57,215 bases of DNA from Lachnospiraceae bacterium (GTDB lineage Bacteria > Bacillota > Clostridia > Lachnospirales > Lachnospiraceae): assembly GCA_030526195.1 (NCBI GenBank), contig JAUNDG010000016.1, positions 1 to 57,215 of the forward strand, read 5' to 3'. The notes below the pieces were generated by a model. It was not told where the DNA came from. It was given only the letters and a program-made list of their open reading frames with translations, and ran no database searches. Below, piece by piece: positions 1-57,215 of the stretch (position 1 is the first letter of the stretch; every line of letters starts with the position of its first letter). A program made the translations under genes and the position numbers.

Positions 1-54
1 ACGCCCGAGCCCACGATTCCGCCGTCAACAGAGCCGCTTGATGCGGACATCTGA
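1..54 (+). CDS. possible 3' end of a truncated plus-strand gene
   Basis: Frame 1 is open from the window edge to TGA at 52-54 and would encode a Pro/Thr/Glu-rich tail ending PLDADI. A strong hairpin with a T tract follows about 100 bp later on the plus strand, which is what one expects after a plus-strand gene. Only 17 codons are visible, so no product can be named. Frames 2 and 3 cannot be excluded, although frame 2 would run through the terminator. Confidence 0.25.
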   Translation, partial: TPEPTIPPSTEPLDADI

Positions 55-151
55 GGCACTCAGCCTGCCAAAACGCTTTACCCAACCCTCAGGTATCGGT
101 AAAGCCGACATAAGCGAGAAAAGGCAGCCTGAACGGCCGCTGACTCATACA

Positions 152-197
152 AAAAGAACACCCGCCTGTTGGTCAATGACGCAGGCGGGTTTTTTTG
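152..197. terminator. bidirectional rho-independent terminator
   Basis: A 9-bp stem ACCCGCCTG / CAGGCGGGT (160-168 with 182-190) is followed on the plus strand by T(8). On the minus strand it is followed by a T-rich stretch (A run at 151-155 on plus). It can end the plus-strand gene entering from the left and the minus-strand hprK transcript. Confidence 0.8.
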
Positions 198-279
198 TTA
201 TTCAGGACTAAACGTGTTGGTCCATTTTGTATGGATTTGGTGCATTGCCGACACAGATCAGCCGATATCTTACGGATGA

Positions 280-1209
280 TCAATTGCCGGACATAAAGTT
301 CTCCTGGACGCGGCGATACAGTTCCTTAGCGGCATTATAGCCCATGCGTTTCTGTCTGTGGTTGATGGCCGCCGTTTCCACGATGACCGCCAGGTTACGG
401 CCGGGACGGACCGGGATGGCATGACACACCACTTTGTTCCCTAAATACTCGATGTATTCATCCTCGAGACCGAGGCGATCGTATTCGCGGGTCTTGTCCC
501 ATTCCTCCAGTTTGATCACCAGATCGATCTGTTTGGTATTGCGCACATGTTCGACACCGTACAGGGTCTTCACATCGATGACACCGATACCCCGCAGCTC
601 GATGAAATGACGGGTGATATCCGGGGCCTGACCCAGCAGGGACACATCGGACACACGACGGATTTCCACCACGTCATCACTGACGAGACGATGACCGCGG
701 CGGATCAGTTCCAACGCCGCCTCGCTCTTACCGATACCGGAGTCCCCGGTAATCAGAACGCCTTCACCGTCAACGTCCACCAGAACACCATGAATGGAAA
801 TGCAGGGGGCCAGCTCATAGGACAGCCAGCGGATGACTTCCGCCATGAAATCACTGGTAGCCCGCTCTGTGGTGAACACCGGCACATGATAACTGTTGGC
901 CATGGCCACCATGTCATCTGTCGGCACGGTCTGTGTGGTAAAGATCACGCAGGGAATGTCCCGTTGCAGGAACCGTTCAAAGGACTGCATCCTCTCCTCT
1001 GTTTCCATCTGCATGATATACGTATATTCCACGTACCCGATGATCTGAACACGTTCGTTAGCGAAATGTTCATAATACCCGGCCAGCTGAAGCGCCGGTC
1101 GGTTGATCTCGGTGGTACGGATCATGATCTTGTCAAGATTGATTTCCGGCGACAGGCATGTCAACCGCATAGCCTCCGCCAGTTTGGCTAAAGAAACCTC
1201 ATTTACCAT
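280..1209 (-). CDS. hprK: HPr kinase/phosphorylase
   Basis: 309 residues, the usual length for HprK. The enzyme phosphorylates and dephosphorylates Ser46 of HPr and of Crh, and is the sensor of carbon catabolite repression in Firmicutes. The P-loop GDSGIGKS is at about 155-162 and is preceded by GVLVDVDGEG. The C-terminal part contains RGIGVIDVKTLYG, typical of the family. The ATG start at 1209 has GGGAG about 8 nt upstream. It is the last gene of a leftward group with uvrC, separated from it by a structured spacer. A Crh-like substrate candidate lies at 23.7-23.9 kb. Identification is secure. Confidence 0.96.
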   Translation of the reverse strand: MVNEVSLAKLAEAMRLTCLSPEINLDKIMIRTTEINRPALQLAGYYEHFANERVQIIGYVEYTYIMQMETEERMQSFERFLQRDIPCVIFTTQTVPTDDMVAMANSYHVPVFTTERATSDFMAEVIRWLSYELAPCISIHGVLVDVDGEGVLITGDSGIGKSEAALELIRRGHRLVSDDVVEIRRVSDVSLLGQAPDITRHFIELRGIGVIDVKTLYGVEHVRNTKQIDLVIKLEEWDKTREYDRLGLEDEYIEYLGNKVVCHAIPVRPGRNLAVIVETAAINHRQKRMGYNAAKELYRRVQENFMSGN

Positions 1210-1235
1210 AAGACTGCTCCCTTCGTCATATATCT

Positions 1236-1369
1236 ATCGGACATCCGTGAAGCGGACACGCGCAATATACGCAGGGCACGATGCCCGCTTCGCTGCTTGC
1301 TCGTGAACCACAGCTACCTTCGGTAGCCCATCAGCAGGGGCTTTTACCCCTGAATGACCTCTGTCCGAT
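1236..1369. repeat. 134-bp intergenic element with terminal inverted repeats
   Basis: The spacer between uvrC and hprK is bounded by ATCGGACA (1236-1243) and TGTCCGAT (1362-1369), an 8-bp perfect inverted repeat. Inside are GAAGCGG/CCGCTTC (1249-1255 with 1285-1291), GGGCA/TGCCC (1274-1286), GCTACC/GGTAGC (1313-1327) and CAGGGG/CCCCTG (1335-1352). Part of it (CGGACAnnCGCAATA..C.CAGGGC) recurs at 46919 and 54870. It may be a MITE-like element or a folded RNA in the uvrC-hprK transcript. Confidence 0.55.
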
Positions 1370-1388
1370 TTCATCCATTATAACACAT

Positions 1389-3284
1389 TCAGTCCTCTGA
1401 TTCTGCCTTCGGTTGTGTGTTATTTCTGAAAAAATCAAAGACAGACCGGGCCGCCGCCTCGTTCATGCCGGGAACGGCCTTCAGCGTATCCACATCGGCC
1501 AGACGAATCTCTTCAATCGTTTTGAAATGCTTCATCAGCGCCCGCCGTCTGGTGGTGCCGATACCGGGAATATCATCCAGTACGGAATGCACCTGTCCCT
1601 TGCTCCTTAAAAGCCGGTGATACTCGATGGCAAACCGGTGGGCCTCATCCTGAAGCCGGGTGATGAGCTGGAACACCTCTGCGTGGCGATCCAGCATGAT
1701 TTCCTTGTTATGAAAATACAGCCCCCGGGTCCGGTGATTGTCGTCTTTTACCATGCCCGCCACGGGAATCGACAGCCCCATTTTCGCAAGGACAGACTCC
1801 GCAATATTCACCTGACCGCGGCCGCCGTCCATCATGATGAGATCCGGCAGCCGTTCAAAGCCCTGGGAGCCCTCTGAGGCCCGTTTGAAGCGGCGGGTGA
1901 GGACTTCCTCCATGGAGGCGTAATCGTTGGGGCCGATGACCGTTTTGATGCGGAATTTCCGGTAATCTGTCCGCTTGGGCCGGCCCTTTTCATAGACCAC
2001 CATGGAGCCGACGGATTCAAAGCCGCTGATGTTGGAAATATCGAAGGCCTCCATCCGCTCCGCCGACGGGATACCCAGAAGCTCCGCTATCTGCCGGACG
2101 GCGCCGGCGGTACGCAGTTCTTCCCTTCTGAGGCGCTCTCTGTCCCGATTTAAGACCATCGCCGCATTCTCCGCAGCCATGGTGACCAGTTTCTCCTTGA
2201 TGCCCTTCTGGGGGATCCTGATGGCCACACGGGCGCCCTTCTTCCGGGTCAGGTAGTCGGACAAGAGTTCCCGATCCGGCAGATCAAAGGGCAGCATCAG
2301 TTCCCCGGGGATATAGGGTGTACCGGAATAATACTGGGTGATGAATTCCGACAGCAGAATCGCCGGATCCTCCGTCTCATTGACTTCCATATAAAAATGC
2401 TCCCGGCCGATGAGTTTGCCGTTCCGGACAAAGAAGACCTGGACCACGCAGTCGGCCTGCAGGAGGTCTGTCTGCGCCGCATCCGAGGCGCTGTTGACAG
2501 CAATGGCCATCACGTCCCGGTCATCACCGCCGGTGCCCGTGATCTTCTGCCGCTCCGTCACCTGGCGGATGCTGTCAATGAGATCCCGATAACCGGCCGC
2601 CTCCTCGAAACGCATATCCTCAGAAGCCGCCATCATTTTGTCTGTGAGGGACGCAATTTCCTCATCCACATGACCACCCAGAAATGACACGGCCTTCTTC
2701 ACCTGCTCCCGATAGGCTTCCTCGGACTGATGCCCCAGGCAGGGGGCCTCACACTGCCCGATATGATAATAGAGGCAGGATTCCGTTTTTCCCGGCACGA
2801 TCTTTTTCCGACAGGGCCGGATCTTATACAGCTTCCGCACGAGATCGATGGTATCCCTGACCGCCGTCACATTGGTAAAAGGGCCGAAATACCGGCTGCT
2901 GTCCTTGCGGATCTGACGAGCCAGCTGCACCTGGGGCCAGGTTTCGCCCACGGTCACCTTGATGAAGGGATAGGTCTTATCATCCATCAGCATGGTGTTG
3001 TACTTCGGCCGATGCTCCTTGATAAGATTATTTTCCAGCACCAGAGCCTCCAGCTCGCTGTCCGTAACGATGTACTCAAAATGATGAATGCGGCCGATCA
3101 TGCTCTCGATCTTGGGCCCCCGGGCCGACCGCTGACTCTTCTGAAAATACTGCCGCACCCGGTTCTTCAGACTGACCGCCTTGCCCACGTAAATGATCTC
3201 GTCGGTCTCATCATGCATGATGTAGACCCCGGGCTGCGCCGGCAGCTTCTTCAGTTCTTCCTCAATAACAAAATCGTTTTCCAT
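1389..3284 (-). CDS. uvrC: excinuclease ABC subunit C
   Basis: UvrC makes both incisions around DNA lesions during nucleotide excision repair, after damage recognition by UvrA and UvrB. The N-terminal GIY-YIG nuclease is visible (PGVYIMHDETDEIIYVGKA). A UVR motif lies near residues 205-240 (EDMRFEEAAGYRDLI), the RNase H-like endonuclease domain occupies the C-terminal half (EAFDISNISG, MMDGGRGQV), and a helix-hairpin-helix pair closes the protein (DDIPGIGTTRRRALMKHF). An ATG three codons upstream (3293) is possible, but AGGA sits at proper distance only from the ATG at 3284, giving 631 residues. It is transcribed toward hprK. Confidence 0.96.
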   Translation of the reverse strand: MENDFVIEEELKKLPAQPGVYIMHDETDEIIYVGKAVSLKNRVRQYFQKSQRSARGPKIESMIGRIHHFEYIVTDSELEALVLENNLIKEHRPKYNTMLMDDKTYPFIKVTVGETWPQVQLARQIRKDSSRYFGPFTNVTAVRDTIDLVRKLYKIRPCRKKIVPGKTESCLYYHIGQCEAPCLGHQSEEAYREQVKKAVSFLGGHVDEEIASLTDKMMAASEDMRFEEAAGYRDLIDSIRQVTERQKITGTGGDDRDVMAIAVNSASDAAQTDLLQADCVVQVFFVRNGKLIGREHFYMEVNETEDPAILLSEFITQYYSGTPYIPGELMLPFDLPDRELLSDYLTRKKGARVAIRIPQKGIKEKLVTMAAENAAMVLNRDRERLRREELRTAGAVRQIAELLGIPSAERMEAFDISNISGFESVGSMVVYEKGRPKRTDYRKFRIKTVIGPNDYASMEEVLTRRFKRASEGSQGFERLPDLIMMDGGRGQVNIAESVLAKMGLSIPVAGMVKDDNHRTRGLYFHNKEIMLDRHAEVFQLITRLQDEAHRFAIEYHRLLRSKGQVHSVLDDIPGIGTTRRRALMKHFKTIEEIRLADVDTLKAVPGMNEAAARSVFDFFRNNTQPKAESED

Positions 3285-3384
3285 ATATGTCATCCTGTGA
3301 TACCGTATGCTTTCGCTTCAGGCTGACACGGCAAGTCCTGTCGTGTCGAAACCGTTTCCCGTCAATCACACCGGCCTCTTATGC

Positions 3385-3418
3385 TGAAAAACGGCAGGAT
3401 TCCAAGAACCCTGCCGTC
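3385..3418 (-). terminator. rho-independent terminator after ftsH
   Basis: On the minus strand, ACGGCAGG and CCTGCCGT form a stem around a 10-nt loop, followed by TTTTT. It lies 8 bp beyond the ftsH stop codon. Confidence 0.85.
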
Positions 3419-3425
3419 TGCGGTA

Positions 3426-5576
3426 TCAGTTAAAATCGTTGTTCAGTTCATCGTCCTGAAGAGGTGTGATGCTGTCGCGGATATCCAGTTCCTCCGGCAG
3501 ATCACCTTCGTCATAGAACCAGTCCTGCTGATCTTCGGAAATGGGTTCCCCGGCCGGTGCGGCGTTCTGAGAAGACACATCGACGTCAGCAGCCTCATTT
3601 TCGAAAATGGGCTGAGTGGCTGCCTCATCTGAAGGGGCGTGCCACTTTTTCATTTCCTCATCATCGGCCCGACGTTCTTCAAAACGGCCAACCTTGGTGC
3701 GGGTATTCTGAAGGCCTTCCACATCGCGGAAAATGGCCATGAATTCCTTACCGGTGATGGTTTCCTTGCGAATCAGGTAATCGGCGATCTGATCCAGGGA
3801 TTCCCGATGGGCCCGAAGCAGCTCAAGTGCCTGCTGATAGGCTTTCTTCAGCATTTCCATGACCTCGTGATCCACTTCTGTGGCGGTTTCGTCACCGCAG
3901 TTCATGACAGGACGGCCGTCCAGGTACTGATGCTCGACGGAAGCCAGTCCCATAAGGCCAAACTTATCGGACATACCGTACTGTGTAATCATGGCCCGGG
4001 CGATCTTGGTGGCCTGCTCAATATCATTAGCAGCACCGGTGGTCACCGTGTCAAAGACGATCTCTTCAGCGGCTCGACCGCCCAGAGACACCACCAGACG
4101 AGCCTCCAGTTCCTTCTTGGTGTTGAGGAACTTCTCTTCCTCCGGCACCTGCATCACGTAGCCCAGAGCACCCATGGTTCTGGGGATGATGGTGATCTTC
4201 TGAACCGGCTCGGCATTCTTCTGCAGAGCTGTCAGGAGGGCATGGCCAACCTCATGATAAGACACGATGCGACGTTCTTCCTGACTCATGATGCGGTCTT
4301 TCTTTTCCTTACCCACCAGCACGATTTCAACCGCATCCAGAAGGTCCTTCTGGGACACAGCCCGGCGACCGTTCTTGACGGCCAGGATAGCAGCCTCGTT
4401 GATCATATTGGCCAGATCGGAGCCTACAGCGCCGCTGGTGGCCAGAGCCACGGCATCCAGGTCAACGGACTCATCGATGAGCACGTCCTTGCTGTGGACC
4501 TTCAGGATGGCCACACGGCCCTTCAGGTCGGGACGATCCACGATGACACGACGGTCAAAACGGCCCGGTCTTAAAAGAGCCGGATCCAGCACCTCAGGAC
4601 GGTTGGTGGCAGCCAGAATCAGAAGACCCTTGGAGGCTTCAAAGCCATCCATTTCCGCCAGAAGCTGGTTCAGTGTCTGCTCACGCTCGTCATTACCACC
4701 GCCGTAGCCGTTGCTGTCACGACGCTTACCGATGGCATCGATTTCATCGATGAAGACGATACAAGGGGAATTCTTTTTAGCTTCTTCGAAAAGATCACGG
4801 ACACGACTGGCGCCGACACCGACGAACATTTCGACGAATTCAGAACCGGATAATGAGAAGAACGGCACATGAGCCTCACCGGCCACAGCCTTAGCCAGCA
4901 GAGTTTTACCGGTACCCGGAGGGCCTACCAGCAAAGCGCCCTTGGGGAGCTTCGCACCGATGGCTGTAAACTTACCCGGATTGTGCAGGAATTCGACGAT
5001 TTCCTGCAGGGATTCCTTGGCCTCATCCTCACCGGCCACATCCTTAAATGTGACACCGGTCTCCTGCTGGATATAGGATTTGGCGCGGCTCTTGCCCACG
5101 CCCATGAGGCCGCCGCCACCCTTGTTCATACGACTCATCAACAGATTGAAGACGATCATGAACAGGATCAGCGGGATAATAAAGCTTAAGATGGATGACA
5201 TGATGCCGGACAGCGCAGACGCTTCAGCCTTGGAGAATTCCACGCCGGCTTTTTCCAGACGGGCCGTCAGAGCGGTCTCATCTTCTGTCATGGTGGCATA
5301 ATAGCTCATCACCGGCTCATTGGCATCACTCTCACCGGATTTCGGTGTGATAATGACAGAGCCTGTTTTCATTTCCACAGAGGCCACAGTACCGTCATTC
5401 AGCATGGAAATGAAGCGGTCATAGGTGATCTCTCTGGAATCGGAACCTGAGAAAGCTCCCGAGAAAATGCTCATACAGACCAGACTCAGCAGAATGGCGA
5501 TCAGGACCATCATCAGGCCATTGCCTTTGCGCGGTTCCTTGTTCTGCGGTGAGCGGTTATTGTTGTTATCGGGCAT
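3426..5576 (-). CDS. ftsH: ATP-dependent zinc metalloprotease FtsH
   Basis: Membrane-anchored AAA+ protease that degrades misassembled membrane proteins and selected cytoplasmic regulators. Transmembrane helix 1 lies at about 20-42, an extracytoplasmic segment follows, and helix 2 lies at about 123-147. The AAA module shows Walker A GPPGTGKT (218-225), Walker [10 protein letters not shown] (272-280) and the second region of homology with [10 protein letters not shown]. The zinc protease site HEVGH is at 441-445. The C-terminal tail beyond about 620 is acidic and low in complexity. 716 residues is a little longer than the Bacillus protein, mainly through this tail. AAGGAGG precedes the start, and a sigma-A-type promoter is recognisable upstream. 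Confidence 0.97.
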
Positions 5577-5604
5577 TCCAAAACCTCCTTAACAAATTCC
5601 TTTT

Positions 5605-5633
5605 ATTATAAAGTTTTGGGAGAATGAATGCAA
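5605..5633 (-). promoter_or_regulatory. sigma-A-type promoter of ftsH
   Basis: On the minus strand TTGCAT (5628-5633), a 17-nt spacer and a perfect TATAAT (5605-5610). It sits about 30 bp before the ftsH start codon and its AAGGAGG site. Confidence 0.8.
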
Positions 5634-5682
5634 GTCGTGGGCATTTCTTTAAGATATCTTTTAGATTTTGGCTTCCTGCCCA

Positions 5683-5791
5683 TATCCCTTCGGTAACACC
5701 TCGATTCCGCTTCGCTCCTTCTCGGTGATTACCGTTCGCCAAATGAATCCTTTCATGCAAGCATGAGGATTCACTTGGCTCATCGGGATAA
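5683..5791. repeat. 109-bp inverted-repeat element, copy A
   Basis: This stretch is about 95% identical (5 mismatches by eye) to 40223-40331. It starts TATCCC and ends GGGATA. Inside are two long hairpins: CGGTAACACC with GGTGATTACCG, and AATGAATCC...TCATGCAAGCATGA...GGATTCACTT. The predicted fold is a closed three-way junction. It fills most of the 311-bp gap between rplQ and ftsH, between the rplQ terminator and the ftsH promoter. No coding capacity is evident. Confidence 0.85.
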
Positions 5792-5820
5792 ACAAAACGC
5801 GCATCCCGAAGGATGCGCGT
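5791..5820 (-). terminator. terminator of the S10-spc-alpha operon
   Basis: ACGCGCATCC cgaa GGATGCGCGT (5797-5820) is a perfect 10-bp stem with a tetraloop. It is followed on the minus strand by TTTTGTTT. The repeat element copy A begins immediately after this T tract. Confidence 0.9.
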
Positions 5821-5887
5821 TAAGTGTGCGTTAATTTTTAATGTGTGTAATTAGTGAGTTTATGCCGTTTGCACGGCGTTTGGAAAA

Positions 5888-6424
5888 TTATACCAGCTCG
5901 AGAAGAACCTTTGTAGCGGCATCACCCGGACGCTGAGCGATCTTCACGATTCTTGTGTAACCACCGTTGCGGTTCACATACTTCGGAGCGATCTCATCGA
6001 ACATCTTAGCGGGCATATCCACAACCTTTGTGTTTCTCTTGCGGCCCTTACCGGCAGCCGGAACTTCCTTTACCGGATAGAAGACAGCGGCCATTTTACG
6101 TCTGGCATGCAGACGGGACGGCATATCTTTCTTGATTTCTTTTTCGACTTCGTCGTAAACGGTAACTTTCTTACCATCGACAACTTCTTTCACTCTCTTG
6201 CCTTCGGCATCCTTGCGCGGAACCTTAGCTGTAACAGTGACAGTTTCGAAGTTATCCATTTCTTTAACAGCCATGGCGATAAGACCTTCAGCGATCTTAC
6301 GGACTTCCTTAGCCTTAGCTTCAGTTGTCACGATGTGGCCATGATACAGAAGAGCTGTAACCTGATTTCTCAGGAGAGCTTTTCTCTGGGAAGCTGTTCT
6401 GCTTAATTTTCTATAACCAGCCAT
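5888..6424 (-). CDS. rplQ: 50S ribosomal protein L17
   Basis: Large-subunit protein lining the area near the peptide exit tunnel. The N-terminus ([17 protein letters not shown]) is the L17 signature. At 178 residues it is longer than the roughly 120-residue Bacillus form. The excess is a charged insertion at about 68-130 ([16 protein letters not shown] onward), as is common in Clostridia. It is the last gene of the alpha operon, has AGGAGG before the start, and is followed by the operon terminator. Confidence 0.95.
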
Positions 6425-6503
6425 TTTAAAATCCTCCTATCGGCGGCACACGGCATCACGCATTTTCAGGCTTACTGATACCCTGCGGACTGTCCGCCAT
6501 TCA

Positions 6504-7466
6504 TTATTCGTCGCTAGGTTTCAGCTGCAGACCGAGATCTTTCAGCTTGGCGAGGACTTCTTCCAGTGACTTACGGCCCAGGTTACGGACCTTCATCATA
6601 TCTTCAGAAGTCTTGGAGCATAATTCCTCAACGGTATTAATACCGGCCCTCTTAAGGCAATTGTAGGAACGGACGGAAAGTTCGAGTTCGTCGATGTTCA
6701 TTTCGAGAACTTTCTCTTTTTCATCGTCCTCTTTTTCAATCATGATTTCAGCAGTCTGAGCTGCTTCTGTCAGATTGACAAATAACTTCAGGTGTTCATT
6801 CAGCACCTTAGCAGCAAGGCTGACGGCCTCACGCGGTGATAATGTTCCTTTAGTCCAGACATCAAGTGTCAGTCTGTCGTAATCAGTCTGCTGTCCGACA
6901 CGTGTATTGGTCACGGCCATGTTGACACGTTCGATCGGTGTGTAAATGGCATCAACGGCGATAACACCGATAGCCATATCGTCTGTCTTAGACTTTTCAG
7001 CGCTGACATAACCACGGCCGTTGGTGATTGTCAGTTCCATGTAGACCTTGGAATCACTGCCACCGGAAACGGTTGCGATAACCTGATCCGGGTTCATGAT
7101 CTCAATGTCAGGATCAGCCTGAATATCGGAGGCGTGGATAATACCCTCGCCTTCGAATTCAATATAAGCTGTCTTCGGTTCATCAGAGCCTGATGAATTA
7201 CGAATAGCCAGACTCTTCAGGTTCATGATAACCTCGGAAACGTCTTCTTTGACGCCCGGGATTGTTGTGAACTCATGAAGGACACCATCGATCTTTACCT
7301 GACTGACGGCTGCTCCGGGCAGAGAAGAGAGCATAATTCTTCTCAGGGCATTACCAAGTGTTGTACCATAGCCTCTTTCGAGCGGTTCAACAACAAAGCG
7401 ACCGTAGTTTTTACCACTCTGTTCATCCATAGTGATCTTCGGCTTATTGAAATCAAACACTGACAT
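6504..7466 (-). CDS. rpoA: DNA-directed RNA polymerase subunit alpha
   Basis: 320 residues. The N-terminal dimerisation domain carries [25 protein letters not shown]. The C-terminal domain, which contacts UP elements and activators, starts near residue 255 ([18 protein letters not shown]) and contains the [12 protein letters not shown] segment. A perfect AAGGAGG precedes the ATG. It sits between rpsD and rplQ, the standard alpha-operon order in Firmicutes. Confidence 0.98.
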
Positions 7467-7484
7467 GTCCCTCCTTTACAGCGA

Positions 7485-8105
7485 TTACTTAGAATATAAC
7501 TCGACGATGAGCATTTCGTTGACCGGAACATCGATAGCTTCGCGTCTCGGAACTTCCTTAACAACGCCGCTCAGATTGTCACGATCAGCTTCCAGCCATT
7601 CCGGAACCATACGGCCGGCTGTTGCGGCCAGGATGCCTTCATGACCTCTGTCTTCGCCGTTACCTTTGTAACGAGCTGAAGAACGCTTACCTTCTTTGAT
7701 TTCGACCTTATCACCGGCCTTAACCTGATAAGACGGAATGTTAACCAGCTTGCCGTTAACAAGAACATGACGATGGTCAACGATCTGACGAGCTTCTCTT
7801 CTTGTTCTGGCATAGCCAAGACGGAAGATAACATTGTCAAGTCTCATTTCCAGCATGGCCATGAGGTTTTCACCGGTCATGCCCTTCATCTGGTCAGCTT
7901 TCTTATAGTAATTACGGAACGGTTTTTCCAGAACGCCGTAGATGAATTTAGCTTTCTGTTTTTCACGAAGCTGAAGGCCATATTCTGAAACCTTGCGAGA
8001 GCTTCTCTTTAACTGTCTGTTAGATTTTTTGTCAATACCCAGGACAGCCGGTTCCAGACCAAGGGAACGGCATCTTTTCAGAACAGGTACTCTGTTTACT
8101 GCCAT
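7485..8105 (-). CDS. rpsD: 30S ribosomal protein S4
   Basis: Primary 16S rRNA-binding protein of the 30S body, and in several bacteria a translational repressor of its own operon. 206 residues with an S4 RNA-binding domain (MRLDNVIFRLGYARTRREARQIVDHRHVLVNG). No N-terminal zinc CXXC motif is present, so this is the zinc-free type. It lies inside the alpha operon, as in Clostridia; in Bacillus rpsD is elsewhere. Confidence 0.97.
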   Translation of the reverse strand: MAVNRVPVLKRCRSLGLEPAVLGIDKKSNRQLKRSSRKVSEYGLQLREKQKAKFIYGVLEKPFRNYYKKADQMKGMTGENLMAMLEMRLDNVIFRLGYARTRREARQIVDHRHVLVNGKLVNIPSYQVKAGDKVEIKEGKRSSARYKGNGEDRGHEGILAATAGRMVPEWLEADRDNLSGVVKEVPRREAIDVPVNEMLIVELYSK

Positions 8106-8128
8106 CTATAATTCCTCCTGTATGTGGC

Positions 8129-8530
8129 TTATACTCTTCTGCGTTTCGGCGGACGGCATCCGTTGTGCGGAACCGGTGTGCAGTCTTCGATGGAAAGAAC
8201 CTGAAGACCGGATGCTGCAAGTGCACGGATAGCGGCTTCACGGCCTGAACCCGGACCCTTAACAAATACCTCAACAGTCTTCAGACCATGCGGCAGAGCG
8301 GCCTTAACGGCTGTTTCTGCGGCCATCTGAGCTGCATAAGGAGTAGATTTTCTTGAACCGCGGAAACCAAGGCCACCGGCAGAAGCCCATGAAAGAGCGT
8401 TGCCGTTAGCATCTGTCAACGTCACGATTGTGTTGTTGAAGGATGCCTGGATATGAGCCTGTCCATGTTCAACGTTTTTTCTGACGCGGCGTTTGCCAGT
8501 CGTCTTCTTTGTCACTTTCTGTTTTGCCAT
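8129..8530 (-). CDS. rpsK: 30S ribosomal protein S11
   Basis: 133-residue platform protein of the small subunit. The sequence [19 protein letters not shown] and the C-terminal [18 protein letters not shown] are diagnostic. It is co-transcribed with rpsM upstream and rpsD downstream. Confidence 0.97.
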
Positions 8531-8575
8531 AATAAAAACTAACCTACCTTCTTATTATCTCTTCAGTTCCACGAA

Positions 8576-8944
8576 TTATTTCTTCTTATTGGCGACCGTA
8601 TGTCTCGGACCCTTACGGGTTCTGGCATTGTTCTTGGTGTTCTGACCACGAACCGGAAGGCCTTTTCTGTGGCGGATACCTCTGTAGCAGCCGATCTCCT
8701 GAAGACGCTTGATATTCATAGCGATTTCACGACGAAGGTCGCCTTCCACAGTACAGGTTGCATCCATAACATCTTTGATCCGACCTACTTCTTCGTCTGT
8801 CAGGTCTCTGCAGCGAGTATTCGGATCAACTTTCGCATCTGCGAGAATTCTGTTTGAAGTTGTGCGGCCAATACCATAAATGTATGTCAGGCCAATTTCA
8901 ACTCTTTTGTCTCTCGGTAAATCTACGCCGGCTAAACGAGCCAT
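8576..8944 (-). CDS. rpsM: 30S ribosomal protein S13
   Basis: 122 residues. S13 forms intersubunit bridges and contacts the P-site tRNA. It opens [20 protein letters not shown] and ends in the basic tail [16 protein letters not shown], both typical. It is the first gene after a 210-bp structured gap, so it may head a separately controlled alpha-operon segment. Confidence 0.97.
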
Positions 8945-9154
8945 CGCAATACCTCCATTTGTTTCTTTTTGTTACTGTTTACGGTTTCCTAAATGGGGTA
9001 TGATCACATACCCAGCCATGTGTGTGCTCACATGACCTTTCCGGCGAAATGACACGCCGGTTTTAAGCACCTCTCATCGCGATGGTTTCCATCTGCCGAG
9101 TTAAAAACCTGTGCAGCCGCGTACAGGTTTGGTTTCGAGGTTAGGACAGTTCAA
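8945..9154 (-). promoter_or_regulatory. structured rpmJ-rpsM spacer, candidate attenuator and leader
   Basis: This is the largest gap inside the ribosomal operon. On the transcribed (minus) strand it begins with AACCTGT/ACAGGTT (9106-9112 with 9123-9129) followed by TTTTT, a terminator-like hairpin about 25 nt after the rpmJ stop. Three further perfect stems follow: CCGGCG/CGCCGG (9041-9060), CATGTG/CACATG (9018-9035) and GGGTATG/CATACCC (8996-9013). An mRNA leader controlling rpsM-rpsK-rpsD-rpoA-rplQ is inferred, not proven. Confidence 0.55.
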
Positions 9155-9268
9155 TTAACCCTGTCTCTGTTTGTGCTTCGGGTTTTCGCAGATAATACGA
9201 ATAGAACCCTTTCTTCTAATAACTTTGCACTTTTCGCACATCGGTTTTACGGAAGATCTAACTTTCAT
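9155..9268 (-). CDS. rpmJ: 50S ribosomal protein L36
   Basis: A 37-residue protein beginning [20 protein letters not shown] and ending NPKHKQRQG. The zinc ligands CxxC...C...H are present (Cys11, Cys14, Cys27, His32), so this is the zinc-binding form. GGAGG lies just before the ATG. The position between infA and rpsM is the standard one. Confidence 0.95.
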
Positions 9269-9351
9269 TTTGCCCTCCTTTCCGTAAATAAACGCACTAC
9301 CGCGCGAGGATAAATTATAGCACCAAATTTACCGGATGACAAGGGGTTCTT

Positions 9352-9570
9352 TTACTTATCTCGCCAAACAATTCTGCCTTTGCTTAAATCGTAGGGAGAA
9401 AGCTCAATTGTAACCTTATCGCCCGGAAGGATTCTGATAAAATTCATTCTCAGCTTGCCGCTGATGTGTGCCAGAACGACATGACCGTTCTGAAGTTCAA
9501 CCTTAAACATGGCATTCGGAAGTTTTTCAAGGACCTTGCCTTCGACTTCAATGGAATCTGCCTTTGACAT
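9352..9570 (-). CDS. infA: translation initiation factor IF-1
   Basis: 72 residues, a single OB fold that binds the A site of the 30S subunit during initiation. The family pattern [33 protein letters not shown] and ending KGRIVWRDK is complete. It lies between map and rpmJ as in Bacillus and Clostridia. No KOW-type RNA-binding gene sits between map and infA. Confidence 0.97.
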
Positions 9571-9608
9571 ATGTGTTATGCCTCCTCTTTCATCTGCAAT
9601 ATCATTTC

Positions 9609-10361
9609 TTATAAGAGTGTCAGGATCTCAGGTTCGCCGTCTGTGATGACAATAGTGTTTTCGTAATGAGCTGACAGGGAACCGTCAGCTGTTTTCACTG
9701 TCCATTCATCATCCATCCATTCGACTTCCCATGTGCCTGCGTTGATCATCGGCTCAACAGCCAATGTCATGCCGGCCACAAGGATCGGACCACGGCGTCT
9801 CTGACGGAAGTTCGGTACCTGGGGATCTTCATGCAGGTGTGTGCCGATCCCGTGCCCAACCAGATCTGTCACAACACCATACCCAAAGCTTTCGGCATAA
9901 TCACCGATGGCTGCGGAGATCTCATGGAGATGACGGTGAGCTTTCGCAAACTTGATACCTTCAAAGAAGCTCTGCTCAGTGACTTCCATCAGCTTCTGAG
10001 CTTCTGCTGATACTTTACCCACAGGCCAGGTACGGGCTGCATCGGAATGATAGCCCTTCCAGATGAGACCGGCATCCAGGGAAACAATATCCCCTTCCTG
10101 CAGGATACGATGCTTATTGGGGATGCCGTGAACAACCTCGTCATTCACGGACACGCAGATCGAAGCCGGATAACCATTATAATGAAGGAAATTCGGAATA
10201 CCGCCTTTGTCGCGGATCAGTTTTTCCCCGTAACGGTCAATATCCTTGGTCGAAATACCCGGTTTAATGTAGTCTCTCAGTGCATCGTGCACTTCAGCCA
10301 GGAGACGACCTGACTGTCTCATCAGGTCAATCTCCCGCTGTGTTTTGATCGTAATAGCCAT
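9609..10361 (-). CDS. map: methionine aminopeptidase, type I
   Basis: 250 residues. The enzyme removes the initiator methionine from nascent proteins using a dinuclear metal centre. The metal ligands of the pita-bread fold are visible: [22 protein letters not shown] (two Asp), [13 protein letters not shown] (His) and the two Glu in VEPMIN and YENTIV. There is no N-terminal extension, so this is type Ia. It lies between adk and infA. Confidence 0.96.
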
Positions 10362-10367
10362 ATGTTA

Positions 10368-11009
10368 TTACCCCAGAAGGCTCTTAATACCTTCGAAAAC
10401 AGCGTCCATAGACTGTGTGCCGTCGACGGTTTTCAGAATACCGGCTTTTTCATAGTACTCGATCAGGGGCTGTGTCTGTTCATGATAAACGGAAAGACGA
10501 GTCTGTACAGTTTCCGGTTTGTCATCATCTCTTAAGATGAGCTCGGAACCACATGTGTTGCAGATACCTTCCACAGCCGGTTTGTTATAAACCACGTGAT
10601 AGGTGGCACCACATTTGACACAGGCACGGCGACCGCCCATACGGTTGACAATGTTTTCATCCGGCACATCCACGTTAACAGCGGCATCCATCTTCAGGTT
10701 CATACCTGACAGAGCTGCATCCAGAGCTTCCGCCTGGGGAATAGTTCTCGGGAAACCATCAAGGATAAACCCTTCTTTACAGTCTTCCTGAGCGATGCGA
10801 TCAGCCACCAGATCACAAACCAGTTCGTCCGGAACCAGCTTACCCTGATCCATGTAGCTCTTAGCTTTCTTACCAAGTTCAGTACCGCCCTTGATATTAG
10901 CTCTGAAAATGTCACCTGTAGAAATGTGCGGAATCTTATATGCCTCAGCGAGTCTGGCTGCCTGTGTGCCTTTGCCGGCACCGGGAGCACCTAACATGAT
11001 CAGTCTCAT
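10368..11009 (-). CDS. adk: adenylate kinase
   Basis: 213 residues; interconverts ATP plus AMP and two ADP. The P-loop GAPGAGKGT is at 7-15, the AMP-binding region has STGDIFRANI, and the LID carries four cysteines (about 130, 133, 150 and 153) in CVKCG...CNTCG. This is the zinc-stabilised LID of Gram-positive enzymes. It follows secY, with map 6 bp downstream. Confidence 0.97.
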   Translation of the reverse strand: MRLIMLGAPGAGKGTQAARLAEAYKIPHISTGDIFRANIKGGTELGKKAKSYMDQGKLVPDELVCDLVADRIAQEDCKEGFILDGFPRTIPQAEALDAALSGMNLKMDAAVNVDVPDENIVNRMGGRRACVKCGATYHVVYNKPAVEGICNTCGSELILRDDDKPETVQTRLSVYHEQTQPLIEYYEKAGILKTVDGTQSMDAVFEGIKSLLG

Positions 11010-11072
11010 ACGTTCTCCTTTCAGAACACACGGATAGGGACTGCCCGATTACCGAGTAGTCCCTTCCGATGA

Positions 11073-12389
11073 TTAATCGTTTAAAAAGCCTTTGTAATTC
11101 CGAACGACCATCATAGATTCGGTCTGGTTCACAGCATCCATAATAACGGATACGATGATGATCAGTGATGTGCCACCAAATGAGATACTGGCACCGAACA
11201 CACCGTTGAAGAACAGCGGAATGATCGCCACAATTGTCAGACCACAGGCCCCGATGAAAATAATATACTTCAGGACTCTGTTCAGATAATCGGAAGTCGG
11301 TTTACCCGGTCTCATACCCGGGATAAGGCCACCCTGCTTCTTCAGGTTATCGGCAATTTCAAGCGGATTGAAAGTGATCGATGTATAGAAGTAGGCGAAG
11401 AAGATCACCAACAGGATGTAAATGATAAGACCGATGTTATAGATCGGTCTGGCGAAGTTGAACCAGTTGTTCTGGCTCAGGATACCCAGAATCGTTGCCC
11501 ATACGCCCTCAGTATTTGTCTTACCGGCAAATGCTGCGATAATGCCCGGGAAGGACATCAGTGATGAAGCAAAGATAACAGGGATAACACCGCCTGTATT
11601 GACCTTCAGCGGAATGTGGGTGGAATTGCCACCATACATTCTGCGTCCGACCATTTTCTTTGAATACTGAACCGGAATATTGCGGACAGCTTCATTTAAC
11701 AGGATTACCAGTACAACCATCAGGACGATGATTGCTGCAATAATCACACCGGCTAACACGCCGCGAGCAAGTGTCTTCGTGCTGATGAACTGCTCATAAA
11801 GGCTTGTCAGGTTTGCCGGAAGTCTTGAGATGATGTTGATCAGAAGGACCATAGAGATACCGTTGCCGATACCATTTTCGGTCATCTGTTCACCGATCCA
11901 CATCAGGAATGCGGAACCGGCTGTCAGACAGGCTACGATCACAACACCCTTGACAAAGTTCAGGTCCGGGATAAGACCCTGTCTGCCAAAGCCAATTGTC
12001 ATAGCGATTGACTCGAACAGAGAAAGACCGACTGTCAGATAACGGGTGATGGCCACGATCTTTTTACGACCGTCTTCACCATCTCTGTGCATTTCCTCCA
12101 GAGCCGGAATGGCAATGGTAAGGAGCTGCATAATAATGGAGCTTGTGATATACGGCGTGATGGACAGAGCGAGAATTGAGAAGCTTTCAAATGAACCGCC
12201 GGTGAAGGCGTCAAAGAAGCTGAATGCATCGCTTGTCTGAGCCGCAAACCATTCCGAGAATACCGAGCTGTCAACGCCCGGTACCGGAATCTGGGATCCT
12301 ATACGGATTACCACCAGGCACAGGAGCACAAAAAGCATCCTGTGTCTGATATCTTTAACCCGAAATGCATCCGCAATTGATTTGAACAT
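11073..12389 (-). CDS. secY: protein translocase subunit SecY
   Basis: 438 residues with ten predicted membrane helices, forming the SecYEG channel used with SecA (37.5 kb). Family segments include ALSITPYITSSIIMQLLTIAIP and NPLEIADNLKKQGGLIPGMRPG. The start codon overlaps the rplO stop by one base (TAATG), implying translational coupling. Confidence 0.97.
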   Translation of the reverse strand: MFKSIADAFRVKDIRHRMLFVLLCLVVIRIGSQIPVPGVDSSVFSEWFAAQTSDAFSFFDAFTGGSFESFSILALSITPYITSSIIMQLLTIAIPALEEMHRDGEDGRKKIVAITRYLTVGLSLFESIAMTIGFGRQGLIPDLNFVKGVVIVACLTAGSAFLMWIGEQMTENGIGNGISMVLLINIISRLPANLTSLYEQFISTKTLARGVLAGVIIAAIIVLMVVLVILLNEAVRNIPVQYSKKMVGRRMYGGNSTHIPLKVNTGGVIPVIFASSLMSFPGIIAAFAGKTNTEGVWATILGILSQNNWFNFARPIYNIGLIIYILLVIFFAYFYTSITFNPLEIADNLKKQGGLIPGMRPGKPTSDYLNRVLKYIIFIGACGLTIVAIIPLFFNGVFGASISFGGTSLIIIVSVIMDAVNQTESMMVVRNYKGFLND

Positions 12390-12832
12390 TAGATTACCTC
12401 TACTGTACCGCCAGCTGCTTCAATCTTTTCTTTAGCGGAAGCACTGACTGCGTTGACTTTAACTGTCAGTTTCTTTGTCAGCTCGCCATTGCCCAGGATC
12501 TTAACGCCATCCTGAACTTTGGAAATGGCACCGCTTGAAAGAAGTGCTGCAATGTCAACAACAGCACCATCTTCGAAACGATTCAGGACATCAACATTGA
12601 TAGCTGTGATAGCTTTGCTGTTGCGATCCTTGAAGCCACGCTTCGGCAGACGTCTGTAAAGAGGCATCTGACCACCTTCGAAGCCGATTCTCGGAGCACC
12701 GCCTGAACGGGCTTTCTGGCCCTTGTGGCCCTTGCCGGCTGTCTTGCCGTTACCGGAAGATTCGCCGCGGCCGCGACGGAAATCATCTCTTTTTCTTGCA
12801 CCCGGCATCGGTGATAAATTTGATAAATCCAT
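12389..12832 (-). CDS. rplO: 50S ribosomal protein L15
   Basis: 147 residues from the ATG at 12832, which has GGAGG at better distance than the ATG two codons upstream (12838). Gly/Lys-rich N-terminal part ([20 protein letters not shown]) and [21 protein letters not shown] are typical. L15 is a late-assembling 23S rRNA binder. Confidence 0.96.
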
Positions 12833-12847
12833 TGTCATCCCTCCTGT

Positions 12848-13030
12848 TTAGGCTTCTTCAACCTTGACCAGATGGCAGATCTGCTGAATCTGACCACGTG
12901 TAGCTGCATTATCCGGAAGAACAACTGAGGAATTCAGTTTCTTAAAGCCCATAGCTTTGACAGTGGCTCTGTGCTTCGGGATAGCGCCGATCGGTGATTT
13001 TACCAGAGTGATTTTCAGTTTCTTTTCCAT
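12848..13030 (-). CDS. rpmD: 50S ribosomal protein L30
   Basis: 60 residues starting [17 protein letters not shown]. An ATG three codons upstream abuts AAGGAGG with no spacing, so the ATG at 13030 (9-nt spacing) is preferred. Family positions [19 protein letters not shown] are present. Located between rpsE and rplO as expected. Confidence 0.93.
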
Positions 13031-13044
13031 GTCCGACATCCTCC

Positions 13045-13569
13045 TTAGCCCATGATCTCTTCTACGGATTTACCGCGAAGACGAGCAACGTCTTCCGGAG
13101 TCTTAATAGCCTTAAGACCTTCAAGCGTAGCGAAAACAACGTTCTGCTTGTTGTTGGATCCGAGAGATTTTGTACGGATATTTCTGATGCCGGCAAGTTC
13201 GATGACTGCACGAGCCGGGCCGCCGGCGATAACACCGGTACCTTCCGGAGCTCTCTTCAGCAGAACCTGAGCACCGCCGAATTTACCATGGTTGTCATGA
13301 GTGATGCTGCCGAAGTCTGTTCTGGCCACGCTGACCATGTTCTTCTTGGCATCTTCACGGCCCTTGCGGATGGCATCCGGAATTTCCATTGCCTTGCCTA
13401 AACCGGCACCGACATGACCATTCTTGTCACCAACAACGACAAGTGCTGTAAAACGCATGTTCTTACCGCCCTTAACGACCTTGGTAACACGCTTGATGGT
13501 TACGACACGATCTTCAAATCCGTCGTCTCTATCATTATCTCTTCTCTTTGAATTAGAATCAGGTCTCAT
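13045..13569 (-). CDS. rpsE: 30S ribosomal protein S5
   Basis: 174 residues. The double-stranded-RNA-binding-like N-terminal domain ([20 protein letters not shown]) is followed by the C-terminal S5 domain ([19 protein letters not shown]). S5 contributes to decoding accuracy and helicase activity at the mRNA entry. The N-terminus has a short charged extension. Confidence 0.97.
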
Positions 13570-13589
13570 TAGTGTATCTTCTCCTTCCG

Positions 13590-13958
13590 TTAGAATGTAA
13601 GGCCGGCTTCACGCGCGGCTTCTGCCAGTGCTTTCACCTTACCCTGATAAATGAAGCCGCCGCGGTCGAAGACCACTTCAGTGATTCCCTGATCAACGGC
13701 TTTCTTACCGATCACAGAACCAAGCTTAGAGGCAGCTTCAACTGTGTCAGTGTATGCAAGGCCGTCTTTAACATCTGCCTGGAGAGTTGATGCTGAGACC
13801 AGTGTCACACCCTTAGTGTCGTCAACAATCTGGGCATACATATGCTTGTTGCTGCGGAAAACGCAAAGTCTCGGTCTTTCGGCTGTGCCTGAAAGATGAC
13901 CGCGAAGTCTGTAGTGCTTTTTCGCACGAACAGCAGATCTGGATACTTTATTAATCAT
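13590..13958 (-). CDS. rplR: 50S ribosomal protein L18
   Basis: 122 residues; binds 5S rRNA with L5. The pattern [20 protein letters not shown] and [20 protein letters not shown] is diagnostic. Confidence 0.97.
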
Positions 13959-13977
13959 CGTCTACACTCTCCTTTCT

Positions 13978-14517
13978 TTACTTTTTACCAGTCTTACCGA
14001 CTTTACGGCGAATAACCTCGTCGGAATACTTAATACCTTTGCCCTTATACGGCTCCGGAGCTCTCTTGATTCTGATATTGGCAGCGTACTGACCAACAAC
14101 TTCCTTGCTGATACCCTTGATGATGATCTTGTTGCCATCGACAACAGATTCAACACCTTCCGGATCTTCCATCTCAATCGGATGGCTGTAGCCAAGGTTC
14201 AGGACAAGCTTCTTGCCCTGCTTGTTAGCTTTGTAACCAACACCGTTGATTTCAAGAGTCTTTTCATAACCAGCGCTGACACCGATCACCATGTTGTTGA
14301 TCAGAGTTCTTGTCAGGCCGTGAAGAGATTTGTTTCTCTTCAGATCGTTCGGTCTGCTGACTGTCAGCACATTGTCCTGAATTTCGATAGTCATTTCTGA
14401 AGCAAGCTGTCTTGTAAGCTCGCCCTTCGGTCCCTTAACGGTGACCACATTGCCTTCTGCCACATTCACGGTCACACCGGCCGGGATTGTGATCGGGGCT
14501 CTGCCGATTCTTGACAT
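13978..14517 (-). CDS. rplF: 50S ribosomal protein L6
   Basis: 179 residues starting [15 protein letters not shown] at 14517, where GGAGG lies 7 nt upstream. The frame is open 29 codons further upstream but that extension has no ribosome site and no family match. The two L6 repeats are complete, with the C-terminal [19 protein letters not shown] near the sarcin-ricin loop. Confidence 0.96.
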
Positions 14518-14628
14518 AATAGTCCTCCACTTAGATTTTCGGAAGAAGTGCTCTTCTTCTGTTTTCAGTTGATAAATCCGGGAAACTGCCGCAGCAGTTT
14601 CCAACGGACAAAAAGTGACTGATGTTGA

Positions 14629-15033
14629 TTACCAGACGAATGCCAGAACTTCGCCGCCGACGTTCTGCTTTCTGGCTTCTTTGTCAGTGATAACACCCTT
14701 GTTTGTAGACAGGATGGCGATACCCAGACCGCCAAGTACTCTCGGCAGGTTTTCTGTATCAGCGTAGACACGCAGACCGGGTTTGGAGATTCTCTTCAGA
14801 CCTGTGATAACACGTGTAGCCTTACCATCTGTATACTTCAGGGAAATACGGATTGTCTTGAAAGAACCGTTATCGACCAGGTCATACTTTTCGATATAAC
14901 CTTCATCGACAAGGATATCAGCGATAGCCAGTTTCATCTTTGATGCCGGAACATCAACAGTGTCATGCTTGGCAGTATTCGCATTACGGATTCTTGTAAG
15001 CATATCTGCAATCGGATCGTTTGTCGTTGTCAT
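14629..15033 (-). CDS. rpsH: 30S ribosomal protein S8
   Basis: 134 residues; central-domain 16S rRNA binder. Begins [19 protein letters not shown] and ends [22 protein letters not shown], both typical. A gap of 110 bp separates it from the rplF start. Confidence 0.97.
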
Positions 15034-15061
15034 TATCGTGACACTCCTTTCTTCGAATTCT

Positions 15062-15247
15062 TTACCAGGATGCCTTCTTCACACCCGGAATCTGACCCTT
15101 ATAGGCCAGCTCGCGGAAACAGATACGGCAAATTCCGTACTTTTTCAGATATGCATGCGGACGGCCGCAGATCATGCAGCGTGTATATTCTCTTGTAGAG
15201 AACTTAGCTTTGCGCTGCTGTTTGATTTTCATGGATGTTTTAGCCAT
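15062..15247 (-). CDS. rpsN: 30S ribosomal protein S14, zinc type
   Basis: 61 residues with four cysteines C24xxC27 and C40xxC43 forming the zinc ribbon of the short S14 type (RpsN1/type Z). Located between rplE and rpsH. Confidence 0.96.
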
Positions 15248-15261
15248 TTTCTATTCTCCTC

Positions 15262-15804
15262 TTATTTTGCAAACGGCATATTGAACAGCTTCAGAAGTTC
15301 ATAGGCTTCTTCGTCAGTCTTTGCAGTTGTAACAAAGACGATATCCATACCGCGGACCTTATCGATCTTATCATATTCGATTTCCGGGAAGATAAGCTGT
15401 TCTTTGATACCCAGAGAATAGTTACCGCGGCCGTCGAAACCGTTGGCTTTAACGCCACGGAAGTCACGTACACGCGGAAGAGCCAGGTTGATCAGTCTGT
15501 CAGCGAATTCATACATCTTGTCGCCACGCAGAGTAACCTTGCAGCCGATCGGCATACCTTCACGAAGTTTGAAGTTAGCGATAGACTTCTTAGCCTTTGT
15601 GATAACGGCCTTCTGGCCTGTGATAGTTTCCATATCAGCGACAGCTGAATCAAGAAGCTTGGCATTTTCTTTAGCTTCGCCTACGCCCATGTTAACGACG
15701 ATCTTGACGAGCTTCGGCACTTCCATCGGATTCTTGTAACCAAACTTTTTGTTCAGTGCATCGACAATCTGGCTGTCGTACATTTCTTTAAGTCTGCTGC
15801 TCAC
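15262..15804 (-). CDS. rplE: 50S ribosomal protein L5
   Basis: 180 residues, starting with GTG at 15804, which is preceded by AAAGGAGG at 8-nt spacing. A TTG at 15823-15825 overlaps the rplX stop but would put this ribosome site inside the gene, so it is not preferred. L5 binds 5S rRNA and touches the P-site tRNA. Segments [14 protein letters not shown] and [20 protein letters not shown] are diagnostic. Confidence 0.95.
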
Positions 15805-15821
15805 TTGAAATGCCTCCTTTC

Positions 15822-16133
15822 TCAATCAATTTTTTCGCCTGTAGCTTTGGCGAAACGAACTTTTTTGTCATCTTCGAAACGGAAACCGACCTTAGTCACT
15901 TTGCCGTTATGAAGAAGTGCAACGTTGGAGATGCTTAAGGGAGCTTCCTTGTTGACAATGCCACCCTGCTGATTAGCCATGCTCGGTTTCTGGTGCTTGG
16001 TGATCATGTTGACACCTTCAACCAGGACCTTGCCTTCTTTGGCATTGACAGCCAGGACCTTGCCTTCTCTGTCTTTATCTTTGCCGGCAATAACGCGAAC
16101 GGTATCACCTACTTTAATCTTTAATGATGCCAT
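15822..16133 (-). CDS. rplX: 50S ribosomal protein L24
   Basis: 103 residues with an N-terminal KOW motif ([20 protein letters not shown]). L24 is an early assembly initiator of the 50S subunit near the tunnel exit. Confidence 0.97.
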
Positions 16134-16147
16134 GTTATGACTTCCTC

Positions 16148-16516
16148 CTATAATGTCTCCGGAGCGAGTGAGACGATCTTCATGAACTGCTTTTCACGAA
16201 GCTCTCTGGCGACCGGTCCAAAAATACGGGTTCCCTTCGGTGTATTATCGTCTTTGATGATAACGGCCGCATTTTCGTCAAACTTGATATAGGAGCCGTC
16301 TTTACGACGAGCACCCTGAACGGTACGAACGACAACAGCCTTGACGACATCGCCCTTCTTGACCATACCGCCCGGTGTGGCATCTTTAACGGTTGCGACG
16401 ATCGTATCGCCGATGTGGGCGTAACGTCTCTTGGAGCCACCCATAACACGGATGCAGAGGATTTCCTTTGCGCCTGTGTTGTCGGCGACTTTAAGTCTGC
16501 TTTCCTGCTGAATCAT
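16148..16516 (-). CDS. rplN: 50S ribosomal protein L14
   Basis: 122 residues, the exact family length. Begins [20 protein letters not shown] and contains the signature [15 protein letters not shown]14 forms intersubunit bridge B8. Confidence 0.98.
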
Positions 16517-16536
16517 GATGTGTCCTCCCTGTTTCC

Positions 16537-16794
16537 TTACTTAGCCTTCTCAATGATAGAAACAAGTCTCCAGCGCTTATCTTTAGACAGCGGTCTGGTT
16601 TCCATAACCTTGACTGTGTCGCCGATACGGCACTCGTTGTTTTCATCATGTGCTTTCAGCTTATAGGTTTTCTTGACGATCTTTTTGTAAATCGGATGCT
16701 GTACATGGTCTTCAATCGCTACGACGATGGTCTTGTCCATCTTGTCGCTGACGACATGGCCGACACGTGTTTTCCGAAGATTTCTATCTGCCAT
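16537..16794 (-). CDS. rpsQ: 30S ribosomal protein S17
   Basis: 85-residue OB-fold protein. Segments [19 protein letters not shown] and [20 protein letters not shown] are typical. Confidence 0.97.
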
Positions 16795-16797
16795 AGT

Positions 16798-16998
16798 TTA
16801 TGCCTCCTTCTCGACGATCACGGTCTGGATTCTGGCAATGTTACGACGAACGTCTTTGATACGTGCCGTATTATCCAGCTGGTTGGTCGCATTCTGGAAA
16901 CGCAGGTTGAAAAGTTCCTTCTTTGCGGAGACCAGCTCCTCGTTTAATTCAGAAACTGATTTGCCTCTCAGTTCTTTGATGTAATTATTACTGTTCAC
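16798..16998 (-). CDS. rpmC: 50S ribosomal protein L29
   Basis: 66 residues from the GTG at 16998, chosen because AAGGCGG lies at normal distance; another GTG at 17007 would add three residues. Helical hairpin pattern ELRGKSVSELNEELVSAKK and LRFQNATNQLDNT is typical of L29, a binding site for trigger factor at the tunnel exit. Confidence 0.93.
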   Translation of the reverse strand: MNSNNYIKELRGKSVSELNEELVSAKKELFNLRFQNATNQLDNTARIKDVRRNIARIQTVIVEKEA

Positions 16999-17015
16999 TC
17001 TTGTCACCGCCTTTA

Positions 17016-17483
17016 TTAGTCTTCTACAACTGCTGCGGATTTGCCGTTAAGACGGGCATCTACGATAGCGTCCAGCTGATCCTTTGTGTACATCTTGCAC
17101 TTGCAGGGAAGCTTGTGCATAGCAAGACGAAGAGCTTCCATAGCAGCTTCTTCCGGTACACCGGCGATCTCGAACAGAACGCGACCCGGTTTAACAACGG
17201 CTACCCAGAAATCAACGGAACCTTTACCGGAACCCATTCGCTTTTCAGCCGGCTGTGCTGTTACAGGCTTGTCCGGGAAAATGTCGATCCAAACCTTACC
17301 ACCACGGCGCAGGTAACGAGTCAGAGCGATACGGGCGGCTTCGATCTGATTAGATCTGATCCAGCACGGTTCAGTAGCAACAAGACCGAACTGACCATGA
17401 GCCAGACGGTTGCCTCTGTTGGCCTGACCTTTCATAGTACCGCGGAACTGTTTTCTGTGTTTTACTCTTTTCGGCATTAACAT
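17016..17483 (-). CDS. rplP: 50S ribosomal protein L16
   Basis: Begins [16 protein letters not shown]16 organises the A-site region of the 50S subunit. [20 protein letters not shown] and [19 protein letters not shown] match the family. 155 residues is about ten more than usual, through a short C-terminal extension ([11 protein letters not shown]). Confidence 0.96.
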
Positions 17484-17488
17484 AACGA

Positions 17489-18145
17489 TTATTCTCCTTC
17501 CTTACGGTTTTCTTTGGTCGGAAGAACCTCACCGTTGTAGATCCAGGCCTTAACACCAACTTTGCCATATGTTGTATCGGCTTCGGCGAAACCATAGTCG
17601 ATATCAGCACGCAGCATCTGAAGCGGAATTGTACCCTCGCTGTAAGATTCCTTACGAGCCATGTCAGCGCCACCCAGACGACCTGAGCAGGAAGTCTTGA
17701 TACCCTTTGCGCCGGCGCGCATTGTTCTCTGCATTGTGGACTTCATAGCACGACGGAAAGAGATACGGTTTTCAAGCTGGAGAGCGATGTTTTCAGCAAC
17801 GAGCTGAGCATCACGGTCCGGTCTCTTGATTTCTTTGATATCAACGATGAGCTTTCTGTTGACAAGCTTTGTCAGATCTTTCTTCAGCTCTTCGATGTCT
17901 TTGCCGCCCTTGCCGATAACAAGGCCCGGCTTGGCTGTCCAGATTGTGATCTTAACGCGATCAGAAGCTCTTTCAATCTCAATCTTGGAAACGCCTGTGC
18001 TGTACAGTCTCTTCTTCAGATATGTACGGATTTTATTATCTTCAACAAGGTATTCAGCAAAGTTCTTGTTCTCTGCATACCATTTGGAATCCCAGTCTTT
18101 GATAATACCGACACGCATGCCGTGCGGATTAACTTTCTGTCCCAT
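17489..18145 (-). CDS. rpsC: 30S ribosomal protein S3
   Basis: 218 residues. An N-terminal KH domain with [18 protein letters not shown] is followed by the S3 C-terminal domain ([19 protein letters not shown]). It lines the mRNA entry channel. 5 bp separate it from rplP. Confidence 0.97.
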
Positions 18146-18156
18146 GTTACTCCTCC

Positions 18157-18546
18157 TTATTTCTCATCCAGCACGATGGTCAGGTGGCTTGTGCGCTTGA
18201 AGATGCGGTAAGCTCTGCCCTGTGCACGCGGCTGGATACGTTTCATAGTCGGTGCTTCTGAAGCATAGCATTCAGCGATGTACAGGTTAGCTCTGTTCAT
18301 GCCGTTGTTGTTTTCAGCATTTGCGATTGCTGATTCAAGCAGCTTCTTCAGAACGCGGGATGCGTATCTGGGATTGTATGTCAGGATACCGAGTGCTGTT
18401 GTTACATCTTTGCCGCGGATGGAATCCAGAACAAAGCAAGCTTTCTGTACCGGTACTCTGGCGTAGGAAAGTTTTGCATACGGTCTCATTTCCCGCTTGC
18501 TGTCATTTCTTTCCCGCTTAATTTGGGATCTATGTCCTTTAGCCAT
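18157..18546 (-). CDS. rplV: 50S ribosomal protein L22
   Basis: 129 residues. Its beta-hairpin ([20 protein letters not shown]) reaches the constriction of the peptide tunnel, where macrolide resistance changes arise. A basic 15-residue N-terminal lead ([15 protein letters not shown]) precedes the conserved domain. Confidence 0.96.
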
Positions 18547-18572
18547 AGTTTTTCTCCTTTCAACCTTTGCTC

Positions 18573-18854
18573 TTATCTGGCGGAACCTTTACCATCCTTA
18601 GCTACATGGCCGCGGTAGGTTCTGGTTGCGACGAATTCACCAAGTTTGTGACCAACCATGTCTTCTGTTACGTAGACCGGAACGTGTCTTCTGCCATCAT
18701 AGACTGCAAAGGTATGTCCCACGAAGCTCGGGAAAATTGTAGAGCGGCGAGACCAGGTCTTGATAACTGTCTTTTCGTCGTTCGCGTTCATTTCATTGAC
18801 TTTCTTAAGCAGATATTCGTCTGCGAACGGACCTTTTTTCAAAGAACGTGACAT
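18573..18854 (-). CDS. rpsS: 30S ribosomal protein S19
   Basis: 93 residues, opening [19 protein letters not shown], with [19 protein letters not shown]. Located in the head of the small subunit with S13. Confidence 0.97.
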
Positions 18855-18868
18855 TCTTTATCCTCCTC

Positions 18869-19720
18869 TTATCTCGAGCCGGCACCCTTGCCGTTTCTTC
18901 TTCTAACGATGTATTTATCGGACTGTTTCTTGTGAGCTCTGGTCTTGTAACCCATAGCCGGCTTGCCCCACGGAGTTGTCGGGCCTGAGCGGCCGATCGG
19001 AGCACGACCTTCACCACCACCATGCGGATGGTCGTTCGGGTTCATAACAGAACCGCGGACTGTCGGGCGGATACCCATATGTCTCTTACGACCGGCTTTA
19101 CCGATCTTGATCAGGTTGTGATCGCCATTGCCGACAACACCGATTGTGGCGCGGCATTCGATCGGAACCATTCTCATTTCGCCTGACGGCAGACGAAGTG
19201 TGGCATACTTGCCTTCCTTAGCCATCAGCTGAGCGCCGTTACCGGCAGCGCGGACCATCTGGCCGCCACGACCGACATGCATCTCAACGTTGTGTACCAT
19301 AGTACCAACCGGGATTCTGGAAAGCGGCAGGCAGTTACCTACTCTTACTTCAGCTTCCGGACCTTCGACCAGTGTAGCACCGACCTTCAGACCTTCCGGA
19401 GCCAGGATGTATGCTTTAACGCCGTTAGCGTAGTACAGCAGAGCGATGTTAGCGCTTCTGTTCGGATCGTATTCGATTGACTTGACTGTTGCCGGCACAC
19501 CATCGTTAGTGTTGCGCTTGAAGTCAATGATTCTGTAACGTCTCTTGTTGCCGCCGCCGCGATGACGAGTTGTGATCTTACCCTGATTATTACGGCCTGC
19601 GTTCTTTGCAAGATGTTCTGTCAGGCTTTTTTCCGGTGTCTTCTTTGTGATTTCTGAGAAATCAGAACCGGTCATGTTTCTGCGGGACGGGGTATACGGT
19701 TTGTATGTTTTAATACCCAT
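18869..19720 (-). CDS. rplB: 50S ribosomal protein L2
   Basis: 283 residues, slightly above the usual 275-277. L2 is needed for subunit association and peptidyl-transferase activity. The conserved region [18 protein letters not shown] contains the essential histidine near the peptidyl-transferase centre. A 60-bp gap separates it from rplW. Confidence 0.97.
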
Positions 19721-19780
19721 GATTATCTCCTTATCTTGATTTTTTTCTCACGCTGTTCTGCGTATAAACGGAAGTTCGGA

Positions 19781-20080
19781 TTAAAGACCGCTGAAGATCT
19801 CGATATCCTTGCTTTCCTCTGTCAGAGTGACAACAGCTTTCTTTCTGTCAGCTGTGTAGCCCTGAGCACGGCCGCGTCTTTTCAGCTTGCCCGGAACACT
19901 GATTGTGTTAACGCGGGAGACCTTTGTTCCTTCGAACATCTTTTCCACGGCTTCTTTGATCTGGGTCTTTGTTGCGTCCGGATGAACGTAGAATGTGTAC
20001 TTCTTATCAGCCATCACATTCATGCTCTTTTCGGTAACAACCGGTTTCAGAATAACGTCATAATATTTGATGTCTGCCAT
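19781..20080 (-). CDS. rplW: 50S ribosomal protein L23
   Basis: 99 residues; docking site for trigger factor and SRP at the tunnel exit. [19 protein letters not shown] and [18 protein letters not shown] are typical. The ATG shares one base with the rplD stop, implying translational coupling. Confidence 0.97.
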
Positions 20081-20700
20081 TATGCGTAAACCTCCTCGAT
20101 CGCCTTCACAGCATCCTCAGTGATGATCAGAGTCTGATATTTCAGGATGTCGTAAACATTCAGGTTGTTTGTCGGGATCATGTTGATGCCGGCAATGTTA
20201 CGGCCGGAAAGAACGACGTTTTCGTCACGGCCCTTTGTCACGACCAGAGCCTTTTCAACCTTCAGGTTGTCAAGAACCTTGACCATGTTCTTTGTCTTGA
20301 TGTTGTCGAAAGCAAGCTTGTCAAGAACGATCAGCTTGTTTTCCTGTACCTTAGATGTCAGAGCTGAGAACAGAGCGGCTCTCTTCTCTTTCATATTCAT
20401 CTTAAAGGAATAGTCACGCGGTACCGGAGCGAAGATCACGCCGCCGCCTTTCCACTGTGCAGCACGGATAGAGCCCTGTCTGGCATGGCCTGTACCCTTC
20501 TGTCTCCACGGCTTACGGCCACCGCCTCTTACTTCGTGACGAGTTTTTGCTTTCTGTGTCCCCTGACGCATATTGGCCAGATGCAGGACAACAGCCTGAT
20601 GTACTAAATGACTTTTAATGGGAGCGCCAAAAATAGCATCTGCCAGTTCGATCTTACCGACTTCCTGGCCTTCCATATTGAGAACAGATACTTCAGCCAT
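20080..20700 (-). CDS. rplD: 50S ribosomal protein L4
   Basis: 206 residues. The extended loop with [19 protein letters not shown] reaches the exit tunnel. L4 is the classical autogenous regulator of the S10 operon in gammaproteobacteria; whether it acts on the leader at 21.7-21.9 kb here is unknown. Confidence 0.97.
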
Positions 20701-20727
20701 CTGTTTTGTCCTCCTTTCGGGTTCTTA

Positions 20728-21360
20728 TCAGTTCTTCTTAACAGCTTCTTTGATGGTGACCAGAGCTTTCTTCGGGCCCGGAACAGCACCGCGGACAAGC
20801 AGAAGATTCTTTTCTGCGTCAACGCGAACAACTGTCAGGTTCTGGATGGTGATGCGCTTGCCGCCCATGCGACCCGGCATACCCTTGCCCTTGTAAACAC
20901 GGCTCGGATCGGAAGATGTACCGTTAGAACCCTGATGACGATGGAATTTGGAACCGTGAGTCATCGGACCTCTGTGCTGGCCAAGACGCTTGATAGCACC
21001 CTGGAAGCCTTTGCCCTTTGAAACAGCTGTGGCATCCACAAAGTCGCCGGCAGCGAAGATGTCAGCTTTGATTTCCTGACCCAGTGTGTATTCAGCAGCA
21101 TTTTCAAATTTGAATTCACGGACAAATCTCTTGTTGGCAACGCCAGCCTTGGCAAAAACGCCCTTCATCGGCTTAGCGACCAGGTTGTCTCTCTTATCTT
21201 CGAAACCAACCTGAACAGCTTCGTAACCATCATTTTCGTTTGTCTTAACCTGAGTGACATAGCACGGACCGGCCAGAAGAACTGTTACCGGTGTCAGAGT
21301 GCCGTTTTCGTCGAAGATCTGTGTCATACCGACCTTGCGAGCTAAAATAGCTTTCTTCAT
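20728..21360 (-). CDS. rplC: 50S ribosomal protein L3
   Basis: 210 residues. [20 protein letters not shown] at the N-terminus and the central [20 protein letters not shown] loop near the peptidyl-transferase centre are diagnostic. Confidence 0.97.
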
Positions 21361-21416
21361 TTTGAAGATCCTCCTTACAGCGGATTACCGATATTCGGCA
21401 ATCATTCTAAATTGGT

Positions 21417-21734
21417 TTACTTGTTTTTCATCTTGATGTCGATGTAAACACCGGCAGGCATCTCAAGATGTGACAGAGCATCTACTGTTTTCTGAGTAGG
21501 TGTCTTGACGTCGATCAGTCTCTTGTGAGTTCTCTGTTCGAACTGTTCACGTGAATCTTTGTACTTATGAACAGCTCTCAGGATGGTTACTACTTCCTTC
21601 TTTGTCGGAAGCGGCACCGGTCCGCTCACAGTGGCTCCGCTTTTCTTCAGAGTCTCGATGATCTTGGCTGCTGATGCATCCACAAGGGTATGATCATAAG
21701 CCTTCAGTGTGATTCTCATAACCTGACTTGCCAT
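21417..21734 (-). CDS. rpsJ: 30S ribosomal protein S10
   Basis: First gene of the S10 operon. The family body begins [17 protein letters not shown]; a five-residue lead (MASQV) is included because AGGAGG lies upstream, although at a long spacing of about 11 nt. If translation starts at the inner ATG (21719) the protein has 100 residues. S10 is also the NusE antitermination factor. The str operon (rpsL, rpsG, fusA, tuf) is not upstream here. Confidence 0.96.
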
Positions 21735-21958
21735 AAAAAAAGTCGCCTCCTATTCGCACTTTTTATAGTACGACAAGTGGTGACTGTACATATCTCCGTG
21801 CGTGTCCTTATGACTCGCACAAAATTTTCCGCCAGATATCGGCGGATTTTTGCACAGTGACTTGTCGCCAGTTTCCTAACATGACCTTCGCTCCACGGAG
21901 AACCTGCCACAAGGGCAGCAACTTCACGCTTCATAGCTATCATGTCACAGCACAATCT
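21735..21958 (-). promoter_or_regulatory. structured 5' leader of the S10 operon, candidate r-protein regulatory RNA
   Basis: About 220 nt between the promoter and rpsJ. 21771-21790 can pair with 21851-21867 (two 8-bp helices around an internal loop), enclosing the hairpins GTGCG/CGCAC (21799-21820) and TCCGCC/GGCGGA (21828-21846). That is a three-way junction. A further hairpin TGCC/GGCA-type (21904-21918) lies nearer the 5' end. The layout suggests autogenous control by a ribosomal protein (L4 or another), which is inference. No terminator-like T run is evident in it. Confidence 0.55.
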
Positions 21959-21987
21959 AATATACATGAAACCCCTTGCCAATGCAA
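21959..21987 (-). promoter_or_regulatory. promoter of the S10 operon
   Basis: On the minus strand TTGCAT (21982-21987), a 17-nt spacer and TATATT (21959-21964). The -35 box lies inside an 11-bp inverted repeat (AAACCCCTTGC / GCAAGGGGTTT, 21969-21994), so promoter and hairpin overlap. Confidence 0.65.
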
Positions 21988-21999
21988 GGGGTTTTTGAA
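21969..21999. terminator. hairpin overlapping the S10 promoter
   Basis: Perfect 11-bp stem with a CAAT loop. On the plus strand it is followed by TTTTT and looks like a strong terminator, but no plus-strand gene precedes it. On the minus strand it follows the gene at 22.1 kb with only a short T run. It may insulate the S10 promoter from upstream transcription. A weaker stem AAATCGG/CCGATTT lies at 22034-22051. Confidence 0.5.
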
Positions 22000-22091
22000 A
22001 AATATTTATCGTTTTTTTGTGAAATATTGCTTAAAATCGGAAAGCCGATTTATAAGCCTTTTTTCGAGTATTATCGGACCTTCGGGCTTGA

Positions 22092-23408
22092 TCAGATAAG
22101 ATCTGAATAGTCCAGCAGGGTGACACCCGTATTGGGATCACGGATCAGCATGGGTTCATCACCGTTCTTGTTGGCCTGTTCCTTCAGTTCCTCAACGGTA
22201 AGACGCGGAACCGGAATAAAGGTATTATCCTGAACCGGTGCTTCGATCAGTTCTTCCGGAGCATCCGCTTCCGGTGTTTCTTCTATAATAGAAGGAACTT
22301 CTTCAACAATTTCTGTCGGAGCTGCTTCAACAGCTTCCGTTGTCGGGGTAGTCTGTTCTTCCAGAACTGAGGCCAGGGATTCGGCATCCGCCACCTTATC
22401 AAAGGTATCTGTGAAACCGGAAGCCACAGCCGCTTCTCTCTCAGCGGGCGCAGGTTCTGCAGCCAACATCTCATCGGCAACAGGTGCTTCTTCATTGACA
22501 GAGGCCGGTTCAGCTTCATCAGCCGAAGCAGTGGCAGCCACAACCGCAGCACCGGCTACCGCAGCGGCAGCGACGGCACCGGCAGTAACCGCAGCACCGG
22601 CATCTTCGTAATCCTCATCATCCTCATCGTCATCATCGTCTTCTTCATAACGACGGGCCTTGCGTTCTTCTTTAGCCTTTCTGGCTTCTTCCTTCCGTCT
22701 GGCCTTCTCTTCAGCCTTACGGGCCTTCTCTTCGGCTTTGCGACGTTTCACTTCCGCTTTGCGCTTTTTAGCCGCTGCACGGTCATCTTCTTCGTCGTCC
22801 TCTTCGTCCTCGTCATCCTCATCGCCCATCTCGTAACGTTCGCGACGGCTGCGTCTTGAGGGTGTCACATCATCTTCGTCGTCCTCATCATCCTCATCAT
22901 CTTCGTCATCGTCGTCATCATCTTCGTCTGCCGGTCTTTCTTTTTTCCAAAGTTCGGACAGAACAAAGAAGATGATCATCAGAAGCACAATGAGAGCAAT
23001 GATGATGATGCCTTCCATGGTGTGCATAGCCACCAGGATATAACCGATAAACGGCAGTGTCAGAATGATCTTTGACACGTTATTGCGCAGAACGATGGTC
23101 TCAACGGAAGCCGCCGGATCTGTGGCGCTGACAGCTTCATACTGGCCGGTGGCCGCATTTGTTGTGCGGATCACATAGGCATAGGATGAAGCATCCGATT
23201 CCTTCAGGATCTTATCGCCCGGCTGAATATCCGATACGTTGATATCCTTGGAATAGGTCACCGACCCGAGGGGCAGATTGGTCTGGATCGCCTCGGTATC
23301 AATGATCGTCGTGGTGATACCGGCCAGGGGCGGCACGATAATGGCCACAGCCGATAAAATAGCTACGATAATAAAAATGTTAACAATGGCTTTTAATACT
23401 TTAGACAT
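22092..23408 (-). CDS. membrane protein with a signal-peptidase-like ectodomain lacking the serine, and a charged tail
   Basis: 438 residues from the ATG at 23408 (GAGGAG 7 nt upstream). One membrane helix at about 8-29 is followed by an external segment of about 80 residues and two helices at about 113-151. The order LPLGSVTYSKDINVSDIQPGD, then a beta-rich stretch, then LTLPFIGYILVAM, resembles SipW-type signal peptidases (S26B). However, the SMxPT motif carrying the nucleophile is absent; the equivalent stretch reads DTEAIQTNLPLGS. The cytoplasmic part alternates acidic runs (161-180, 195-209, 255-269) with a Lys/Arg/Glu-rich segment (210-253), an Ala-rich stretch (270-297) and an acidic tail. 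Function unknown; a catalytically dead relative is inferred. Confidence 0.7.
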   Translation of the reverse strand: MSKVLKAIVNIFIIVAILSAVAIIVPPLAGITTTIIDTEAIQTNLPLGSVTYSKDINVSDIQPGDKILKESDASSYAYVIRTTNAATGQYEAVSATDPAASVETIVLRNNVSKIILTLPFIGYILVAMHTMEGIIIIALIVLLMIIFFVLSELWKKERPADEDDDDDDEDDEDDEDDEDDVTPSRRSRRERYEMGDEDDEDEEDDEEDDRAAAKKRKAEVKRRKAEEKARKAEEKARRKEEARKAKEERKARRYEEDDDDDEDDEDYEDAGAAVTAGAVAAAAVAGAAVVAATASADEAEPASVNEEAPVADEMLAAEPAPAEREAAVASGFTDTFDKVADAESLASVLEEQTTPTTEAVEAAPTEIVEEVPSIIEETPEADAPEELIEAPVQDNTFIPVPRLTVEELKEQANKNGDEPMLIRDPNTGVTLLDYSDLI

Positions 23409-23613
23409 TGACAGACTCCTCGCAGAATAAATTCTCATACCATTCTATCATTCTGAGCTCTTAATGTACATATGTTTTCTGCTGTTATCTTTTTCTTAAT
23501 TGTGTATACCATGTTTCAGATCGGCTATACGATCGTCTGTGCCGCAGTCCGGACACGGACGCACTCAACACATCCCGGCCGCCGTGTTCTCCGCCACAAC
23601 AACTGACCTCAGA

Positions 23614-23661
23614 CAATAATAAAGCTCCGGAGGGCCGCTGTCTGTCAGCCCGTTCCGGAGC
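23614..23661 (-). terminator. terminator after the crh-like gene
   Basis: On the minus strand GCTCCGGA pairs with TCCGGAGC (23654-23661 with 23624-23631) around an internally pairing loop, followed by TTTATTATT. Confidence 0.8.
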
Positions 23662-23675
23662 ACTTATCTTCTTTT

Positions 23676-23936
23676 TCAGATTTCTTTCTGTGTGAGGAAG
23701 GCTTCAATACCGGCCACGGCGGCTTCCTCATCTTCGCCGTTTGTGATGATCGTCACTGTTTCACCGTAATCAAGCCCCAGCGCCATCATCCCCATAATGC
23801 TCTTGGCATTCATTTTCTTGTTTTCCATCTCTACATGAATTTCACTTCTGTAGCGACTGGCCACCTGAACCAGCATTGCTGCCGGTCTGGCATTGACACC
23901 ACGTTTCAGTTTCACCGTGATTTCCTTTTTTTGCAT
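23676..23936 (-). CDS. crh: HPr-family protein, Crh-like, without the PTS histidine
   Basis: 86 residues with the HPr fold pattern. The PTS phosphorylation site, normally GxHARPA with His15, reads GVNARPA, so position 15 is Asn. The regulatory Ser46 is kept in KKMNAKSIMGMM. B. subtilis Crh has Gln15 and Ser46 and works only in catabolite repression with CcpA after HprK phosphorylation. The gene sits directly downstream of whiA, as crh does in Bacillus. It therefore probably cannot carry phosphate in the PTS and instead acts as a regulatory target of HprK (280-1209). The symbol is assigned by context and motif. Confidence 0.85.
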   Translation of the reverse strand: MQKKEITVKLKRGVNARPAAMLVQVASRYRSEIHVEMENKKMNAKSIMGMMALGLDYGETVTIITNGEDEEAAVAGIEAFLTQKEI

Positions 23937-23972
23937 GCTATTTCCATCCTTTATCTTACTGCATTGGCAGGC

Positions 23973-24887
23973 TTACAGCTCACCGCCTGCTCTTAATATA
24001 TCTGCCGCCTCCTGAAGCTTCCTCAGGCGGTGGTTCATACCCGATTTACCGACCGGCGGGTTAAGAAAACTTCCCAGCTCGGTCAATGAGGCATCAGGAT
24101 AAGCCAAACGAATTTCGGCAGCCCTCACCAGGACAGGGCTTAAATGATCAAATCCGCCGTTTTCCTGCAAAAACTGAATATCTTCAATCTGTCTGTGGGC
24201 GGCATTGATCGTTTTTTTCAGGTTAGCTGTCTCGCAATTGACCTGGCGGTTAATGGAACCTCTCATTTCCCGCATGATGCGAATGTTTTCGAATTCCATC
24301 AGGGCCAGATTGGCCCCCATCAGCCGCAACGCCTCTGCGATGCAGTCAGCCTCCTGAATATAGACGACGCTCTGGTTTTTGCGTCGAATGGTTTTGGCCG
24401 GCAGTCCCATTTCCTGAAGCACGGCCCTTAAGGTATCCGCAGCCTGTTCTTCTGAGCAGACCACTTCAAGATTATAGTAGCGATTGGGATCGCTGATGGT
24501 CCCGCCCGCTAAAAAAGCGCCTCTGAAATACGAGCGCTGACAGCAGCTGCGCTTGACCGCATCTTCAGCCATAACGCTGTTTTGCAGTCTGGCGGCTGTG
24601 GCCCGGTCCTTGATGGTGATGAGATATGTCTCCCCCTGATCGAGGCCTTTGCGCTTTTCTTTAGAGGTGAATACCCCTATATTAAATGTATTGTCTGATA
24701 TTGTAAAGAACTTTCGTGCAATTGCTTCTATTTCTGTTTGAAGAAGGATGATTTCAGGCTCCCCATCCTTCATCCGAAAGCGGATCGGCGATACATCCAG
24801 CATAGCTTTCAGCTCCGCTGTGAGGCAATGTCGCCCCTTCGCCATATGCCCCGCCAGTTCCTGTTTTACATCTGATGAAAATGACAT
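23973..24887 (-). CDS. whiA: DNA-binding protein WhiA
   Basis: 304 residues. WhiA combines a LAGLIDADG-like homing-endonuclease fold, inactive as nuclease, with a C-terminal helix-turn-helix; it influences division and sporulation genes in Gram-positives. Visible are MSFSSDVKQELAGH at the N-terminus, a region with SCCQRSYFRGAFLAGGTISD, and the HTH in SLTELGSFLNPPVGKSGMNH. Only 3 bp separate it from rapZ, so the pair is co-translated. Confidence 0.95.
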   Translation of the reverse strand: MSFSSDVKQELAGHMAKGRHCLTAELKAMLDVSPIRFRMKDGEPEIILLQTEIEAIARKFFTISDNTFNIGVFTSKEKRKGLDQGETYLITIKDRATAARLQNSVMAEDAVKRSCCQRSYFRGAFLAGGTISDPNRYYNLEVVCSEEQAADTLRAVLQEMGLPAKTIRRKNQSVVYIQEADCIAEALRLMGANLALMEFENIRIMREMRGSINRQVNCETANLKKTINAAHRQIEDIQFLQENGGFDHLSPVLVRAAEIRLAYPDASLTELGSFLNPPVGKSGMNHRLRKLQEAADILRAGGEL

Positions 24888-24890
24888 GTC

Positions 24891-25778
24891 TTATGGTCTG
24901 CCCTTTGCTGCGCCGTCCTTCAGAATGTCCATGTGCTCTATCTTGCAGGCGCAGCCCTTAATCTTTGATAAATGGTCATAAAGCTCGTTGGCGATCACAA
25001 CCGAGCGATGTTTGCCGCCGGTACAGCCCACAGCAATAACCAGACTGTTTTTCCCCTCATCGATATAGTGCGGGATCAGGAACTCCAGCATGTCCTTGAG
25101 CTTATCCAGGAATACATTCGTCTGTTCGTACTTCATGACGAAGTCACGGATGGGCTTGTCATTGCCGGTCAACGGCCTTAACTCTTCAATATAGTAAGGA
25201 TTCGGCAGGAAGCGCACATCAAACATCAGATCGGCAAAAGCCGGCGCGCCGTATTTATAGCCGAAGGTACACACGGAAATGACCAGGTTGCTGAAGGGCT
25301 CATCCTTCTGGTAAATCCCCTCGATGACCTTGTTGAGGTCCCGGGTCAGCAGATGGCTGGTGTCGATGATATGGTCAGCACAGTCTTTCAAAAATGAAAT
25401 GCGCTGGCGCTCCAGTCGAATGCAATCTATAAGCCCCTGACTGCTACTGCGCAGCGGATGGCTGCGACGTGTTTCCTTAAACCGACGAACGAGAACCCCG
25501 TCCTCTGCGTCAAGGAACAGGATGCTGTAATCAATGCCCTCCTCTTTGAGCTCCGCCAGACCATTTTCGATGGTCTGAAGGCCGCTGAGGTTGCGGATGT
25601 CAATGCCCACAGCCACATGGCTCATAGCCGGATCATTTTCCCTGGACACCAGCTGAACAAAATTCTTCAGCAAGGCGGCGGGCAGATTGTCGACACAAAA
25701 GTATCCCAGATCCTCCAGGAACTTCAATGTGGTTCTTTTGCCTGCACCGGACATACCGGTAATGATTTCCAAACGCAT
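24891..25778 (-). CDS. rapZ: RNase adapter/nucleotide-binding protein RapZ (YvcJ family)
   Basis: 295 residues. The P-loop GMSGAGKRT is near the N-terminus, with FLEDLGYFCVDNLP following. The C-terminal domain has VAVGCTGGKHRSVVIANEL. In E. coli the protein guides RNase E to GlmZ; in Firmicutes the role is less clear. The last P-loop serine is replaced by Arg (GKR instead of GKS), a mild oddity. Between murB and whiA; the yvcK gene that usually follows it is absent. Confidence 0.93.
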   Translation of the reverse strand: MRLEIITGMSGAGKRTTLKFLEDLGYFCVDNLPAALLKNFVQLVSRENDPAMSHVAVGIDIRNLSGLQTIENGLAELKEEGIDYSILFLDAEDGVLVRRFKETRRSHPLRSSSQGLIDCIRLERQRISFLKDCADHIIDTSHLLTRDLNKVIEGIYQKDEPFSNLVISVCTFGYKYGAPAFADLMFDVRFLPNPYYIEELRPLTGNDKPIRDFVMKYEQTNVFLDKLKDMLEFLIPHYIDEGKNSLVIAVGCTGGKHRSVVIANELYDHLSKIKGCACKIEHMDILKDGAAKGRP

Positions 25779-25787
25779 AAATCTTCC

Positions 25788-26696
25788 TCAAAACTCACCC
25801 AGGAAACGCACCTCAGGCTCCAGTGTGACCTGATCCCGGGCCCTGACCTGCTTTGTCACATACACGATCAGATCGTAAATGTCCTGTGAGACGGCATCGC
25901 CGCTGTTGATGATAAAGCCGCAATGCTTTTCGGATACCCGGGCACCGCCAATCTGATAACCGGAAAGGCCCGCATCCTGAATCAGCTTGCCGGCAAAGTA
26001 GCCCTCCGGCCGCTTAAAGGTGCTGCCGGCGGAGGGGAAATTAAGCGGCTGCTTGTCGCGGCGTTTTGCCGCCAGGTCATCCATCTGAGCCCTGATTGCT
26101 CCGGCATCACCGGCGCTTAACCGGAATTCCGCAGCCAGAACGATGTCGCCGTTTGTCTTGGCGGCACTGGTGCGATAGCCAAAAGCCATATCTTCATTGG
26201 AGCGGGTCACAAACTCGCCGTCAGCTGTGAGTACATAAACCCTTTCAATGACCTGCCGCATTTCACCGCCGTAGGCACCGGCATTCATAAAGACGGCACC
26301 TCCCAGATTGCCCGGGATACCGGCAGCAAATTCAAGTCCTGTCAGAGAAGCCTCAAGGGCGGCCGCCGCCAGCGCGGACAGCTTGACCCCGGCCTCTGCC
26401 AGAATAGTCTGGCCATTGACCGTCACACGGCTCATGGCACTGCCGATCTCGATCACCGCGCCGCGATAGCCCTGATCGGATACCAGAAGATTACTGCCGT
26501 TGCCGATGATAAAGAAGGGATAATCTTCTGCCTTCAGGCAGGCTAGCAAAGCAGCCAGGGCTTCCGGTGTTTCGGGGATGGCATAGATATCAGCCGGTCC
26601 GCCGGTACGAAAGGTGGTGTGGTGCTTCATGGGCTCATCCGCCAGAACGCGGATCGGCTGCCCAAGCGCCTCAATTGTCTTGATCATATGACACAT
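25788..26696 (-). CDS. murB: UDP-N-acetylenolpyruvoylglucosamine reductase
   Basis: Second step of peptidoglycan precursor synthesis: FAD/NADPH-dependent reduction to UDP-MurNAc. FAD-binding residues are seen in HTTFRTGGPADIY and GNGSNLLVSDQGY, the catalytic serine in SAGSTFKRPEGYFAGKLI, and the catalytic Glu in TLEPEVRFLG. It is the type IIb length class. The start is uncertain: the frame is open to 26756, but AAAGG precedes the ATG at 26696, giving 302 residues. Confidence 0.93.
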   Translation of the reverse strand: MCHMIKTIEALGQPIRVLADEPMKHHTTFRTGGPADIYAIPETPEALAALLACLKAEDYPFFIIGNGSNLLVSDQGYRGAVIEIGSAMSRVTVNGQTILAEAGVKLSALAAAALEASLTGLEFAAGIPGNLGGAVFMNAGAYGGEMRQVIERVYVLTADGEFVTRSNEDMAFGYRTSAAKTNGDIVLAAEFRLSAGDAGAIRAQMDDLAAKRRDKQPLNFPSAGSTFKRPEGYFAGKLIQDAGLSGYQIGGARVSEKHCGFIINSGDAVSQDIYDLIVYVTKQVRARDQVTLEPEVRFLGEF

Positions 26697-26779
26697 AAAG
26701 ATGTCATGCCTTTCTGTATAAAGCTCGTAATCTTTAGAGACGGATGCCGGTCGCATGTCGCGGCCGGCCCGTAAGAAGC

Positions 26780-26820
26780 GAAATCGCCGCCCCCTATACA
26801 GGGTCGTCTTTCGCTTTATT
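26780..26820. other. inverted repeat between the TPR gene and murB
   Basis: AAGCGAAA pairs with TTTCGCTT around a pairing centre CCCC...GGG. The T-rich side is on the plus strand. It may act as a terminator for the upstream minus-strand TPR gene, but the minus-strand T tract is poor. Nothing else is seen in this 250-bp gap. Confidence 0.4.
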
Positions 26821-26946
26821 GTTTATTGTTGAACCCAAATCATACATCAAATGATTGATACAGGTCAGGTCCGCCGACAGCAAAGCCGTCATTTTTTATA
26901 TAGCCACAGGCAAAGCTATGACGATTGCCAGCCTTATCAAGCCACC

Positions 26947-28470
26947 TTATTGAGCCGCCTCTTCCGGCACTTCCGGTGTCTCCGGCTGTTCGCCGCCTTC
27001 GGGGGCTCCGCCCTCTTCAGGCGCCGCCGGTTCAGGGGCAGGTGCCGGTGCTTCCGCAGCCGGTGCGCCGGCCTGATTGCTCATGTAAAGCCGGGCATTT
27101 TCGGCACGAGTCGTATCCGGATACAGATCGATGATGTACTGGAAGTTGGCATCCGCTGCCTGAGTGTTGCCGCTCAGACGATAAGCGTGAGCCAGGTAAT
27201 TGAGCACATCGTAATCGGAAGAATCCACGGCCTTGGCTTTTTCAAGCTGGTCGATGGCATTGGCATAATCCTTCTGGTTGAAGGCTTCGATACCTGTTGC
27301 CTTGTACTGCGCCAGCAGCATGGTGCCGGACTGCAGGAATACATAATCGTAAATGGGTTTGGCTTCATCCGCCAGAGCAGCGGCATCCACCTCGGTGATC
27401 TCGGCTGCTGCCGCGGCATAGTTCTGACTGTCAATGGCATAAAGCGCATTGAGCAGATGCTGATACGCCATGAGAGACGCCGTAGCATTGGAGGTCTCGT
27501 TGTGAGCATTTTCTTTAGAAGCCTCAGCTGCCGCCACATCGTTCTGTAACTTTTCCAGTTCCGCCGATTTGTCAGCCAGACGACTGGAATACTGCGCCAC
27601 CTTCTCATTGGCCGCCTTATTGATGCTGCCGATACGGGCCGGCATCACCAGGAAAATGACACAGGCCACACCGATGACGATACCGAGGATGATATTCCAC
27701 AACACGATCCCGCCGGACCGTGCCCGCAGGGCTGCCGGTGATAAGACGGTTCGTGTCGCCGTCATATCATCCGCATCTGTCAGCTGATTGGCCAGATGAC
27801 GTTTTTCGCGGTTCGTCCAGAAGGAGAACCGGGGCTCCAGGGATGTGGGGGTACCGGTCTGCTCATCCACCTCCCGCAGGAACCGCAGGGTGGTGGTGTT
27901 GGTCCGGTCGATACGGGCCGCTTTTTTCAGCAGTTTCCGGGCCTTCTCATACTCTTCCTTCCGGATGTACAGCAGCGCCAGCAGATGATAGCCCTTGATG
28001 AGCTTGCTGTTCTGAGCCAGGATCTTCTTCAGCTGGATCTCAGCCATATCCTCATTGCCGTTGCCGCAGTTTTCCAGAGCGATATTGTACTTCTTGATGG
28101 TCTGGTTGATGGTGTTGAGCCGGTTGGCGTCGCGTCTTAACGCATCGATATACTCGGACGCGATATTGTCATCCGGCTGGATATTTTTGGAAATGACCCA
28201 TTCGGACAGCGCCGCCACCACTTCGCCCGTTTCAAAATAAACAAGCCCCAGAAGGTTACGGGCCGGAATATTTAATTTGTTGAATTTAAGGCTGCGTTTC
28301 AGCTGGTCGATGGCACCGGACAAATCCCGGATGCCCGCCTTTTCCAGACCCTGATTGTAATAGAGCCCGGACAGGACGATGGCCTGCTTCTGAACAGACA
28401 GATCACAGCCGCATACAGGGCAGTAAACCGATGAATTCACCAGTTCCTCGCCGCAGTTCATACATTTCAT
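26947..28470 (-). CDS. zinc-ribbon, TPR and single-helix membrane protein
   Basis: 507 residues. An N-terminal double-CxxC ribbon (Cys3, Cys6, Cys17, Cys20) is followed by tetratricopeptide-like helices (about 30-205), a membrane helix at about 254-279, a coiled coil (about 283-335), a second TPR region (about 340-465) and a Pro/Glu/Ala-rich tail. The topology suggests cytoplasmic ribbon and TPRs with external TPRs, or the reverse. Such proteins often act as assembly scaffolds, but no specific partner can be named. The ATG overlaps the stop of the 52-residue gene upstream (ATGA). Confidence 0.85.
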   Translation of the reverse strand: MKCMNCGEELVNSSVYCPVCGCDLSVQKQAIVLSGLYYNQGLEKAGIRDLSGAIDQLKRSLKFNKLNIPARNLLGLVYFETGEVVAALSEWVISKNIQPDDNIASEYIDALRRDANRLNTINQTIKKYNIALENCGNGNEDMAEIQLKKILAQNSKLIKGYHLLALLYIRKEEYEKARKLLKKAARIDRTNTTTLRFLREVDEQTGTPTSLEPRFSFWTNREKRHLANQLTDADDMTATRTVLSPAALRARSGGIVLWNIILGIVIGVACVIFLVMPARIGSINKAANEKVAQYSSRLADKSAELEKLQNDVAAAEASKENAHNETSNATASLMAYQHLLNALYAIDSQNYAAAAAEITEVDAAALADEAKPIYDYVFLQSGTMLLAQYKATGIEAFNQKDYANAIDQLEKAKAVDSSDYDVLNYLAHAYRLSGNTQAADANFQYIIDLYPDTTRAENARLYMSNQAGAPAAEAPAPAPEPAAPEEGGAPEGGEQPETPEVPEEAAQ

Positions 28471-28625
28471 GAACGCTGCTTCCTTTCACTGTCTGAGGTT
28501 TCCTCAAGCATTTCCTTAAGGATATCGATAACATCCGTCAGATCCCTGGCGTAAATGGCGCCTTCGGCTTCATCCACGTCAAGGCTCGGTTTGAATTTTT
28601 TCAGTTCTTCTTCAAAATTGATCAT
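28467..28625 (-). CDS. small acidic hypothetical protein, 52 residues
   Basis: Reads MINFEEELKKFKPSLDVDEA and ends TSDSERKQRS. It is acidic and predicted to be all helical. It starts 14 bp inside the end of folC, and its TGA overlaps the ATG of the TPR gene by 4 bp (ATGA). This double coupling strongly suggests it is translated. No known domain is recognised; it may be a partner of the TPR protein. Confidence 0.75.
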   Translation of the reverse strand: MINFEEELKKFKPSLDVDEAEGAIYARDLTDVIDILKEMLEETSDSERKQRS

Positions 28626-29946
28626 TCTGATTCCTCTGATCTTCGTTTAGCCCGATCAGGGCTTTCATCTCTCCCACCAGATAAAGACTGCCGATCACAA
28701 AGATCGTCCCGTCTCCTCTGCGGGCGAGGGCTTGATTCAGGGCGTCAGCCGCACCATCGCAGGGAACAGCCGCCACACCATTTTCATAAAAAAGTCGGCA
28801 CAGATCCTCAGGCTCTGCACCACGAGCACCTGCCACCTTCACTGTAAAGGCTGCCGTCACCGGCACTTTTTCCGTCAGCATCCGCAGCATCTGCGGGTAG
28901 TCCTTGTCCCCGGCCGCGCCGAAAATGACAAAGATGTCGCCGGTCAGTTTCATGGCCGAAACCGCCTCCGTAAAGGCTGCCATGCCATCGGGATTATGGG
29001 CCCCGTCGAGATAGAGACGGTCCGCCGCTTTCTCCATACGGCCTTCCCACTGCGTGCGGGCCAGAGCCGATAGCTGCACCTTTTCGGTGAGTCCCCGGAA
29101 AAAGTCAGGATCCTCTTCCTTCAATACCTCGGCGGCCGTCAGTGCCAGATGGGCATTGGCCGCTTCGTAGGGCGCCGGGAAGGGAATCCGACAGATCAAC
29201 GCTTCCCCCTTAGTCAGATGGGAAAATGTGAGGCCATCGCCATCCACCGTCTCGATCCGATAAGCCGCCGGATCCGCCGGCACACTCTGACAGCCAAGAC
29301 GCCGGGCCGCCGCCTCAATGACCGCTGCCGCTTCCTGATTATGGGCGTCATAGACCACGGGACGACCGGCCTTGATGATACCGGCTTTCTCCGCGGCAAT
29401 TTCCGGGATCGTGCTGCCAAGATAAGCGGTATGATCCAGGGCAATATTGGTGATCACGGATAATAAAGGAGCCTCCACCGCATTGGTGGCATCCAGGCGC
29501 CCGCCCAGTCCCGTTTCCAGGACCGCGATTGCCACACCGGCCTCCTCAAAAACCGTCATCGCCATCAGAAACAGATATTCAAAATAGCTGGGGCCGGGCT
29601 CGCCCTCCTCTTCCAGCGTGCGCACCATGGTCGCCACCCGCTCATAGGCCTTCACAAAGGCCGTCTCACTGATGGGACAGCCGTCGATCCGGATGCGTTC
29701 CCGGGTCGTCACAAGGTGCGGGGAAATGAAAAGCCCGCAGCGCAGACCGCTTTGCTTCAGCATTTCCGCCAGAAAGGCACAGACAGACCCTTTTCCGTTG
29801 GTGCCGGCCACATGAATGAGGCGACACGCTTTATCGGGAGACCCGAGGCGCCGAAGGCAGCCCCGGGTGTGCTCCTCAGAATTCTTTTTGGCAAACCTGA
29901 CCAGATCCTCGATCCGGTCGCAGGCTTCTTTATACGCGATAGGCAT
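28612..29946 (-). CDS. folC: folylpolyglutamate synthase/dihydrofolate synthase
   Basis: 444 residues of the Mur-ligase fold; adds glutamate to dihydropteroate or folates. The ATP site HVAGTNGKGS lies at about 45-54, with SPHLVTTRERIRIDG and LETGLGGRLDATN following and the C-terminal domain carrying LYLDGAHNPDG. The start lies 17 bp inside the valS end. Whether it has both activities cannot be told from sequence. Confidence 0.94.
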   Translation of the reverse strand: MPIAYKEACDRIEDLVRFAKKNSEEHTRGCLRRLGSPDKACRLIHVAGTNGKGSVCAFLAEMLKQSGLRCGLFISPHLVTTRERIRIDGCPISETAFVKAYERVATMVRTLEEEGEPGPSYFEYLFLMAMTVFEEAGVAIAVLETGLGGRLDATNAVEAPLLSVITNIALDHTAYLGSTIPEIAAEKAGIIKAGRPVVYDAHNQEAAAVIEAAARRLGCQSVPADPAAYRIETVDGDGLTFSHLTKGEALICRIPFPAPYEAANAHLALTAAEVLKEEDPDFFRGLTEKVQLSALARTQWEGRMEKAADRLYLDGAHNPDGMAAFTEAVSAMKLTGDIFVIFGAAGDKDYPQMLRMLTEKVPVTAAFTVKVAGARGAEPEDLCRLFYENGVAAVPCDGAADALNQALARRGDGTIFVIGSLYLVGEMKALIGLNEDQRNQNDQF

Positions 29947-32599
29947 TCAGCTGTTCTTCCAGTTTTTCCTTCATAGCCTTGTACTTGGCCAGCTTGTCGC
30001 GTTCGGCAGCCACCTTGGCTTCCGGCGCCTTGTTGACGAAGTTCGGGTTGTTCAGCATGCCTTCGCATCTCTTGATCTCGCCGTCCATCTTCTTGCTTTC
30101 AGCTTCCAGACGGGCGATCTCCTTTTCCTTATCCACCAGTTCATCCAGCGGGATGTAGGTGGTGGCGGTTGATGTGACAACAGAGACCGCATCGGCGGCG
30201 ATACCAGTCTTGTCGCTCTGAACGGTGACGGAACGGGCAAAGGCCATCCGGTTCAGGGAACCGAAGGTGGCGGCGATGGTCTTAAAGTCTTCGACAGCTT
30301 CCGCATTGGTACCCACGATCACCAGGTCAGTCTTGACGGAGGTCGGTACATTCATGGTCATACGGATATTACGGATACCCTTGATGACTTCGATGTACTG
30401 AGCCACCAGGCTCTCATCCTTCGGGAAGGCACGATCTTCACTGTACAGCGGCCAGGCGCTTGTCATGACGGTTTCTTCTTCCGGATGAAGTGTGCAGTAG
30501 ATTTCTTCTGTGATAAACGGCATATAGGGATGCAGCAGCTTCAGACCGTCGGACAGAACAGTTGTCAGAGTCCAGACAGCAGCATCAGCGGAGGCAGCGG
30601 CCTCGGCGCTCTCATCGCGGGCGGCCAGACGCGGCTTCACGATCTCGATGTACCAGTCGCAGAATTCATCCCACAGGAAGTCATGGATCTTCTGAACGGC
30701 AATGCCCAGTTCATACTTGTCCATGTTTTCGGTTGTTTCTTTGATGACCGTATTGATACGGGACAGGATCCAGCGGTCAGCCGGCAGCAGAGCGGCGGCA
30801 TCCGGTGTGGAAAGTCCGTTCTCCGGCATGTTCATCATGATGAAACGGGAAGCGTTCCAGATCTTGTTGGCAAAGTTACGGCTGGCTTCCACCTGTTCCC
30901 AGTAGAAACGCATATCGTTGCCCGGGGCGTTACCTGTCACCAGGGTCAGACGCAGGGCATCGGCGCCGTACTTGTCGATAACTTCCAGTGGATCGATACC
31001 GTTGCCCAGAGACTTACTCATCTTCCGGCCCTGGGAGTCACGGACCAGACCGTGGATCAGGACATGATGGAAGGGGCACTTGCCGGTCTGCTCGATACCG
31101 GAGAAGACCATACGGATGACCCAGAAGAAAATGATATCGTAGCCTGTGACCAGCACGTCTGTCGGATAGAAGTAATCCAGTTCCGGTGTCTTGTCCGGCC
31201 AGCCCAGTGTTGAGAAAGGCCACAGAGCGGAGCTGAACCAGGTATCCAGAGTATCCGGATCCTGTGTCACATGCTGACCGCCGCAGTGCGGACAAATCTT
31301 GACGGCTTCACGGGAAACGGTGGTCTTACCGCAATCCGGGCAGTCATAAGCCGGGATCCGGTGACCCCACCACAGCTGACGGGAAATACACCAGTCGTGG
31401 ATGTTGTTGAGCCAGTTCATGTAGATTTTGTCAAAGCGTTCCGGCACGAAGGTCAGATCGCCTGATTTCAGAGCATCGATGGCACCCTTGGCCATCTCGT
31501 CCATCTTGACGAACCACTGCTGCTTGACCATCGGCTCGATGGTGGTGCCGCAGCGATCGTGTGTACCGACGGCGTGAGTATGGGGCACGATCTTCACCAG
31601 AAGGCCCAGAGCCTCCAGATCGGCCACCATAGCCTTACGGGCTTCATAGCGGTCCATGCCGGCATATTTGCCGCACAGATTGTTCATGGTGGCATCATCG
31701 TTCATGATGCAGATTTCTTCCAGGTTGTGGCGTTTGCCCACCTCAAAGTCGTTGGGGTCGTGAGCCGGTGTGATCTTCACGCAGCCGGTTCCGAATTCCT
31801 TATCAACATATTCATCGGCGATGACCGGGATCTCACGATCTGTCAGCGGCAGCTTCAGCATCTTGCCGACAATGTCTTTATAACGGTCATCCTCCGGGTT
31901 AACAGCCACAGCGGTATCACCCAGCAGCGTTTCCGGACGTGTGGTGGCGATTTCCACAAAGCGGCCCTCTTCGCCGACCACCGGATAATTGATGTGCCAG
32001 AAGGAGCCGTTCTGATCTTCATGCTCAACCTCGGCATCGGAAATGGTGGTCTTGCAGACCGGGCACCAGTTGATGATCTTGGAGCCTTTGTAGATATAGC
32101 CTTTTTCATACAGGCGAATGAAAACTTCCTGAACAGCCTTGCTGCAGCCCTCATCCATGGTGAAGCGTTCCTTATCCCAGTCGGCTGAAGAACCCATCTT
32201 GTGCAGCTGATTGATGATACGGCCGCCGTATTCTTTACGCCATTCCCAGCAATGCTTCAGGAACTCATCACGACCGATCTCATCCTTGTCGATACCCTGT
32301 TTTCTTAAATGGTCGATAACCTTGACCTCTGTGGCGATGGCGGCATGGTCTGTGCCCGGCTGCCACAGGGCTTCATAACCCTGCATCCGTTTCCAGCGGA
32401 TCAGGATATCCTGCAGTGTGTTATCAAGAGCGTGACCCATGTGCAGCTGGCCCGTGATGTTGGGCGGCGGCATCACAATGGTAAACGGTTTTTTATCAGG
32501 ATTGACCTTAGCGCTGAAATAACCGCCGTCCAGCCATTTCTGATACAGGCTGTCCTCCAGGCCCTTCGGATCATAGGTCTTTGCCAATTCTTTTCTCAT
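29930..32599 (-). CDS. valS: valyl-tRNA synthetase
   Basis: 889 residues, class Ia. The HIGH motif appears as HMGH at 53-56 in PPPNITGQLHMGHALDN, the KMSKS motif in GRKMSKSLGNG, and the C-terminal tRNA-binding coiled coil in KEKEIARLEAESKKMDGEI. An editing domain is present (TTRPETLLGDTAVAVNPED). Transcribed with telA upstream (16-bp gap) and folC downstream. No T-box is seen before it. Confidence 0.97.
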   Translation of the reverse strand: MRKELAKTYDPKGLEDSLYQKWLDGGYFSAKVNPDKKPFTIVMPPPNITGQLHMGHALDNTLQDILIRWKRMQGYEALWQPGTDHAAIATEVKVIDHLRKQGIDKDEIGRDEFLKHCWEWRKEYGGRIINQLHKMGSSADWDKERFTMDEGCSKAVQEVFIRLYEKGYIYKGSKIINWCPVCKTTISDAEVEHEDQNGSFWHINYPVVGEEGRFVEIATTRPETLLGDTAVAVNPEDDRYKDIVGKMLKLPLTDREIPVIADEYVDKEFGTGCVKITPAHDPNDFEVGKRHNLEEICIMNDDATMNNLCGKYAGMDRYEARKAMVADLEALGLLVKIVPHTHAVGTHDRCGTTIEPMVKQQWFVKMDEMAKGAIDALKSGDLTFVPERFDKIYMNWLNNIHDWCISRQLWWGHRIPAYDCPDCGKTTVSREAVKICPHCGGQHVTQDPDTLDTWFSSALWPFSTLGWPDKTPELDYFYPTDVLVTGYDIIFFWVIRMVFSGIEQTGKCPFHHVLIHGLVRDSQGRKMSKSLGNGIDPLEVIDKYGADALRLTLVTGNAPGNDMRFYWEQVEASRNFANKIWNASRFIMMNMPENGLSTPDAAALLPADRWILSRINTVIKETTENMDKYELGIAVQKIHDFLWDEFCDWYIEIVKPRLAARDESAEAAASADAAVWTLTTVLSDGLKLLHPYMPFITEEIYCTLHPEEETVMTSAWPLYSEDRAFPKDESLVAQYIEVIKGIRNIRMTMNVPTSVKTDLVIVGTNAEAVEDFKTIAATFGSLNRMAFARSVTVQSDKTGIAADAVSVVTSTATTYIPLDELVDKEKEIARLEAESKKMDGEIKRCEGMLNNPNFVNKAPEAKVAAERDKLAKYKAMKEKLEEQLNAYRV

Positions 32600-32615
32600 G
32601 AGTGAAATACCCCTT

Positions 32616-33821
32616 TTATGTTAAATTCTGTCTCATAGTGAGCAGTTTATTTTTCAGTTCATTTTCCATATTGCGCAGCTCGACTTCAGCCTGAGCTCTC
32701 TTCTCACGGCCTTCGTTCTGGATACGGGCCACTTCATCCAGTGTGGAAATGAGTGTCTCGTTGGTATGGCGCAGTGTTTCCATATCCACAATGCCCCGTT
32801 CGGAGGCCTGTGCCGTCTCGATGGTGGCCTGTTTCAGCTTGTCTGCATTGGACTGCAGGAGCTTGTTGGTCATAGCGTTGACCTCAGCCTCCGCCTTGGC
32901 GGCTCTGGTGGAATCCTCCAGGCCCATGGTGATGAGCATCTGGTTCTTCCACAGCGGGATGGTGTTCACCAGGGTGGAGTTGATCTTCTCCACCATCATG
33001 GTGTCATTGCTCTGGATCATACGGATCTGAGGCGCTGTCTGAATGGAGACCATACGGGTCAGTTCAAGATCATAGAGCTTCTTTTCAAAGCGGGTGATCT
33101 GATCCTCCATATCTCTGGCAGCCTGCGCATCCTCGGCCAGACCTGAGGCCTGTGCCTTGGCCTTGGCAGCCGGCAGTTCCTCATTGATGGCCATTTCCAG
33201 TTTCTTCTTACCGGCCAGGATGTACATGGTCAGTTCTTTGTAGTAAGCCAGGTTGGTGGCATACATCTTATCCATGATGGCCACATCCTTCATCAGGACC
33301 AGCTTATGCTTCTCAAGGGCCGCCACAACCTTCTCCACGTTACTGGAAGCCTTGTCGTACTTGGCCTTCATTTCCGTCATGCGCTTCTCCGGCTTCTTGA
33401 AAAGAGAGTGGAAGAAACCGCCCTCTTCCGCATCCGGATCCACATCCTTCAGAGTCACGATGACGCTGCCCAGCATATCGCCCACTTCGCCCAGGTCACG
33501 GGTCTTGACATTTTCAAGAGCCGCATCGGAGAAATCGGCCATCTTCTTCTGGGTGCCGGCGCCATACTGAATGATGGCGTTGGTATCGGCCAGATCAATC
33601 TGCTTCGCAAATGACTCGACCTGCTGTTTCTCACTGTCGGAGAGCATGGAGTCATCCACTTTAATGTCCTTCAGGACTTCCTTGCGTTCCTCCTGCACCG
33701 GAGCCGGATCGCCGAAGCTTAAGGTCGGGGCTTCCGGAGCGGCTTCAAAGGCAAAGGCGCCCTGCTGTAATTCGCTGTTTAAAGTTTCAACTTCTTTCAG
33801 GATATCATTTTCATTTGCCAT
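32616..33821 (-). CDS. TelA-family protein (toxic anion resistance family)
   Basis: 401 residues from MANENDILKEVETLNSE at 33821, preceded by GGAGG. Mostly helical; family segments include PLWKNQMLITMGLEDSTRA and TNETLISTLDEVARIQ. TelA homologues were named for tellurite resistance but are widespread in stress-related clusters and their real role is unclear. Its neighbour encodes an XpaC-like protein, a recurrent TelA partner. Confidence 0.88.
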   Translation of the reverse strand: MANENDILKEVETLNSELQQGAFAFEAAPEAPTLSFGDPAPVQEERKEVLKDIKVDDSMLSDSEKQQVESFAKQIDLADTNAIIQYGAGTQKKMADFSDAALENVKTRDLGEVGDMLGSVIVTLKDVDPDAEEGGFFHSLFKKPEKRMTEMKAKYDKASSNVEKVVAALEKHKLVLMKDVAIMDKMYATNLAYYKELTMYILAGKKKLEMAINEELPAAKAKAQASGLAEDAQAARDMEDQITRFEKKLYDLELTRMVSIQTAPQIRMIQSNDTMMVEKINSTLVNTIPLWKNQMLITMGLEDSTRAAKAEAEVNAMTNKLLQSNADKLKQATIETAQASERGIVDMETLRHTNETLISTLDEVARIQNEGREKRAQAEVELRNMENELKNKLLTMRQNLT

Positions 33822-33941
33822 GAGGTTTCCTCCTGTATCGTGAGGGTGCATCCGGCACCCCTGTCATGTGAACTTATGAATAAAGCGGATACCCGTACCC
33901 CCCACATCGGGCTCTGCAGCTTTGAAGCGGGAGGATGCTTG

Positions 33942-35351
33942 CTATCGTTCCGTTTTGTGAAACTGCAGGACGGGTTCCTGCTCGTGCTGCCGGATCTGTT
34001 CATTCAGTTCCTGAAGGGTGGGCCCGTTCTCCCATTCCCCCTCCGGCATCACTTCCGCATTGAGTTCGCCGGGGGTAAGCCCCTGCTGTCTCATGACGGT
34101 CTTCATAACGGCGATGTCCGAGGACAGATCCACCGCATCCGCTTCAAAGAAGCTATCCAGCAGCTTTTCGAAGGCGGTGTTGATGATGTCGAGAGAATTC
34201 TCGATCTCTGCCCGGGCTGTCTTGATATTGTCCCCCTGCACCGGCTGAGCGCTCAGCTCCCGGTAAGCTGTCAGCAGCTTATCCGTGGTGGGCAGGTAAT
34301 AATCCATCAGCATGTTGAGCCGACGCCCCAGGGTCGGATCTTTTTTCACTTCTTTGAAAATACGGTCCACGATGAGCTCCATGTGGCTGAGCTTCTCTGT
34401 GATCACCGGATCCGGAATGGCGTCGTTGTGCGCCCGGATCTCCTTTACATAACGGCGACCGTTCTTGATCATGGTCACCACCTCGGGATCGATACCGGCA
34501 AATTCGGCATCCGCCTCGTCCCGGCGCTTCTGCTCTGCTGCCTTGTCCTCCTGGATGTTGAGATACTGACGATACATCTCATCCGAGGCCATGAAGGTCT
34601 TCTCATCCGCATCAAAGTGCCCCTGAGGGAACACCTTCTGCTGTGTCAGCGCCTTCAGTTCTTCCACTGTCTTTTTTTCAGAAAGATTCACCGCTTTGGC
34701 CAGATCCTTCACATTGGCGTAATGCTTATCGCCCAGAACCTTGATATACTGACTCACCCGTTTGGCTTTCCGGCCGCCCAGGAGTCCGGCGATGCCCGCC
34801 GCCCCCGCTGCCAGAGCAGGGATGAGGAGTGTGCCGCCCACCAGCTTCAAAATGCCGCCGCCCAGTACCATGCCCAGAAGACCCGGAATCCCCATGACCC
34901 CAAGGCCCACAAAACCGGCGATGGTGAGCAATGTCCAGCCCGTGGTGGAGGGCTTTTTGTAAAGACTTGTTGTCTTCGTCTTCGCACTTGTGTAACGCTG
35001 AGCACTTTGCACCTTCTGCCCGTAGGCCGCGCCGGTGCCCTGCGGCATGTTGCCGCTGTTCCAGCTGTTGCCGTAACCGGTGTAACGACCGTTCCCGTTA
35101 TAGGCCGGCCCCCGGTTTGACGGTCCGCTGCCGCGCTTTTGTCCGTCCGGCTTCTGCGTGCTGCCGCCGGGCTTCACCTGCGGTCCGCTGCTCTGCGGTC
35201 CCCCGGCAGTCCGGGATGACAGGTTCGATTTATCAACATTTTTGAAAATGTCCCCGAGCTCGCGGCTCAGGCCCAGGAAATCCTGCCGGCTGACAGCTTC
35301 GTCAACCGCATCTATCGCTTTGGAAATACCATCCAGTACATCATCGATCAT
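33942..35351 (-). CDS. XpaC-like membrane protein
   Basis: 469 residues. A Gly/Ser/Asn/Pro-rich low-complexity stretch (50-115) precedes a hydrophobic region (about 138-193) with two to three membrane segments, then a long helical cytoplasmic domain. Its C-terminal part (AYRELSAQPVQGDNIKTARA onward) matches the family called 5-bromo-4-chloroindolyl phosphate hydrolysis protein, a historical name. Paired with telA, so a joint membrane-associated stress function is likely. Confidence 0.8.
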   Translation of the reverse strand: MIDDVLDGISKAIDAVDEAVSRQDFLGLSRELGDIFKNVDKSNLSSRTAGGPQSSGPQVKPGGSTQKPDGQKRGSGPSNRGPAYNGNGRYTGYGNSWNSGNMPQGTGAAYGQKVQSAQRYTSAKTKTTSLYKKPSTTGWTLLTIAGFVGLGVMGIPGLLGMVLGGGILKLVGGTLLIPALAAGAAGIAGLLGGRKAKRVSQYIKVLGDKHYANVKDLAKAVNLSEKKTVEELKALTQQKVFPQGHFDADEKTFMASDEMYRQYLNIQEDKAAEQKRRDEADAEFAGIDPEVVTMIKNGRRYVKEIRAHNDAIPDPVITEKLSHMELIVDRIFKEVKKDPTLGRRLNMLMDYYLPTTDKLLTAYRELSAQPVQGDNIKTARAEIENSLDIINTAFEKLLDSFFEADAVDLSSDIAVMKTVMRQQGLTPGELNAEVMPEGEWENGPTLQELNEQIRQHEQEPVLQFHKTER

Positions 35352-35468
35352 ACTGTCACCTTCTTTTTAAGAAAATGGTGTTCCCGGGGGCCGTTCCGTT
35401 CCGGCCGTTCCCCCGCTGCGGTGACCCGGCTAAACGGTTCCGGGGCCGGCAGCGCCATTTTCATAAGC

Positions 35469-35813
35469 TTACATATAGAAAATGATAATACCGGCAATAA
35501 TGAGGATATTGCCGAGGATCTTCTTCCGGGTAATCTTTTCCCCGAAGAACACAAAGCTTAAGAATACCACCCAGATATTGCCGATGGATTCCATAACCGG
35601 GCCGTTTTTGTATTCCACACCCTTGGAATAGGCGTAGATGTTCATGAACATCCCGAGAAACATGATGAGGTAGCCCCCGATGACCTTGATATTCAGGTAC
35701 TCCTTCAGGAAGCTGCCGTGCTGCTCCATGGCGCTCTTCTTCAGCAGAATCTGCGCAAAGGAAGCAATGGTTGAGGACAGGGCGATCACCAGGATCCAGG
35801 GATTAGCCAGCAT
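35469..35813 (-). CDS. half-size DMT/EamA-type transporter subunit B
   Basis: 114 residues with four predicted membrane helices. The C-terminal PVMESIGNIWVVFLSFVFFG plus EKITRKKILGNILIIAGIII is the half-repeat of drug/metabolite transporters. It overlaps the upstream gene by 11 bp. Two 4-helix proteins encoded in tandem suggest a heterodimer, as in ArnE/ArnF-like or paired SMR exporters. Substrate unknown. Confidence 0.8.
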   Translation of the reverse strand: MLANPWILVIALSSTIASFAQILLKKSAMEQHGSFLKEYLNIKVIGGYLIMFLGMFMNIYAYSKGVEYKNGPVMESIGNIWVVFLSFVFFGEKITRKKILGNILIIAGIIIFYM

Positions 35814-36186
35814 CGCTGTTCACCAGTAAAATCCCGACGAAGATCACCACAACACCGATGATATTCTTGACCGAGATCCCTTCCCCAAAGATCAGGCATG
35901 CCCACAGCATTGACCAGAAGATCGCAAAGGCCCTGTTTGCATATGCGATCGACAGATCAAAGCGTTTGATGATCTGCTGCCAGAATAAGGCGTAAAAACC
36001 GAGGCAGCACACCTCCAGAAAAATCCATAAAAGCCAGCCGAAAGAAAAGGCTTCATAATTGGCCGTCATCTTGGAACAGATGCCGGAGCCGGTGTAGACG
36101 ATTACCCCTGCCTGAATCATCAGCAGTGATAACAGGGTGATCTTTTTCTTTTCGGGCTGAAGCTTTTCAGTTGTCATATCCGACAT
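35803..36186 (-). CDS. half-size DMT/EamA-type transporter subunit A
   Basis: 127 residues from MSDMTTEKLQPEKKK at 36186, where GGGGGAAG lies upstream; a start 3 codons earlier is possible. Four helices, with SIAYANRAFAIFWSMLWACL and FGEGISVKNIIGVVVIFVGI typical of the DMT half-repeat. Forms a translationally coupled pair with the next gene and diverges from the S1-domain gene. Confidence 0.8.
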   Translation of the reverse strand: MSDMTTEKLQPEKKKITLLSLLMIQAGVIVYTGSGICSKMTANYEAFSFGWLLWIFLEVCCLGFYALFWQQIIKRFDLSIAYANRAFAIFWSMLWACLIFGEGISVKNIIGVVVIFVGILLVNSDAG

Positions 36187-36342
36187 TAAGAACACTTCCC
36201 CCTTTTACATACTACGATACATCATATCATAGAAACGATAAAATAAAAATACTTCTCCTCCCAACATCAAAATATGATACACTCAAAATCAGACAGGCCC
36301 TGCTGCGGCAGGCTGCCATATTATGTCAATCGGAGGACTATC

Positions 36343-37248
36343 ATGACAGAATCAATGGACGATTACAAAGACTTACTGGACGCCACATTCCGCGTCATCA
36401 ATGAAGGTGACCTGGTCTCCTGCACCGTTGTGGGCATTGCCGACACCGAGGTGACCGTGGACTTAAACTACAGCTGTGCCGGCGTGATCCGCGGCGATCA
36501 GCTCAGCGGCGACCCCTCATTTTCTATCAAGGCTGACATACAGATCGGCGATACCTTTGATGCTGTCGTGATCCGTCAGGATGACGGCCGGGGCAATCTG
36601 CTGCTGTCCAAGAAAGCTGCCGATGAGGAGCTGTCCTGGGATCGCTTTGCGAAAATGATGGATGAGAAGATCGCCGTGCCGATGAAGATCACCGAAGCGG
36701 TCAAGGCCGGTGTCATCGGCTATGTGGAAGGCAGCCGTGTCTTCGTGCCCGCCTCCAAGATCGCGCTTGAGTTTGTGGAAAATACAGAGGACTGGGTGGG
36801 CAAGACCATTCCCGTCCGTTTCATCACCGTGGATCCCGAAGAGAAGCGCCTGGTGGCCAGCTCCCGGGATGTGCTGCGGGACATGGCCGCTGCCGACAAA
36901 GCCCTGAAGATCTCCAATCTTGAAGTCGGGCTTGTGACAGAGGGCAAGGTGGAATCCCTGCAGCCCTACGGTGCCTTTGTCAACATCGGCAACGGGCTCG
37001 ACGGTCTGGTTCACATCTCCCAGATCACATCCATGAAGCGCCTGAAACACCCGAAGGAAGCACTGGCTGTGGGTGACACCGTGAAGGTAAAGGTCATCGC
37101 TGTGAAGGACGGCAAGATTTCCCTGTCCATGAAGGATCTGGAGGAAAAGGAAGCCGAAGAGATCACAGAAGAAACCGTGGAAATCCCGGAAAGCGAAGAC
37201 CTGACCATGAGCCTGGGCTCTCTTCTGAAGGGTCTTAAACTGTACTAA
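36343..37248 (+). CDS. S1-domain RNA-binding protein
   Basis: 301 residues from the ATG at 36343 (GGAGG 7 nt before); the frame is open further upstream but without a ribosome site. Three S1-type OB folds: about 15-85 (EGDLVSCTVVGIADTEVTVD), 100-175, and a best-conserved one at 190-265 (VGLVTEGKVESLQPYGAFVN, GLDGLVHISQI). It resembles short RpsA-like proteins of Firmicutes, which are not true ribosomal S1. Probably a general mRNA-binding translation factor. Confidence 0.88.
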   Translation: MTESMDDYKDLLDATFRVINEGDLVSCTVVGIADTEVTVDLNYSCAGVIRGDQLSGDPSFSIKADIQIGDTFDAVVIRQDDGRGNLLLSKKAADEELSWDRFAKMMDEKIAVPMKITEAVKAGVIGYVEGSRVFVPASKIALEFVENTEDWVGKTIPVRFITVDPEEKRLVASSRDVLRDMAAADKALKISNLEVGLVTEGKVESLQPYGAFVNIGNGLDGLVHISQITSMKRLKHPKEALAVGDTVKVKVIAVKDGKISLSMKDLEEKEAEEITEETVEIPESEDLTMSLGSLLKGLKLY

Positions 37249-37294
37249 TCAGGTGTCATTTCACCGCACGATCAGATATAGAACTATCGCAATT

Positions 37295-37326
37295 AGAGGT
37301 CGGCAACCCATGCCGGCCTCTTTTTT
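37295..37326 (+). terminator. terminator after the S1-domain gene
   Basis: AGAGGTCGGCA accca TGCCGGCCTCT followed by T(6) on the plus strand, 46 bp after the stop. Confidence 0.88.
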
Positions 37327-37343
37327 CATGCCCACCGATCCGT

Positions 37344-37433
37344 CTGTGACCCCCGCCACTATGGGCTTAAAGCATCGATGCGCGGCTGTCAGGCGCATCA
37401 TCACTGTGACCCCCGCCACCATGGGATTAAAAA
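37344..37433. repeat. direct repeat with 60-bp period between convergent genes
   Basis: CTGTGACCCCCGCCAC(T/C)ATGGG(C/A)TTAAA occurs at 37344 and again exactly 60 bp later at 37404, with unrelated sequence between. It lies between the S1-gene and secA terminators. The plus-strand frame through it would encode VTPATMGLK twice, but no ribosome site supports a gene. Confidence 0.6.
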
Positions 37434-37463
37434 ATGAGCCGGCCTTAAGCCGACTCATTTTCT
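37425..37463 (-). terminator. terminator after secA
   Basis: On the minus strand AAAATGAGTCGGC and GCCGGCTCATTTT form an imperfect long stem followed by T residues, about 15 bp past the secA stop. Confidence 0.85.
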
Positions 37464-37477
37464 AAACATATTCAGGA

Positions 37478-40060
37478 TTACAGATCCAGGGGCGGAGCAC
37501 CCTTCCGGCCATGGCAGTTCTTATACTTCTGGCCGCTGCCGCAGGGACAGGGATCATTGGGGTAAACCTTACGCTCCTTGCGCACCACCTGTTTCGGGGC
37601 GGCTTCTTCGCCGCGGTTGGTGCTCATGGGGGTAGCGGTCTCCTCTCTTTCCGCCTTCTGTTCCACGCGGACGTGGTACATCAGACGCACACAGTTCTCC
37701 TGGATGCCGTCTGTCATCTCATCGAACATTTCGAAGCCGATGATGCGGTATTCCACCTTCGGGTCCTTGTTGCCGTAGCTCATCAGGCCGATACCCTGAC
37801 GGAGCTGTTCCATATCGTCGATATGAGTTGTCCAGCGGGAATCGATAACCTTCAGCAGGACCACGCGTTCCAGTTCACGCATTTTATCCGGATCCGGGAA
37901 CTGAGCTTCCTTTTCTTCGTAAAGGGCATTGGCCTCTTCGATCAGCTTTTCTGTCAGTTCTTTCTGAGACAGGCCGGCCACAGATTCCTCTGTCAGCGGA
38001 GCGATCGGGATGATGGCACCCAGTTCCTGAGTCAGGCGGACCGGATTGGCCCCTTCTCTGTCCTCATCACCGAAGGCCTTCGCCACATAACGGCTGATGA
38101 CATCATCCTTCATTTTCAGGATGAGTGACTTCATGTTCTCACCGTCAAGCACGCGGCGCCGTTCATCATAGATGATCTCACGCTGGTCGTTGTTGACGCG
38201 GTCATATTCCAGAAGGTTCTTACGAATACCGAAGTTGTTGCTTTCAATCTTCTGCTGAGCCTTCTCGATGGCGCTGGAGAGCATCTTGTGCTCCAGCTGC
38301 TCGCCTTCCGGCACACCCAGGGTTTCGAAGACCTTGATCATACGCTCGGAACCAAACAGACGCATCAGATCATCTTCCAGGGAAATGTAGAAGCGTGATT
38401 CGCCCGGGTCGCCCTGACGACCGGAACGGCCGCGGAGCTGATTGTCGATTCGTCTGGACTCATGACGTTCTGTACCGATAATCCGCAGACCGCCGGCAGC
38501 CTTGGCCACATCGTCCAGCTTGATATCGGTACCACGACCGGCCATGTTGGTGGCGATGGTGACGGCACCGGCTTCACCGGCATGGGCAACGATCTCAGCT
38601 TCCATCTCATGGAACTTGGCGTTCAGCACGTTATGCTGGATGCCTTCCCGCTTCAGAAGACGGGATACCAGTTCAGAAACCTCAATGGTGACAGTACCCA
38701 CAAGGACCGGCTGCTGTTTGGCGTGAGCTTCCTTGACGGCCTCCACCACAGCCTGATATTTTTCTTTCTTTGTCTTGAAGACGGCATCGTTATCGTCGAT
38801 ACGGGCCACCGGTTTGTTGGTGGGGATGCAGATAACGTCCATGCCGTAGATATCACGGAATTCCTGCTCTTCTGTCAGAGCGGTACCGGTCATACCGGCC
38901 TTCTTGTCGAACTTGTTGAAGAAGTTCTGGAAGGTGATGGTGGCCAGTGTGCGGCTCTCCTGTTTAACCTTCACATGTTCCTTGGCTTCAATGGCCTGAT
39001 GCAGACCGTCGGAATAACGGCGACCCGGCATGATACGGCCGGTGAAGCTGTCGACGATCAGAACCTGGTCCTCCTTGACCACGTAATCCTGGTCACGGAA
39101 CATCAGATTATGGGCTCTCAGCGCCAGGTCCACACCATGCTGGATTTCCAGATGTTCCGGATCTGACAGGTTGTCAATGTGGAAGAACTGCTCAACGCGC
39201 TTCACGCCGTCGGCAGTCAGGGTCACGATCTTATCCTTTTCATTGACGATGAAGTCGCCGGTTTCGGTGATTTCTTCGCCCATGATGGCGCTGATCTTAG
39301 TCATTTCACCGGAAGCCTCGCCGCGCTTTAACTGGCGGGCCAGGATATCGCACACCTCATAGATCTTTGTGGATTTGCCACTGGAACCGGAAATGATGAG
39401 CGGTGTTCTGGCCTCGTCGATGAGGACGGAGTCGACCTCGTCGATCAGGGCGTAATGCAGGCCTCTCTGAACAAGACGCTCTTTGTAAATGACCATGTTG
39501 TCACGCAGGTAGTCGAACCCGAGCTCGTTGTTGGTCACGTAAGTGATATCGCAATTGTAAGCCTCACGGCGTTCCTCCGGCTTCATGGGCTGAAGGACAC
39601 AGCCGACCTTGAGGCCCAGGAACTCATGCACGCTGCCCATCCACTCGGCATCTCGCTGTGCCAGGTAGTCGTTGACAGTCACAACGTGAACGCCCTGGCC
39701 GTCAAGAGCGTTCAGGTAGGACGGCAGTGTGGCCACCAATGTCTTACCTTCACCGGTTTTCATTTCAGCAATACGCCCCTGATGGAGGATGATACCGCCC
39801 ATAAGCTGCACACGGAAATGCTCCATGCCCAGCACACGCTTGGCAGCTTCACGCACAACCGCATAAGCTTCCACCAGAAGATCATCCAGTGTTTCGCCAT
39901 TGGCCAGACGTTCCTTAAACTCCACTGTTTTATGCTTTAATTCTTCGTCGGACAGCTTCTGCATCGCCGGACGAAGCGCTTCGATCTTATCGACAGTCCC
40001 CTTGATCCGCTTGATTTCGTGATCAGAGTGGGTACCGAATAATTTTTCTGCAAGACCCAT
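37478..40060 (-). CDS. secA: preprotein translocase ATPase SecA
   Basis: 860 residues. Walker A MKTGEGKT lies near residue 105, the DEAD-like [21 protein letters not shown] follows, and motif VI with [22 protein letters not shown] is complete. The C-terminus carries the SEC-C zinc-binding [14 protein letters not shown]. It drives export through SecY (11.1 kb). The gene follows hpf but has its own promoter. Confidence 0.98.
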
Positions 40061-40109
40061 AAAAAAATCAACCTTTCTGTGCTGCCAGAATTTGCAGACA
40101 GCCGATGTT

Positions 40110-40139
40110 ATAATACCACAATCCTCTTACCAAGGACAA
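40110..40139 (-). promoter_or_regulatory. probable secA promoter
   Basis: On the minus strand TTGTCC (40134-40139), an 18-nt spacer and TATTAT (40110-40115), about 50 bp before the secA start. Confidence 0.6.
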
Positions 40140-40191
40140 TGAAAGTTTTATTAACTCCCGCGACACAGGAGCGACTCTCCATTTCATCAAT

Positions 40192-40221
40192 CGAGTAGGT
40201 GGGTATTCTCCCACCTACTCG
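40192..40221. other. perfect 12-bp hairpin next to repeat copy B
   Basis: CGAGTAGGTGGG tattct CCCACCTACTCG. It lies directly against the TATCCC end of repeat copy B and upstream of the secA promoter. No T tract on either side, so not a standard terminator. Confidence 0.6.
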
Positions 40222-40222
40222 C

Positions 40223-40331
40223 TATCCCTTCGGTAACACCTCGATTCCGCGTTGCTGCATCTCGGTGATTACCGTTCGCCAAATGAATCCCTTCATGCAA
40301 GCATGAGGATTCACTTGGCTCATCGGGATAA
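40223..40331. repeat. 109-bp inverted-repeat element, copy B
   Basis: Same element as 5683-5791, with five differences, four of them clustered in the loop of hairpin 1. TATCCC/GGGATA ends and both internal hairpins are kept. It lies in the 395-bp gap between hpf and secA, immediately after the hpf terminator. The rest of the gap holds the terminator, a second hairpin and the secA promoter. Confidence 0.85.
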
Positions 40332-40372
40332 CAGATAAAGGTGTGCCGCACCTCAACGGTTACGACACACCT
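40332..40372 (-). terminator. terminator after hpf
   Basis: On the minus strand AGGTGTGTCG and CGGCACACCT pair (40363-40372 with 40339-40348), followed by TTTATCTGTT, after which repeat copy B begins. Confidence 0.7.
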
Positions 40373-40455
40373 CTAATTAAACTTTTTTAGAAAATGGATC
40401 TGCCTCCTGCTCTAAGGCATCGCATCCGCGCCTTAACCGCATGAAGTAACAGAAC

Positions 40456-40986
40456 TTATCTTGACGGTTCGATCAGACCGAAGGTACCGCCCTTCCGTTT
40501 GTAAACCACGTTCACATCGCCTGTTTCCGCATTGCAGAACACAAAGAAGTCATGCTGCAGAAGATCCATCTGAACGCAGGCGTCCTCCGGATACATGGGC
40601 TTGATGTCAAAATGCTTCACACGGCTGATGACCACTTCTTCATTTTCCTGATCGTAGTCATTGTCGATGAAGGCCTGCTGGAAGTCAGTGTTATCTCTGT
40701 TCTTGCTGATGAGTTTTGTTTTATATTTTCTCAGCTGGCGTTCAATGATCTCTTCCACCAGATCGATGGAAACATACATATCACTGCTGACCTGTTCAGA
40801 GCGGATGATCCGACCCTTCACAGGGATCGTGACCTCGATCTTCTGACGTTCCTTTTCGACGGAGAGTGTGACATTGACCTGTGTGTCTCCCACAAAATAC
40901 TTCTCCAGTCGACCCAGTTTGCTTTCCACTGCTGTACGAAGACCCTCTGTTACATCCAGATTCTTTCCGGTGATCACAAATCTCAT
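40456..40986 (-). CDS. hpf: ribosome hibernation promoting factor, long form
   Basis: 176 residues from the ATG at 40986 (AGGAAGG 7 nt before); an ATG two codons earlier is less well placed. The N-terminal domain (MRFVITGKNLDVTEGLRTAV) binds the decoding region. The C-terminal dimerisation domain (QMDLLQHDFFVFCNAETGDV) drives 100S formation, as in Gram-positive long HPF. Transcribed after dapA-dapB-hisA and upstream of secA. Confidence 0.95.
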   Translation of the reverse strand: MRFVITGKNLDVTEGLRTAVESKLGRLEKYFVGDTQVNVTLSVEKERQKIEVTIPVKGRIIRSEQVSSDMYVSIDLVEEIIERQLRKYKTKLISKNRDNTDFQQAFIDNDYDQENEEVVISRVKHFDIKPMYPEDACVQMDLLQHDFFVFCNAETGDVNVVYKRKGGTFGLIEPSR

Positions 40987-41030
40987 ACGCATACCTTCCT
41001 TTCTGCCGGATCAAAGCCCGACATGGATTT

Positions 41031-41804
41031 TTATCGGCAGGCTTCCAGTACCTTGCGGTAATCCATCTGCCCGCCAAACAGAGATAAGGCGGACCCGATG
41101 GTGATGTCCAGTCTTCCCTCTGTTTTTTGACGAATGCCGGCGATGTCCTCAAATCCGGCAATGCCCCCCGCGTATGTCATAGGGAAGCCTTTGACGGTAT
41201 TGAGCAGATCGATGAGCCCCCAGGCCGGACCGCCGCCCAGACCTTCGGCATCAATGCCGTGGATGAGGAACTCGTCGCAGTCCTCTGTCAGAGATTCCAG
41301 CAGTTCCCGTGTCAGCGGGGTATCTGTGTACTTCTGCCAGCGATCTGTCATGATGTAATAATCATCGCCCTTGCGTCGACAGGAAAGATCCAGCACCAGA
41401 TGTTCCTTTCCCACCGCGCGTTTCATCTTATCTATATTTTCTCTCACAATACGCCCATCTGTAAAGCAAAAAGATGTGACAATCACGTGAGAAGCACCAT
41501 TTTCTATATAAAATGAGGCATTATCGTCCCGGATGCCGCCGCCAACCATCAGGCCGCCGGGATAAGTCCGCAAAGCCAGCAGTGCCTGGGCCTGTGTCGC
41601 CTCAAAAAATGGGGAACTGGCCGGATTCAGCAGGATGACGTGGCCGCCGGTAAGGCCATCCTTCTGAAAGAGATCGGCAAAAAAGGCCGCATCCCGTTCC
41701 GACACGAAATTCTCCTTTGCGGAGTCATGCGTATCAGTCAGGGAGCCGCCTATTATCTGCTTGACTTTTCCGTTATGAATATCAATACAGGGTCTGAATC
41801 TCAT
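41031..41804 (-). CDS. hisA: phosphoribosylformimino-5-aminoimidazole carboxamide ribotide isomerase, eukaryotic HIS6 type
   Basis: 257 residues, a TIM barrel for the fourth step of histidine synthesis (ProFAR to PRFAR). Catalytic aspartates are likely Asp8 (RPCIDIHNGKVKQIIGG) and Asp139 (HLVLDLSCRR). The sequence follows yeast HIS6 rather than the bacterial HisA pattern: KFVS-like NFVSERDAAFFADLF, HVIVTSFCF, MTDRWQKYTDTPLT, DEFLIHGIDAEGLGGG and IGSALSLFGG. It lies 3 bp after dapB and before hpf, away from any his operon. Some Clostridia are known to carry this type. Confidence 0.88.
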   Translation of the reverse strand: MRFRPCIDIHNGKVKQIIGGSLTDTHDSAKENFVSERDAAFFADLFQKDGLTGGHVILLNPASSPFFEATQAQALLALRTYPGGLMVGGGIRDDNASFYIENGASHVIVTSFCFTDGRIVRENIDKMKRAVGKEHLVLDLSCRRKGDDYYIMTDRWQKYTDTPLTRELLESLTEDCDEFLIHGIDAEGLGGGPAWGLIDLLNTVKGFPMTYAGGIAGFEDIAGIRQKTEGRLDITIGSALSLFGGQMDYRKVLEACR

Positions 41805-41807
41805 CTC

Positions 41808-42563
41808 TTACCCGATCACGTCCGACATGTCATAAAGGCCCGGGCCCTTGGCAGCCAGGAATTTGGCGGCCTGGACAGCGCCCTTGGCAAAGACGGCACG
41901 TGAATAAGCCGTATGCTTGATCTCGATGACCTCATCATTGCCGGCGAAGATCACATTGTGAACACCGACCACGGTGCCGCCTCTTAAAGCAGACATACCA
42001 ATCTCGTTGGCCGGTCTGGGGTCGTGACGGTCACTTCTGTCATAGCAAAGGTCCATCTTGCCGTCGGCGGCTTCTTTGACAGCATCGGCCAGCATCAGCG
42101 CTGTGCCGGACGGAGCATCGACTTTACGTTTATGATGCATTTCCATGATCTCGGTATCAAAGCCTGCCGGGTTAAGCACTTCTGTAGCCTGCTTGACCAG
42201 CTTCAGCAGAAGGTTGATGCCCAGAGACATATTGCCGGATCTTAAGATCGCCACCTGTTCGGAGGCTTCCCTGATCATGGCGACCTGCTCATCGGTCAGA
42301 CCGGTGGTGCAGATAACCATGGGGATGTTCCGCTCTGTGCCGTAAGCCACCAGGAGGTTAACGGCCTTGGCGGAAGAAAAATCGATGATAGCATCCGCCG
42401 GTTCAGAACACTTGTCAAAGCTGTCATAAACCGGGAAGGACAGTTCATCGGAATCTTTGATATCGATACCGGCCACGATCTGAATATTCGGGTCGGCTTC
42501 CACGATCTCGGCGACCACGCGGCCCATATGACCGAGAGCGCCTGTTAAAATCACACTGACCAT
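41808..42563 (-). CDS. dapB: 4-hydroxy-tetrahydrodipicolinate reductase
   Basis: 251 residues. NAD(P)H-dependent second step of the lysine/diaminopimelate branch. The nucleotide-binding loop GALGHMGRVVAE, the catalytic EMHHKRKVDAPSGTAL and HTAYSRAVFAKGA are present. Its start overlaps the dapA stop by one base. Provides precursor for peptidoglycan cross-links. Confidence 0.96.
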   Translation of the reverse strand: MVSVILTGALGHMGRVVAEIVEADPNIQIVAGIDIKDSDELSFPVYDSFDKCSEPADAIIDFSSAKAVNLLVAYGTERNIPMVICTTGLTDEQVAMIREASEQVAILRSGNMSLGINLLLKLVKQATEVLNPAGFDTEIMEMHHKRKVDAPSGTALMLADAVKEAADGKMDLCYDRSDRHDPRPANEIGMSALRGGTVVGVHNVIFAGNDEVIEIKHTAYSRAVFAKGAVQAAKFLAAKGPGLYDMSDVIG

Positions 42564-43447
42564 TACAGTACCCCGTATGCCTTCATGGCTTCTTCAAGAG
42601 AGGCTTTGTGCTGCGGTTCCAGTTCTGTCATCGGCAGACGCGGTTTGCCGGCCTTATAGCCCATAAGGTTCATGGCATGCTTAACCGGGATCGGGTTCAC
42701 CTCGCAGAACAGCTGCTTCACCAGCGGAATAGCCTTCAGCTGCATATCCAGAGCTTCTTCGGTACGACCTTCCAGGAAATGCATCACCATGTCATGTGTC
42801 TGACGCGGTGCCACATTGGCCAGAACGGAAATAACACCGATGCCACCCAGAGCGCAGATCGGCACGATCTCATCGTCGTTGCCGGAGTAGATATCCAGGT
42901 AACCGCGGCTTAAACGAGCCAGCTCGGCAATCTGGGAAATGTTACCGCTGGCTTCCTTGATGCCAACGATGTTTTCCACGTTCTTGCCCAGGTAGGCAGC
43001 AGTTTCCGGCAGAATGTTGCAGCCGGTACGGCTCGGTACGTTGTAAAGAATGCAGGGGATCTTCACGGCATTGGCAATGGCTGTGAAGTGAGCGATAAGA
43101 CCCTTCTGTGTGGCCTTGTTGTAATACGGTGTGACCAGAAGCAGGCCGTCGACGCCAACCTCTTCGGCTTCCTTTGACAGCTGGATACCGAAGGCTGTGT
43201 CGTTGGAACCTGTGCCGGCGATCACCGGAATGCGGTGGTTCACCTTGTCAACAGCGTATTTGATAACCTCGAGGTGTTCAGCCTCTGATAAAGTGGCAGA
43301 TTCGCCTGTTGTGCCGCAGATGATGATGGCATCTGTACCGCCGGCGATCTGCTGTTCAAGAAGTTCACCGAGAACTTCGTAATTGACATCACCGTTTTCA
43401 TGCATCGGTGTAATGATCGCTACACCTGAACCTTTGAAAATGGACAT
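42563..43447 (-). CDS. dapA: 4-hydroxy-tetrahydrodipicolinate synthase
   Basis: 294 residues, (beta/alpha)8 aldolase condensing pyruvate and aspartate semialdehyde. The substrate loop CGTTGESATLSEAEH, the catalytic tyrosine in YNVPSRTG and the Schiff-base lysine in NIVGIKEASGN are all visible. First gene of the dapA-dapB-hisA-hpf group, behind a good promoter. Confidence 0.96.
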   Translation of the reverse strand: MSIFKGSGVAIITPMHENGDVNYEVLGELLEQQIAGGTDAIIICGTTGESATLSEAEHLEVIKYAVDKVNHRIPVIAGTGSNDTAFGIQLSKEAEEVGVDGLLLVTPYYNKATQKGLIAHFTAIANAVKIPCILYNVPSRTGCNILPETAAYLGKNVENIVGIKEASGNISQIAELARLSRGYLDIYSGNDDEIVPICALGGIGVISVLANVAPRQTHDMVMHFLEGRTEEALDMQLKAIPLVKQLFCEVNPIPVKHAMNLMGYKAGKPRLPMTELEPQHKASLEEAMKAYGVL

Positions 43448-43519
43448 GGTTTTTCTCCTTTATTCTCTCACTATCCTGACGTTCGTCTCATTGACAATCG
43501 ACTGTTTTCACAAACCTAA

Positions 43520-43548
43520 ACTATACACAACTCATTTGAAAATGTCAA
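43520..43548 (-). promoter_or_regulatory. promoter of the dapA operon
   Basis: On the minus strand TTGACA (43543-43548), 17-nt spacer, TATAGT (43520-43525); near consensus and about 72 bp before the dapA start. The 388-bp dapA-typA gap holds this and the divergent typA promoter; no lysine riboswitch pattern is recognisable in it. Confidence 0.85.
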
Positions 43549-43705
43549 TCGGCGGTCACCGCCGTTCCTGTGTCTGCCGCAATCCGTTTTCAGACGGTTT
43601 TCGCCGGCACTCTGACAGTCTGCCGAGGAATTTCCGATGCTGACACAGGCGTGGTCTACAGGTTATTCATGGGTTATATATGGCCTGATTATATCATGAA
43701 GAATA

Positions 43706-43734
43706 TTTACAAGAAAACTGAAAAGTGCTATATT
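43706..43734 (+). promoter_or_regulatory. promoter of typA
   Basis: TTTACA (43706-43711), 17-nt spacer, TATATT (43729-43734), about 100 bp before the typA start. Confidence 0.7.
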
Positions 43735-43835
43735 TTCTTGGTTAGTCAGAAAAGACATAATAATAAGTAATGATTGTGGCGGCCCGTCGGGCCCGCCTGA
43801 TGAACATGATTGAAAAAAGATGAGGTAAAGACAGT

Positions 43836-45674
43836 ATGAGTCAGATCGCAAGAGAGGATATCCGTAACGTCGCCATCATCGCCCATGTTGACCACGGCAA
43901 AACCACACTGGTGGACGGTATGCTCAGACAGAGCGGTGTATTCCGTGCCAACCAGGAGGTTCGTGAACGTGTCATGGACTCCGGTGATATCGAACGTGAA
44001 AGAGGCATCACCATTCTTTCCAAAAACACAGCCATCAATTACAACGGCATTAAGATCAACATCGTAGATACCCCCGGCCATGCCGATTTCGGCGGCGAGG
44101 TGGAACGTGTTCTGAAAATGGTCAACGGCGTTATCCTGCTGGTTGACGCTTTCGAAGGCACCATGCCCCAGACAAAGTTCGTGCTGAAAAAAGCACTGGA
44201 CCTGGACCTGCCGGTCATCGTCTGCATCAATAAGATCGACCGTCCGGAAGCCCGTCCCGAAGAAGTCGTGGATGAAGCCCTGGAGCTTATGATGGATCTG
44301 GATGCTTCCGATGAACAGCTGGACTGCCCCTTCCTCTTCGCTTCCGCCAGAGAAGGCACCTGCGTCCGCAACTTAGGCGACGAGGCTGTGGACTTAAAGC
44401 CGCTGTTTGAAACCATCATTGATTACATCCCCGCCCCCACAGGCGATCCGGAAAAGGGCACTCAGGTCCTCATTTCCACCATCGACTACAACGAATATGT
44501 GGGCCGCATCGGTATCGGTAAGGTGGACAACGGCTCCATTTCCGTCAATCAGGATGCCCTCCGCCTGAACTTCCATCATCCGGAGCTGCGTGAAAAGGTT
44601 AAGATCAATCGTCTCTATGAATTTGACGGTCTGGGCAAGGTGGATGTGAAGGAAGCCGGTGTGGGCTCCATCGTGGCTATTTCCGGTATTGCCGACCTGC
44701 AGATCGGTGACACCATCTGTGTGCCGGAAAATGAGGTGGCCATCCCCTTCCAGAAGATTTCCGAACCCACCATTTCCATGAACTTTATCGTCAACGATTC
44801 ACCGCTGGCCGGTCAGGAGGGTGATTACTGCACCTCCCGTCAGATCCGCGAGCGTCTGCTCAAGGAACTGAACACCGACGTCAGCCTCCGGGTTGAAGAT
44901 ACCGAAAGCACCGACACCTTCCGTGTCAGCGGCCGCGGTGAGCTGCATCTGTCAGTTCTCATCGAGACTATGCGCCGTGAGGGTTATGAATTTGCCGTCA
45001 GCAAGGCTGAGGTTATTCTGAAGAAAGATGACCACGGCCACAAGATGGAGCCCTGCGAAATTGCTTACGTGGATGTGCCGGAGGAATTCACCGGTACCGC
45101 CATCAGCATGCTGTCCGAACGCAAGGGTGAACTTCAGGGTATGAGTACCCTGTCCGACGGTACCACCCGACTGGAGTTTGCCATTCCCTCCCGCGGCCTC
45201 ATCGGCTTCCACGGTCCGTTCCTGACCGCCACCAAGGGCACCGGCATCATCAACAGCATTTTCGACGGTTACATTCCGTACAAGGGCGAGTTCACTTATC
45301 GCCGCAACGGCTCCCTCATCGCTTTTGAGGACGGTGAAGCCGTTACCTACGGCCTCTTCGCCGCTCAGGAACGTGGTGCTCTCTTCATCGGTCCCAACAC
45401 CCGGGTTTACACCGGTATGGTCATCGGCGAATGCGCCAAGCCGGAAGACATCGAGCTTAACGTCTGCAAGACCAAGCATCTGACCAACACCCGTTCCTCC
45501 AGCGCCGACGAAGCGCTGACTCTGACACCGCCCCGCGTGCTGTCTCTGGAACAGGCCCTGGACTACATCGATACAGACGAGCTGCTTGAAGTCACACCGA
45601 AGAGCCTCCGTATCCGTAAAAAGGTTCTGGACGGCAAGATGCGCCGCCGTATGTCGGCCAATGCCAGATCCTGA
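43836..45674 (+). CDS. typA: ribosome-associated GTPase TypA/BipA
   Basis: 612 residues. Translational GTPase that binds the ribosome like EF-G and aids 50S assembly and growth under stress. G1 [10 protein letters not shown]2 RERGITI, G3 [12 protein letters not shown] and G4 [10 protein letters not shown] are complete; the C-terminal domain ends [14 protein letters not shown]. Independent transcription unit with its own terminator. Confidence 0.97.
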
Positions 45675-45704
45675 TAGCTGCCAAAACTGAATCGTGATTT
45701 AACC

Positions 45705-45742
45705 AACCGGCAGGGAATAAACGCCCCTGCCGGTTTGCTTTT
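45705..45742 (+). terminator. terminator after typA
   Basis: AACCGGCAGGG and CCCTGCCGGTT pair around a 9-nt loop, followed by TGCTTTT. Confidence 0.88.
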
Positions 45743-45803
45743 ATCCAGCGCATATTTTGTATATCTCATGCCCTGAGACTTCAGGGCCGGTCTGACTGAC
45801 AGC

Positions 45804-45847
45804 GAAAAAACAGCGGAAGAAAGGTCATCGCCTCTCTTCCGCTGTTT
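45804..45847 (-). terminator. terminator after the NifX/SlyD fusion gene
   Basis: On the minus strand AACAGCGGAAGA and TCTTCCGCTGTT form a 12-bp stem followed by TTTTT. Confidence 0.88.
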
Positions 45848-45868
45848 GTTGTCTTCGAAATACTGGAT

Positions 45869-46822
45869 TTACAGCACTTCCACCAATTCGATGTGGAAGT
45901 TCAGTTCTTTGCCAGCCATCTCATGATTGGCATCGAAGGTGATGGTCTCATCATCCTTAGCTGTCACGGTGACCGGGAAGGTCTGGCCGCCCATGCCCTG
46001 AAGGTAAACCTTCTGGCCCACAGACAGGGTTTCGGAGCCCGGCATCTCAGCGATCTTCACATTGATGATGGCTGCCGGATTCACCGGACCGTAAGCTTCC
46101 TCCGGCATCAGATGGATGTCGATGGATTCACCCACTTCCATGTTGGCTACAGCCGCATCATAACCTCTGATCATCATGCCGGCACCGCAGACAAATTCAA
46201 GGGGTTCGCCTCTGTCATAGGAGGAGTCAAACTGTGTGCCGTCATTGAAGGTACCTCTGTAATGGGTCCGGCAGGTCTTGCCCACGTTCTTCCCTTCGAT
46301 GCCGCTCCCCTGGCAACCACAGCCACCGCCGCAGCCACAACCACAGCCACAGTCCTCTGAATCATCACTGCAGCCACAACCGCAACCGCAATCATCATCG
46401 GCTGACGCGCTGTTGCAACCACAACCACAGCCGCAATCATCATCGGCTGACTCACTGCCGCAACCACAGCCACAGCTGTCATCGTCGTGGTCATGATGAT
46501 GGCAATTGACACCGGCACTGACAAGCTCACCGCGCAGGTAAGCGGCCACCGCATCATCTGTATCACCTGTCACACCGGAGCAAACCTCAACACCGCGATC
46601 ATCAAGCGCCGCCTGAGCCTCGCTGCCGATACCACCGCAAATGAGCACATTAATGTTATGAATCCCCAGCAGGCTGGCCATGGCGCCATGACCGCTGCAG
46701 TTGGCATCGATCACTTCAAAGGAACGGATCTTGCCCTCTTCCACTTCATAAATCTTAAACTGCTTAGCATGACCAAAGTGCTGGAAGACCTGGCCATTTT
46801 CAAAAGTAACCGCGATTTTCAT
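45869..46822 (-). CDS. fusion of NifX/NifB-C-like domain, Cys-rich repeats and SlyD-type FKBP prolyl isomerase
   Basis: 317 residues in three parts. Residues 1-103 match the dinitrogenase iron-molybdenum cofactor-binding family (FENGQVFQHFGHAKQFKIYE, LICGGIGSEAQAALDDRGVE), small proteins that hold metal clusters. Residues 107-172 carry a His/Asp cluster (HHHDHDDD) and near-perfect repeats of DDDCGCGCGC, totalling 18 cysteines. Residues 178-317 are a SlyD-like FKBP with insert-in-flap chaperone domain (DGTQFDSSYDRGEPLEF, PEEAYGP, DANHEMAGKELNFHIELVEV). SlyD proteins normally carry a metal-binding tail at the C-terminus; here the thiol-rich region lies between the domains. A role in metal storage or delivery with folding help is inferred. 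No signal peptide. Confidence 0.88.
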   Translation of the reverse strand: MKIAVTFENGQVFQHFGHAKQFKIYEVEEGKIRSFEVIDANCSGHGAMASLLGIHNINVLICGGIGSEAQAALDDRGVEVCSGVTGDTDDAVAAYLRGELVSAGVNCHHHDHDDDSCGCGCGSESADDDCGCGCGCNSASADDDCGCGCGCSDDSEDCGCGCGCGGGCGCQGSGIEGKNVGKTCRTHYRGTFNDGTQFDSSYDRGEPLEFVCGAGMMIRGYDAAVANMEVGESIDIHLMPEEAYGPVNPAAIINVKIAEMPGSETLSVGQKVYLQGMGGQTFPVTVTAKDDETITFDANHEMAGKELNFHIELVEVL

Positions 46823-46842
46823 ATCGTATCCTTTCTATATGA

Positions 46843-46943
46843 ATGGGGCTGCCGTCCGAAGACAGCAGTCCCATAATGTACTGTTTTTTCTGTTTTTCAA
46901 TGTCCGGGGTGTGTCAATCGGACACTCGCAATACCCACAGGGC
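46843..46943. other. hairpin and CGGACA motif copy in the pda-fusion gap
   Basis: ATGGGGCTGCCGTC and GACAGCAGTCCCAT (46842-46873) pair with a CGAA loop. At 46917-46943 lies ATCGGACACTCGCAATACC plus CACAGGGC, closely related to parts of 1236-1280 and 54870-54895. TGTCCG at 46901 can pair with CGGACA at 46919. Confidence 0.5.
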
Positions 46944-46947
46944 CTCC

Positions 46948-48051
46948 TTATGACGGCTGACCGGTAAAGCAGGAATAGGACTGCCCCGGCTGAAGGGTGA
47001 CACCCTTGATGGCCGCCAGTTCACTGACTGTTACCATATGATAGCCCTGTCTGGCCAGCTCCGGCACGATCATCTCAACGGCATCCGCCGTCTGCACATA
47101 AATATCATGCATCAGGATAATGGACCCGTCCTTCACTTCGGAAATGGCTGTCTCAAAGGTGGACTGGGGATCCAGTGTGGACCAGTCCAGTGTGTCCACA
47201 TCCCACAGGATCATGGGGCGATCGATAACCGCACGCACCGTGTCATCAATACCGCCACCGGTGGGCCGCATAAGACTCGGCTTCTCGCCGATCATGCTCA
47301 CCAGATAATCATCATTCTGCTGCATGACCGTGGCGATGGTTTCCGCATCACTGCCCTTCAAAATGGTGTGGTTCCAGGTATGGGAACCGATTTCCATGCC
47401 CTCGGCCTTTGTCCGCTTCAGGGCATTGCGGCAGGTATTGTCCACCTCCGCCATTTCACCCACTACGAAGAAGGTGGCCTTGGCATCATAAGCTTTTAAA
47501 GTGTCGAGAATCCGGTCCGTATCCCAGGAGGGACCGTCGTCAAAGGTCAACGCCACATACTTGGCTTCGGCATCCGGCTGATAAATACCGGTCTCACCAA
47601 AGCATACATAACGGCCGTCCGGCAGATGCTGCCAGCCCGTCAAAGCGTAGCCGTCACTGTCAAAGTAAAACTCCTCACCGTCGATGGTCTTCCAGCCACC
47701 GATCATTTTCTGACCGTCCTCTGTCTTATACCACCAGCCGCGATCATCAAGATTCCAGCCCACATCACCGGTATCGGCATTCTGATAAGATACCGACTCA
47801 CCGGTCACGGTTTCAGCACCGCTCACCGCACCACTTTCAGTCTCACCGCTAACATCAGCTTCCGCTGTCATCACACCGGTGTTTTCCTGGGGTTTTGAAC
47901 CCGTCTGCGCCCGCAGCGGGGATGTGGCAAACCAGAGAACCAGGGCCACGGCGACAACCAAAGCCACCGCACCGCCGCCCATCATCATCCGGCGTTTTTT
48001 GATCAGTTTCTTCTTATGGGCACGTCTCGCCAATAATTCACGTCGTGTCAT
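46948..48051 (-). CDS. membrane-anchored polysaccharide deacetylase with cell-wall-binding repeats
   Basis: 367 residues. Basic N-terminus and signal anchor at about 24-44, a Ser/Thr/Glu-rich linker, then two aromatic repeats of the choline/glucan-binding type at about 98-155 (RGWWYKTEDGQKMIGGWKTI). The NodB domain follows with TFDDGP (169-174), GSHTWNH (His224, His228), RPTGGG (262-267), WDVDTLDW and ILMHD. All metal and catalytic positions are present. Probably removes N-acetyl groups from peptidoglycan or another wall polymer at the outer face. Confidence 0.9.
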   Translation of the reverse strand: MTRRELLARRAHKKKLIKKRRMMMGGGAVALVVAVALVLWFATSPLRAQTGSKPQENTGVMTAEADVSGETESGAVSGAETVTGESVSYQNADTGDVGWNLDDRGWWYKTEDGQKMIGGWKTIDGEEFYFDSDGYALTGWQHLPDGRYVCFGETGIYQPDAEAKYVALTFDDGPSWDTDRILDTLKAYDAKATFFVVGEMAEVDNTCRNALKRTKAEGMEIGSHTWNHTILKGSDAETIATVMQQNDDYLVSMIGEKPSLMRPTGGGIDDTVRAVIDRPMILWDVDTLDWSTLDPQSTFETAISEVKDGSIILMHDIYVQTADAVEMIVPELARQGYHMVTVSELAAIKGVTLQPGQSYSCFTGQPS

Positions 48052-48173
48052 TTACATGTACCTTTAAAGCGCGTCACTGACCTGCTTCAATGACCCGCTT
48101 TACTCCTTATTAATAATTTCGATTATACTCCACTCATACTATAATACTTTCGCTTCCTGTCATTCAAGAACAG

Positions 48174-48210
48174 ATTGAAAAAAAGCGGAGACCTTTTCGT
48201 CCCCGCTTTT
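48174..48210 (-). terminator. terminator after the NlpC/P60 gene
   Basis: On the minus strand AAAAGCGGGGAC and GTCTCCGCTTTTTTTC pair with a short loop, 23 bp past the stop codon. Confidence 0.88.
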
Positions 48211-48232
48211 CTCATTATGCGTTGTGCGTTGA

Positions 48233-49480
48233 TTATGTGAAGCGTCTGATCGCGATGATACGCTTGCAATCAGCGGCTCTGTCATGTGTGATACCCCAGG
48301 CGGAACCTTTGGCCTCAACGATCATGCCGTTACCGTCGTAAATGGCGACGTGACCGGAATAAACGATGATGTCACCCGCTCTGGCTTCAGCCAGTGAACC
48401 GACTCTCTGACCGGCACCGGCCCAGTAACCGGAGGTCATGTAACCGCCGCTGTAATGGCCTGTGGCCCGCAGGACCTGCCATACGAAATGGGAGCAGTCA
48501 ATGCCGTTTGTCAGTGAATTACCGCCCCAGACATAGGGGTTGCCCAGCCAGCGGCAGGCAAATTCAACGATATCTTCACCTGAACCACCGGAGGATACCG
48601 GCGCATCGGAACTACCGGCTGAGGCGGCTTCCTTTGCGGCAGCTTCAGCCTGAGCTCTGGCGGCTGCCTCTCTGGCAGCGGCTTCCTCGGCAGCGCGTCT
48701 GGCAGCCTCAGCCTTCTCGGCTTCGATGCGATCCAGTTCAGCCTGCTGCTGAGCCATTAATGCTTCGATCTGGGCAGCCTGCTCTCTGGCGGCTGAAATC
48801 TGGTTAGCGTAATCAGCGTTGGCCGCTTCGGCAGCCTGCAGCTGTCTTTCCAGTTCTGCCTTCTGAACCTGAAGTTCTTCTTCCTGAGCTTCCAGCATAG
48901 CCTGCTGATACTCAAGATCGGCCTTCTGTTCTTCCAGCTGTCTTTCTTCTTCGGAAATGAGGGTGATGGTGTCCTCATAGGCTTTGAGGGCCGCTCTGTC
49001 GGCATTTTCCAGCTGAGTGGTGTACTCGGCTCTGTTCAGGAAGGAGGACAGATCGGACACCTTCAGCATGATGGTTGTCCAACCGGCGATACCGCCATTT
49101 TCGTAAATGTACTGGATACGGTTGACCATATCCGCATACTGACGGGCCTTCAGGTCCTTCTGCTCTGCCAGCTCAGCTTGTGTGGTTTCGATGTCGGCCT
49201 GAGTGGTGGCGATCATGCTCTTGGTGAACTCGATATCACTCTCAGCCTGTGAAATCTGAACCATCAGGTCCACCAGGTCCGCATTGACACTGGAAATCTG
49301 GGCCTGTACGGCAGCCTGCTGCTGTGACAGTGAATCAAGCTGTGAATAGGTGTTGTCAAGCTGAGAAGCCGCCTGAGCCTGCGCGGCTCTGATATCATCT
49401 TCTTCATCAGCTGCGACAGTCGTGGCTGAGCCCATAACCAGGGTCATGGCCAGCATAAGACTGAATAATCTTTTCTTCAT
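48233..49480 (-). CDS. secreted PcsB-like NlpC/P60 peptidoglycan hydrolase
   Basis: 415 residues. Signal peptide at about 1-24 (cleavage near TVAA-DEED). A long coiled coil (about 28-258) resembles PcsB/CwlO N-terminal domains that bind FtsEX. An Ala-rich linker follows. The NlpC/P60 domain (300-415) has Cys329 in DCSHFVW and His377 in GHVAIY, the catalytic pair, cleaving stem peptides during division. ftsEX is not in the window. Confidence 0.92.
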   Translation of the reverse strand: MKKRLFSLMLAMTLVMGSATTVAADEEDDIRAAQAQAASQLDNTYSQLDSLSQQQAAVQAQISSVNADLVDLMVQISQAESDIEFTKSMIATTQADIETTQAELAEQKDLKARQYADMVNRIQYIYENGGIAGWTTIMLKVSDLSSFLNRAEYTTQLENADRAALKAYEDTITLISEEERQLEEQKADLEYQQAMLEAQEEELQVQKAELERQLQAAEAANADYANQISAAREQAAQIEALMAQQQAELDRIEAEKAEAARRAAEEAAAREAAARAQAEAAAKEAASAGSSDAPVSSGGSGEDIVEFACRWLGNPYVWGGNSLTNGIDCSHFVWQVLRATGHYSGGYMTSGYWAGAGQRVGSLAEARAGDIIVYSGHVAIYDGNGMIVEAKGSAWGITHDRAADCKRIIAIRRFT

Positions 49481-49544
49481 ATAAATCCCCTTTGATTCAT
49501 TAAGCGACGCCAGAAAAAGAGCCGCTTATGACGATGCATGATGA

Positions 49545-49573
49545 ATCTTAACATATCTCACCGCATTTATCAA
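49545..49573 (-). promoter_or_regulatory. promoter of the NlpC/P60 gene
   Basis: On the minus strand TTGATA (49568-49573), 17-nt spacer, TAAGAT (49545-49550). It leaves a leader of about 55 nt. The rest of the 307-bp gap to the TetR gene shows no other clear signal; a weak AT-rich TetR promoter region (TATGCTAAAAT) is near 49754-49764. Confidence 0.65.
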
Positions 49574-49787
49574 GCATTTGAGGCTAAATTATTTCATAAT
49601 TGTTACAAACTAATTCTCTTTTGTAAAATCCGTCCATCCTGAGCATGCCAAATAAACAGCGTCTCCCACACACCCTATGGCAGGTCATGCCATACCGGGT
49701 ACACCATCCTCTCCGCAGTTCATCACACCCAAAAGTGGCACAACAGGCTAAACTATGCTAAAATTGTGGTTCAGAGGGACATATTAT

Positions 49788-50348
49788 ATGGAAAGCAGAC
49801 AGGATCTGACAAAGGAATTGCTGGCGGGCTGCTTCAAGGAACTGATGCTCAGCCGCCCCTTTGAAAAGATTACAATTAAAAATATAACCGATAAAGCCGG
49901 TCTGATCCGGCCGACCTACTACAAACATTTTCAGGACAAATACGAAGTGCTGGAATGGATCTTCATTAACGAGATCGGTGACGAGGCCGAACTTCTTATT
50001 GAAAATGATCAGTTTATGGATGCACTTCTTCTGATTTTGAGGCGCTTTGAAAAGGACGCTGTCTTTTATCGCAAAGCCTTCAAGATTCCCGGTCCCAACG
50101 GTTTCCGGGATGTGCTGGAACAGTATCTCACCCGTATCTTTGAACGAGAACTGGAGCAGGCGGCGGATCCTGATCTGTTTCAGGGCTATGCCACCAAAGC
50201 ACGCACAGCCCGCTATCTCATGCACGGACTCATTTCCCTGCTGGAGGACTGGCTGTTTGACCCCAATGCCTGTAGCCCCGACGAATTCTGCCGTTGCTAC
50301 CGTTTTCTGGCCAACGACCTGCGGGCTCATGATAAACCAAACATATAA
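49788..50348 (+). CDS. TetR-family transcriptional regulator
   Basis: 186 residues from MESRQDLTKELLAGCFKELM at 49788 (GAGGG upstream). The helix-turn-helix is at about 22-50 (FEKITIKNITDKAGLIRPTY, YKHF). The pattern is of the DhaS/YxbF-like subgroup with TetR_C-type C-terminal helices. Single gene; the target is unknown, with the divergent NlpC/P60 gene a candidate. Confidence 0.88.
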   Translation: MESRQDLTKELLAGCFKELMLSRPFEKITIKNITDKAGLIRPTYYKHFQDKYEVLEWIFINEIGDEAELLIENDQFMDALLLILRRFEKDAVFYRKAFKIPGPNGFRDVLEQYLTRIFERELEQAADPDLFQGYATKARTARYLMHGLISLLEDWLFDPNACSPDEFCRCYRFLANDLRAHDKPNI

Positions 50349-50379
50349 AAGCGGAGGTCGAGGCCTCCGCTTTGTTGTA
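50347..50379. terminator. bidirectional terminator between TetR and HAD genes
   Basis: AAAGCGGAGG tcgagg CCTCCGCTTT, with T-rich flanks on both strands; it separates two convergent genes. Confidence 0.8.
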
Positions 50380-50451
50380 TCTTCTATACTTATTATTCAC
50401 TCTCTGTCAGTCAAAAAGTGCCGACAGGTTCCGCCGCTCTCCTGCCGCGCC

Positions 50452-51318
50452 CTATCGGTGATCTTGCATCTGTGAAGTATCTCCCAGCGCCAGTTCCCGG
50501 ATGGCCACGGCCACGCCGTCCTCTCCGTTGGCCGGCACAATTCTGTCAGCCATAGCCTTCAGTGTGTCTTCGCCGTTGGCCACCGCTGCGAAGATGCCGC
50601 AGTGCCCCACCATATCGCTGTCGTTGCCACTGTCTCCCAGAGCCAGGATCTCATCATTTTCGATACCCAGGCGCACCGCCAGAACATCAAGGGCCGCCCC
50701 CTTGTGAGCCTCGGCACACCCAACCTCCAGGTTGATATTGCCCCCGGAGACCATGTGCAGCTCATTTTCGAAGGGACGCAAAACCTCACGACAAGCCGCC
50801 TCGCCGATGAGCTTCCCATTGTCATCATAAGGAAAATTCACGGTGAATTTCTCCACGTCCCGCCCATTTGATCGGGTAAACTCATAAAGATCGTCAACAC
50901 TCACCCGGTACTGCCGATAGTAACGGCGGGTGGCATCATCCGGTGCCATCTCAATGGCCCGTTCCATGCCCTCCCGGGACACATAGCCCACACCATCAAT
51001 AAAGACCATGACCACGTAATCCCCTGCGACCAGTGTCTTCAGGATCTCCAGCATCAGGGCATTGGGAATCAAAGCCTCGTGGATAATCTCATCCTTCTCA
51101 AGGTCCACAATAACAGCCCCGGATGCCGCTGCGATATAGCGCACCCCCGGCAGGGAGCGGACATTGTCCGGAATCGCCCCAAAGGGCCGGCCGGTCACCG
51201 GCACAAAAGAAATGCCGTGGGCAGCTGCTTCTGCCACGGCCTTTCGGTTATTGTCGGAAATGTTTTTCTGATCATCAAATAAGGTGCCATCCAGATCGGA
51301 GGCGATCATTTTAATCAT
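50452..51318 (-). CDS. Cof-type HAD-IIB phosphatase
   Basis: 288 residues. Motif I SDLDGTLFDD (nucleophile Asp8), motif II VTGRPF, Lys in the AHKGAAL segment, and motif IV ALGDSGNDSDM. The C2 cap identifies it as Cof/YbjI-like, acting on sugar phosphates or nucleotide-type substrates; specificity cannot be read. 13 bp downstream of the MntP-like gene, so co-transcribed. Confidence 0.93.
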   Translation of the reverse strand: MIKMIASDLDGTLFDDQKNISDNNRKAVAEAAAHGISFVPVTGRPFGAIPDNVRSLPGVRYIAAASGAVIVDLEKDEIIHEALIPNALMLEILKTLVAGDYVVMVFIDGVGYVSREGMERAIEMAPDDATRRYYRQYRVSVDDLYEFTRSNGRDVEKFTVNFPYDDNGKLIGEAACREVLRPFENELHMVSGGNINLEVGCAEAHKGAALDVLAVRLGIENDEILALGDSGNDSDMVGHCGIFAAVANGEDTLKAMADRIVPANGEDGVAVAIRELALGDTSQMQDHR

Positions 51319-51331
51319 TTGTTTTCCTCTC

Positions 51332-51916
51332 TCACCACACCATAAAATAGTGTGTCATGATGTCGATACCGCCACAGATGACCACCAGGCCACCCACCAG
51401 TACCAGATAATGCTTGCCGGCGCAGCCCATCCAGTAGCCGGCGCAAAGACCTGCCACCGTGGCGATAGCCGTTGTGATCACAGTGGCCATGGAAATCGCC
51501 ACCAGGGATACCGGCAACAGGGCAAAGCTCACACCCGCCAGAACGGCATCCAGCGATGTGATGAAGGCCCACAGGAACGCCATTTTGTAATTCAGCTTGC
51601 CTTCGATCCGTTCTACGATCACTTCATTTTTCTTAAGCAGGGCCTTGATGATCATGTAGATGCCAAGACCAAAGAAAATGCAGGCCGCGGCCACGATCCA
51701 AAGGCCATTGAGCGGACGGACAGACAGCGGAATACTCGCCACCATGCGCCCCAGCAAAAGGCCCCCCAGCTGAAAGCCGGTGAAAATGAGCAGAAGCTTC
51801 AGAACAACGGTCTTCTTCAGTTCTGCCATCATGGCGCCCCGCCACAGCATATAAGCAAACACATCAAGGGCCAGCCCCGATGCGATCAAAAATACTTCCC
51901 AAAGTCTCAACCACAT
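51332..51916 (-). CDS. MntP/YtaF-like six-helix membrane protein
   Basis: 194 residues from MWLRLWEVFLIASGLALDVF at 51916; the frame extends 33 codons upstream but that part is basic and not membrane-like. Six predicted helices with acidic residues in GLALDVFAY and the repeated FITSLDAVLAGVSFALL, the inverted-repeat pattern of MntP manganese exporters. Metal export is plausible but not shown. The ribosome site is weak (AAGGA 10-13 nt away). Confidence 0.75.
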   Translation of the reverse strand: MWLRLWEVFLIASGLALDVFAYMLWRGAMMAELKKTVVLKLLLIFTGFQLGGLLLGRMVASIPLSVRPLNGLWIVAAACIFFGLGIYMIIKALLKKNEVIVERIEGKLNYKMAFLWAFITSLDAVLAGVSFALLPVSLVAISMATVITTAIATVAGLCAGYWMGCAGKHYLVLVGGLVVICGGIDIMTHYFMVW

Positions 51917-52058
51917 AAAACTAACAATCCTTTTCTTTTTCGCGTACCCCCGCAGTATATCACGAGGCCTTTCTTCTATAAAAGAAACAATCCGGCGGAA
52001 ATGTTTCTTCCTCAAAAAATAGTTTGCATTTTTTCATCAGAGTGCTATAATAGTCGGT

Positions 52059-52130
52059 GGAAGCTTAGCTCAGCGGGAGAGCACTCGCTTCACGTGTGAG
52101 GGGTCGCAGGTTCAAACCCTGTAGCTTCCA
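52059..52130 (+). tRNA. tRNA-Val, anticodon CAC
   Basis: 72 nt. Acceptor GGAAGCT/AGCTTCC, D stem GCTC/GAGC, anticodon stem CTCGC/GTGAG with loop TTCACGT (CAC, reads GUG), T stem GCAGG/CCTGT with TTCAAAC. Discriminator A; no CCA is encoded. It stands alone with its own terminator. Confidence 0.95.
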
Positions 52131-52134
52131 TTCC

Positions 52135-52168
52135 AAACCGAAACCTCTTACGGGGTTTCGGTTTTTTT
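52135..52168 (+). terminator. terminator after tRNA-Val
   Basis: AAACCGAAACC and GGTTTCGGTTT pair (52135-52145 with 52154-52164), followed by T(4) and A. Confidence 0.9.
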
Positions 52169-52196
52169 ATTTTCACGGCGCACAAAGGAGGGCCCT

Positions 52197-52706
52197 ATGT
52201 CCAACGCACGTCCTGTTACCATCAAGACCGGCATCTCCGCCCGCTTTATCGCGGGCGTTATCCTCACCTTTATCGGCGGTGTCTTCACGTTCCTGACCAT
52301 TGCCATCGGCGCCATTTTCAAACTGAAGCATGTCTCCGCCGCCCCCTTCCTGGTGATCTTCAGTATCATCGGAATTCTCTTACTGGTGGCGGGTATTGTG
52401 CTGCTGGTGGACAGTCACCGCAAGAAGAAAGCCCTGGAGGCTGTGGTGGCCAACGGCATTCTCCGGTACGGCTCCAACCCCCATGTTTTTACTGACAGCA
52501 GCATGACCATCAACGGCCAGCATCCCTACGTGGTGGAATGTGACTGTTTTGCCGAAAACGGCTCTCTCCTTCGGGTCAGAAGCCGGAACCTTGTCACCGA
52601 CCCCACCCCCTATCTGGAGGGCCGGCCGATTCCGGTCTACTTTGATCCTCAGAATGCAGATCTTTACTATGTGGATATTGACAGCTTACTGCCGAACCGG
52701 GACTGA
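52197..52706 (+). CDS. DUF3592-like two-helix membrane protein
   Basis: 169 residues. Two membrane helices (about 18-41 and 51-72), then a beta-rich domain ending with RPIPVYFDPQNADLYYVDID. This end pattern (VxYxPxNPxxxxL-like) is that of DUF3592. AGGAGG is well placed. Function unknown. Confidence 0.75.
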   Translation: MSNARPVTIKTGISARFIAGVILTFIGGVFTFLTIAIGAIFKLKHVSAAPFLVIFSIIGILLLVAGIVLLVDSHRKKKALEAVVANGILRYGSNPHVFTDSSMTINGQHPYVVECDCFAENGSLLRVRSRNLVTDPTPYLEGRPIPVYFDPQNADLYYVDIDSLLPNRD

Positions 52707-52720
52707 TGTCCCGGTTTTTT
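52695..52720 (+). terminator. terminator overlapping the DUF3592 stop
   Basis: AACCGGGAC TGAT GTCCCGGTT then T(6). The loop contains the TGA stop codon, so coding sequence and terminator overlap. Confidence 0.88.
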
Positions 52721-52869
52721 ATGTGCCGGGCAGACAAAAGGCACCCGGCCTTTGAACCCAAAACCTGCCGACCGTACAGAAACAGGCGGGCGAAAACAGA
52801 GCGAAAACAGGGCACCGAAAACAGATGCCGTAAACCGAAAATAATTCTGTCTGACCAGACAATCAGGTG

Positions 52870-52875
52870 TATAAT
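52870..52875 (+). promoter_or_regulatory. -10 element before the flavin-binding-type gene
   Basis: Perfect TATAAT at 52870-52875, about 40 bp before the start codon; the -35 region (near TTCTGT, 52845-52850) is weak. A small hairpin CCGGT/ACCGG lies just before the AAGGAGG. Confidence 0.5.
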
Positions 52876-52915
52876 GGAAGAAAGTCCGGTCACACCGGCA
52901 AAGGAGGAAAATGTT

Positions 52916-53308
52916 ATGAACGCAAATGTAAAGGAAATCCTGTTATCACAGATTATGCAAATCGCCACCATGAGCGATATGCCCAACGTCGTTCCGGTAG
53001 GCCTCAAAACCGTCACTGATGACGGCAAGATCATCATCGGCAATGTCATGATGGTGAAGACCGTCGAAAATGTCAAAGCCAACGGCATGGTTGCCATCTC
53101 CTGCGGCGACTACGCCACCAACACCATTTACGAAATCAAAGGCAGTGCCGTTTATGAAGAAGATGGCGACAATCTGGCCATCATCAATAAGGTCGCCGAA
53201 GACAAAGGCATGCCCTTCCGTGCCAAAGGCGCCATCGTGGTGACCCCCTGCTGCATCACATCCATCGCCCCGGGCCCGGACAACAACAAAGAGGTTGACT
53301 GGAGATAA
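52916..53308 (+). CDS. pyridoxamine 5'-phosphate oxidase-like flavin-binding protein
   Basis: 130 residues from the ATG at 52916, where AAGGAGG is at 8 nt; an in-frame open stretch upstream is non-coding. Split beta-barrel pattern MPNVVPVGLKTVTDDGKIII, ANGMVAISCGDY and YEIKGSAVYEEDGD matches small FMN-binding PNPOx-family proteins. Two adjacent cysteines (TPCC) near the C-terminus. Substrate unknown. Confidence 0.8.
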   Translation: MNANVKEILLSQIMQIATMSDMPNVVPVGLKTVTDDGKIIIGNVMMVKTVENVKANGMVAISCGDYATNTIYEIKGSAVYEEDGDNLAIINKVAEDKGMPFRAKGAIVVTPCCITSIAPGPDNNKEVDWR

Positions 53309-53372
53309 GCCTCACGATCTGCGCTTTTCTCAACACACATAAGCGATTCATCGGCAACTTCGCCGAAACCAC

Positions 53373-53409
53373 AAGAGCGACTGTCCCAACGGACAGCCGC
53401 TCTTATTTT
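53373..53409 (+). terminator. terminator after the PNPOx-like gene
   Basis: AAGAGCG-ACTGTCC caac GGACAG-CCGCTCTT followed by ATTTTA. Confidence 0.8.
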
Positions 53410-53501
53410 ATGAAAATGTGTCTGTTCATGCCTCGGCTTATTTATGAGCCGCCGCAAATTCTGCGCAGGCTTTGCTTTTGTTTTTCGAAAATGAGGCTGT
53501 C

Positions 53502-54839
53502 TCACGCCTCACTCATCACCACACAGCCATCTTCTGTCTCTTCAAAAGGCGTTTCAAAAAATGCTTTTTCCGCCCGGATCAAAGACTCCAGGTCCGCTGC
53601 TCCCGCCGTTTCATAGGGGGAATGCATGGCGAGCTGCGCCAGCCCGATATCCACACTCCGCACCGGCACCCGGGTTGAGGCAATACTGCCCAGGGTGGAA
53701 CCACCGGCCATATCCGACCGGTTGGCGAAAGTCTGATAGGGCACATCACACGTGTCACAGAGCATTTTGAAAATGGCCGCCGACACCCCGTCGGTGGTGT
53801 AACGGTGGTTCGCATTATACTTGATGACCACGCCGCCGTTCATCACCGGCCGGTTCACCGGATCCGATTTCTCCGGTGCCGCCGGATGCACCGCATGGGC
53901 ATTATCGGCCGATAGCATAAAGCTGGCCGCCACAAGACGCCGATAACCGGCTGCGGATACGCCCATGGCTTCTGCGATCCTCACCAGGGTATCCGCCAGA
54001 AATGTGGCGCCGGCCCCCTCCCGTGTGCTGCTGCCCACCTCTTCATTATCGAAAATGGCGTGGATCGGCACCAGACCGTTGTCCGGTGCCTCCGCCGGAT
54101 CTGAGGCCAGGAAAGCCGTCAGAGAGGCGTACACACATTCCAGATCATCCAGTCGTCCCGAGGAAATGAAGGCGCCTTCCGCCCCCCAGCGGATCCCCTT
54201 CTCACAGGGGTAGAGATAAAGATCCTGACCGATGACAGCCTCAGCGCTGACGCCGGCCAGGAACGCCATTTTCTTAAGAAATGAGCCCTTGGCAGAGGCA
54301 TCGCCGTAGAGGGGCAACATATCCTTCTGCACGTTGATCTTATACCCGTCGTTGGCCTCCCGGTTCATATGGATGGCCAGGTTCGGGATGACAAAGAGGG
54401 GTTCTTTGGCGTCCACAAGCACCGTGCGGAGACCCTCTTCTGTCTTCACAATGAGGCGGCCGGCGCAGGATAAGGGCCGGTCAAACCAGGGGGCACAGAG
54501 CATGCCGCCGTACTTTTCCACATTGAGACGCACGTAACAGCTGTCTGCCACCTCCGGCTCCGCCTTGATCTTAAAGAGGGGAGAATCGCTGTGGGCCGCT
54601 GCAATGCGAAAGGCCTTGAGCGTTCCGGCAGGCAGGCGGAAAGCCAGCAAAGAAGACCCGTTCCGGGTCACAAAATACCGGCCACCCGGGGTAAGCTGCC
54701 AGTCATCATTTTCTGAAAGGGCGGTGTACCCCGCCGCCTCCAGAGTCTTTTTCATGTTGGCCACAGCCTGATACGCCGTGGGGCTTTCATCAATAAAGTG
54801 CAGCATGTCCTCGACATGATCGTATCGTTTTTCTGTCAT
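53502..54839 (-). CDS. M18-family aminopeptidase
   Basis: 445 residues from MTEKRYDHVEDMLHFIDESP at 54839 (GGAG upstream); a longer frame to 54890 lacks support. Co-catalytic metal ligands are seen in IAAAHSDSPLFK, FDNEEVGSSTREGAG, and MLSADNAHAVHP; MNGGVVIKYNANHRY matches the family. M18 enzymes remove N-terminal Asp/Glu or hydrophobic residues; ligands for zinc all appear intact. Confidence 0.94.
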   Translation of the reverse strand: MTEKRYDHVEDMLHFIDESPTAYQAVANMKKTLEAAGYTALSENDDWQLTPGGRYFVTRNGSSLLAFRLPAGTLKAFRIAAAHSDSPLFKIKAEPEVADSCYVRLNVEKYGGMLCAPWFDRPLSCAGRLIVKTEEGLRTVLVDAKEPLFVIPNLAIHMNREANDGYKINVQKDMLPLYGDASAKGSFLKKMAFLAGVSAEAVIGQDLYLYPCEKGIRWGAEGAFISSGRLDDLECVYASLTAFLASDPAEAPDNGLVPIHAIFDNEEVGSSTREGAGATFLADTLVRIAEAMGVSAAGYRRLVAASFMLSADNAHAVHPAAPEKSDPVNRPVMNGGVVIKYNANHRYTTDGVSAAIFKMLCDTCDVPYQTFANRSDMAGGSTLGSIASTRVPVRSVDIGLAQLAMHSPYETAGAADLESLIRAEKAFFETPFEETEDGCVVMSEA

Positions 54840-54867
54840 GGTGATCTCCATTCGATGATTTCTCGTA

Positions 54868-54908
54868 AAGCGGACATGCGCCATACCCACAGGGCAGGAT
54901 ATCCGCTT
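54868..54908. repeat. 41-bp inverted element with the CGGACA...CAGGGC motif
   Basis: AAGCGGACAT and ATATCCGCTT border ATGCGCCATACCCACAGGGC. It shares CGGACA..CGC.ATA..C.CAGGGC with 1252-1276 and 46919-46943. It lies between trpB2 and the M18 gene. Confidence 0.5.
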
Positions 54909-54921
54909 CTCTTCTTATTCT

Positions 54922-54957
54922 TTAAAACGCAAACAGCGGAGGCCGAAGCCTCCGCTG
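54922..54957 (-). terminator. terminator after trpB2
   Basis: CAGCGGAGGC cgaa GCCTCCGCTG, perfect 10-bp stem, then TTTGCGTTTT on the minus strand. Confidence 0.85.
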
Positions 54958-54981
54958 CTATTATACCTTATTTTTTATGAA

Positions 54982-56373
54982 TCAGAATTCAAATTCGTTG
55001 CCCGGGAACTGCGGTACATTGGCCAGACCCGCTCTGATGTCATCATCTGTGGGGATGTAGTCGCCCATCTTGCCGTCGTTGAAGGCTTCATAGGCATACA
55101 TATCGAAGTAACCGGTACCTGTCAGACCGAAGAGGATGGTCTTCTCTTCGCCTGTCTCTCTGCACTTCACAGCTTCGTCGATGGCGGCGCGGATAGCATG
55201 TGAGCTTTCCGGAGCCGGCAGGATACCTTCGCAGCGAGCGAACTGTTCGGCAGCCTCGAAGACGGAGGTCTGTTCAACAGCGCGGGCTTCCATCAGGCCG
55301 TCATGATACAGCTGAGACAGTGTGGTGCTCATACCGTGGAAACGCAGACCGCCGGCATGGCTCGGTGACGGGATGAAGCCGCTGCCCAGTGTGTACATCT
55401 TTGCCAGCGGGCAGATCATACCGGTGTCGCAGAAGTCGTAAGCGTAGACACCTCTTGTGAAGCTCGGGCAAGAAGCCGGTTCAACAGCGATGATGCGGTA
55501 GTCTGCTTCGCCGCGGAGCTTTTCGCCCATGAACGGGGCAATAAGACCGCCCAGGTTGGAGCCGCCGCCGGCACAGCCGATGATGATGTCCGGCTTGATA
55601 CCATATTTATCAAGGGCAGCCTTGGCTTCCAGACCGATGACTGACTGATGCAGCAGAACCTGATTCAGCACGCTGCCCAGCACATAACGATAGCCCGGAT
55701 CCTTAGAGGCCACTTCAACAGCTTCGGAGATAGCGCAGCCCAGGGAACCTGTGGTGCCCGGATGAGCTTCCAGAATACGACGGCCGACCTCTGTATCCAT
55801 AGACGGAGACGGTGTGACGTTGGCGCCGTAGGTTCTCATGACTTCACGACGGAAGGGCTTCTGTTCATAGGAGCACTTCACCATGTAAACCTTGCAGTCA
55901 AGACCCAGGTAAGCGCAGGCCATGGAAAGGGCTGTGCCCCACTGGCCGGCACCGGTCTCGGTGGTCACACCCTTGAGGCCCTGCTTCTTGGCGTAATAAG
56001 CCTGAGCGATGGCGGAGTTCAGCTTGTGTGAACCGCTGGTGTTGTTACCTTCGAACTTGTAATAGATCTTGGCCGGTGTTTTCAGTTTTTCTTCCAGACA
56101 GTAAGCTCTGACGAGGGGAGCCGGACGATACATCTTGTAGAAATCACGGATTTCCTGCGGAATATCAATGTACGGTGTGGTGTCATCCAATTCCTGATGA
56201 ACCAGTTCTTCGCAGAAAAAAGCATACATCTGTTCGGCTGTCAGCGGCTCATGAGTGCCCGGGTGCAGAAGCGGTGCCGGTTTGTTCTTCATATCGGCAC
56301 GCATGTTATACCATTGTGTCGGGATCTCATTTTCATTCAGGTAAATTTTGTAGGGAATCTTGTCGAAGTTCAT
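54982..56373 (-). CDS. trpB: TrpB-like PLP enzyme, TrpB2 type
   Basis: 463 residues from the ATG at 56373 (AAGGAGG 8 nt upstream); the frame is open to 56532 but that part is the T-box leader. PLP lysine is Lys117 in NNTSGSHKLNSAIAQAYYAK, and the phosphate loop is GCAGGGSNLGG (266-276). The long N-terminal region and RPAPLVRAYCLEE mark the TrpB2 class, which works without TrpA, making Trp from indole and serine (or serving indole salvage). No trpA or other trp gene is adjacent. Confidence 0.92.
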   Translation of the reverse strand: MNFDKIPYKIYLNENEIPTQWYNMRADMKNKPAPLLHPGTHEPLTAEQMYAFFCEELVHQELDDTTPYIDIPQEIRDFYKMYRPAPLVRAYCLEEKLKTPAKIYYKFEGNNTSGSHKLNSAIAQAYYAKKQGLKGVTTETGAGQWGTALSMACAYLGLDCKVYMVKCSYEQKPFRREVMRTYGANVTPSPSMDTEVGRRILEAHPGTTGSLGCAISEAVEVASKDPGYRYVLGSVLNQVLLHQSVIGLEAKAALDKYGIKPDIIIGCAGGGSNLGGLIAPFMGEKLRGEADYRIIAVEPASCPSFTRGVYAYDFCDTGMICPLAKMYTLGSGFIPSPSHAGGLRFHGMSTTLSQLYHDGLMEARAVEQTSVFEAAEQFARCEGILPAPESSHAIRAAIDEAVKCRETGEEKTILFGLTGTGYFDMYAYEAFNDGKMGDYIPTDDDIRAGLANVPQFPGNEFEF

Positions 56374-56429
56374 AACGGTTTCCTCCTTGGAAAATGGTCT
56401 GGTTGGGGATCTCGACCGTTTTGGGAAAT

Positions 56430-56745
56430 AAAAAAACAGCCCTATCCCAGTTTTAAGTCTGCTGGGACAAGAGCTGAACCAAATCAAATCTCCTGCGGTG
56501 CCACCCGGCTTGATTCCAAAAATGAAATCCACTTACGGCATACAACCATATGCCCTGTTTGTTCACGGAGTGTCATCTCCGTCTTCCCTACTTAACCTTA
56601 TCGCCGATATCTGATAAATCGTCAAGATTGTTCAGGTCGCCCTCAGAAGCCCATTTCCATACGGGAGGTCTGCTGCAATTCCACCATCTGCAGCTCTCTG
56701 GAAGAACTCTTATCGCATGTACTTTTCTTCCTCAACGGTTTTGTT
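56430..56745 (-). promoter_or_regulatory. tryptophan T-box riboswitch
   Basis: On the minus strand the T-box core GGGTGGCACCGC is at 56495-56506. The terminator (CAGCTCT...TCCCAG with CTGGGATAGGGCTG, then T(7)) is at 56430-56476. In Stem I the specifier context GGAAATGGGCTTCTGAG gives the codon TGG (56651-56653), so uncharged tRNA-Trp is read. AGAGAGCTGCAG is the Stem I AG-bulge region. With low charged tRNA-Trp the antiterminator forms and trpB2 is expressed. Confidence 0.92.
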
Positions 56746-56751
56746 GTGGTT

Positions 56752-56780
56752 ATTCTATTCCTCGGCAAGGGGTTTGTCAA
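56752..56780 (-). promoter_or_regulatory. promoter of the trpB2 T-box leader
   Basis: On the minus strand TTGACA (56775-56780), 17-nt spacer, TAGAAT (56752-56757); consensus -35. Confidence 0.88.
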
Positions 56781-56844
56781 CACGTAAATTCTATCAAAAA
56801 TAACTGACAGGAAGACCGTATTATTCATTTTTCATATCACATTG

Positions 56845-56880
56845 CACAAAACACCCGCCGGTTTCGAATCCGACGGGTGT
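56845..56880 (-). terminator. terminator after the DUF711 gene
   Basis: ACACCCGTCGG and CCGGCGGGTGT pair on the minus strand, followed by TTTTG, 30 bp past the stop. Confidence 0.88.
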
Positions 56881-56909
56881 TCTAAAAGCATAGTCTGAAC
56901 TTGTCAGCC

Positions 56910-57215
56910 TCAGTTCTTGAAGCTGTGGATCGGTGCCGGGATACGACCCTTGCGGCTGATGAGGTTGGCGCAGCCGTAGCGGTTCACCGGCATAACCGGC
57001 GCTGTGCCCAGAAGGCCGCCGAATTCGATCATGTCACCGGCCTTACTGCCCTTGGCCGGGATCAGACGGCAGGCCGTTGTCTTCTGGTTCACCATGCCAA
57101 TGGCCATTTCATCCGCGATAATACCGGAAATGGTGGTGGCCGGTGTGTCCCCCGGAATGGCGATCATATCAAGACCGACGGAGCAGACACAGGTCATGGC
57201 TTCCAGTTTTTCCAG
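56910..57215 (-). CDS. DUF711 (PFL/UPF0210) family protein, C-terminal fragment
   Basis: The frame is open to the right edge, so only the last 101 residues are seen. [52 protein letters not shown] and the end [12 protein letters not shown] are the signature of this family, whose biochemical role is unknown. The rest lies beyond the window. Confidence 0.9.

Follow-up and report, generated by a model that had tools for sequence, protein, structure and literature searches.

The window analysed here, that is the whole stretch of 57,215 nucleotides from a Lachnospiraceae bacterium, carries on its minus strand a gene for a protein of 317 amino acids, with its ATG start at 46822 and its stop at 45869. 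The initial annotation had placed a NifX-like domain, an 18-cysteine linker and a SlyD prolyl isomerase in one frame at 45869..46822. These coordinates are correct, and the Pfam matches together with the 317-residue frame bear out the composition. The Nitro_FeMo-Co family (PF02579) matches residues 9-96 (E 2.6e-21, 76.2 bits for a cut-off of 26.3) and FKBP_C (PF00254) matches residues 180-253 (E 2.6e-19, 69.8 bits for a cut-off of 21.1), and no NTPase domain was found in the protein with Pfam. In the source genome, the fusion is the sole gene matching PF02579, and PF00254 matches are observed in five genes.

To know how widely this architecture is shared, as the initial annotation had proposed to do, we scanned 84,980 species genomes. 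At least 579 of 595 candidate stretches code for a relative of the window protein, and the best 80 of these at least 579 relatives were kept for analysis. Their matches extend from residues 1-10 as far as residues 306-317, the identity of the best segment is 57-64%, and the fusion forms a single open frame in 80/80 loci. These 80 come mostly from Lachnospiraceae and related gut Clostridia, as far as the names of metagenome bins, which may err, can be followed. Of 220 genomes sampled within the family at one per genus, with one exception, 38 have the fusion, as one open frame in each of the 38, and 7 have a close stand-alone FKBP. At a threshold of 1e-30, which more divergent fusions could escape, 4 of 368 genomes of a phylum sample possess it, 3 from the same family and 1 from another. 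In the set of relatives, it is carried by 16 of the 42 genomes of the same genus, the window counted, and the distribution is therefore patchy; the 15 further loci all display one open frame. Among the 38 genomes of this set lying outside the genus, the sole fusion (L098) belongs to another family of the order. The two outcomes against which the initial annotation had warned, an assembly error and a lack of homologues with the same fusion, as well as a chance frame, are thus ruled out by the single fused frame of the 80 kept loci and of the other genomes: the fusion is real, since it is found in many related bacteria. In the portions available of the open-licence literature of PubMed Central, no paper appears to describe a NifX–SlyD fusion; domain databases may well list the architecture. 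The final trees and counts given below rest on proteins sorted by BLAST of the two halves, with 128 distinct fusions.

The NifX-type domain comprises residues 1-104 (46511..46822, minus strand), with H15-F16-G17, a His-Phe-Gly motif known from NifB, NifX and NafY, as well as H45 and C62. H15, F16 and G17 are kept in 79 of 81 aligned proteins, the two exceptions being rows whose called frame starts late, and H45, C62, C107 and H110 are kept in all 81; the HFG motif is present in 126 of the 128 distinct fusions. The window protein reaches 25.7 bits with the NifX model TIGR02663, under its cut-off of 112, and 78.7 bits with the MrpORP model NF041136, whose cut-off is 450, this last match covering model residues 265-365 only.

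The SlyD-type FKBP occupies residues 177-317 (45872..46294, minus strand). In sequence alignments, the FKBP1A-SlyD chimera 5i7p pairs with residues 177-315 and the Thermus SlyD 3cgm with residues 202-316, the insert-in-flap region being included in both cases. The HYxG, FDSS, R, F, IRG and AYG positions have aligned counterparts in 5i7p, and particular positions among them presumably belong to the PPIase site. The NCBIfam model PRK10737.1, which we take to be the SlyD model, its name itself being without SlyD, gives 58.7 bits, under a cut-off of 174. The protein ends in ELVEVL, and a C-terminal His/Cys tail is absent from all 128 fusions, with 0-2 His and Cys in the last 25 residues. The description of this domain as a complete SlyD-type FKBP consequently holds for the PPIase and insert-in-flap parts, as judged from the two alignments, but not for the C-terminal metal tail.

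Between the two domains, residues 107-171 (46310..46504, minus strand) form a putative metal-binding linker that begins with CHHHDHDDD and continues with CGC-rich repeats. It comprises 18 Cys, 4 His, 13 Asp, 2 Glu and 16 Gly, and no Lys or Arg. At the DNA level, a tandem unit of 45 bp in 2.4 copies (46370..46476, minus strand) codes for the DDDCGCGCGC repeats that had been noticed beforehand, and two exact copies of the motif are present. The Cys codons are 9 TGC and 9 TGT, and the repeat copies thus differ at silent positions. With its 18 Cys, this linker is an outlier among the fusions. The usual type is CDHHGEGHSCGDHEEGHSC, with a median of 6 Cys (10th-90th percentile 5-9) and of 8 His, and the sum of Cys and His is at least 8 in 128/128 distinct fusions. 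After the window, the most Cys-rich linkers are those of L007 (14 Cys) and L119 (11 Cys), and two or more CGC motifs are encountered in only 2 of the 128, namely the window (12, overlapping) and L119 (4).

The comparison with proteins having one half only sheds light on the origin of this region. All 23 NifX-only proteins bear Cys and His near the C-terminus, at least 3 and with a median of 10 over their last 25 residues, whereas in the 8 close stand-alone SlyDs the last 30 residues include 1-2 His but no Cys. For this reason, the linker is best read as a tail belonging to the NifX-type module, and the plain reading would be that a NifX-type protein plus its tail was joined onto the front of a tailless SlyD, which would thereby have gained a putative metal site on its N-terminal side. 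The idea of a thiol-rich region set between two metal-linked domains is therefore right as concerns the architecture, which is conserved, but the region is not a special bridge, since it corresponds to the C-terminal tail found on stand-alone NifX proteins from the same bacteria.

In the FKBP tree, the 128 fusions and three stand-alone SlyDs (L146, L165 and L166) are split from the five other stand-alone SlyDs with a support of 0.977. No NifX remnant was detected upstream of the 8 stand-alone SlyDs checked, and the short segment preceding the FKBP in the fusions is left in 3 of the 8, which are L146, L165 and L166. Since these three nest among the fusions and keep this segment, a later loss of their NifX part is suggested. 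In the NifX tree, the 128 fusions are split from 19 of the 23 NifX-only proteins (support 0.993) and the four most distant NifX-only proteins lie on the same side of this split as the fusions, so that a strict single origin is unproved. The distances measured on the NifX and FKBP domains are correlated (Mantel r 0.67, with 0 of 999 permutations as high), and the two domains have therefore mostly travelled together.

A second NifX fusion exists in these bacteria. Five long frames of this kind were seen, and in the three tested (L099:1123-1905, L175:1727-2509 and L103:1132-1905) DUF134 and a NifX-type domain with its Cys/His tail are joined in one frame, both Pfam domains being above cut-off. 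As in the window protein, the same NifX-type module with a Cys/His tail is fused to another domain; however, DUF134 is N-terminal and the tail is at the C-terminus, whereas the fusion has a C-terminal FKBP. One might guess that the DUF134–NifX protein is a metal- or cluster-sensing regulator. With the fusion, the DUF134 protein and MrpORP, three partner types are known for the NifX-type domain.

The surroundings of the gene are not conserved. In the 78 loci examined out of the best 80, we observed no conserved neighbours, the commonest neighbour family being present in 11 of the 78 at varied positions, and the neighbourhood points to no client. An operon partner was also looked for, and none recurred in 62 of 81 loci, nor again over 78 of the 80. 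Upstream of the window gene, a weak candidate promoter, TTGAAA–16 nt–CATTAT (46873..46900, minus strand), has 9 of 12 consensus matches; promoter-like matches in that region number 3 for 1.2 expected. Between this presumed promoter and the start codon, a hairpin with a UUCG loop (46845..46872, minus strand; folded stretch -20.4 kcal/mol) lies immediately upstream of the ribosome-binding region in the presumed 5' leader. None of the other fusion loci examined showed this stem. A common upstream regulatory motif was rejected as well: AT-rich 8-mers reached at most 10 of 119 as compared with 5-6 in simple shuffles, and they were scattered or came from close relatives. Elsewhere in the window, two ribosomal protein leaders, S10-Clostridia (21862-21942) and S4-Clostridia (8988-9041), were recognized, both on the minus strand.

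The fusion resembles the SlyD proteins of E. coli, H. pylori and Thermus in that an FKBP with an insert-in-flap and a Cys/His/acidic stretch are found in one chain. However, the C-terminal tail is missing, the metal stretch stands before the FKBP, and a NifX-type domain is added at the N-terminus. According to the available excerpts of two papers, SlyD from E. coli and H. pylori binds Ni through its His/Cys tail, holds its partners through the insert-in-flap part and has HypB or a nickel permease as its target (PMC7840056; PMC10653786), and an excerpt of the latter paper gives 2-50 residues for the C-terminal metal tail of known SlyDs (PMC10653786). MrpORP from Desulfovibrio likewise joins a NifX-type (Di-Nase) domain to an effector, with HFG and terminal C-x-H motifs, but its effector is a P-loop NTPase whereas that of the fusion is an FKBP. 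The Di-Nase domain, which belongs to the same Pfam family, is described in the accessible part of the report as binding a [3Fe-4S] cluster, with CXHFGHCE and a C-terminal CDH as proposed ligands (PMC6345978). In the fusions, FQHFGHTE mostly stands in place of the first motif and NCDHH in place of the second, and the fit is therefore partial.

The HFG motif is also shared with NifX and NafY. Its His, His121 in NafY, is the key FeMo-co ligand according to the excerpt at hand (PMC8496260). Unlike those proteins, the fusion has no nif operon context at its locus and scores far under the NifX cut-off. Another comparison concerns IssA, the thioferrate storage protein of Pyrococcus, in which, according to the partial text, a low-complexity tail, cationic and with one Cys, comes after an IPR003731 domain (PMC5524996). 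The order of an IPR003731 domain and a low-complexity stretch is the same in the fusion. However, the linker contains 18 Cys, and residues 107-171 being devoid of Lys and Arg, an IssA-like storage through a cationic Gly/aromatic tail was rejected.

It had been stated that no nif, hyd or ure genes are nearby. This is true within the window as far as it was read, but the same genome encodes elsewhere HypB, a HypA-like protein and a NifH/NifE-like protein. HypB is above the curated cut-off and the HypA-like protein, with 74.4 bits, is under its cut-off of 88.1; CooS has no match in this genome. On contig C16 (L171:186-4399), hypB and the hypA-like gene flank a 928-residue flavin/4Fe-4S oxidoreductase, and no hydrogenase was found in the 8 kb examined. 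On contig C39, a 769-residue protein made of NifH/CfbC-like and NifE-like halves adjoins a further nitrogenase-like frame (L176:1619-3925 and 292-1812, minus strand).

We thus analyzed the co-occurrence of metal enzymes with the fusion over the 220 genomes of the family sample, 38 with the fusion and 182 without. HypB is present in 17/38 fusion genomes and 44/182 others (p=0.016), UreG-like GTPases in 7/38 and 8/182 (p=0.006, post hoc), and the union of both, chosen after its parts had been seen, in 22/38 and 50/182 (p=0.0005), these p-values, like all others here, being uncorrected for kinship and for the number of tests. Out of the 15 proteins of the UreG-like set, the 7 that were scanned are all UreG and the other 8 rest on the score of the HypB profile. 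Within the genus, the HypB link is absent (9/16 versus 14/26, p=1.0), and 10 of the 38 fusion genomes are without any of four nickel markers. A hydrogenase client was therefore not retained, its signal being weak in the family sample and gone within the genus. Neither CooS (10/38 versus 37/182, p=0.39) nor LarA (10/38 versus 39/182, p=0.52, for a set of 49 genomes with strong matches defined by our own cut, weak partial matches being left out, where the curated cut-off gives 71/220) is enriched with the fusion, and the CODH CooS and lactate racemase were rejected as clients on this basis. A nitrogenase partner was rejected likewise, NifH over cut-off being found in 4/38 fusion genomes versus 25/182 (p=0.79) and NifH-like genes in 14/38 versus 52/182 (p=0.33). 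Altogether, a nickel client for the fusion is only hinted at. In the same sample, any match to the NifX-FKBP query goes with CooS (40/128 genomes versus 7/92, p=2e-5), in a set of 128 genomes where stand-alone FKBPs and weak matches are counted too; taken by itself, the fusion shows no such link.

We propose, with moderate confidence, that the window protein would be a cytoplasmic metallochaperone–prolyl isomerase, that is a rearranged SlyD. Because the parts of SlyD are present in another order, we take it as such an enzyme with an added cofactor-binding domain. The fusion probably handles metals. The two domains, the conservation of their fusion, the NifX-tail origin of the linker and the missing SlyD tail are established by the present data, and we infer metal binding, PPIase activity and hand-over to a client from the known relatives. 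On this basis, the insert-in-flap part of the FKBP would bind unfolded or unfinished metalloproteins, and the domain would speed up proline isomerisation. The Cys/His/Asp stretch, as the tail of the NifX-type domain, could bind several transition-metal ions, most likely Ni or Zn and possibly Fe or Cu, and keep them beside the client. An additional metal or metal-sulfur ligand may be bound at the NifX-type domain by His15 of the HFG motif, and this binding would couple loading to the supply of metal or Fe-S. The SlyD tail being C-terminal and the metal stretch of the fusion N-terminal, the mechanism need not carry over from one to the other. The metal-chaperone interpretation that had been made at the outset is partly supported.

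Another possible function, which we hold to be somewhat improbable while taking it seriously, is that of an Fe-S carrier or maturation chaperone, the NifX-type domain holding an Fe-S or mixed-metal sulfide cluster, the Cys stretch relaying it and the SlyD part holding the apo-client. Anaerobes are rich in Fe-S proteins, and the co-occurrence of any NifX-type match with CooS, an Fe-S/Ni enzyme, points in the same direction, but this co-occurrence is lost when the fusion itself is considered. The linker rich in His and Asp that is usual among the fusions also fits divalent ions better than Fe-S, and the first Cys of CXHFGHCE is replaced by Gln in most members (FQHFG). This explanation nevertheless comes close because, in the parts available of the two reports, the MrpORP domain binds a [3Fe-4S] cluster (PMC6345978) and SlyD from E. 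coli and H. pylori contacts Fe-S assembly proteins, an H. pylori slyD mutant containing little MisSU (PMC10653786).

One could also wonder whether the linker acts as a small metallothionein for metal buffering or detoxification, the folded domains being secondary. The 18 Cys and 12 overlapping CGC motifs of the window, and the 11 Cys and 4 CGC motifs of L119, would suit such a role, which we consider unlikely since this Cys-rich form is rare among the 128 linkers and since, of all sections of the fusions, the FKBP part is the best conserved (68-78% identity in the separate matches listed for the fusions with the closest scores), which would be odd for a secondary domain. Very unlikely in our opinion is a neutral flexible spacer whose long CGC form would have drifted through repeat slippage: the extra length of the window linker is indeed due to the 45-bp tandem repeat, which was not seen in the 15 other fusions of the genus, but Cys and His are kept in every linker and the repeat copies differ at silent positions. 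As for a chaperone of a nitrogenase-like cofactor, in which the NifX-type domain would serve the NifH/NifE-like protein encoded elsewhere in the genome, the existence of this 769-residue protein beside a further nitrogenase-like frame speaks for it; we find it highly improbable in view of the TIGR02663 score and of the lack of NifH enrichment with the fusion.

A speculative and rather doubtful hypothesis would be that of a one-chain machine that metallates its client as it folds: the NifX-type domain would carry a metal or cluster, the thiol/imidazole stretch would relay it, and the SlyD part would hold the client open until it is metallated. The NifX-type domain and its tail could then be a plug-in metal module for varied partners such as the DUF134 protein and the prolyl isomerase, and the Cys-rich form of the window would reflect a shift from a His-type (Ni/Zn) to a thiol-type (Cu/Zn/Fe-S) cargo.

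SlyD is an example of a prolyl isomerase that carries metal as well, and the fusion would represent a similar layout that has evolved with the metal stretch on the opposite side and with a cofactor-binding domain in addition. If the SlyD part does hold a client to which the NifX-type domain hands metal or Fe-S, metal supply and folding would be joined in one chain, in bacteria that are common in animal guts. This would provide a testable role for NifX-type proteins where nitrogenase is not the client, and the split forms, with NifX alone, SlyD alone or both fused, make testing simple.

Finally, the sole other match of the fusion query in its own genome, a weak one, is an ABC transporter ATPase whose tail is Cys-rich and contains CGCGC (L177:4866-5771, contig C23). 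Its neighbours are a CobW-type GTPase, a RACo-type activator, an NMT1-type binding protein, a permease and a URO-D family protein.
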